Shown here: piece after piece, positions 1 to 38,346 of the stretch | Position numbering within the stretch: the stretch's first letter is position 1 | How the letters are laid out: each line of letters begins with the position of its first letter | NCBI GenBank assembly: GCA_030747785.1 | Contig: JASLKC010000033.1 | Location: 1-38,346 of the forward strand | Direction of reading: 5' to 3' | Length of the DNA: 38,346 nucleotides | Source: Candidatus Poseidoniaceae archaeon | GTDB taxonomy: Archaea > Thermoplasmatota > Poseidoniia > Poseidoniales > Poseidoniaceae | Notes under the pieces: generated by a model | The model's database searches: none | What the model was told of the DNA's origin: nothing | The model's input: only the letters and a program-made list of their open reading frames with translations | Made by a program: the position numbers and the translations under genes

Positions 1-138
1 AATCAAGAGCATATCGAGAATGAAAGCAACACCTCGCTTCCACACTGGGGAAATCAACATTCCTTCTGGAGCGGTTGCGGCTAGAGCAGCCTGAGCCATA
101 GTACCACCCTTGTTGAGGGTGACTGGTGAGTCCGCCAT
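1..138 (-). CDS. RDD family membrane protein, partial (C-terminus outside window)
   Basis: Reverse complement from ATG at 138 is open to the edge: MADSPVTLNKGGTMAQAALAATAPEGMLISPVWKRGVAFILDMLLI. The 'WKRGVAFILDMLL' segment resembles the RDD family N-terminus. Not in the ORF track because it is truncated. Confidence 0.6.
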   Translation of the reverse strand, partial: MADSPVTLNKGGTMAQAALAATAPEGMLISPVWKRGVAFILDMLLI

Positions 139-179
139 ACCGGGGGGGTTGAGACTCCCCCTTGTGAAGATGACCATTA

Positions 180-2198
180 TCAATCTCTGATATGCCAAGC
201 CATTAGCCCAGACTCTGTGACCCAGTCTAGCCATGCTGACCATTGACCATCATGTCTCAAAGTTCGGTCATCGCCAATGACAATGAGTCCCCGCTTGGCA
301 CGTGTCATTGCAACATTTAGACGCCTCGCATCACTAAGAAATCCGACTTTACCATCGTCATTCGAACGCACAGTACTCATGACAATAACCTCTTTTTCGC
401 GACCTTGGTATCCATCCACGGTTTTGATTTCAAGTCCTTCATATCTATCATCGACGAGGTCCCTGATAAGTCGGACTTGTCCCGCATAGGGTGAGATGAT
501 TCCAATGTCTTCTGGTTGTAAATCGCCAGGTGCTAACAGATCCTCTAGAATTTTAATTGTGACACCGGCTTCATCCATATTCGAGCGCGACGAACCACTT
601 TCTTCAGCAATTTCGGCCCCATGAACTGGCACAAAAGCCACAGGTTTGTCCCAATCTGGCCAAAGGAATCCCGCAGGTGCAGGTCTGTCAGATGATGTGC
701 AACCGTCTTCTAAACGGTTGTCATAAAATCTAGCTGAAGGGTATTCTCTAATCGAAGGGTGCATGCGATATTGAGTGGTAAGCATGTGAGCAGGAATACC
801 ATTTTCCAATAATCGTTTGAATAGGGGAATATCAAGCCCACCCTTCTCAGCATTTAGGCTGGTAACTGTTGGTGGTAGTTGGCGATGGTCTCCCACGAGA
901 ATTAGTTGGCGTGCTCCTTTTACAATTGGAACTAATGAACTAGGTTCAGTTGCTTGAGTTGCTTCATCAATCAATACCACTGGGAATCTTTTGCTAGAGA
1001 GCGTGAAGTGCCCGGATCCAATATTGGTGGAGCAAAGAACTTCAGCACCTGAAAGAACATCTTCGACAATCCTTTGTTCCAGTTCACGAATTTCGCGGTA
1101 ATTGCGATTGATATCTCGATGAGCGAGCCCCTTTTCCTTGCCTTTGAGATCATGCAATTTTGCTTTGATTCCCTCATTCTCTTCTCTGATGAATGCAACT
1201 TCATCTTGCTTTGGATGGCTGGAAACTTTTGCATCTAATGTGGCTTCGCGCAAATGCTCTCTCACTTTGACAGGTCGGCCAAAACGAACTGCTTTTACGC
1301 CTAGTTCAAGTAAGCCTTCAAGTAAATTATCAACAGCAACATTCGATTCTGCACATGCCAGAATTGGCCCTCGCCCCATCTGAACCATTGCTGAAAGGAG
1401 ATGTACTGCCGTATGCGTTTTCCCGGTCCCAGGCGGTCCCTGAATCAATGACAAACGCCGCCCCATTGCATTGTCTATTGCTATGCGTTGACTTTCATCT
1501 AGCATTGCATTTTTTAGGCTCCAAGGCATTCTTTTTTGCCCATGCATCTCCGGTGGCATTTCAGCCGATGCAGCAATATCATGTGGCTGGCAAAGTAGCA
1601 AATCCCGCAATACGGTTCCACTATTGCCTTCTGTAGAATGGAATGAGATTAATGCTTCATGCATTCTGTCGTGAGCGACTCTATTGGCACCCCGGTCAAG
1701 GCGCCATCCACCTTTGCGAATATCACTTGGCTTTTCTGAAACGACAATACGAATCCGTCTTGAATTTCTGTCTAAGACCACACCTTCGATAACTTTCTCT
1801 CCCCATGGGCGTGCCCTACTGATGATTACCATGTCTCCGTGTCCAAATCGATGGAAGGGAAGAGACCCTCCTCCTCGTTGTTCAAAAACAAGAATTGGCT
1901 CACCAAAGAACCTTCCAGAACTACGCCCTTGAAGGTCAAATAGCGCAATACCCGCTGAGAGGAGTTTTTGTTTTGACCATTTTTTCCAGCGTTCTTCTAC
2001 TTGATTGAGTTCATCTTCCAACTCAATTCCAATGAGTTTTGTGAAGCAATCGAAGTGGTCCTGACTACGTTGCCAGCGATAGTCATGAACAACCGTTCTA
2101 GACTGTTTAGAAGTGGAACTAGTGTCCATTCGGCGAACACCACCCCTTTCTCCCATGATTGAGCCAAGTGCCTCTGGTATAGCATCATACCGGCTCAC
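180..2198 (-). CDS. Superfamily 1B (UPF1/IGHMBP2/Dna2-like) DNA/RNA helicase
   Basis: Motifs GPPGTGKT, LIDEATQATEP, GDHRQLPPTV, TQYRMHPSIREYPS, VDGYQGREKEVIVMSTVRSN, LNVAMTRAKRGLIVIGD. The true start may be internal (e.g. 2156 or 2129). Confidence 0.93.
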   Translation of the reverse strand: MSRYDAIPEALGSIMGERGGVRRMDTSSTSKQSRTVVHDYRWQRSQDHFDCFTKLIGIELEDELNQVEERWKKWSKQKLLSAGIALFDLQGRSSGRFFGEPILVFEQRGGGSLPFHRFGHGDMVIISRARPWGEKVIEGVVLDRNSRRIRIVVSEKPSDIRKGGWRLDRGANRVAHDRMHEALISFHSTEGNSGTVLRDLLLCQPHDIAASAEMPPEMHGQKRMPWSLKNAMLDESQRIAIDNAMGRRLSLIQGPPGTGKTHTAVHLLSAMVQMGRGPILACAESNVAVDNLLEGLLELGVKAVRFGRPVKVREHLREATLDAKVSSHPKQDEVAFIREENEGIKAKLHDLKGKEKGLAHRDINRNYREIRELEQRIVEDVLSGAEVLCSTNIGSGHFTLSSKRFPVVLIDEATQATEPSSLVPIVKGARQLILVGDHRQLPPTVTSLNAEKGGLDIPLFKRLLENGIPAHMLTTQYRMHPSIREYPSARFYDNRLEDGCTSSDRPAPAGFLWPDWDKPVAFVPVHGAEIAEESGSSRSNMDEAGVTIKILEDLLAPGDLQPEDIGIISPYAGQVRLIRDLVDDRYEGLEIKTVDGYQGREKEVIVMSTVRSNDDGKVGFLSDARRLNVAMTRAKRGLIVIGDDRTLRHDGQWSAWLDWVTESGLMAWHIRD

Positions 2199-2252
2199 AT
2201 GGAAAGGTGAGGCTTAACAAGGAAATCAGTTGCCCGAGAAATACTGATACAC

Positions 2253-3368
2253 ATGTTCAAGCGCAAAAGGGGGAATGCAATTGAGGGCAATATATGCCCT
2301 TATTGTGAATTCATCAACGCCGCTGGAGTCAGCACTTGTATCCAATGCTATTACGAGATGGAGAAATCTGCTCGTGAGCAAGGAGAATCGGTACCGCCCG
2401 ATGTTTCCAACAGTATTTTTGATGAATTAATGTCTGAAGAAGATGATTCTTGGGATGATGGCGAAGCACTTGATGTAGTCTTAACAATGGACCAGGACCC
2501 GTTAGTAGTAGATCAGTATGAATCAACAGATTTTTCTTCTGAAGAACCCGAGAAAATAGATTTCATGGATTCGAGAGCACCCGAGCTTCATAATACTGTA
2601 ATTCATCAAGTTGAGAAAGTCTCAATTGAAGATGTGGGTGAGGCCCCTAGGGATTATTCAAAGATCGATTTGAGTGGACATGACCCACTCGCAGAGGTCG
2701 CTGAACCCATCCATTCAGGCCGAGGTGCAGTATTTTCTCCTCAATCGCCAAAGATGGACGATGACCTTCTAGGACATATTGGAGGTAGTGAATTACCCTC
2801 GCTACCTTCTGATGATGTGTATGACAACAAAGTGGATCTCACCGGTCAAGGCGCTCCACCTCCTCCTGCTCCGATTATAAAAGAGCCGGTTCCAGAGGTG
2901 GTCAAGGCTCCAGCGCCTACACCTGCGATCGCCCTTCCTGAATCTTCAATAATTCAACCCCCAGTTGAAGAACCCACTCCAGCGCTTACACCTACGATTG
3001 TCCTTCCTGAATCTCCAATAATTCAATCCCCAGTCGAAGAGCCCATTCCAGCACCTGAGCCAGAGGACGATGGTCGATTCTGGCCATGGCCAGCAGCAGA
3101 ACCATGGGACCCTCGCCAAATCCATCGTGAAGTAGTCAGCGCGTTGGAAGATGCAAAGTCAGGAAAGATTGAATCTGCGACTAAGACCATTGAGGAATTA
3201 GGCCCCCATCTTGATGATGCGAATGTGGATTTGCTCTTTCACATTGGGTTGGTGCTCAAACAAATTGGTCGTAAAAACGATGTTTCTTGGATGTTAGCAA
3301 GAGCCAATGCTGCTCTACCTGAGTCAGAACATGTTTCATCAGCAGTGGCTCACCTCGGTGTTAACTGA
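2253..3368 (+). CDS. Zinc-ribbon protein with acidic, Pro-rich linker and C-terminal helical domain
   Basis: N-terminal CPYC-x12-CIQC zinc ribbon, acidic middle, Pro-rich 69-nt direct repeat, C-terminal helical/TPR-like region (HIGLVLKQIGRKNDVSWMLARANAAL). Confidence 0.75.
   Translation: MFKRKRGNAIEGNICPYCEFINAAGVSTCIQCYYEMEKSAREQGESVPPDVSNSIFDELMSEEDDSWDDGEALDVVLTMDQDPLVVDQYESTDFSSEEPEKIDFMDSRAPELHNTVIHQVEKVSIEDVGEAPRDYSKIDLSGHDPLAEVAEPIHSGRGAVFSPQSPKMDDDLLGHIGGSELPSLPSDDVYDNKVDLTGQGAPPPPAPIIKEPVPEVVKAPAPTPAIALPESSIIQPPVEEPTPALTPTIVLPESPIIQSPVEEPIPAPEPEDDGRFWPWPAAEPWDPRQIHREVVSALEDAKSGKIESATKTIEELGPHLDDANVDLLFHIGLVLKQIGRKNDVSWMLARANAALPESEHVSSAVAHLGVN
2910..3047 (+). repeat. Two tandem 69-nt (23-aa) direct repeats in the Pro-rich linker
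   Basis: ccagcgcctacacctgcgatcgcccttcctgaatc... repeated at 2979; 9 mismatches in 69 nt by hand count. Confidence 0.85.
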
Positions 3369-3380
3369 GGAGGGAGAGAC

Positions 3381-3950
3381 GTGGACACGCCGGAACTCGA
3401 AGTTGACGATGAAATCGTACTTCGTCCCGTGAATAGACGAATTCTTCCTGAAGTCAAACGGGCTTATCTTGAGGACCCTGATGCAACCCGTTCTGCTTTA
3501 CCTTGGTTGAAGGACGGAGAAGAAGCGATTCGGCAGATTGCAGATTTAATGCTCGATTTAGAAATGCATCGATCCGGCGATGTGGTGCATTTTTGGGCAA
3601 TACACAGACTAACCGACAATGCATTTGTTGGCATGATTGGCCTTGGAGACGAATTACAACTCGCAGCATCAGCATACAATCTCGGCTACTGGGTCGTGAA
3701 GTCTTCTCGTGGCCGAGGGATAACGAATAGATGCGTAGACCGTATTTTCAATTGGCTTGAGCAAACCAAAGGTCAAGCCTTAGTTGAGATTACTGTACAC
3801 CCTCATAATGAAGCTGGATTAAGCACATGTCGTTCAATCATGGAACGCTGGGGCGGATTAGCAGTCGAAGGCTTCGTCGGTATTGAGGTAGAGGGAAGAA
3901 CCGTACCTCATATTCTGCATCTGGTACAGATTGACAAGGTGGTTGAATGA
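3381..3950 (+). CDS. GNAT family N-acetyltransferase (RimJ/RimL-like)
   Basis: GTG start preceded by GAGGAGGGAG SD; pattern FVGMIGLGDE...YNLGYWVVKSSRGRGITNRCVDRIFNWLEQTKG...VHPHNEAGLSTCRSIMERWG. Confidence 0.82.
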   Translation: MDTPELEVDDEIVLRPVNRRILPEVKRAYLEDPDATRSALPWLKDGEEAIRQIADLMLDLEMHRSGDVVHFWAIHRLTDNAFVGMIGLGDELQLAASAYNLGYWVVKSSRGRGITNRCVDRIFNWLEQTKGQALVEITVHPHNEAGLSTCRSIMERWGGLAVEGFVGIEVEGRTVPHILHLVQIDKVVE

Positions 3951-4699
3951 AGCCGGTTTGGCTGACTGTAGATAGTGACGATATTCGCCACATACCAAAA
4001 TCTCAAGGCCACCCTACTCGCTCAAAAGGTGCGAGTCACCAAGGCACTTCACCTCAGATGGCTGAAGCTATGATTTCATTCAGGAGATGGTTGGATCGCA
4101 CTCAAGTAACCTTGACAATTTTTGTGATTGCAGACCAATTGGACGATGAGCAATTCACCACCTGGCTAAGGGAATTATTGGATTCCCACCCTCAAGTCAC
4201 GATTGGTTGTCACGGCCTTACACATCGGTGTTGGTCAGCATTCGATCCCGATGAGGAAGGATTTCTCTCTGCGTTGGTTGAAGCAGATGTGAAACTCCAT
4301 GCATTTGCGGGCGACCAGTGGCGACCTTGGTTTAGAGCGCCTGCAGGATACATAGCACCATGGATGGCTCCTATCATTGCTAAGGCTGGCTTTGAATTAG
4401 ATTCCAGTGTCAACCCCTCATGGGTTGTCAGGCGCAAAGCAGGCCCATGGAAGGATTGGAATGCAGTGCAGAAAGCATTGAAGGATTCAGGAATAATGAG
4501 TATGCCGTGGTTGACAAAGAATAGTCTACCTACCTGCGGGCCAGCATTGTCAACACCTCTACTTGGATGGAATGCTAGACGTGCTTGGAAATCACTTGGG
4601 CCAGCGGTATTGCCCGACGAAGCGGAATCAACAGTGTATTGGCATATTCTCGACCATGGGCGCAAGAATGGAAAATGGATTCCTCCACTCATGCTCTAG
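3947..4699 (+). CDS. Polysaccharide deacetylase (NodB-homology) family protein
   Basis: NodB-like motifs TVDSDD, TIGCHGLTHRCW, WFRAPAGYIAPWM; 4-nt overlap with preceding gene. Confidence 0.75.
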   Translation: MKPVWLTVDSDDIRHIPKSQGHPTRSKGASHQGTSPQMAEAMISFRRWLDRTQVTLTIFVIADQLDDEQFTTWLRELLDSHPQVTIGCHGLTHRCWSAFDPDEEGFLSALVEADVKLHAFAGDQWRPWFRAPAGYIAPWMAPIIAKAGFELDSSVNPSWVVRRKAGPWKDWNAVQKALKDSGIMSMPWLTKNSLPTCGPALSTPLLGWNARRAWKSLGPAVLPDEAESTVYWHILDHGRKNGKWIPPLML

Positions 4700-6104
4700 T
4701 AAGAACACGCCACTCTCCACCGCCGTTTAGGTAGTCTGCCTTTCCTGAATTAACTAAGGTCCAGCCTTCTGGAGTTTCAGTAATATCTGGGGAAAGTACA
4801 ATCCAATCAATATGATGTAAATCACCTTCAAGGTGAATTATCCAATTGGCCTCATCACTGCGCCAATGGCCCGTGATATTGTTTTCTTCAGCATCTAAAG
4901 GAGAATGGAAAGTGTAGAGCCAGTGCATTCCAAGTGTTGCATCAGAAACGAATAGAAAGTGTCCACCTTCTTCTATTTCCATTGATTCAGCCGCTTCATC
5001 AGTCCACATAGTTTGACCATGTATTCCGGCTAGGAGTGAAAGCGGCAGAATCAGAATCACACCTGCAAACACCTTTTTGTCAGCCCAATCAATATCCCCA
5101 TTGATTCGTTTTATTAGCATAAATACAGGGATGGCTAGGATTGTGATATAGCGGCCATTATTCCCCATCGTTACCATATGCCATGGCCAGTCCGAGTTCC
5201 AAAGGATTGATTCATACGCCCATAGAACTGCAACATACATCGTGATTAAACCAGCTAATCCACCAATGAGAAGTGAGAGTTCGCTAGCAAGTCGATCTTC
5301 ACTAGTGCCCATTTTTTCCCAAGTTGACTTGGCGAATGGCCATAATACCATGCCGAAAAAGCCGTAGATTAGCACTACATCGATGAATGCGAATGGGAGA
5401 GCATAGAGAAACCGTCCTGGTTCATCCACAATTATGGATGGCGTTCCTTGTCCGAGTAAACCGAGAAGGAGTATCAATCCCCCACCCCCTGCAAACCCAA
5501 TTCCGAGCATTTTCCTCGGATTGAAAAACCGGTCTGGAATTTTAGTTGAGGATGCCATTACAATTATGAAAAGAAGAACAGGAATCAGCATTGAATCGGC
5601 AGGAGAAGTTGTTTTCACAAATAGAATCAGAAGTAATGGGAGGCCCACCATTGCTTTGCGAGGCCATGAATTATTCTTTACCGAGTCTAGTAATAAGAAT
5701 GCCATTATTCCCATTAGTGAAGCGATTAAAGGTTCATCATATCCCTTTCCAACCGAATAAATCAATGTCGGGTGGAGGAGAATAATTGCTCCGAAACCTT
5801 TGCCAACCATTGTAGCCATAAAGCCGAGAAATACAATAAAACACAATGAAAGAATGTAATTGGATGATAATACAGTTGGATTATTGGCAACAATAGTAGA
5901 GTCCTCAGGATTTGATGCTAAAGGGTCATCCAACCGAGTATCTCCCCAATCTAATGCATAACCATCATCGACTTCGACATATGCATCTTTGACGTGTGTA
6001 TCAAGCCCATTTTCGGAACCAATTACCGCTATTAGGTTGACAAATAATGCGAACAAAATCAGCAATTTCCAGAAGCGTTCGGTATCATCTTCGAACCACT
6101 TCAT
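4689..6104 (-). CDS. Polytopic membrane protein of unknown function
   Basis: Many hydrophobic segments plus a soluble C-terminal domain; long ORF with no stronger competitor. Confidence 0.7.
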   Translation of the reverse strand: MKWFEDDTERFWKLLILFALFVNLIAVIGSENGLDTHVKDAYVEVDDGYALDWGDTRLDDPLASNPEDSTIVANNPTVLSSNYILSLCFIVFLGFMATMVGKGFGAIILLHPTLIYSVGKGYDEPLIASLMGIMAFLLLDSVKNNSWPRKAMVGLPLLLILFVKTTSPADSMLIPVLLFIIVMASSTKIPDRFFNPRKMLGIGFAGGGGLILLLGLLGQGTPSIIVDEPGRFLYALPFAFIDVVLIYGFFGMVLWPFAKSTWEKMGTSEDRLASELSLLIGGLAGLITMYVAVLWAYESILWNSDWPWHMVTMGNNGRYITILAIPVFMLIKRINGDIDWADKKVFAGVILILPLSLLAGIHGQTMWTDEAAESMEIEEGGHFLFVSDATLGMHWLYTFHSPLDAEENNITGHWRSDEANWIIHLEGDLHHIDWIVLSPDITETPEGWTLVNSGKADYLNGGGEWRVLTRA

Positions 6105-6198
6105 ACCTGCTCGAACACATCGCGGGATTCAACCCTTCTGTTGTTCTTACATCCCAATAGTGGGATTCCAACTATTTCGAATTAGGCGGTTACAATAA

Positions 6199-7227
6199 TC
6201 AAAAAGAGAATAATGATGTTTGCCCACCGGACCTAACTAGGCCAACGCTCTCGAGTTGTTCGATAGCATTGTTGAACCTCTTCTCGCTGAATTGGCGCTC
6301 TTCGACCAAGAATTTGCGTAGGCCATCGACATCTACATCGCCTTGTATCAAGTCTTCATTGGCGACTTCGACTACTGGGTGATTGTGAAATACAGCACGA
6401 ATTTCATCGAGACGTTCTGGGATTTCCTTGTCTTTCTCAGCACAAACCGCTTCGATAGTCCCATGTGCTTTGATTAATTTCAATCCAGTCTTTGGACCAA
6501 TGCCCCTGATTCCAGGGTGGAAATCAGTGCCGATCATTATTGCAAGGTCGATTAGCTGCTCTCTAGAAATTTCATTATCGTCGAGGAGTTGTTTCAATTC
6601 GATACGTTGGGCGTGAATAATACGCCCCATTCTACGACTTCCATCGGAAGAAAAGTTTCGGATTACAACTGGAGCGCCGTAAAGAAGTGCATCCCAGTCT
6701 TGAGTTGCTACTGCATCGAGTTGTCCATTTGCTGCCATGACTGCGGCTTGAGCTTCACCTTCAGCCTTGGCACGGAATGCTGGAATGCCCATCAAATGCA
6801 ACATTTCCATACTCTCTTCGACCATTTCAGGCGTATATCTTACACAGCGCTGAGCCATTTTTTGCGCAGTTGCATAATCGCCTTCTGCCAGTGCGGCTTT
6901 CCATTGAACTTCCGCTTCTTCTCGGCGCGCCCTTCGTGCCCCCATCTCCTCAGCCTTCAACTCTGGGTGTTCACCATCAAAGATGAACACCGGCTTAACG
7001 CCCTTTGCAAGCATAGTACTCGCTCTGGCAAGGAATCCCATGAGATGGGCGACCACTTTGCCATTATCTGCACGTAATGGTCCACCATCACCAGTAGGCG
7101 AACGGTCGCGGATGGTGGTAAGGAATTGGAATGCAAGAAGAAAACTGTCTATGCCAACTCGCTTTCCTGCCATTGCTGCCATGTTGGTATCTTCTGGGCT
7201 TGCGAGGTCGCGCAGGTTGCAGCCCAT
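6199..7227 (-). CDS. fen: Flap endonuclease 1 (FEN1/XPG family)
   Basis: MGCNLRDLASPEDTNMAAMAGKRVGIDSFLLAFQFLTTIRD...KPVFIFDGEHPELKAEE; IGTDFHPGIRGIGPKTGLKLIKAHGTIE; C-terminal QTSLFSF PIP-like box. The ORF track extends to 7395, but homology starts at 7227. Confidence 0.93.
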   Translation of the reverse strand: MGCNLRDLASPEDTNMAAMAGKRVGIDSFLLAFQFLTTIRDRSPTGDGGPLRADNGKVVAHLMGFLARASTMLAKGVKPVFIFDGEHPELKAEEMGARRARREEAEVQWKAALAEGDYATAQKMAQRCVRYTPEMVEESMEMLHLMGIPAFRAKAEGEAQAAVMAANGQLDAVATQDWDALLYGAPVVIRNFSSDGSRRMGRIIHAQRIELKQLLDDNEISREQLIDLAIMIGTDFHPGIRGIGPKTGLKLIKAHGTIEAVCAEKDKEIPERLDEIRAVFHNHPVVEVANEDLIQGDVDVDGLRKFLVEERQFSEKRFNNAIEQLESVGLVRSGGQTSLFSF

Positions 7228-7298
7228 GCATAGCGCTAGCGTCGAGAGCACTTGAGTCTCACGCAAGGGTTGAATCACAGAATCTACCCCGGCCCAAC

Positions 7299-8330
7299 AT
7301 GGCAGTGATTGCTTTGCGCGGATGGCACCCCGCCGTAGCACGAGCGGAAGCCATTGCGATGTTTCCTGAAGCACGCCTTGTTCGTACGCCCGCACGCCGC
7401 TTACTCACCACCGACGATGAAAGTGTATGGACAAGGGCTCAGTATCTCTCGGGCACCGAGTGTGTGCTTCTAGGTGGAGGCATCATGGAATGGACCTCAA
7501 TTGAGGATTTACTATCAGCCATAGATGTCGAGATGCATGAATCCATGGCAGTAGAATGTTGGAGACATGAGGGGAAATTACCTATTGGAACCAAAGAAGT
7601 TGAGAAGAAAGTAGGCGGATTATTCCATGATGTTTCATCCACTTTTAATTTAGATTCTCCAGTGAATAGATTCGGCATTGTTCTCGATGCATCTGCCGGA
7701 TTAGTGGCTTGGGGATGGATTGAAGGACAAGGTCCTGGAAAGCAGGGTTGGTCAGCAATGAGGGCAAATAACCGTCCATTTTTCAAGCCGGTAAGCCTTG
7801 AGCCAAGACTAGCGAGAGCCGCAGTAAATATTGCCGCAGGACCTTCCAACGGGTATGTAGTAGATCCAATGTGTGGAACCGGAGGGATTCTCATTGAATC
7901 AGCGCTTTGCAACCGGCCAACACTTGGTATCGACAGTGACCCTGAGATGGTAGAGGGAACAAAATCCAACTTAGAATGGGCTGGAGTAAAAGCGGAAGTC
8001 GTTCGTGGTGATGCAACTCGACATACCTATCCGGATGACCTATGCGCAGTTGTAGTGGACCCTCCATATGGTCGAAATTCTCAAGGCGAAGTAGAATTAT
8101 TGGCTAATACTTTGAGAAATATTAGCTCTCAGCATAGCGATTGCGGACTAGTTGTAATACTACCCACACTTCCTTCAGATGTAAATCTCGATGAAGAGAT
8201 AGATTCCGAGACTTCTCTATTCGAGGAATGCGGATTCACAGTCCAGAAGGTGTTGGGAATACCAATTCACAAATCACTTGCCCGAAAAATGGTCATTGCT
8301 TCAACTTCTCTTCAAGTTCGAGAAGTTTGA
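7299..8330 (+). CDS. tRNA (guanine-N2)-methyltransferase, Trm-G10/Trm11 type
   Basis: VDPMCGTGGILIESAL...VVVDPPYGRNSQGE methyltransferase motifs; N-terminal THUMP-like region. Start refined to MAVIALRGWHP. Confidence 0.82.
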   Translation: MAVIALRGWHPAVARAEAIAMFPEARLVRTPARRLLTTDDESVWTRAQYLSGTECVLLGGGIMEWTSIEDLLSAIDVEMHESMAVECWRHEGKLPIGTKEVEKKVGGLFHDVSSTFNLDSPVNRFGIVLDASAGLVAWGWIEGQGPGKQGWSAMRANNRPFFKPVSLEPRLARAAVNIAAGPSNGYVVDPMCGTGGILIESALCNRPTLGIDSDPEMVEGTKSNLEWAGVKAEVVRGDATRHTYPDDLCAVVVDPPYGRNSQGEVELLANTLRNISSQHSDCGLVVILPTLPSDVNLDEEIDSETSLFEECGFTVQKVLGIPIHKSLARKMVIASTSLQVREV

Positions 8331-8760
8331 TCGCATGCTCTTCTTCTGCAGCATCGAATTCCGCTGTATGTGGGCATAAATCATCGAGTACTGCCTTATC
8401 GCTTTCATCAAGCACATATGGATATGATTGACACCCATAGGGGCGCCCATCGTATACCGTGCATATTCCAGGTGCAAATTTATCACTTGAATTCGTTGCA
8501 AGGAATACACAGGCTTTAGTCTCCTCATTATTGAGAAGTCTCCTAATGCCATCGTCCCCAATATAGCAAAACTTGTCTTCAGCTAATCCAGAACGTCGAA
8601 TCAATCTTCTTGCCTCGGTCTTAGTAATCGGCATTGTAGTCTCTCTACAACAAATGCTACACCCTTCTTGTATACACGGGAGCGAGCGACCCATGTATGC
8701 GTGAATACCACCGTTCCTATGAATCCGAGGGTCTTCTTGGCCCGAATAAAAAGGAATCAC
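8293..8760 (-). CDS. YkgJ-like Cys-cluster (putative Zn/Fe chelating) protein
   Basis: CIQEGCSICCRETTMPIT...CYIGDDG...CVFL...GICTVYDGRPYGCQSYPYVLDE. Confidence 0.8.
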   Translation of the reverse strand: MIPFYSGQEDPRIHRNGGIHAYMGRSLPCIQEGCSICCRETTMPITKTEARRLIRRSGLAEDKFCYIGDDGIRRLLNNEETKACVFLATNSSDKFAPGICTVYDGRPYGCQSYPYVLDESDKAVLDDLCPHTAEFDAAEEEHAIKLLELEEKLKQ

Positions 8761-8822
8761 AACATCATCGCATTAATCCACTGCCGGTGAATAACTTATA
8801 GCCTTAAGTTCAACCCGAACTA

Positions 8823-9269
8823 ATGATGGAAGCAGCAGCCCCACAACAAGTAGTCGTCGTACAGGCGGCAGGAAGGAACGCAACGCCGAAGGTGATCGGA
8901 ATTATCGCTATAGTATTTGCATCAATTGGAATTTTATGGAACGTTCTGATTGGTGGATTAATCGCCGTGTTATTTTCAGCGGCCGATTCGATTGATGGCG
9001 TAGATGTATCATTCATGGAGACATGGGGATTCATGATTTTCACACTACCAGCTTCAATTCTACTCTTAGTTGGCGGAATTAAGTGCTTGAAATACCAAAA
9101 GATGGGAGTATTCTTAATGCTCGGTGCTGAAGGATTTTCAGCAATCGGAAATATGGTAATTGGAAATGCAATCGGAGATATGGACATTGTAGGTTCATTG
9201 ATGTGGCCAATCATCTATGGAATAATTTGGGCATTGCCACTAATGTTGGCAAAAGACGACTTAGTGTGA
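8823..9269 (+). CDS. Small membrane protein, DUF4064-like
   Basis: 148 aa with several TM segments; TATA-like AACTTATAG about 25 nt upstream of the ATG. Confidence 0.6.
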   Translation: MMEAAAPQQVVVVQAAGRNATPKVIGIIAIVFASIGILWNVLIGGLIAVLFSAADSIDGVDVSFMETWGFMIFTLPASILLLVGGIKCLKYQKMGVFLMLGAEGFSAIGNMVIGNAIGDMDIVGSLMWPIIYGIIWALPLMLAKDDLV

Positions 9270-9302
9270 CTTATCTCATTTGATAATCCACCCAAGAATT
9301 TG

Positions 9303-9332
9303 CCATCGAAGGGCGCTAGCGTCCTTCGGTGG
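9303..9332 (+). other. 30-nt near-perfect inverted repeat / RNA hairpin, function unknown
   Basis: CCATCGAAGGGCGCTAGCGTCCTTCGGTGG; the only two non-Watson-Crick positions are G-U pairs in plus-strand RNA. Confidence 0.75.
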
Positions 9333-9382
9333 TAATATTTCTCAGCATCTAATTCAAGAAGGAGAGCCATGTCGGCGCGTTA

Positions 9383-9456
9383 GGGCAATTAGGGTAGCCT
9401 GGATATCCTGACGGGCTTCGAACCCGTCGACGCGGGTTCAAATCCTGCATTGCCCA
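9383..9456 (+). tRNA. tRNA-Arg (anticodon TCG)
   Basis: GGGCAAT/ATTGCCC acceptor; anticodon arm ACGGG-CTTCGAA-CCCGT; T-arm GCGGG-TTCAAAT-CCTGC; 74 nt; no encoded CCA. Confidence 0.92.
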
Positions 9457-9458
9457 CT

Positions 9459-10457
9459 TCAAGCAGTGTGAATTTGGACGCGTTCATCGCCCCATTCCAC
9501 TTCAATGAAATTATCAAATCCACTTAGATCAAATTCTGCAAGAAGTGGCTCTACATGCTCAACATCAGCTTGGACCAAAATAAATTCATCAACTAATCCT
9601 TCGTTTAGGAAATGGTTGATTGTTGTAGGGCCACCTTCGACTAGTAGGCGCTGAATTTCCATATCACCCATCATGTCTAGCATTAATGGAAGACCTCTGA
9701 ATCCTTCTTCAAGCAGAACAGTATCTCCGCCATCGGTCAATAATTTGCAGTCGATAGGACAGCGCCCATTGGGATCAATTATGAAGCGTAGAGGTTGTTG
9801 CAAGCATTCAACATGGCGAACGTTGAGAGTAGGGTCATCTCGCAATACAGTTTCAACACCAATTAGAATGGCATCACAATCGTCACGTAATTCATGGACC
9901 TTGACCAAGCACTCTTGGGAAGTGAATCGGCTAGACTCTTGACTTCTATCATCTACACTGCCATTGGAATCGATTGCAACTTTGACGGTTACGAAGGGGC
10001 GACGGTATTCACACCAATGGAGAAATTCACGCATTTGTGCAGCAGCATCTTGTTCAAGTAGTCCAGTTCTGACTTTGATTCCAGCCTCTTCAAGAACTGA
10101 AGTTCCATCTCCACGCACATTGGGATTAGGGTCAGAATGAGCGATTATCACTTCACTAATCCCTGCCCAAAGTAGAGATTCAGTACAAGGAGGAGTGCGG
10201 CCAAAATGGTTGCAGGGTTCAAGTGTGACATAGGCGGTGGCGCCGTTTGTATTGTGGCCCTTTGCTTCAGCATCATGAATGGCCATTTGTTCAGCGTGTA
10301 AGCCGCCAAGATGGTCGTGCCATCCCTCTGCGATAATTTCGCCATCTTTCACAAGTACACAACCGACAATTGGATTCGGCCGTACTCTACCACGTCCACG
10401 TTCAGCAACTTCGAGTGCCTTGGTCATGAAGGCCACGTCCTCGTCACTGTACGCCAT
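9459..10457 (-). CDS. ribD: Bifunctional riboflavin biosynthesis protein RibD (deaminase/reductase)
   Basis: VRPNPIVGCVLVKDGEIIAEGWH, LHAEQMAIHDA, VTLEPCNHFGRTPPCTESL deaminase motifs, then a reductase domain (VTVKVAIDSNGS...DAILIGVETVLRDDPTLNVR). Start refined to MAYSDEDVAFM. Confidence 0.92.
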   Translation of the reverse strand: MAYSDEDVAFMTKALEVAERGRGRVRPNPIVGCVLVKDGEIIAEGWHDHLGGLHAEQMAIHDAEAKGHNTNGATAYVTLEPCNHFGRTPPCTESLLWAGISEVIIAHSDPNPNVRGDGTSVLEEAGIKVRTGLLEQDAAAQMREFLHWCEYRRPFVTVKVAIDSNGSVDDRSQESSRFTSQECLVKVHELRDDCDAILIGVETVLRDDPTLNVRHVECLQQPLRFIIDPNGRCPIDCKLLTDGGDTVLLEEGFRGLPLMLDMMGDMEIQRLLVEGGPTTINHFLNEGLVDEFILVQADVEHVEPLLAEFDLSGFDNFIEVEWGDERVQIHTA

Positions 10458-10513
10458 GATTGAGCCGTATCGCCCATCACCCAAGAGTGATTCGCTTAGG
10501 GGGGGGAGGATTC

Positions 10514-11566
10514 ATGGCGGGGATGAATACTGCAGAAAGCATGGGCGACCTCCACTGTATTGTTAATCCAGCGAGTAGAGACCATACTTGTGGAAAGCGT
10601 TGGCCAAAGATAGTTGAGAAACTTGAAGCGCGTGGATTCACAGTCCATACTCATATGACTGAAAAAGTAGGTCATGCCAGTCAAATTGCCTGGGATTTGA
10701 GGCAGGAAGGAGTTGATGGAATGATAGTAGCAGCTGGTGGCGATGGGACTGTTCACGAAGTTGCAAGTGGTTTGCGAGGCTCAGATATTGTGATGGGAGT
10801 TTTGCCATTTGGCTCTGGTAATGATTACGGTATCACTCAAGGAGTATTCAATAAGGACATCGATGGAGCGATTGAAGTTTTGGTAAATGGAGTCGATAGA
10901 CGCTGTGCTGCATGGAGATTAGAAGGATTTCCAGCAGAGGATGCTGATGGTTATCCTGCCCCAACAGTAAATCAGTGGGATGGGCCATGTCCAGAAGGCA
11001 AGGTAGTACGTTGGGTATTTCTCGAATCAGATGCAGGCATTACTAGCGAAATATCCAGAGCGAAATTATATCGCGCAAAATGGATTAAGGGTGCAAAGAA
11101 ATACACATATCTCGGTATTACAACAATTCCAGTTTGGAAGCGTCGCAAAGTGTGGTTAAAATTAGATGATGAGGAAGGCGAAATTGTCGATTTTACAATG
11201 TATGCTGCTACAACAGGTGAAACTTTTGGAGGCGGATATATCGTTAGTCCGGGCGTAACCCCTCTCGACCAACACGGTTCCATTGTATATGCTCCAAGAA
11301 TGTCTAGACTCGCAATGCTTTCACTAATGGGTCCAATGAAGAAAGGTAAGCACATTGGCAAGTGGGGAATTTTCCAGCGTAAAGCGGATCGAATCGAACT
11401 AAAGCCGGTGGATAAGGATGGTTCAATTAGCGATAAACCGATTGAACCGATGACATGGGTTCAAGCAGATGGCGAACCTTGTATTGTAGCACCAGCAATA
11501 CTAGAATGGCATACCGAGCAAATATTGGTAAGAGGAGCGCCCAATGTTCCTTGGGATTCACAATGA
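10514..11566 (+). CDS. Diacylglycerol/lipid kinase family protein (DAGK catalytic domain)
   Basis: CIVNPASRDHTCGKRWPKI, MIVAAGGDGTVHEVASGL, LPFGSGNDYGIT. Confidence 0.88.
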   Translation: MAGMNTAESMGDLHCIVNPASRDHTCGKRWPKIVEKLEARGFTVHTHMTEKVGHASQIAWDLRQEGVDGMIVAAGGDGTVHEVASGLRGSDIVMGVLPFGSGNDYGITQGVFNKDIDGAIEVLVNGVDRRCAAWRLEGFPAEDADGYPAPTVNQWDGPCPEGKVVRWVFLESDAGITSEISRAKLYRAKWIKGAKKYTYLGITTIPVWKRRKVWLKLDDEEGEIVDFTMYAATTGETFGGGYIVSPGVTPLDQHGSIVYAPRMSRLAMLSLMGPMKKGKHIGKWGIFQRKADRIELKPVDKDGSISDKPIEPMTWVQADGEPCIVAPAILEWHTEQILVRGAPNVPWDSQ

Positions 11567-12949
11567 GAAGTCATTGAAATCATCACCAGCAACAGATGGT
11601 TCACTGGATTTTCTTTGTACTGGTTCCGGTTCTGGTTCCGGTTCAGGCACAGCGGCTTTACGCTTCTTTACGGTTCTGCGCTTGACAGGCTTTGCCCCCT
11701 TAGTTGGTTGTGATGCAGAGGTAGGGTCATTGATTGACGAGCCACGCATTGCTGAGGAGAAGTGTTGACGTTTGGCCGCAGGTTCTGGTTGACTTGATGT
11801 TACACTTGAGCCTGAATACATACTGTCACTTTGTGTTGCAACCGGTTCGTACGAGGTTTGCGTCACTTGAGGTGCAGATACTGCGGCTTTATCTTTGACT
11901 TCTGGAGCAACTGTTACTGAACCGGAAACGCCTCCGCCGAATTCAGTTGGTCCGCTATCATCGGAATCCGTGGAAAGAATATTGTCAAGGCTGAATCCAG
12001 CTAATTCTTTTTCTTCTTTTACTTTCGGAGCCGCTGCCTTTGGTTTTTGTTTTGTAGGCGCTCTTGGTCCAAGGTCTTCCTTTTTCGATTGCTTCAAATC
12101 ACGCTTCATTTGTATGGCTTTAGCAAAGCCTTCTCTACCGAGCAGAGTCTTAGCAGAACTCTTCGCTCCCTGACGAATCATCATTGTAGAGAAGGTGAAC
12201 ATTGCGAAACCGCCACCGCCTCCGACTACTAGGAAGAAAATAACGAATGACCATCTGCCAAAGTAGTCGGTGTCTCCAAGTGCCCATTCATCATCATGGT
12301 CACCATTTGCACTGACAACCCCTTCCTCGACTTCAATGGAAGTGATAATCATCCCTTGTGCTTGGTAGGCGAAATTACAACTATCGGCTTCTAATTGATC
12401 AGCAGGAACTCCGGAATTTACTACAAGATATCCTTTGATTGTAATGGCTTGTTGCCACTCATCTAGAACATTGAGATTATCCGCTACATTTTCAGAGCCT
12501 GGTATTATTCCAATTACAGCCCATTCGCTTTCGTGCTCAGAAAGTTTCGACCCAACGGCTTCTTCTGGGTATAGAGGTGTAATCCAGTGCTTGAGATCTA
12601 CTCGTGGACCCATCTCTACTTGGACTGCTTCTCTCCAAGTCATTTTGTCAATGATTACAGCAGCCCCCATTGCTTTCTCATAACTTTGAACATCATCTGT
12701 ATGGCTTTCATACACAACGGAGGAGATTAACCAGCCCGTTATCGTAAATTCCCCATCACCGCACTTTCCAAGGGTGAGTGATTCGGAATAGGAGTTAGGG
12801 CCCAATTCTGATTTGATATCTGCCGAATCGTCGTTTAGCGTAACTTCCACCCCATCAGCACCCCATTCAGGCGTAGCACTAGCAATGCAGCCAGTGAGAA
12901 GAAACAGGACCGAGACGAACAGAACCATGAGTCTGGGGTCGCGGGCCAT
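11558..12949 (-). CDS. Putative lipoprotein / single-TM protein with long charged cytoplasmic tail
   Basis: Signal peptide with lipobox LFLLTGC; TM FVIFFLVVGGGGGFAMFTFSTM; tail with EPEPEPEPVQ. The ORF start at 13036 would run into the tRNA, so the start is refined to MARDPRLMVL. Confidence 0.72.
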   Translation of the reverse strand: MARDPRLMVLFVSVLFLLTGCIASATPEWGADGVEVTLNDDSADIKSELGPNSYSESLTLGKCGDGEFTITGWLISSVVYESHTDDVQSYEKAMGAAVIIDKMTWREAVQVEMGPRVDLKHWITPLYPEEAVGSKLSEHESEWAVIGIIPGSENVADNLNVLDEWQQAITIKGYLVVNSGVPADQLEADSCNFAYQAQGMIITSIEVEEGVVSANGDHDDEWALGDTDYFGRWSFVIFFLVVGGGGGFAMFTFSTMMIRQGAKSSAKTLLGREGFAKAIQMKRDLKQSKKEDLGPRAPTKQKPKAAAPKVKEEKELAGFSLDNILSTDSDDSGPTEFGGGVSGSVTVAPEVKDKAAVSAPQVTQTSYEPVATQSDSMYSGSSVTSSQPEPAAKRQHFSSAMRGSSINDPTSASQPTKGAKPVKRRTVKKRKAAVPEPEPEPEPVQRKSSEPSVAGDDFNDFSL

Positions 12950-12997
12950 GAGGTGCCTACGGCACCTTTGGTTTGTCAAACCATCGTTTGTGAAAAG

Positions 12998-13079
12998 CGC
13001 GGAGAGAGAGATTCGAACTCCCGTGTCAGAAGACACCGGCTTTCAAGGCCGGCGCAATACCAGGCTATGCGACCTCCGC
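12998..13079 (-). tRNA. tRNA-Ser (anticodon TGA), class II
   Basis: Minus strand GCGGAGG...TCTCCGC acceptor; CCGGC-CTTGAAA-GCCGG anticodon arm; variable arm TGTC-TTCT-GACA; T-loop TTCGAAT. Confidence 0.92.
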
Positions 13080-13124
13080 TTCAACACTCGGGGATGAACC
13101 AATGGTCAAGACCCTTGCGACTGT

Positions 13125-14552
13125 TTACTCATCCCGAGAACTAGCAATGAATGCTAATCCAAGCGCCGCTGCAACCATACTAAACGTAAATCCTGGAATA
13201 CTATCCGAAGAATCCAAATCAGATACGCCATTGATTATTTTCTTGATATCTTCAACAAAATCGCTGACATCCCATTGATATCCGGACCAGGAAATCCTAG
13301 GTTTGCCGTTTGAATCTAAAATAAATGTAAGAGTAGTATGGAGAGTCGAATATTCTGATTCATCGCTATCATGATCCATTCCTTCCATATTAGCCGGAGA
13401 TGGAATACTCATGTCTGCAGTAGAATTTGGAGCCCAAGCAATATGCATGGTATCCGTCAAATCATCCATACCAACTTGTGCCTCTTCCCACATCCCCGAT
13501 GCGGCATTCCATGAATGGAGTTGCCACCACCAACTGAAATCCGATGGTGCTGTGACATTTCCAATCGAACTCATGTAATGTCCATTTTCACTATCTGGAG
13601 CTTCAAAATCACTGAGTGTAGCCATGGATTGATGCCATGCATTTGTTGCAGGCATCATAGCGCTACTTGAATTTCCGCTTACATCGACTATTGTAGTAGA
13701 AGCATGCTCTCCCATTGGAGCAGGAATTGTAGCATCATCAGTGGTATTTGGAGCGAATGCAATCGCTTGAGGCATTAGTGAAGCAATTGCCATGGTAGAA
13801 CTAGTCCAAATTGAATTATCAGAATCCCATGTGTGCAACTCCCACTCCCACGTGCCATCAGAAGGGGCCTCCTCACCATTTATTCCAGTAACTAAGTGAA
13901 TTTGAGAAACATCTTGTTCATCGGGTTGGGCCGTCACGATATTCCAATCTTCTTCGTATGAAGTTGCAGTTAGTTGGTGCCAACCATTCAACATAACATC
14001 ATGCTCACTTGAATTACCATCAGGCATCATCACAGTTACACTATCAGCATGAGACATATCATGGCCTCCATGGCCATCCTCATGTGATTCGATATACTCT
14101 CTGTCTACACTAACGAGGAATTGATCCCACACCGGTTCGACTTCTTCAGTAGTACCAGTAAGATGCGGCCATTCAACTCCATGCATTTCTGTAAATGCAG
14201 CAAGACGTTCTGGCGTATCATATTCAGGGTCAACAGAGATTGAAACAAAATTTACATCTTCTCCATCGAGCGACAATTGTGCAGTTTTCAAATTTTGAGT
14301 AATTGTCGGACACACTTCATGGCATCTGGTGAAGATAAATGCAACAACTGTTGCATCTGCAACTTCTCCAGTAATTGTAGTAGCTATTCCATTTTGATTG
14401 GTAAGTGTGAAATGGTCGATTGAAGATCTAGAGAGTGCAAGTCCATGATAGCCTTGTTCCGAGGTATCATGATTGTGACCACCATCAGCAATAGCATCAG
14501 GAATAGTTGCAACAAAAAGCAATCCAATAAGGCACAATACGGCCGCTCTCAT
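13125..14552 (-). CDS. SCO1/SenC family copper chaperone with inserted two-fold repeat domain and PGF-CTERM-like tail
   Basis: FIFTRCHEVCPTITQNL (CxxxCP), VSISVDPEYDTPERL, and conserved His in YSTLHTTLTFILDSNGK; C-terminus IPGFTFSMVAAALGLAFIASSRDE. Confidence 0.85.
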   Translation of the reverse strand: MRAAVLCLIGLLFVATIPDAIADGGHNHDTSEQGYHGLALSRSSIDHFTLTNQNGIATTITGEVADATVVAFIFTRCHEVCPTITQNLKTAQLSLDGEDVNFVSISVDPEYDTPERLAAFTEMHGVEWPHLTGTTEEVEPVWDQFLVSVDREYIESHEDGHGGHDMSHADSVTVMMPDGNSSEHDVMLNGWHQLTATSYEEDWNIVTAQPDEQDVSQIHLVTGINGEEAPSDGTWEWELHTWDSDNSIWTSSTMAIASLMPQAIAFAPNTTDDATIPAPMGEHASTTIVDVSGNSSSAMMPATNAWHQSMATLSDFEAPDSENGHYMSSIGNVTAPSDFSWWWQLHSWNAASGMWEEAQVGMDDLTDTMHIAWAPNSTADMSIPSPANMEGMDHDSDESEYSTLHTTLTFILDSNGKPRISWSGYQWDVSDFVEDIKKIINGVSDLDSSDSIPGFTFSMVAAALGLAFIASSRDE

Positions 14553-14578
14553 AATTTGACCTCAAGGCCATTATTTAT

Positions 14579-14613
14579 GAATAATTGCACTTACTTGTGT
14601 AGTGAAATTATTC
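14579..14613 (-). other. 35-nt imperfect inverted repeat at the coxD 3' end / coxD-SCO junction
   Basis: GAATAATT-g-CACT-(9-nt loop)-AGTG-a-AATTATTC; overlaps the coxD stop codon. Confidence 0.6.
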
Positions 14614-14952
14614 AATTACATATGCCCAATCGTAATTAGGCGTGCACCAATCTGGCAAACCGAGAATACTGTCAGGATTGGAAAGCCCGATTCCCCAAAG
14701 CATCAAAGCGACAAAGAGAACCGGGAATAGAGCGGTTCTGGTGTAGATGAAAGGGTCGCCTTTCAGGTGCATAAAGAATGCAGCAATTCCGTAAGCCTTG
14801 ACAATTCCAACTCCAATTAGAATTGCCCAGACGGTGTATACACTTAGGCCGGAAACATAGACTGCCCCGACTTCTAGCAATGTAAACAACATCAATACGA
14901 CGAAGTTCCAGAAGTAGATGTCCTTTCCTGCGTATAGCTTGTGTTCTCCCAT
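14608..14952 (-). CDS. Cytochrome c oxidase subunit IV-like (prokaryotic caa3/CtaF type)
   Basis: Small three-TM protein directly after coxC; MGEHKLYAGKDIYFWNFVVLMLFTLLEVGAVY...KAYGIAAFFMHLKGDP. Confidence 0.82.
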   Translation of the reverse strand: MGEHKLYAGKDIYFWNFVVLMLFTLLEVGAVYVSGLSVYTVWAILIGVGIVKAYGIAAFFMHLKGDPFIYTRTALFPVLFVALMLWGIGLSNPDSILGLPDWCTPNYDWAYVIE

Positions 14953-14961
14953 AGTATCACC

Positions 14962-16332
14962 TCAGTACAGATAGAATGCGGGGAAGATGGCTACCCAAGC
15001 CAAATCCACAAAGTGCCAATAGAGTCCGAAGTATTCGATACCTCTACCGTTCTTTTCATCATAGCCCACAGTGTCGGCCTTGAAGATCATGAATAACATG
15101 ACTAGTAGTCCAATGAATACGTGCAATCCGTGTGCTCCGGTTGCTACATAGAAGATTGAACCAGCCTGTGTGTTGATATCGAAGCCTTCTGCAACTAGAT
15201 GACTCCATTCAATTAGTTTCAGGATAATGAAGAGAGACCCTAGTGCCAGAGTCATCATCAGATAGTTTCGTACAGCCTTCTTGCGGGTCGGGAATAACTT
15301 AGCCATCAATTTATTATCGCTAACTGTCCACTTGGTGTCTTTAGCGGTCTTCAGTGCAAGAACAATGGTGTATGAAGAGATAATCAGTGCAAAGGTATTG
15401 ATTGCACCAGGAAGTAAAGTTCCAATGTCGTGGCGTAGAAGGTCAGATGCTGTAACAACATCAGCAGGTCCAACACAACGTCCGGAATCTACTGCCCATT
15501 GAGTACACCATTCTGTGCGCATTCTCAGGTAAGAGGAGAAGAATGATGCGAAGACCATCATCTCAGACATAAGGAAAATCCACATTCCAGCCTTTCTAAT
15601 ATCCTGTCCGCCGAATGGCTGACCTAATGCAACCTGTTCATGATGGCCTGCAAGGTCTTCTCTCCACCAGTTGCCGATTCCCACTATTGCAATCATGAAA
15701 CCTACAACGGAGATCGTGAAGCCGCCGTAATCTGCAGCGTAATCAAGTCCAAGTACAGCCTTACAGGTGTCAACGAAACCTGGGAATCCCATCATGAAGA
15801 GTAGGATTCCACTTGCCATTAGAATCGGTGATGCAGATCCATGGTGTTCTTCATGGTCGCCATCATGAGCATAAGGATCATCATCAGGTTGTATACTGTT
15901 AAAGAATCCTGCAACCAAGTAAAATGAAGCGTAAACAACCATCATTAGAGCGATGGTAATTCCAGCGGTCTTCCATGTAAGATATGATAGATGGGCATCG
16001 ATTTTTGCATGTTCTGCATGATCATATTCTTCGAATGCATGCTCGTAATGTTCTAATGCATCTTCACGCTCATCATGTACTTCTCCAGAAGCAGGTCGCC
16101 CTGCATCTTCCCAAGCTTTGTCAGCGGTAGCAAATTCATCCGATGCTTCGACATAATGGTCGTGTGCATTCTCGTATGGAATAATCGTATCTTCCCAAGC
16201 ATGATGCTTCATGGACGCAATGCCAACAGACATTACGCCATATGCAAGGCCACCTACTACGAGTAAAGCGATACCTATCACAACAGTTTTCATCCATATG
16301 TCGTTTTTGACATCGTGCAAACTTCCGCTCAA
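14962..16332 (-). CDS. coxC: Cytochrome c oxidase subunit III with N-terminal His/acid-rich extension
   Basis: RKAGMWIFLMSEMMVFASFFSSYLRMR...GSIFYVATGAHGLHVFIGLL...YFGLYWHFVDLAWVAIFPAFYLY. Confidence 0.93.
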   Translation of the reverse strand: MSGSLHDVKNDIWMKTVVIGIALLVVGGLAYGVMSVGIASMKHHAWEDTIIPYENAHDHYVEASDEFATADKAWEDAGRPASGEVHDEREDALEHYEHAFEEYDHAEHAKIDAHLSYLTWKTAGITIALMMVVYASFYLVAGFFNSIQPDDDPYAHDGDHEEHHGSASPILMASGILLFMMGFPGFVDTCKAVLGLDYAADYGGFTISVVGFMIAIVGIGNWWREDLAGHHEQVALGQPFGGQDIRKAGMWIFLMSEMMVFASFFSSYLRMRTEWCTQWAVDSGRCVGPADVVTASDLLRHDIGTLLPGAINTFALIISSYTIVLALKTAKDTKWTVSDNKLMAKLFPTRKKAVRNYLMMTLALGSLFIILKLIEWSHLVAEGFDINTQAGSIFYVATGAHGLHVFIGLLVMLFMIFKADTVGYDEKNGRGIEYFGLYWHFVDLAWVAIFPAFYLY

Positions 16333-18632
16333 TGTTCCACCTCCTCTGAGTCCTTTTCACCTATTGACCATAATTTCGTGGCCATCTTACCAAAGAATCC
16401 TGGTTCATGGTGATCATCTTCATTATCATCCAATTGGGTAGGGATGATTGCAAAGGAAGGCGTTGGTGGTGGACTAGTTGTCGCCCACTCGAGTGACCAA
16501 CCGCCCCATGGGTCCTTTCCTACCTTCTCGCCCTTCTTTGAGGAGTGGATAATATTCCATAGTAAGAGAACTTGTGAAATTCCAAAGATAAAGGCCATGA
16601 TTGTGATGACCATGTTTAGTTCAGCGAAGCCCGAATCTGCGGTAAATGTGTGAGTACGACGAGGCATTCCCATTATTCCCACTACGTGCATTGGCCAGAA
16701 CGCTCCGTTGTAAGAAGCGAAACCGATCAAGAAATGCCACAATCCAAGAGTTTCATTCATCTTACGGCCAGTAACCTTAGGGAACCAGTAATAGATTCCT
16801 GAGAATAGTGCGAAAACAATTCCTCCAATGAATACATAGTGGAAGTGAGCAACAACGAAGTATCCATCATGCAATTGAGTATCTAGTCCAGCAACCGGGA
16901 AGAACATTCCAGATAACCCTCCCAGTGTAAATGTGATTAGGAATCCGAGCGACCATAGAGTGTGGGTCTTGAAGACTAAGCTTCCTCCCCATAATGTTGC
17001 AAGCCAATTGAAAATTTTCACTCCGGTTGGAATTGCTACAGCCATCGTAGTTAGCATGAATAGCGAGCGCCAGAATGGGTCCATTCCACTAGTAAGCATG
17101 TGATGGCCCCAGACAATAAATCCAACAGCGCCGATTCCAGCCATTGCGTATACCATTGATTTGTATCCAAAAATAGAGCGTCGAGCACTTGTAGCCAATA
17201 CTTCAGAAACGATTCCGAATGCAGGCACTACTACAACATATACTTCAGGATGGCCAAAGAACCAGAATAGATGCTGGAATAGAATCGGGTCTCCACCACT
17301 TACGAAGAATACAGTTCCAATTGTACTATCGAAGAGCAGGAAGAATACGCCGATAATGAATGGTGGCAAACTCAGGTATAGCATGAATACGCTAACTAGT
17401 ACGGACCAAGAGAATAGAGGCATTTTCATCCACTTGACGCCGTGGGCTCGCATTGTGAAAGCGGTGGTAATGAAATTTATTCCGCTTAGAGTAGAAGATG
17501 CACCAAGCAATGCAATTCCTGAGATGAATGAGATAGTTCCAGCATTAGGCCCTCCTTCCATTCCAGTTAATCCAGCATATGGTGGATACATGACCCATGT
17601 GATGTCAGCCGCTTCACCGCTCCAGATTCCCTTGAAGATTAGAGGAGCTGCTGCAACGACTAACCAGAATCCAAGAGCATTGATTCTTGGGAATGCCAAG
17701 TCCTTAGCTCCGATTTGAAGTGGAAGAACATAGTTCATGAAACCAGCAATCATTGGCATTGCAGCTAAGAAAATCATGGTCGTGCCGTGTAGAGTAAAGA
17801 ATGAGTTGTACTCATCATAGCTGAGGAAGTCATTATCTGGAAGTGCTAATTGTATACGGAATAGCAATGCCAGAAGTCCTCCTACTAGGAAGAAGAAGAA
17901 TCCATACAAGAAGTAGAGAATACCTACTTCTTTGTGATCGGTAGTCGTTAGCCAGGGTTTCAAGTACGCCCAGAAGTTTCCAATAGAGAAAGTTCCAGGG
18001 CTACGAGTATAGAAAACCCACATGGTTCCGATTAGGATTAAGCCAAGTGCTAGTCCAATAGCAGTCATCAAAATCGTGAGTGCTGCTGCAGATGGTGCAG
18101 AAGGACTGGCTTGTACACCAGGAACTACTAATTCCCCGCTATTCCATCCATCTCCACCCGAGGTATCGTCACCATTGACCGCATTTGCGAGATAATGGAA
18201 TGTTGCAGTTTGAGTATCATCTGCTGGAGCAGTCCACTTGAAAGTCCAACTTCGAACACTATTGACATCGTCATTGTGAGTAAGTGCTCCTTCTATCTCA
18301 TGGCCAACATTTCCTTGAGCATCAGGAACCGCTTCAAGAGTTCCCACAGAGTCTTCGACCCATATTCTAAATCCACCTGAACGGTCATATCCGCCAGATG
18401 CACCAACGACTTCATCATTGGTAATACTAAGAGTGAACGTATATTCTTCACTTGCATTGAAAGTTTCAGGAAGACCATCAATAGAAATCACAGTAGCAGC
18501 AGATTGAGTGTGACAAAGACAACCATCGTTTGCGTTAGAGCCAATACCTCCAGGCGAAGCTTCGAATTGAGGTATAGTGACGAGAGCCATCATCAGAATG
18601 GCAATCAGTGCAAAGGTGCGCTTTCCGTTCAT
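16329..18632 (-). CDS. coxA: Cytochrome c oxidase subunit I with N-terminal extracytoplasmic CxCH-containing domain
   Basis: FWFFGHPEVYVVVVPAFGIVSE, WGHHMLTSGMDP, DGYFVVAHFHYVFIGG, GAKDLAFPRINALGFWL; fused N-terminal signal peptide plus beta-rich domain. Confidence 0.95.
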   Translation of the reverse strand: MNGKRTFALIAILMMALVTIPQFEASPGGIGSNANDGCLCHTQSAATVISIDGLPETFNASEEYTFTLSITNDEVVGASGGYDRSGGFRIWVEDSVGTLEAVPDAQGNVGHEIEGALTHNDDVNSVRSWTFKWTAPADDTQTATFHYLANAVNGDDTSGGDGWNSGELVVPGVQASPSAPSAAALTILMTAIGLALGLILIGTMWVFYTRSPGTFSIGNFWAYLKPWLTTTDHKEVGILYFLYGFFFFLVGGLLALLFRIQLALPDNDFLSYDEYNSFFTLHGTTMIFLAAMPMIAGFMNYVLPLQIGAKDLAFPRINALGFWLVVAAAPLIFKGIWSGEAADITWVMYPPYAGLTGMEGGPNAGTISFISGIALLGASSTLSGINFITTAFTMRAHGVKWMKMPLFSWSVLVSVFMLYLSLPPFIIGVFFLLFDSTIGTVFFVSGGDPILFQHLFWFFGHPEVYVVVVPAFGIVSEVLATSARRSIFGYKSMVYAMAGIGAVGFIVWGHHMLTSGMDPFWRSLFMLTTMAVAIPTGVKIFNWLATLWGGSLVFKTHTLWSLGFLITFTLGGLSGMFFPVAGLDTQLHDGYFVVAHFHYVFIGGIVFALFSGIYYWFPKVTGRKMNETLGLWHFLIGFASYNGAFWPMHVVGIMGMPRRTHTFTADSGFAELNMVITIMAFIFGISQVLLLWNIIHSSKKGEKVGKDPWGGWSLEWATTSPPPTPSFAIIPTQLDDNEDDHHEPGFFGKMATKLWSIGEKDSEEVEH

Positions 18633-19624
18633 TCGAGTGCCCCCATGTCTCCAAATACAATGCCAAAGTCTTCGTCACATGTCTCACCCTCTCGGGCTAC
18701 AACTTCAACTTCTCCAGTCATTACTGAGTGTTGTTCTCCACAATATTCTGCACATCGAACTGGGAAGGTACCGGCCTCATTGGGTTGAACGAATAGCCAA
18801 GTGCCACCTTCAAGTCCTGGGACAGCATCTTCTTTGTTACCCCATTCTTGGAGCCATAATGCATGCTGTACACCTTGGTGGCGGGAATTATCATCATTGT
18901 ACTTGTCAGAATGGATATTGATAGTAACATCTTCATCACATGGAATGATGAAATCATCAGTCATTTTTAGTCCGATTCTAATGTGATGCCAGCGATGAAC
19001 TACTTCACCTTCCGAATCGAGCAGGAAAACTTGTTGCTCAACATTACTGTCAAAGGGCTGGTCAAGACTTGAATTATTAGCCAAATCTAAATCGATACTA
19101 TTGCTAGAGTATACAAGATCGCCATTATCGTTTAGCGATAGGGTTTCCCAACTTACTTCTGCTGTGACTGCTGCTGTTCCAGCAGCGATCGAAAGTCCAT
19201 TTGCATCCCAAGTTACATCATGAATAGTAGACATATCTTCCCAAGTCATTTCATCTTGGTAGCGATATTCCCAGTACCATTGCATGCCATTTGCTTCGAC
19301 AGTGAATGAATCACTTTCGGAAGGAATGGCACCCCACACGAGATTCATTGAACCGAATGCAAGCCAAGTCACCCACAGAATGAGAATAGTTGGGCCGAGG
19401 AACCAAGCGAATTCCAATTTGGCATTATGTCGTTCTTTTGGAAAAGTTCCGACTTTCAGTACTTCTTTACCAGCAGGCTCGACACCTTCTCGATATCGAA
19501 GAACTGCAATGAGTAGCCAAACAAAGGCAAATATTCCTACCAAAATTGACCAGAACATGAATTTATCATACAACACCGTGAACAAGGTGTTTTCATCCGG
19601 CCACAACTCTCGCGAAGCGCCCAT
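18629..19624 (-). CDS. coxB: Cytochrome c oxidase subunit II (CuA)
   Basis: CuA motif CAEYCGEQHSVM; VQHALWLQEWGNKEDAVPG; two N-terminal TM helices. Confidence 0.93.
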   Translation of the reverse strand: MGASRELWPDENTLFTVLYDKFMFWSILVGIFAFVWLLIAVLRYREGVEPAGKEVLKVGTFPKERHNAKLEFAWFLGPTILILWVTWLAFGSMNLVWGAIPSESDSFTVEANGMQWYWEYRYQDEMTWEDMSTIHDVTWDANGLSIAAGTAAVTAEVSWETLSLNDNGDLVYSSNSIDLDLANNSSLDQPFDSNVEQQVFLLDSEGEVVHRWHHIRIGLKMTDDFIIPCDEDVTINIHSDKYNDDNSRHQGVQHALWLQEWGNKEDAVPGLEGGTWLFVQPNEAGTFPVRCAEYCGEQHSVMTGEVEVVAREGETCDEDFGIVFGDMGALE

Positions 19625-19724
19625 GAGCCGAGCGGTCCGACGACCGTATTAAGCCATTGTGTATGTATTGGATTCTCCCTACGGGAGAGTATGCTTCTTG
19701 GGCTGGTGCGAACAGGGCCTTTGC

Positions 19725-20033
19725 ATGGGCCTCTCAGGTTGCGTTCAAACGACTCTCGATGGCTCGGTTCTTATCGAGGTTGAGGTTCAGCCGGGAGCCT
19801 CCCGCCAAGGGGTAATTGGATTCAATGAATGGCGCGGCCGATTACAGGTCGCTGTGAAAGCCGAGGCTCAGAAAGGTAAGGCAAATCATGCAGTTTGTGC
19901 AGTACTTTCACAATCCCTTGGAGCAAAAGTTAGCGTAGTAGCCGGCCATACTACCCGTCTGAAGAAAATCTCCGTAGAAGGAATGGATGCTTCTCAAATT
20001 ATTTCTCGTTTGGAGGTATTACTTGAATCGTGA
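19725..20033 (+). CDS. DUF167 (YggU) family protein
   Basis: VEVQPGASRQGVIGFNEWRGRLQVAVKAEAQKGKANHAVCAVLSQSLG pattern. ORF track start is 19659. Confidence 0.85.
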   Translation: MGLSGCVQTTLDGSVLIEVEVQPGASRQGVIGFNEWRGRLQVAVKAEAQKGKANHAVCAVLSQSLGAKVSVVAGHTTRLKKISVEGMDASQIISRLEVLLES

Positions 20034-20448
20034 AGAGAGGTTTACACTTGCTGCCGTTTCCTTGGGCGAGGCTAGGGCCTTAAACAGGTCTGGAATTGTA
20101 ATCTTAGTAGAAGGTAAAAGGGATGTTCAGGCTTTACGTTCACTAGGCTTCAGCGGTCCGATTGAGCAGTTAAATCGTGGCTGGCCAGTAGATAGAGTAG
20201 CAGTTTATTTGGTTGAAGAATTTGATGAACCACCAATTGTGTTGATGGATTGGGACCGTACTGGCGGCAGGCTTCAGAGAAAATTGGTCGAAGCTCTGAT
20301 GAGCCTAGATGTCATTGTGAGCGATGAACCTCGCCGAACTCTTTCAAAATCTATGCGCCCCGATACACTTTGCGTCGAAGACCTCGACGCATTTGCCGAA
20401 GAGATACTTCCAAAAATGAACCTCAGGGATCCTGAGGGGGCAAAATAA
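20023..20448 (+). CDS. Small TOPRIM-domain protein (archaeal type)
   Basis: GIVILVEGKRDVQALRSLGFSGPIEQLNRG...PPIVLMDWDRTGGRLQRKL (TOPRIM E and DxD-like motifs). Probable TTG start at 20023, overlapping the upstream gene. Confidence 0.8.
   Translation: MNREERFTLAAVSLGEARALNRSGIVILVEGKRDVQALRSLGFSGPIEQLNRGWPVDRVAVYLVEEFDEPPIVLMDWDRTGGRLQRKLVEALMSLDVIVSDEPRRTLSKSMRPDTLCVEDLDAFAEEILPKMNLRDPEGAK
20421..20437. terminator. Perfect hairpin in convergent overlap (possible bidirectional terminator)
   Basis: CCTCAGG-GAT-CCTGAGG. Confidence 0.4.
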
Positions 20449-20881
20449 CGCCCATCTCTTTGACGGTATTCAGTACTACATGAGTGTATGAACGAGTAAT
20501 TCCATCGAGAGTGAAAACAGTTTTTGTCAAGTTGTCCAAATCTTTCCGGTCGCGTACACGTGCGAGGACCATTGAATCCCATTCCCCGGTTACATCATAG
20601 ACGCCAAATACTCGTGAATCAGCACTAATTTTTGTTTGGACATCCATGATTTGCCCTTTATCTATGCACAGTCCAGCCATCACGGTCATCGACCAACCAA
20701 CGGCTTCTGCATCGAGAAGAGGGGCATAACCCGTTATGCATCCTTCTGCTTCAAGACGACGCAAACGGTTGGTGATAGTTCCTTGAGCAACACCAACTAT
20801 GCTTGCAAGTTGCCTCTGGCTTATTCGGGCATCCTCAAGCAAGGCTTCGATGATTGCTCGGTCGGTATCATCGAGTGCCAT
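20423..20881 (-). CDS. Lrp/AsnC family transcriptional regulator
   Basis: MALDDTDRAIIEALLEDARISQRQLASIVGVAQGTITNRLRRLEAEGCITGY plus RAM-like domain. Confidence 0.9.
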   Translation of the reverse strand: MALDDTDRAIIEALLEDARISQRQLASIVGVAQGTITNRLRRLEAEGCITGYAPLLDAEAVGWSMTVMAGLCIDKGQIMDVQTKISADSRVFGVYDVTGEWDSMVLARVRDRKDLDNLTKTVFTLDGITRSYTHVVLNTVKEMGVILPPQDP

Positions 20882-20907
20882 GGAACCAATGCAGAAGCGA
20901 CTGGGCT

Positions 20908-22056
20908 TCAATCATTTGCTTTTTGTTCTGGTAAATCTAGGTCGAGAATCCAGTCGCCTAAATCATCAACTTTTACTGAAAGGCGCATGTGAAATGAGCC
21001 CTTACCGGTGACTTTGATCGTACCAGTTTTTTCTTCACCAGCCCGCAGTGAATCCTTTTTTATGCGAGAATGGGAGCGCCAACCTTCACCCATTTCCATT
21101 GCTCCAATCTCCATCGAGTATCCCGCCTTAATGCGATATTCAACTTCGCCAGCAGCAGGACCCCACGAACCTTCTAGTCGCGGTAAACCCTTCTCGCGCT
21201 TACGTTCTGCAAATACAATGAAACCAATGACAATCAATAGAACGACAATCAGGATTGCAGGAACGATAGCATCTGAAGAATCACTACTTTGCCAAGAGGT
21301 AGGTAAGGCTGTACGTTGGATAGAAATCACACGATTAGTAGATTCATTATCAAAGCCTCCAATCATTACCAATATCAATTCATATTGATTTGCGTGACTC
21401 GCATCACCGAGTTCGATTCCGGCCCCAACAAGATGCTCCCGAGTGAGGGTAGCATTCCACTTATTTTCAGAACCATTTGTGAAGTAGAAAGAGGAGGAAG
21501 GAGCCCAATCACATAAGACATTTTCAGCCTCTCTCCCTATGGTATCCCTTGCCTCGGATTCGACAATGAAAACATGCAATTGAGTTGCACCATTGAGTTG
21601 ATGTGGATTGGTAAATTCTGCGACAATCGAAACCATTTCTACTTTTGAAGACCCGATTAATTCAATGGAATAATCGATAGCAACTTCGTTGTTAGGCATA
21701 GCCCATTCGATTTCATCAAAGGCTTCCATAGAAATTGGTGTTCCGTCTACTGCGACCGCGGGAAAGTAATCGATACCATGGAATTGTGCGCGTGCATCAG
21801 CATCATCAGAAGGCCAACCTCCTCCTTCTTCATTAGCGCCAGTGCGCCAATGTACCAATGTGATAATTCCTTGTCTGTCCATTGCCTCTAGAAGTTCGAC
21901 CTTCTCATCATCTCCTTCACCGTGAAACCATTCAACTAGTGGCGGAGCTAATTCTTGACTTGTATTTTCAGATGAAGAAAAGACTGTTAAATCTCCAATC
22001 GCAGTAACGTTTGGCAATAGAAATATTATGAGAATAGCCCAAGTTCCATACCTCAT
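20908..22056 (-). CDS. Signal-peptide, single-TM membrane protein with possible thioredoxin-like ectodomain
   Basis: N-terminal signal; LVHWRTGANEEGGGWPSDDADARAQFHGIDYFPAVAVDG; TM AIVPAILIVVLLIVIGFIVFA. Confidence 0.6.
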   Translation of the reverse strand: MRYGTWAILIIFLLPNVTAIGDLTVFSSSENTSQELAPPLVEWFHGEGDDEKVELLEAMDRQGIITLVHWRTGANEEGGGWPSDDADARAQFHGIDYFPAVAVDGTPISMEAFDEIEWAMPNNEVAIDYSIELIGSSKVEMVSIVAEFTNPHQLNGATQLHVFIVESEARDTIGREAENVLCDWAPSSSFYFTNGSENKWNATLTREHLVGAGIELGDASHANQYELILVMIGGFDNESTNRVISIQRTALPTSWQSSDSSDAIVPAILIVVLLIVIGFIVFAERKREKGLPRLEGSWGPAAGEVEYRIKAGYSMEIGAMEMGEGWRSHSRIKKDSLRAGEEKTGTIKVTGKGSFHMRLSVKVDDLGDWILDLDLPEQKAND

Positions 22057-23744
22057 TCTTCTTCCCCTCCAACCTCTACTCCTAACTTGAGTCTAAGGAC
22101 ATCTCTCTCTTTTTCACTAACCATGAATGAAACTCGCGCTGCAACCCAAACTGGAGCCAAATGCTCACCACATCTAAGAATGGATGATCCGGTTTCGATT
22201 TCCACGGGAAAATCTTCTACCAATGGCACATTTCCCTTGAGCATGTCAATGAGAGTTGTTTCATCAACATCTACCAAATTCTTGGTGATGTGAGGCCTGA
22301 GTAATTCCATTGCTTCACCACGAGGGCGCCAGAAGCCTTTGTTATCAGTGAAGGACGGTTGACCAACATGTACTATCCGTAGTGGATGAAATGCATCACC
22401 CGGCCAAAAATCACCTTTGTTATTCTGTACAGTGGGGTGATAAAGACGATTCAAGGTCATCGGTGCAGCGATATTAGTTCTCTTTCCGCGATGCCACCAA
22501 GAAAATGCACTAGCATCTATCCCCCATTTGTCACAGATGGTTTTCACAAGTTCAGAATCTGCAGGATTTATCGTATGACGATTGGGGTTTTGACGAGGTA
22601 ATTCCACAGGTTCTCGCATCAATTTCCTTTTGAGAATCATTGATTTTGCAATACCTTCAGGCGTAGCTTCTGGAATATGTCTAAACAATGCAACATAGAA
22701 TCCGCCGGTATTATTGTCATGTGGATGCACTCGAATGGTGTATGAAAGAGGAGGCGCTTCCTCTCCCCGAATTAGTGGATTGAGCATTTCTTCTTTCAGA
22801 CCTGGGAGCCTTGGAATTTCGCCGGTCCATTCTATTGGATTAGCCGCTTCATCTAGTATCTCCCAATTATCGATTCCATGATGAACAACTAGTCCCGGGA
22901 ATAGACGATTTGCATCGATATTCACTAATTCTAACCATGGACACCGCCTTAGGATTTCACATACTGCTGCTTCGTTTTCAGTAGGATCGATAGAACAGGT
23001 AGAGTAAACCATCAATCCACCAGGAACTAGAAGTTGTGCTGCCCGATATGCGATATCAGTCTGTAACTGAAACATCGAACGTCCATCCTTCGGACTCCAT
23101 CCCCACCACAAGTCCCGATTTTTCCTTGTGGTTGCAGTTCCTGTACATGGTGCATCTACAACTATGCCTTCTATCCCAGGTTCAGGCATACGGCCGATGT
23201 GCCTACCATCGTGTTGCATGATTAGCATATTTGCAAGCCCTAGCCGGCCACGGTTGGTGGCTAGCATGTTCAAGCGTCCACTAGATGGTTCATTTGCTAG
23301 AACCAATCCATCTGGTATTGCTTCAGCTAATTGGGTGGCTTTTGACCCTGGGGCAGCACAAGTATCCATCACGAGTGAGTCCTTTGCGGGCTCAAGGACA
23401 ACTGGAGGCAGCATTGAAACAGCTTCTTGACGAGTAATTCGACCTGTTTCATGTAATATCATTAGCATCGCTTTGGCGTCATCGGGAATATCTCCCTTGG
23501 GAAAAGGCATCTGCCAAGCTTCGATAGTCGACAGCCACTCAATTCTCTTACCACCCATTGCAATTAATTGTTCACGAGTCCAATCGATATCGTGGCGCCG
23601 AGGGGTTAAGCGCATTGTTACAGGCAGAGGAGAGGAGGCAATAGGGAGCCACGCATCGATATCGATACCGAGTGAGGAAGCGAGACCAGCGAGAGGCGTA
23701 GTACGCATCTTCTCGATGAGTTCAGGCTCTGGCGCGCGCACCAT
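22053..23744 (-). CDS. RNA cytosine-5 methyltransferase, Trm4/NSUN (RsmB/NOP family)
   Basis: MDTCAAPGSKATQLAE, VVDAPCTGTATTRKNRDLWWGW, YSTCSIDPTENEAAV, GGFYVALFRH. ORF track start 23789; start refined to MVRAPEPELIEKM. Confidence 0.9.
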   Translation of the reverse strand: MVRAPEPELIEKMRTTPLAGLASSLGIDIDAWLPIASSPLPVTMRLTPRRHDIDWTREQLIAMGGKRIEWLSTIEAWQMPFPKGDIPDDAKAMLMILHETGRITRQEAVSMLPPVVLEPAKDSLVMDTCAAPGSKATQLAEAIPDGLVLANEPSSGRLNMLATNRGRLGLANMLIMQHDGRHIGRMPEPGIEGIVVDAPCTGTATTRKNRDLWWGWSPKDGRSMFQLQTDIAYRAAQLLVPGGLMVYSTCSIDPTENEAAVCEILRRCPWLELVNIDANRLFPGLVVHHGIDNWEILDEAANPIEWTGEIPRLPGLKEEMLNPLIRGEEAPPLSYTIRVHPHDNNTGGFYVALFRHIPEATPEGIAKSMILKRKLMREPVELPRQNPNRHTINPADSELVKTICDKWGIDASAFSWWHRGKRTNIAAPMTLNRLYHPTVQNNKGDFWPGDAFHPLRIVHVGQPSFTDNKGFWRPRGEAMELLRPHITKNLVDVDETTLIDMLKGNVPLVEDFPVEIETGSSILRCGEHLAPVWVAARVSFMVSEKERDVLRLKLGVEVGGEEE

Positions 23745-23820
23745 GAGCGAGGGGCAGGGCGTACCCTCTTGGGGCTTGTGGGGGCCCAATGCTCATGGAT
23801 GAGACCGTAATGGAGCGGTT

Positions 23821-24744
23821 ATGGCCGCAGTAATGACACTGGCATTTTTGTGCGGCCTAGCGATGATTGCTTCAGGGGTATTCAACTTTGGAAGATGGGT
23901 ATCTGCAATACCTATTCCACTAATTCTCATCGAGGTATTAACTACTGATATGGACGCCGTACATTCAGACTCGGGCTATCCAGTTTGGATAATTCTCGGA
24001 TTTATGGCTATTACAACATCTTGGATAATGACAAGGCCTGATGAGAGGGTACTCCGGTCATCTTCCGGTTTGATTCTCTCAATGATGTTACTTGTGATGT
24101 ATGACCCAAGTGAGTATTACTCAACACTTGGGGAATATTCCACTATGGATAATCTAATTGCGATTGGGACTCATTTGCTAATAGGCGGGGCATGTGGTTG
24201 GGCATCGGTAGTCTACAGTGATGGAGTTAGAGGAAAATCCGATTTGTTGATTTCCTTAGGTATTCCATTCACTAGTGTGTTATTCTCAGATCCAGCATGG
24301 ATTATTTTTGCAACAACAATCGGGCTCGCCTCACTTCTTACTTGGTTGGAAGATAAAGTAGACTCCCGACTTGGTCCCGGTGACGGGCGGTCTTTTGCCC
24401 TCGCAATTTCAGTATTAATTGGAGTCGCCCTCATCTTGGTTCTTTCATGGGTCGGAATAAATGAAATTCCGAGAATTGGAGCTGGAGCAATTACAGTCTC
24501 GCTTTGGATGACTATGGGAGTAGTAGTCTTTGGGCTGTTTGGAATGTTAATGCCCTTGCTGGGATTGGACCACAGGTCTAGACCAGAAGCATGGGGTTGG
24601 CGTACAGGTCTCATGTTATCCCCAATGCTCTTGATAGTGTGGACCGACCTTGCACCACTATTATTGCCAGGGGTTTGGCTAGCAATAGTATTCTCACTTT
24701 CAGCGCCTTTGGTACTTGAAAAGGACCTAAAGAAAGTGCCTTGA
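23821..24744 (+). CDS. Polytopic membrane protein, unknown function
   Basis: About 8 hydrophobic segments over 307 aa; divergent from the NSUN gene. Confidence 0.65.
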   Translation: MAAVMTLAFLCGLAMIASGVFNFGRWVSAIPIPLILIEVLTTDMDAVHSDSGYPVWIILGFMAITTSWIMTRPDERVLRSSSGLILSMMLLVMYDPSEYYSTLGEYSTMDNLIAIGTHLLIGGACGWASVVYSDGVRGKSDLLISLGIPFTSVLFSDPAWIIFATTIGLASLLTWLEDKVDSRLGPGDGRSFALAISVLIGVALILVLSWVGINEIPRIGAGAITVSLWMTMGVVVFGLFGMLMPLLGLDHRSRPEAWGWRTGLMLSPMLLIVWTDLAPLLLPGVWLAIVFSLSAPLVLEKDLKKVP

Positions 24745-24781
24745 CTTCTGGGAATGCCCCCCAACTCTTATCTATGGGCCG

Positions 24782-25195
24782 ATGCCGATTCGACTTGTTG
24801 AATCTGCGGATTCATCAACAGGGATGGGGATCCTAATGGGAAGAGCATTTAGAGATGGCATTGGCCAAGATAACAGATTGCGCATGCAATCTCGTAGCAG
24901 AAATTGGAAACCACTGACAGACCTTCAGGGTCTGTCAACGCGAAGTAGTGATACCGCTTCCGACATGGGGCCATTGGTAGATGTCCCTGCAATGGTTAGA
25001 ATTGAAAACGAACGCTGGGTCTTTGAGCGAATCAGCCAGGAAATCTTGGATAACCTTACTCATCGTTTGATAATTCACGAAACTGAAGGCAGCAGAACAT
25101 TGGGCGCTACACTTGACCTTGCAACAGCAATGACAGTGGCTCAAGGGATGGCTAGAACTGAAGGCAGTGTAGTTCTGATTGAACCCATTAGGTAA
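24782..25195 (+). CDS. Conserved hypothetical protein
   Basis: 137-aa ORF filling the space exactly up to the convergent sec61-beta stop. Confidence 0.6.
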   Translation: MPIRLVESADSSTGMGILMGRAFRDGIGQDNRLRMQSRSRNWKPLTDLQGLSTRSSDTASDMGPLVDVPAMVRIENERWVFERISQEILDNLTHRLIIHETEGSRTLGATLDLATAMTVAQGMARTEGSVVLIEPIR

Positions 25196-25390
25196 TCAGA
25201 AAAGACCAGTGATCCAAGCGATTACGCCTTCGTTCACCAAGTAAATAAATCCGCCAAGGCCAATGCAAGCCAGATAGATTTGGAATGGAGTAATCTGCCA
25301 AGCATGCTCCGACTCTTCGTCGAAGTAACGGATTAGACCAGCGGCTTGCTGAATACCGCTTCCATCCTTCTTACCCTTCTTGACAGCCAT
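25196..25390 (-). CDS. Preprotein translocase subunit Sec61-beta (archaeal SecG)
   Basis: MAVKKGKKDGSGIQQAAGLIRYFDEESEHAWQITPFQIYLACIGLGGFIYLV: archaeal 'xAGLxRYFDEE' motif plus a single C-terminal TM. Confidence 0.88.
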   Translation of the reverse strand: MAVKKGKKDGSGIQQAAGLIRYFDEESEHAWQITPFQIYLACIGLGGFIYLVNEGVIAWITGLF

Positions 25391-25441
25391 GGGACTCAGT
25401 CCGCCGAGTCGCCTGCCCTTTATGAACGCGACGCGCGGCCA

Positions 25442-26161
25442 TCATTCCTCTTCAGAGGTAAGATCGACTAATGGGGCCTCATCGTTAAAGTCGAAGATTG
25501 CGCCATCCGGATCTACATCTTCTACCACGATTTCAACCGAATCTGCTTCGAGTCTAGCAAGAGCACGCATTACTCCAGGTGCATTGTCATCAGCTAGTGC
25601 ATTTCGTGCGATTTCAATTTCATTACTGTCGCCCTTTGCTTCTTTCACGGTCTCGATTAAATCGAAAAGGTCTTCTCTAGCGCGGAGTAAATGGGATTTC
25701 CAAACCTCTTCATTTTCTCGAAGATTGCCAACCTTACGGTTGAATGAACCATTCATACTGAATTCCCATGGATTGTGAGGGAGTGTTGCTGCTAAATCGA
25801 AAATAATTCGGCACCTTGTTTCAAGGGGCCCGTCTAAGGTAATCGTGTTGAAGTAGCATTTGGTAATCAAACCAAATCCCCAGTAACTTTTACTTTCGAT
25901 AGAGATACGCAAATCACCAGAATTTGCACCAAATTTCCACGATTGTTCATTGAAACCAGGCCTCTTTTCCATTTTTGGTGTTTCAAGGCCGGGAATTACT
26001 TTGAGTAATGTGCTTGCAATATCACCGAGGTATACCGTAGAAACATTTGCAGGATGTGCTTTTGGACGAATATTTCCTTCCTCATCATGCCCATGGGTGG
26101 GCCCAGCCTTCCGAACTTGTGCATGAAACACAGAGGTCATCGGGTCAAGTCCACCTTGCAT
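25442..26161 (-). CDS. Conserved hypothetical protein
   Basis: 239-aa ORF with acidic C-terminus; fills the gap between sec61-beta and a divergent gene. Confidence 0.6.
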   Translation of the reverse strand: MQGGLDPMTSVFHAQVRKAGPTHGHDEEGNIRPKAHPANVSTVYLGDIASTLLKVIPGLETPKMEKRPGFNEQSWKFGANSGDLRISIESKSYWGFGLITKCYFNTITLDGPLETRCRIIFDLAATLPHNPWEFSMNGSFNRKVGNLRENEEVWKSHLLRAREDLFDLIETVKEAKGDSNEIEIARNALADDNAPGVMRALARLEADSVEIVVEDVDPDGAIFDFNDEAPLVDLTSEEE

Positions 26162-26256
26162 GGCTCACGCTCTGAACGGCTTTGTCCTTGAATCATGCCC
26201 CATCTTGAGAGAAGGGTTCTTGATAGTGAGGGGTTTTCGCAGGGTGGGTCTAGGGC

Positions 26257-26652
26257 ATGGCAGCCAAGAAAACAAAGAATCCCCTCGCTAAATTGATGGC
26301 ACTACCAGGGGTAGGTAAGGTAGCAGCAACAAAAATGCAAAAAGCCGGAATAAAAACACCAGCAGGAATCAAAAAAGCTGGAGTAAAAGGTCTGGTAAAG
26401 GCAGGTCTCTCGGCCGCCCTTTCTAAGAAATTACTTGCAGGTTCTAAGGCTCCTTCAAAGAAGAAGGCCGCTGCTAAGAAAGTAGCACCTAAGAAGAAGG
26501 CTGCTGCCAAGAAGGCACCAGCAAAGAAGAAGGCCGCTGCCAAGAAGAAGGCACCAGCAAAGTCCTCCACTCCCAAATCTAGTAGGCGTGGCTCTAATCT
26601 AAAAGCGCCAAGCCTAGCAGAGTTGCTCAAACAGATTAAATCGAAAAAGTGA
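26257..26652 (+). CDS. HhH-domain protein with histone H1-like Lys/Ala/Pro-rich tail (putative nucleoid protein)
   Basis: HhH-like LMALPGVGKVAATKMQKAGIKTPAGIKKAGVKGLVKAGLSAALSKKLL, then KKKAAAKKVAPKKKAAAKKAPAKKKAAAKKKAPAK. Confidence 0.8.
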   Translation: MAAKKTKNPLAKLMALPGVGKVAATKMQKAGIKTPAGIKKAGVKGLVKAGLSAALSKKLLAGSKAPSKKKAAAKKVAPKKKAAAKKAPAKKKAAAKKKAPAKSSTPKSSRRGSNLKAPSLAELLKQIKSKK

Positions 26653-26692
26653 AACCGCTATCTTTGAAGACCGAATGGGATACAGGTCTTCC

Positions 26693-26875
26693 ATGCCAAG
26701 GCGCAAGTATGGGAAATTGCGCAAGACTGTCGAACTTCCGCCAAAGGGCAATTGTTCTCGATGTAGGAGTGGCAAATATTGTCCAATCGAAGGCCATGTA
26801 GGCAATATCGTAACATCTCACCGGGAATGGTCGGGCCCAGAAAAAATGGAGAAACGCAAGAAGGCTCGCTCATGA
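26693..26875 (+). CDS. Small Cys/His-containing protein
   Basis: MPRRKYGKLRKTVELPPKGNCSRCRSGKYCPIEGHVGNIVTSHREW; lies between two supported genes. Short, so moderate confidence. Confidence 0.5.
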   Translation: MPRRKYGKLRKTVELPPKGNCSRCRSGKYCPIEGHVGNIVTSHREWSGPEKMEKRKKARS

Positions 26876-27892
26876 GTCGTCTTCTTGAATTGTAGAATGC
26901 GACTGCGCTCTACGGTAGACTTCTCTTAGAGTTTGATCGCTTATCTCAAGGTAGACCCGAGTAGTTGCAATGCTTGCATGGCCGAGCAATCTCTGGATAC
27001 TGACTAAATCAGCTCCTCTTTCAAGAAGTCCAGTTGCGAAATTATGTCGTAAGACGTGAGGTGTAAGTCGCCCTCGGGGTATACCTGCTTGGTCTGCAAT
27101 CCTATCCATTTGTCTTTGAATAGTTCGTGCTTGGAACTGCCCTCCTGAAAGCGTGATCAATAATTGGTCACACGCAGGCTCCCTACTTTCTCTAATCGGA
27201 AGCCATGCTGTAATACGGCCAACGGTTTCCTCTGTAAATAGAACGAGCCTATCCTTGTCTCCTTTTCCAGCAACAACCCTTGCTGAGCGATCAGAAATGT
27301 CAATGTCTTCGAGTTTCAAATCACATAATTCACTAACTCTGAGGCCAGTTTCAAGTAGAATTGTAACGATGAGGTGCGCAACAGGATCTTCTGACCAACG
27401 TGCGGCTTCTTTTACCAATGAGAGTTCACGACGTGTTAGAGTCCTAGGCAAACGCTTTCCGCCTCGAGGACGAACAAGATGTTCCGGCCATTTTTGACCA
27501 AGCCAATTCATCAAATGGTTAGCCGCTGCTAATCGAGCCTTCACTGTTGAAGCCGCTCTATCAGAAATTGATTGGACCCATAGGTCGAGGCGCCCATTGA
27601 ATGGCTCCAAATGCTGCAGTAATTCTTCTACTGTCATCCCATCGCGTTCGTCGATGCTCAATATATTCTCTCCAGGGAGAGGAGTTTCAATCAAATGGCG
27701 GATTGCAAGTTTGTATGCTTTCTGAGTGTTTACAGATTTTCCTTCGGAATTGAGTTGAGTTTGATAACATCCTAACCACGGAAGATGGGAGCGGTGAACG
27801 AGGCGCGGTGGCAACTCTGGTCCGTCTGAATACAGACGCTGCTGCACCGCTTGGTGCTTCGCTACATATGGCCCTGTTCTCATTGGCGTCAC
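26870..27892 (-). CDS. Tyrosine recombinase / integrase (XerA/XerC/D-like)
   Basis: TGLRVSELCDLKLEDID (R), GKGDKDRLVLF (K), LTPHVLRHNFATGLLERGADLVSIQRLLGHASIATTRVYLEIS (HxxR...H...Y). Confidence 0.9.
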   Translation of the reverse strand: MTPMRTGPYVAKHQAVQQRLYSDGPELPPRLVHRSHLPWLGCYQTQLNSEGKSVNTQKAYKLAIRHLIETPLPGENILSIDERDGMTVEELLQHLEPFNGRLDLWVQSISDRAASTVKARLAAANHLMNWLGQKWPEHLVRPRGGKRLPRTLTRRELSLVKEAARWSEDPVAHLIVTILLETGLRVSELCDLKLEDIDISDRSARVVAGKGDKDRLVLFTEETVGRITAWLPIRESREPACDQLLITLSGGQFQARTIQRQMDRIADQAGIPRGRLTPHVLRHNFATGLLERGADLVSIQRLLGHASIATTRVYLEISDQTLREVYRRAQSHSTIQEDDS

Positions 27893-27988
27893 CGCCTACT
27901 CGCCGAGGCGAGCGTGCATCCCGTGTCCCGAAGGACATGGCCTATTCAAGGCCCTTCGTAAATGAAGATACCGCGCGAAATCCCGCAT

Positions 27989-29173
27989 TCAAGGCTCGGC
28001 CGAGTCCTTTTCTCCTTCAGTGAAAGAAGGTAATGAGAAAAGATTCTGTTTGAATTTTTCTCGGAGTTCGGCAAGATCACCATAACAAATCAAACTATCA
28101 CGGAAACGCAATTGAAGTTCAGGTTCTGGATTCCAAATCAAATCACCAGCTCTCGAGAGTGCGAAAACAGGAATTTTCCCTTTGAATAAATCTGAAATTG
28201 GACGCCCAATCAAATGCGGATGGTTTCGCATGTGCACGCTGATGACTCCTCTTCCGGGAATGGTGCGAAGTAGTTGGTCGACATTTACATCTGAGAAATC
28301 GGATTCTGAAACTACATAGTCGATAATTGCACCTGCAACATTCACGCCGCTGGCCTTCTCAATCCCTTCAAGTCCAGGTGAGGAGTTTACTTCCAAGACA
28401 AGAGGTCCATTAGTTCCTTCAAGCAAATCAACTCCTGCAACATTTAGTCCGAGGACTCTTGCTGCACGACATGCTGCTTCTGCATACTCTTCGGGTAAGT
28501 CGACACCTTCTACGGTTCCGTTGAGATGATAATTTGAACGGAATTCACGGCCACGTGCCTTGCGTCGCATACTGGCGACAACTTTGCCTCCCACTACGAG
28601 TGCACGAATGTCCTTACCATGACTTTCAGCGATATATTGTTGAATCAATACAGCCTTTCCAGTCATTAGAAGACCTTGAACCAAGTTACGAGTTTCATGA
28701 ATTGTATGTCGAAGGAATACACCTTGCCCTTGAGTTCCCTGTGTCACTTTGACAACGACAGGTAATCCTCCAACATTTTCAATAGCGCGTTCGATATCTT
28801 TCATATCTCGCACATAGGATGTGCTAGGAGTAGGAATACGATTTCGTGCTAATATTTGCCCAGAATGCAACTTATCTCTACTTTGAAGAATTCCAGTGCT
28901 CGAGTTTGCACACCAAACATCCAATTGCTCAAGATGCCTTAGCACAGAAACACCATGTCTGGTGATGGAGTGGCCGATTCGTGGGATAACTGCATCGAAT
29001 TCGAAACGATTTCCACCGTGCAGTATCCCGATGTCTTGATCGGCAACGAATAATGAAAACTGCATTGGGTCAAGTACGGCGACATCAACATCTCGCAATC
29101 GTGCCTCTTCGACAAGCCTACGTGTTGAATATAGCCTAGGGCCACGCGAAAGCACTGCTATGCGGGCTGCCAT
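27989..29173 (-). CDS. RimK-family ATP-grasp ligase with C-terminal RCK_C/TrkA_C-like domain
   Basis: NRIPTPSTSYVRD, GLPVVVKVTQGTQGQGV, VLIQQYIAESHGKDIRALVVGGKVVASMRR, NVAGVDLLEGTNGPLVLEVNSSPGLEGIE; C-terminal HLIGRPISDLFKGKIPVFALSRAGDLIWNPEPELQLRFRDSLICYGDLAELREKF. Confidence 0.9.
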   Translation of the reverse strand: MAARIAVLSRGPRLYSTRRLVEEARLRDVDVAVLDPMQFSLFVADQDIGILHGGNRFEFDAVIPRIGHSITRHGVSVLRHLEQLDVWCANSSTGILQSRDKLHSGQILARNRIPTPSTSYVRDMKDIERAIENVGGLPVVVKVTQGTQGQGVFLRHTIHETRNLVQGLLMTGKAVLIQQYIAESHGKDIRALVVGGKVVASMRRKARGREFRSNYHLNGTVEGVDLPEEYAEAACRAARVLGLNVAGVDLLEGTNGPLVLEVNSSPGLEGIEKASGVNVAGAIIDYVVSESDFSDVNVDQLLRTIPGRGVISVHMRNHPHLIGRPISDLFKGKIPVFALSRAGDLIWNPEPELQLRFRDSLICYGDLAELREKFKQNLFSLPSFTEGEKDSAEP

Positions 29174-29240
29174 AATTGTCCGCGCGCACGGCCCCCTTTT
29201 GACACCTTTGTAGGTTATTCCCCATCGTTTAGTTCAAGTC

Positions 29241-30326
29241 ATGGTCAGTTATGGCAAAGCCATGACCGAGGTAGAGGAACAGGAATCTGTTGAACAAGAT
29301 GCCCCCAATATTCAGGCATCAGTTGTTGAAGAAACAGAACCGGTCAAAACCATCGAGGAGCATCAAGAGGCCCTCAAAAAATCTCGTTGGAATGTATTCA
29401 TGTATCTTGGAATAGCCGCATTGCTCTTTGCTTTCGCATTATTCCCTTTCAGTCACTCAGCAGAAATGACAACAGGGGTTGAAGGAGACAATACGGGTTA
29501 TGTTTGGGGCCTTCCATTGGATGGTGAAGATTTCACCGATGTTCCAGTAACTGTGTCTTTAATGATAAATTCCATTCCAGCCGATACCGAACGTCTCGAG
29601 GTTTTCTTTATTGAATTACCAGCCGAGGCAAATAGTTGCGCTGATTTCCAAATTGCTGAACAACATCAGTTAGCACGTACCGGTGAAGCTAATCATATGC
29701 GTCAATACAGAGTTGAAAATTCAGTTACACCTGGAGCCGAATATGAATATAATTTCGCAATAGACCCAGGAATATATTGTTGGGAAGTTCAGTTACAAAC
29801 CGGTTCAGGAAATGGCGGCGATGTAAATATCGAAATTGAGGTAACTACCTATCCAAATCAAATTCTTGCTGGCATTCCCGCAATGCTGTGCCTCTTCCTC
29901 TCATTATTCGCTTTTATCGGGGCACAGAAGCATGGCAGAGCAATGAAGGCGATGACTGAGCCAAAGGTTGATCTTACAATTGAAGAACGAGTTTTGGCGG
30001 AAACAAGTACTGCAATTATTGCTGCAGGCCCAAGTGGTCCGCCACTCGCAGGCCCAAGTGGCCCGCCACTCGCAGGCCCAAGTGGTCCGCCACTCGCAGG
30101 CCCAAGTGGCCCACCTCTCGCTGTAGAGCCGGAACCAGAAGCGGCCATAGAGCCAGAAGCAACACCGGAGCCAGAAGCAGCACCAGAATCAGAAGTCAGT
30201 GATGATGTGTATGAGGACCAAGGAGACGGTTGGTTCTTCAGGAAATTATCTGATGGAACCTATGACCAGACGGTATATGTTGTTGAAAACGGAGAATATG
30301 TTCCGTACCAAGAACCTGATGCTTGA
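29241..30326 (+). CDS. Two-TM membrane protein with (AGPSGPPL)4 and Glu/Pro-rich cytoplasmic tail
   Basis: TMs VFMYLGIAALLFAFALFPF and ILAGIPAMLCLFLSLFAFIGA; low-complexity tail; compact C-terminal GWFFRKLSDGTYDQTVYVVENGEYVPY. Confidence 0.7.
   Translation: MVSYGKAMTEVEEQESVEQDAPNIQASVVEETEPVKTIEEHQEALKKSRWNVFMYLGIAALLFAFALFPFSHSAEMTTGVEGDNTGYVWGLPLDGEDFTDVPVTVSLMINSIPADTERLEVFFIELPAEANSCADFQIAEQHQLARTGEANHMRQYRVENSVTPGAEYEYNFAIDPGIYCWEVQLQTGSGNGGDVNIEIEVTTYPNQILAGIPAMLCLFLSLFAFIGAQKHGRAMKAMTEPKVDLTIEERVLAETSTAIIAAGPSGPPLAGPSGPPLAGPSGPPLAGPSGPPLAVEPEPEAAIEPEATPEPEAAPESEVSDDVYEDQGDGWFFRKLSDGTYDQTVYVVENGEYVPYQEPDA
30024..30119 (+). repeat. Four tandem 24-nt repeats encoding AGPSGPPL
   Basis: gcaggcccaagtggtccgccactc x4, with alternating GGT/GGC codons suggesting 48-nt duplication. 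Confidence 0.95.
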
Positions 30327-30327
30327 A

Positions 30328-30344
30328 CGGCCCTATAAGGGCCG
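30328..30344. terminator. Perfect hairpin directly after a stop codon
   Basis: CGGCCCT-ATA-AGGGCCG, 1 nt after the stop of the 29241-30326 gene. Confidence 0.4.
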
Positions 30345-30401
30345 CATATCGCCCCATCCTTGAAAGAGGGTGGGTGGCCCGTATCTATGAAAGGTGTGCG
30401 C

Positions 30402-32465
30402 ATGCCAGTCGACTTGTCCTCTCTGACCGTAGCCACTCTCAAGGCTATGTGCAAGGAAGCAGGCTTGTCAATCTCTGGTCGAAAGGCGGATCTTATCGCC
30501 CGTCTCGAAGAACCTGAAGTTGAAGAATCACTTTCACTCGATGAAGATATTGAAGAAGAGACAATTTCTTTGGAAGAAGACCTCCCTGAACCTGAAATTG
30601 AGGTTGATGATTCAATTGTGATTGAAGCCGAGAGTGTACCGCTCCCCAATGAGGTATTGATAGCTGAGGTAATCGAGGCTGAAATCCTTGAGTATAGGCC
30701 TGCCAACATAGCCACTTCTTCATCCCCAAGAACTCTCCGTGATCAGATTAGCAATCCCAAAGTTGCAGCGGTTTTGATTACAATCCTCCTAGCATCGGGT
30801 GGATGGTATTGGTACGTAAATAGCCAACTTGAACCATTTACTGCAGACGATTTGCGCTATGGTGACACGATGTCATACACAATAACAAATGGTGATTTGG
30901 ATGTCACAGATGGATTCATCGAAATGTTTCAAGATTATGTTGATACTGAGGACGAATACTGTCGTTTACAATTGGAGTTTGAAGGTACAGGAACTGCCAA
31001 TGTCGCTGAAGGTGGTCTTAGTGAGTTAAGCCGTGAACCGGATAATGAAATGCAAGGTGCGGTTAGCGCAAAGGGTGCGTTGGGTCTCGATTGGCTTGCC
31101 GTTGAAAAATCCCATTCTCAAACACTTGGAGAGGATGATGAAGAATTCAAAATATCTATCTCCAATTCTGTGCCAATTGTGGGTTGCGTTGAAAATGGCT
31201 CAAAATCGGGTGTACTCCAATTAACTACAACCAGTTGGACCGAATTATCAGAACAAGTGGTTCTTGCAACCGATGCAGACTGGTCTCTCAACCTTGGCAC
31301 TGAATCCCACAAAGGGAAGACCGTATCTTACGGAGTTGGCGGAGTACTTGGGGCACTAGAGAGCATTGCACCAGGTGTTGCGATGGTATTCTCGCCTATC
31401 GAAGTCCACGAAGTGATGGGTTCCTCCCTTATTCAGGAAGGAGCAAGCGGCACACATCTTGGATGGCGATGGAATGTAATTGGTGCCGAAGATACGGGTT
31501 GGCGCGTTTCCTTAACCCATTCAGAGATTGAAGATTACTGTTTAGGGCATGCTAGAATTACAATGTGGGTTACCGATGAATCCCCATGGGCAGTACAACA
31601 AAAAGTAGAGGTCCACATTTCAGGTAAGGAAGGAGACCGTTCTCAATGTGGAGCAGCAACCAAGATTCTAGGTGATATGATCTTACCAGAAGGTACACTT
31701 GATTTGAAATTAGATATGAGCATGATATCATTGAGTCGAGGAGATAAACTCGTGACATCAGATATGGGACGTTCTTACTTTTCATTGCCAAATTCAGGAG
31801 CATATGCTCCCTCATCATCTCAACTTAGCGATTGGGGCGAGAACGACTTGCATCTACCCGATAGAAGTAGTCTACGCACCCACACATTAGAGGATGCAGT
31901 TGCATGTGTACCATTCTTAGCAAATGCAACTGCTGCGGACCGAGCCTTGGATGAGGATGGATATATTTGGCGAGCTCAGGATGACCGTAGCGGTACAGCA
32001 ACACGATGGAATCTATCGTGGGTATCTACAGACCCAAATTCGGGCTGGGTCGTTTTGGATGTAAGTGGTGCGCCTTCTTCCGAGACGTGCACATATGTCA
32101 ATCACGGTTCCCACAACGATAGTCCAGCCCATAATCGGCAAGAAATACCTCCTGCACTCAATATTTCAATGCTTGAAGAAGATTTGACTAATACTGTACG
32201 GTTCGGTCATTTTCACGGTGCTGATGCCTTCTTTGATTCCACTGGACAATACCACCCAGAAACCAGAGTTGGCCATATTGTAGTTACTCCTGATGGTGAT
32301 TATACCGATTGGATTAACCAATTCAATAGTGGCGACAAAGGAGCGACGAGTCTTGATTTAAGTCGCGAATGGGAGAGTGATGGTTGGGATAACCGCCTTA
32401 CTATGGCGATGGATGCAACCTCAGGGCAGGTTCTTGGATGGAACCTTTATCAGAAACCAGCATGA
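30402..32465 (+). CDS. SAP-domain membrane protein with large extracytoplasmic domain
   Basis: N-terminal SAP domain LSSLTVATLKAMCKEAGLSISGRKADLIARLEE; acidic linker; TM VAAVLITILLASGGWYWYV; about 550-aa ectodomain. Confidence 0.78.
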   Translation: MPVDLSSLTVATLKAMCKEAGLSISGRKADLIARLEEPEVEESLSLDEDIEEETISLEEDLPEPEIEVDDSIVIEAESVPLPNEVLIAEVIEAEILEYRPANIATSSSPRTLRDQISNPKVAAVLITILLASGGWYWYVNSQLEPFTADDLRYGDTMSYTITNGDLDVTDGFIEMFQDYVDTEDEYCRLQLEFEGTGTANVAEGGLSELSREPDNEMQGAVSAKGALGLDWLAVEKSHSQTLGEDDEEFKISISNSVPIVGCVENGSKSGVLQLTTTSWTELSEQVVLATDADWSLNLGTESHKGKTVSYGVGGVLGALESIAPGVAMVFSPIEVHEVMGSSLIQEGASGTHLGWRWNVIGAEDTGWRVSLTHSEIEDYCLGHARITMWVTDESPWAVQQKVEVHISGKEGDRSQCGAATKILGDMILPEGTLDLKLDMSMISLSRGDKLVTSDMGRSYFSLPNSGAYAPSSSQLSDWGENDLHLPDRSSLRTHTLEDAVACVPFLANATAADRALDEDGYIWRAQDDRSGTATRWNLSWVSTDPNSGWVVLDVSGAPSSETCTYVNHGSHNDSPAHNRQEIPPALNISMLEEDLTNTVRFGHFHGADAFFDSTGQYHPETRVGHIVVTPDGDYTDWINQFNSGDKGATSLDLSREWESDGWDNRLTMAMDATSGQVLGWNLYQKPA

Positions 32466-32474
32466 GGTGGAACT

Positions 32475-32804
32475 GTGACTGGAAGAGGTCTTGACCACTT
32501 GATTGAACAAAACGAGGCCGACCTCGGCTTTCTTTCAGCCTATGGCGGCGGAGAGAGCGCAGAGGAATTACTAGCCTTAGTGAAGAAAGCGATATGCAAG
32601 GGAATGGCGGCTCAACTAGTCGAGCAGGGCGTGGAATTCACCATGAAGGCCGCAAGCCTTCCTCTGGTAAAATCAGATCTTGAAAGGCGCGGTTTCCTCA
32701 ATGGAAAATTCGATACTAAAGGTGTCAAAGTAATCATTACCGATTTCGGTCCAGAACAACGCCGCTTTATCGAACGCCTAGTCGAATTTATTGGCGGCGA
32801 GTAA
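32475..32804 (+). CDS. Conserved hypothetical protein
   Basis: GTG start with SD GAGGTGG overlapping the upstream stop; 109 aa. Confidence 0.6.
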   Translation: MTGRGLDHLIEQNEADLGFLSAYGGGESAEELLALVKKAICKGMAAQLVEQGVEFTMKAASLPLVKSDLERRGFLNGKFDTKGVKVIITDFGPEQRRFIERLVEFIGGE

Positions 32805-33345
32805 TAGCAGCTGCAGCGATGGTGATAATTCCCAGGGCTGCAGAAATTGCAGGCAAAGCAGGTTCTTCAGATTCAGCAAGGATATCGCATCCATCTCCGC
32901 CCCACGCGCCTTCGTAATGCCAACAATCTGACCAGGACTTGTAGAAACCTTCAGCGGGTAATTTCTCAATCTCTTCTGAATCGGGATATGTTACTCTTAA
33001 TCTCCAGTTCACATAGGAATGGTCATCTTTTGCTACAACCGAACTGGAAAAAGTCCCTGCTTGTTCACCATCAACTAATTCTCTACTTTCAGGAGGGTCA
33101 CATACGCCATCATTTGTGCACTGTTGTGTGGTTAATGTGAAGGTAGTACCATTGTCAGTAGCCCCAGAATTTAATGCGAAATCGATTGACCAAGTTCCAC
33201 CATCATGGGTATTACTTGTGTGATTAATTGATGTGAATACAGTATCCTCGACGACCGGGTCTTTGTCAACCCCTCCAGTGGTAGAAGCAGATGTCAAAGA
33301 ACTTGCAAGCAGCACGGCCATGAGAATTGCAACAACTCTTCGCAT
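32788..33345 (-). CDS. Secreted protein with C-terminal sorting-signal-like anchor
   Basis: Signal peptide MRRVVAILMAVLLASSLTSAS; C-terminus EEPALPAISAALGIITIAAAAITRRQ (motif, hydrophobic helix, Arg-rich end). Confidence 0.68.
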   Translation of the reverse strand: MRRVVAILMAVLLASSLTSASTTGGVDKDPVVEDTVFTSINHTSNTHDGGTWSIDFALNSGATDNGTTFTLTTQQCTNDGVCDPPESRELVDGEQAGTFSSSVVAKDDHSYVNWRLRVTYPDSEEIEKLPAEGFYKSWSDCWHYEGAWGGDGCDILAESEEPALPAISAALGIITIAAAAITRRQ

Positions 33346-33395
33346 GGTTTTCTTTCCACCTATTCCTTTTTGAATGTGTCCAGTCGGTAATTCAA

Positions 33396-33905
33396 TCATA
33401 ATTCCATCTCCCATAGTTCATCACCAACCCAATGGATATTCTTGAGACCCTTGCCTTTGGTTTCGTTTTTGAGAGAGTTGCCATCCATCACAGCCCAACC
33501 TATTGCTAGAGGCCTTTTGTGAGTTTGATCTCGGACCCAAACTAGGTCACCTTCTGCGATTTCGCTGTCGGCATCATGTATGCCTGCAACCATACAATCC
33601 GCTCCTTTCATTAGAAATGGGATCGCACCATGGTCAACTTCGACATAGCGTTTTTCGCAAGGATATGATAAGAAACCCCTCAAGGTTAGGAAGACCACTC
33701 TTTCTCCCTCAGGGTTTTGCAGTTCAACTGCTAGGGGCACTCTGTCGACTAATACCATCTTCCATGGCCCATAGTCAGCCATTTCCAAAAATGCTCCATC
33801 AACGGCTAAATCAATTCCCAAAGCGGCTTCAAGATCCTTGAGTAGAGGAGCGATATGTTTGCGTCGCACGGGCCTCCGCTTCTTGATTTGCCAATCCTTG
33901 GCCAT
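33396..33905 (-). CDS. Archaeal PUA-domain RNA-binding protein (DUF1947/MCT-1-like)
   Basis: MAKDWQIKKRRPVRRKHI...VDHGAIPFLMKGADCMVAGIHDADSEIAEGDLVWVRDQTHKRPLAIGWAVMDG. ORF track start is 34007. Confidence 0.85.
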   Translation of the reverse strand: MAKDWQIKKRRPVRRKHIAPLLKDLEAALGIDLAVDGAFLEMADYGPWKMVLVDRVPLAVELQNPEGERVVFLTLRGFLSYPCEKRYVEVDHGAIPFLMKGADCMVAGIHDADSEIAEGDLVWVRDQTHKRPLAIGWAVMDGNSLKNETKGKGLKNIHWVGDELWEMEL

Positions 33906-33942
33906 GTCTACTCCTATGGTATGACGCTCATGACCCTTCGTA

Positions 33943-34542
33943 TTGATGAATAGATGCGGTTTCGGGAGATTCATGGATATCTGGTGTGCCATCAGGACAT
34001 ACCCCAAACATGCTGCCGAATTAGGTAATCAGATGCCCAAGGAACCAGCATTTTTTCTCAAGGCCACATCTTGTTTGGCTTCACCCGGGACAATAGATAC
34101 CTGTGATGGTGATGTCCATCACGAAGTAGAACTAGTCTTGAAATTCGGAGAAGATCTCTCACCTGTAGAGATGGCTGTAGGTTTGGACCTCACAAAGAGG
34201 AGCATCCAAGACCGCCTCAAATCCGGTGGTCTACCGTGGGCTGAGGCCAAGGCGTTTCGAGGGAGCGCCATTGTTAGCGAATGGGTCGCATATGATTCAT
34301 CAGCTTCATTTTCCTTGATGAAAAATGGTAAATTTGTACAGCAAGGCTCTCTTCAGGAAATGCACTGGAGTCCTGAAGAATTGATAGACAGATTATCCGC
34401 TTGGGCTCCGGTAAAGGCTGGTGACATACTGTTTACAGGCACACCCGCAGGTGTAGGGCCACTTCAGAATGGAGACCGGCTAACTGCTACTCTAAATCGA
34501 AATGAAGAGCATGTCGCATCTTTTTCCATCGATTGTGTCTGA
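33943..34542 (+). CDS. Fumarylacetoacetate hydrolase (FAH) family protein
   Basis: PAFFLKATSCLA...DVHHEVELVLKFGED...MAVGLDLTKRSIQDRLKSGGLPWAEAKAFRGSAIVSEW...GDILFTGTPAGVGPLQNGD. Confidence 0.88.
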   Translation: MMNRCGFGRFMDIWCAIRTYPKHAAELGNQMPKEPAFFLKATSCLASPGTIDTCDGDVHHEVELVLKFGEDLSPVEMAVGLDLTKRSIQDRLKSGGLPWAEAKAFRGSAIVSEWVAYDSSASFSLMKNGKFVQQGSLQEMHWSPEELIDRLSAWAPVKAGDILFTGTPAGVGPLQNGDRLTATLNRNEEHVASFSIDCV

Positions 34543-34596
34543 CCCATACCCTTCAAATATGAACGGCTGGTCGCCGTGGCGCTAGAGGCAGTAGAC

Positions 34597-34974
34597 ATGG
34601 CACAATGGCACGGAATATCTCGTCGTAAGCCCACAGGCGGTCGTCGCGTTCAAGCACGTGGCAAGCGCAGCACTGAAATCTCCTCTGAGAAGCAATTCGC
34701 TCTCATCGGCGAGCCAAAGCGAAAGATATACCGCAAGGCTGGTGGAAACACTCTCGTTCGTGTTCTTTCAGAGAACAAAGTCTCTGTAAACGATGCAAAA
34801 TCCGGCAAGACTACTCTTGCGACTCTAACAAATGTTGTCGAGAACGATAGCAATCCTAACTACATTCGTCGTAACATCCTGACAAAGGGTGCAGTCGTAG
34901 AAACCGACCTCGGTCGTGTACGAATTACCAGTCGCCCGGGTCACGATGGTGTGATTAACGGCGTTCTGCTTTGA
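34597..34974 (+). CDS. rps8e: Small ribosomal subunit protein eS8 (S8e)
   Basis: MAQWHGISRRKPTGGRRVQARGKRSTEIS...NPNYIRRNILTKGAVVETDLGRVRITSRPGHDGVINGVLL. Confidence 0.95.
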   Translation: MAQWHGISRRKPTGGRRVQARGKRSTEISSEKQFALIGEPKRKIYRKAGGNTLVRVLSENKVSVNDAKSGKTTLATLTNVVENDSNPNYIRRNILTKGAVVETDLGRVRITSRPGHDGVINGVLL

Positions 34975-34993
34975 GAAAGGGTTCATTGGAGAC

Positions 34994-35007
34994 CACCTTG
35001 TGAGGTG
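34994..35007 (+). promoter_or_regulatory. Small hairpin overlapping the SRP19 Shine-Dalgarno
   Basis: CACCT-TGTG-AGGTG, where AGGTG is part of the GAGGTGAT SD upstream of ATG 35013. Confidence 0.35.
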
Positions 35008-35012
35008 ATTTC

Positions 35013-35471
35013 ATGGAACACAATCCTGACCGCATTGCTCTGTGGCCGGGATACTTCAACGCGAAGGTATCACGACGTAGTGGTCGCAGGGTTCCAAGGG
35101 ACTCTTCAGTCCTAAAACCAGATCTCGAAGGACTCTATATCGCTGCTCGAGCAACTGGCCTCAAGAAGGTCAAGCGCGAAGAGAAAATCAGTCATCCAAA
35201 CCGACCTCATGCCAAGGAAGGCCGCCTATGGGTTAGTAGCCGTGGCGCGAAGGAGAGTATTGGTGCATCTTCCAAAGAAGAAATTCTTCAATTGGTTGGC
35301 GGCCAATGGCGTGAGATGCAAAAGCAACAGCGTGAAGATGAGAAAGAGGCGGTAAAGCGTGGCCCTGCTACAGGTGATAAGCGCGCTCGTGCCCAACGTA
35401 AAGGCGCAAATAAAGCAAGAGCCGCCCAGGCTCGTGCTCAGCGTAGCCCCAAGCAACGCAAGCGTCGCTGA
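35013..35471 (+). CDS. Signal recognition particle subunit SRP19 with basic C-terminal tail
   Basis: IALWPGYFNAKVSRRSGRRVPRDSSVLKPDLEGLYIAARATGLKKVKREEKISHPN, then Lys/Arg/Ala-rich tail; follows rps8e. Confidence 0.85.
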   Translation: MEHNPDRIALWPGYFNAKVSRRSGRRVPRDSSVLKPDLEGLYIAARATGLKKVKREEKISHPNRPHAKEGRLWVSSRGAKESIGASSKEEILQLVGGQWREMQKQQREDEKEAVKRGPATGDKRARAQRKGANKARAAQARAQRSPKQRKRR

Positions 35472-35494
35472 AGTGAATGGATTATCCCGCCGAA

Positions 35495-36463
35495 TTATTT
35501 TGTTTGGCGGTACTTCCTTTCTTTGAGGTCATTTTGGTATCTCTTACCAAATTTATTCCCATGTTCAGCAATCCATTCAGAGAATTTTAATTCTCCTAAT
35601 GGTTCTTGGTCAGAAGCCATCAATCCGCGCTTCAAGCCGCGTATCTCAGCTCTTGTAATCACGAGATCTTGCAAGAATAGCCCTAGGAATTTACCAAACA
35701 TCCACCCAGCAAGCGAGGGCATAGGGAGGATAATTCGTCTGAGTCCCATTGACTTGGCCATTAGCCCGATGTATTCCTTGTAGCGGAAAGTCTCAGGTCC
35801 AGTCACATCAATCGTGACATTTTCGCGCAACTGTCCTTGCTCGACTGCGACCCTTGCAATATCTTTGACATGAACTGGTTGAATTGGATAATTTCCCATT
35901 CCAAATACTCCAAAGACAGGGAACTTTCTCAGCATCCAGGCTATGTTGTTAATCAGAACATTTCTTTCTCCACCAAACAATACAGTTGGCCTTAGAATAG
36001 CGAATGAATAATCTGATTCGTTGAGTATCTTCTCTACCGCGACCTTACCTCTGAAGTAGGTCCAGTCAGGCGCTTTTTCAGGGTGTGCTACCGAGAAATG
36101 AACGATTCTTTCCACTCCGGCTTCTGCAGCTGCAGCAAATAGAATTCTACTATTTTCTACTGCTATTCCATGGTCGAAATTACGCCGAGGATGGTTGTAA
36201 CGAACCCAATAGGTATTGTAGAGTACAGCCGCACCTCTAAGTGAATCCACTAGTGTGTCAAAATCTTCAAAATCCAGAGTATGCACTTCCACTCTGCCAT
36301 CGAAAGGGTCGTCTCTTCCAACTGCATTTGTCAGTGTTCTTACGCGAACTCCCTTTTCCAAAAGATGATGCGCAATCCATCTTCCAGAATAACCGAAAGC
36401 GCCGGTGACAACATGCAACTCTCCGCTCACAACTAGGCTATGTGAAGGTATGAGATAAACCAT
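35495..36463 (-). CDS. NAD(P)-binding atypical SDR / NmrA / NDUFA9-like epimerase
   Basis: VVTGAFGYSGRWIAHHLLEKGVRVRTL; YFRGKVAVEKILNESDYSFAILRPTVLFGGERNVLINNIAW; PVHVKDIARV. Confidence 0.87.
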   Translation of the reverse strand: MVYLIPSHSLVVSGELHVVTGAFGYSGRWIAHHLLEKGVRVRTLTNAVGRDDPFDGRVEVHTLDFEDFDTLVDSLRGAAVLYNTYWVRYNHPRRNFDHGIAVENSRILFAAAAEAGVERIVHFSVAHPEKAPDWTYFRGKVAVEKILNESDYSFAILRPTVLFGGERNVLINNIAWMLRKFPVFGVFGMGNYPIQPVHVKDIARVAVEQGQLRENVTIDVTGPETFRYKEYIGLMAKSMGLRRIILPMPSLAGWMFGKFLGLFLQDLVITRAEIRGLKRGLMASDQEPLGELKFSEWIAEHGNKFGKRYQNDLKERKYRQTK

Positions 36464-36712
36464 GAGTGCGCATTCTTGGTGAGTTAGGCACCATTTGCTG
36501 TTCTAATTCCGCCGAGCAGTATTTTTCGCACAAATCGGCCTGAAATTTACCCTCAATAAAGAGGCAGAATACTATGGAAGACTTCAAGAGAAGAATGTTA
36601 CACGGCATAACGCATGTCCATCTGATGGTCTTGCTATTATTGGTGCGCGGAGGGGAGTTCTGTATTGAGATTATACTTCCATAAAGACGGGTTTAAACAT
36701 AGATTTAAATCC

Positions 36713-38346
36713 ATGAAATCTATTATTCTCGTAGTATTAATGATTTCAATGTCTATATCTGCGGGGATCATCGAAGTCAGCAGAGGGCCTTGGCTCATCG
36801 AAGAAGTTCCAAGCGAACTTGACCCCCAAATTCCAGAGCCAATGTATTCTGCCCCTGCTGATTGGGAATTGATTCCAAGCGAGTCAAATATTGAAGTGAC
36901 GGAAAACAGCGCAATTTCTGACTTGACATTCAACTGGACTGCCTGGTCTTCGGGTGTTGTTAATGGCACCTCAACCGTCTACACCGCAGGAGATTCTGGC
37001 TTTTATAACGACATTGCCATTGACAGTAACGACAAAACCCACATCGTCTTCTATCGGGACGACAATGCCAACATCTATCATTCGACAAACGCAACTACTT
37101 CTGGAAACTGGGTGACGAATTCCATCGATACAAGTGGGAATGTTGGACAATATTGTTCTATCGCCATCGACTCAAACGATGGGTTACACGTCTCATATCA
37201 ATACAACACCGGTAACGACCTCAAGTATGCCTACAAGGCTTCAGGGTCGTCTTGGTCCTCTTCCTGGTCAAAAGCCACCGTTGACAATACGGGTGGAAAG
37301 TATACTTCTATTGCTATTGATTCCAATGACAAGCCCCACATCGTTTATCGAGACGGGGGCTCTTATGGAGGTGACCTTGCCTACGCAGAAAAGACAAGTG
37401 GTTCGTGGTCATTATCTTCGCCAATCCAATCAGCCGGTGATGTCACTCATACATCAATCGCCATTGATTCAGATGACCACATCCACATTGCCTATTATGA
37501 TGCCGATAACAAAGACATGGATTACTTCACCAACACCTCTGGCTCTTGGGTCAATTCATTCCTCGAAGACTTAGGTGTTGAAGCGGGTGGAATGGATTTG
37601 GATATTGCAATAGACCCAACTACCGATCAACCAGGTATTTCCTACTTTGATAACGATGCAACTGCGCTGAAATATGGCTATTACACCGGCAGTGCATGGT
37701 CGTATGCAACCGTAGAAAATTCAGCTGATTATGGAAGATTCAATTCAATAGCGTATGATTCCCTTGGTAATGTTCATATTTCTCATGAGCGAAACGTGGA
37801 TGATGATTTGTACTATACTTCAGACAAGACTGGTTCTTGGGTTTCAACGGCAATAGACACGAATCCTGCGGGGGTTTACACGGCTATCGCTGTGGACAGC
37901 AACGATGATGTACACATTGCATATCGCTTCAATACAAACAAGGACCTCTATGTCGCCACCGTTCAAGGACACAACGCCGGTTCTGTAGCGCGTACCGACG
38001 TTACTGGGGCAACGTGCAGTATTTCTCCTTCACTTCCAAGCGGATTAACACTGAATCAAGGAACATGCACCATCAGTGGAACGCCAACGGTTGCCGGCTC
38101 TAATACCACATACAACCTCACAGCCACAGCGTCCACTGGCATCTCTAAGACAGGGGAATTCAATCTCTGGGTAACTCCACCTGCACCGAATAGCCTTGCA
38201 TATTCACCTGAAAACATGACCTTGACTAAGGGCGTGGCCATGAGTACCAATACGCCCAGTGTTGGCGGCGGGGCTGTAACGAGTTGGGAAATCACCCCAG
38301 CCGTCCCGAGCGGTTTGTTGTTCAGTTCAAGCACGGGCGCCATTAG
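36713..38346 (+). CDS. Large surface protein, 3'-truncated: signal peptide, seven propeller-like repeats, He_PIG-like domains
   Basis: Hand translation open from ATG 36713 to the window end (544 codons): MKSIILVVLMISMSISAGIIEVSRG...YNDIAIDSNDKTHIVFYRDD...; repeats of 'YTSIAIDSNDKPHIVYRD...DLxYA...SGSW'; then PSLPSGLTLNQGTCTISGTPTVAGSNTTYNLTATASTG. Missing from the ORF track because there is no stop in the window. Confidence 0.88.
   Translation, partial: MKSIILVVLMISMSISAGIIEVSRGPWLIEEVPSELDPQIPEPMYSAPADWELIPSESNIEVTENSAISDLTFNWTAWSSGVVNGTSTVYTAGDSGFYNDIAIDSNDKTHIVFYRDDNANIYHSTNATTSGNWVTNSIDTSGNVGQYCSIAIDSNDGLHVSYQYNTGNDLKYAYKASGSSWSSSWSKATVDNTGGKYTSIAIDSNDKPHIVYRDGGSYGGDLAYAEKTSGSWSLSSPIQSAGDVTHTSIAIDSDDHIHIAYYDADNKDMDYFTNTSGSWVNSFLEDLGVEAGGMDLDIAIDPTTDQPGISYFDNDATALKYGYYTGSAWSYATVENSADYGRFNSIAYDSLGNVHISHERNVDDDLYYTSDKTGSWVSTAIDTNPAGVYTAIAVDSNDDVHIAYRFNTNKDLYVATVQGHNAGSVARTDVTGATCSISPSLPSGLTLNQGTCTISGTPTVAGSNTTYNLTATASTGISKTGEFNLWVTPPAPNSLAYSPENMTLTKGVAMSTNTPSVGGGAVTSWEITPAVPSGLLFSSSTGAI

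Follow-up and report, generated by a model that had tools for sequence, protein, structure and literature searches.

A gene in the cytochrome c oxidase cluster of a Candidatus Poseidoniales archaeon (Marine Group II archaea, family Poseidoniaceae) encodes a 475-aa protein that is, judged by homology, an SCO1/SenC copper chaperone, and its SCO fold is split between the Cys pair and the His ligand by a tandem repeat that is in all probability a divergent transcobalamin-type SLBB/DUF4430 beta-grasp domain. Marine Group II archaea are oceanic and very common, and inside Poseidoniales this SCO-SLBB fusion is the rule and not a local oddity. We think it probable that the protein is a secreted, surface-anchored SCO that builds the CuA site of the neighbouring oxidase, with the two SLBB domains in the loop before the His either docking the chaperone or feeding it copper. 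The fusion is a concrete, testable case of a chaperone with its presumed client in the same gene cluster. Table 1 gives the features of the gene and of the cox genes next to it in the window, by which we mean the whole 38,346-nucleotide stretch of DNA that was analysed.

Table 1. Features of the fused SCO gene and the linked oxidase genes (positions in the window)
Feature	Positions	Strand	Basis
Whole fused SCO gene, 475 aa + stop	13125..14552	(-)	ORF; PF02630; homologues with equal layout
Predicted signal peptide, residues 1-22	14487..14552	(-)	by inspection; helix 2-16 in model
SCO thioredoxin-like fold, N-terminal part, residues 40-150	14103..14435	(-)	PF02630; alignment to 4HDE 12-123
C77-x3-C81 (CHEVC) copper-ligand motif	14310..14324	(-)	invariant in 34 homologues
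His-rich linker HEDGHGGHDMSHADS, residues 157-171	14040..14084	(-)	sequence; pLDDT <50 at 155-166
SLBB/DUF4430-like copy 1, residues 166-283	13704..14057	(-)	repeat profile; pLDDT ~95 over most; superfamily via profiles, bridge and Foldseek
SLBB/DUF4430-like copy 2, residues 280-390	13383..13715	(-)	repeat profile; separate model with mean pLDDT 86; Foldseek
H307, near-invariant in copy 2 only (52/57)	13632..13634	(-)	
H325, near-invariant in copy 2 (54/57)	13578..13580	(-)	
M362, near-invariant in copy 2 only (55/57)	13467..13469	(-)	
SCO fold, C-terminal part, residues 400-441, with H405	13230..13355	(-)	H405 invariant; joined-halves alignment
PGF...TM...R C-terminal tail, residues 453-475	13128..13196	(-)	archaeosortase-type sorting signal by pattern
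Cytochrome c oxidase subunit IV	14608..14952	(-)	PF03626
Cytochrome c oxidase subunit III	14962..16332	(-)	PF00510
Cytochrome c oxidase subunit I	16329..18632	(-)	PF00115, E 2e-141
Cytochrome c oxidase subunit II, CuA motif CAEYCGEQHSVM, presumed client	18629..19624	(-)	PF00116; motif

The SCO fold and the place of the insert

The 475-aa protein matches the SCO1/SenC family PF02630 with E 5.7e-26 (91.5 bits against a Pfam cut-off of 22.8), and SCO structures head the list of Foldseek matches to its full-length model; the large rmsd values in that list are probably due to alignments that extend into the insert. C77, C81 and H405, which lie at the positions that an earlier note made from the DNA letters had given them, are invariant in an alignment of 34 homologues. 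When the two SCO halves are joined without the intervening residues, residues 8-158 of the resulting query match chain residues 12-168 of 4HDE in one continuous alignment (E 1.2e-16). B. subtilis Sco 1ON4/1XZO likewise aligns continuously with the joined halves (E 3e-15), and in these alignments H405 falls on the conserved His of chains 4HDE and 1ON4, the third copper ligand of the SCO family. The Pfam alignment is stretched to residue 180 and so pointed to another candidate for that ligand, H168 in SHADSVTVMMPDG; it is ruled out by the facts that H168 is not conserved and that H405 is invariant and matches the His of the short SCO paralogues.

The profile of the 34 homologues matches B. anthracis SCO (4HDE) in two abutting pieces, chain residues 13-123 and 124-169, and the predicted structure likewise runs the insert between SCO helix 135-144 and strand 408-412 (mean pLDDT of the full model 85.5; its pTM of 0.51 means that the orientation of the domains is not fixed by the model). 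Alignments and predicted structure therefore agree on what the earlier note had proposed, namely an SCO fold interrupted by a tandem repeat between the Cys pair and the His, with the span 13389-14042 of this minus-strand gene (residues 171-388) as the insert. Because the same nesting is present in more than 60 independent assemblies, it is not an assembly error. The claim that His-rich segments flank the insert holds for residues 157-171 and ~394-400 (His/Asp-rich), but the GGHNHD segment (residues 24-29) is at the mature N-terminus and not beside the insert. At the other end of the protein the C-terminal tail, read by eye, is IPGFTF...SSRDE, and archaeosortase A (TIGR04125) is encoded in the same genome; the NCBIfam PGF-CTERM models gave no match to the protein.

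According to a census of thioredoxin folds, insertions are easily tolerated nowhere but between the second strand and the second helix (PMC2757866), and the Poseidoniales site breaks this rule throughout the order, with one to five domains placed between a later helix and the His-bearing strand. Nesting of this domain in SCO was not found in the open-access literature searched, and two open-access genome surveys of Marine Group II make no mention of any SCO protein.

The inserted domain and its two copies

The two halves of the insert, ~110 aa each, had been described as homologous copies and are indeed true repeats: they are 32% identical over 113 columns (E 1e-14 in a single pairwise comparison) and the repeat profile recovers both at ~1e-41, so they are not alike by chance. 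A Pfam search with either copy, PF14478 included, returned no direct match, and a PDB sequence search with the repeat profile returned no relative. The assignment to the SLBB superfamily, in which we have high confidence, is made because profile comparison, bridging proteins and structural matches concur, as follows: hhalign of the repeat alignment against archaeal proteins matching the DUF4430 model gave a probability of 95.2% (E 2.9e-8, 73 columns); a bridging surface protein from elsewhere in the phylum (L074) matches PF14478 with 27.8 bits, above the cut-off of 23.8, and is also recovered by the repeat profile (3e-17); and the first 12 Foldseek matches of the copy-2 model are 3U7Z and human intrinsic factor, transcobalamin and haptocorrin (best E 3.4e-3, probability 1.00; TM-scores of the first 12 by query 0.46-0.51, and 0.48-0.58 against 3U7Z). 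The hhalign result and the copy-2 Foldseek matches also rule out a novel fold for the insert. In the copy-2 model short paired strands appear to follow the helix, and the passages on the transcobalamin-like SLBB clade in PMC1796856 give an extra beta-hairpin after the helix as its mark and describe its members as typically secreted or cell-surface proteins and predicted binders of soluble ligands. Those passages name no thioredoxin-fold partner, and the words thioredoxin and chaperone are absent from the text. A paper that uses 3U7Z describes calcium sites, some of them nonspecifically bound (PMC3975891), so the metal-binding title of that entry counts for little. The earlier note had also considered that the repeat might be a known domain routinely fused to SCO; its superfamily is known, but its nesting in SCO was found only in class Poseidoniia, the search for fusions outside the phylum having used one DNA-level pattern set built on a narrow SWWW-type repeat alignment that would miss divergent fusions.

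In a tree of 183 copies, which has few columns and many weak forks, most first copies group together and most second copies group together across genera, and the duplication is therefore ancient. A recent tandem duplication in this genome is ruled out, since its copies fall, by forks that are often weak, with their counterparts in other genera. Elsewhere, a 777-aa SCO with five repeat matches (L133, 2540-4873) has apparently undergone a recent extra duplication of the copy pair.

The best-conserved positions of the repeat are Trp, Pro, Leu and Asp, for example W341, W343, W348, W355 and W373. Copy 2 is set apart by H307, H325 and M362, all three of which are present in 51 of 57 copy-2 sequences (these are related rows, so the counts are not independent) while a few sequences are without one or more of them. 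The corresponding positions of copy 1 are mostly T/D, H/T and I/V, and copy 1 of this genome has both His (H192 and H219) without the Met. If the protein has a second metal site, copy 2 with its His/His/Met set is the likeliest place for it.

Genomic setting and distribution

In the window the minus strand carries, in this order, cox2, cox1, cox3, cox4 and SCO. Wherever the sequence of a Poseidoniaceae locus extends far enough upstream, cox4 stands directly before the fused SCO gene on the same strand, usually within ~100 bases or overlapping it, and single-copy relatives in a second family mostly keep the cox linkage with larger gaps. The fused SCO is very likely the chaperone for the oxidase to which it is linked. 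One cox-linked orthologue (L026, genome G027) has no repeat and only a His/Asp-rich loop at that place, from which it follows that the repeats are dispensable for the core task.

The neighbouring genes have peculiarities of their own. Subunit I (16329-18632) begins with a choice-of-anchor V domain (NF041895, 82 bits against a cut-off of 42) that carries a CxCH motif (GCLCH), and the cox1 ORFs of L066 and L067 have an N-terminal extension of the same type. Subunit III (14962-16332) has ~200 extra N-terminal residues, His/Glu-rich and with hydrophobic segments, before its COX3 domain (residues 205-455). The gene after SCO (11558-13036, minus strand) encodes a 492-aa protein without a Pfam or NCBIfam match, and almost every Poseidoniaceae locus has a homologue after SCO, oriented the same way.

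In our phylum-wide sample the domain is found in all but five genomes of the window's family, in most genomes of the second family, in one genome of the same class from another family, and in scattered others. It is again nested in SCO in L073, of the same class but another family, whereas in the other Thermoplasmatota examined it begins PQQ-type propeller proteins and other surface proteins and is not in SCO. Among the 80 loci from named genomes, 66 repeat-bearing ORFs have an SCO half, and 48 of these carry two copies, 11 one, six three and one five; inserts in relatives are at the same point and have one to five copies, against none in the cox-linked orthologue L026. A contig labelled Rhodobiaceae bacterium (L160) has a Poseidoniales-type SCO and cox cluster that groups inside the Poseidoniales sequences and is most likely mis-binned. 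In another Thermoplasmatota genome, a Peripla_BP_2 protein of the vitamin B12/siderophore type (L090, 529-1911, minus strand) has at its start an SLBB-like domain that the repeat profile recovers at 1e-6, which makes a natural combination in view of the transcobalamin link. Several second-family loci (L039-L042, L046, L048, L049) have tandem SCO genes, one gene with a short thrombospondin-type-3-like insert in the same loop (TSP_3 matches weak) and the next with a divergent SLBB insert, and no cox gene lies within the stretch covered around them.

Roles of the insert and comparison with known systems

In the mechanism that we propose, C77, C81 and H405 would hold one copper and hand it to subunit II in the usual mode of an SCO core, and the insert, on its flexible His-rich linkers, would sit beside the copper site and either dock the chaperone or feed it copper; we consider these two roles about equally likely. 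If it only docks, the SLBB domains would bind no metal and would recognise a partner outside the membrane, which could be subunit II, a further oxidase extension, the S-layer or a glycan, so bringing the SCO core close to its client. According to the passages on them in PMC1796856, SLBB members bind a variety of ligands; the Trp/Pro/Leu/Asp conservation is of the kind usual in surfaces for recognition or packing, relatives differ in copy number, and the adjacent oxidase subunits also have lineage-specific extracellular additions. We give such a purely docking module somewhat less than an even chance, and it leaves unexplained both the fixation of His/His/Met in copy 2 and the occurrence of this domain in ZnuA-like proteins, within their His-rich loop.

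Those two facts, together with the His-rich linkers and the lack of PCuAC, are the reasons for favouring a part for the insert in metal handling, beyond docking or spacing, a proposal that we make tentatively. Bacterial SCO acts together with a small copper protein, PCuAC or another (PMC9145763); PCuAC (PF04314) was found in none of 61 genomes, against SCO in 58 of the 61, and a Pfam scan found no PF04314 in the fused protein. Copy 2 might take on, in the same polypeptide as the SCO core, the task that in bacteria falls to PCuAC as a protein of its own, and might perhaps replace PCuAC. PCuAC is also missing where other proteins serve, such as CtaK in B. subtilis (PMC9145763), and SLBB domains are generic ligand-binding modules that occur also in beta-propeller proteins without a link to metals; both points count against metal handling, as do the repeat-less orthologue L026 and the few copy-2 sequences without the full His/His/Met set. 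The boldest form of the proposal, that copy 2 is a genuine second copper site, that capture and CuA loading are united in one polypeptide in place of PCuAC, and that the domain is a general extracellular metal module, we regard as improbable; were it true, the SLBB domain would play a matching role in the zinc receptors of the ZnuA-like type in Poseidoniales.

A permissive loop before the His might instead simply collect extracellular modules (SLBB, EGF-like, thrombospondin-type-3-like or His-rich) with little effect on copper delivery. The same loop does hold a TSP_3-like stretch in L039 (E 3.5e-4, below the cut-off) and an EGF-like Cys-rich stretch in L038 (alignment A1 columns 676-738), both weak matches, and that of L026 has neither module. 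The copies nevertheless form distinct clades across Poseidoniaceae genera and copy 2 keeps its near-invariant residues, so the copies are under constraint, and we judge mere tolerance of the insertion unlikely. It is very unlikely that the fused protein serves chiefly as a redox- or stress-sensing SCO paralogue and not as a CuA chaperone. Some SCO functions are those of a thiol-disulfide enzyme (PMC2757866, PMC9145763), and short SCO paralogues are present in the same genomes, but these paralogues lie elsewhere than the cox cluster, it is the fused copy that is linked to the CuA-bearing oxidase, and the His ligand of the fused copy is invariant.

With SCO1/SenC proteins (PF02630; YpmQ 1ON4/1XZO, 4HDE, human SCO1) the fused SCO of our preferred reading, a CuA chaperone with a docking or copper-feeding insert, shares the thioredoxin-like fold, the CxxxCP motif, the His ligand and linkage to cox genes, and probably secretion and membrane anchoring. 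Unlike them it carries two SLBB domains and a His-rich linker, ~230 residues in all, immediately ahead of the His ligand, and its putative anchor is a C-terminal PGF-type tail where theirs is a lipobox or an N-terminal anchor. With transcobalamin-type SLBB domains (PF14478; 3U7Z; 5NO0/5NP4) the insert, as modelled, shares the beta-grasp order, and its short paired strands after the helix may correspond to their extra hairpins, but it is nested in another fold and has diverged so far that neither Pfam nor PDB sequence searches match it directly. PCuAC, which works alongside SCO when CuA is assembled and has His/Met ligands and a tail rich in His and Met (PMC9145763), is comparable in that role, and differs in being a separate protein of an unrelated, cupredoxin-like fold.

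The ZnuA/AdcA-like proteins of Poseidoniales carry the same domain in a His-rich loop between the halves of their host; the alignment of these halves with AdcA reaches residue 73 and resumes at residue 92, and in the tree the domain copies of these proteins group with the single-copy SCO inserts. Five such proteins (L031, 3086-5899; L032; L033; L034; L163, 69-1700) have one or two SLBB copies and long HD repeats. They differ from the fused SCO in host fold and metal, in their very long His-rich stretches and in their EF-hand-like motifs. With the SCO fusion the transcobalamin-like superfamily extends into the loops of metalloproteins.
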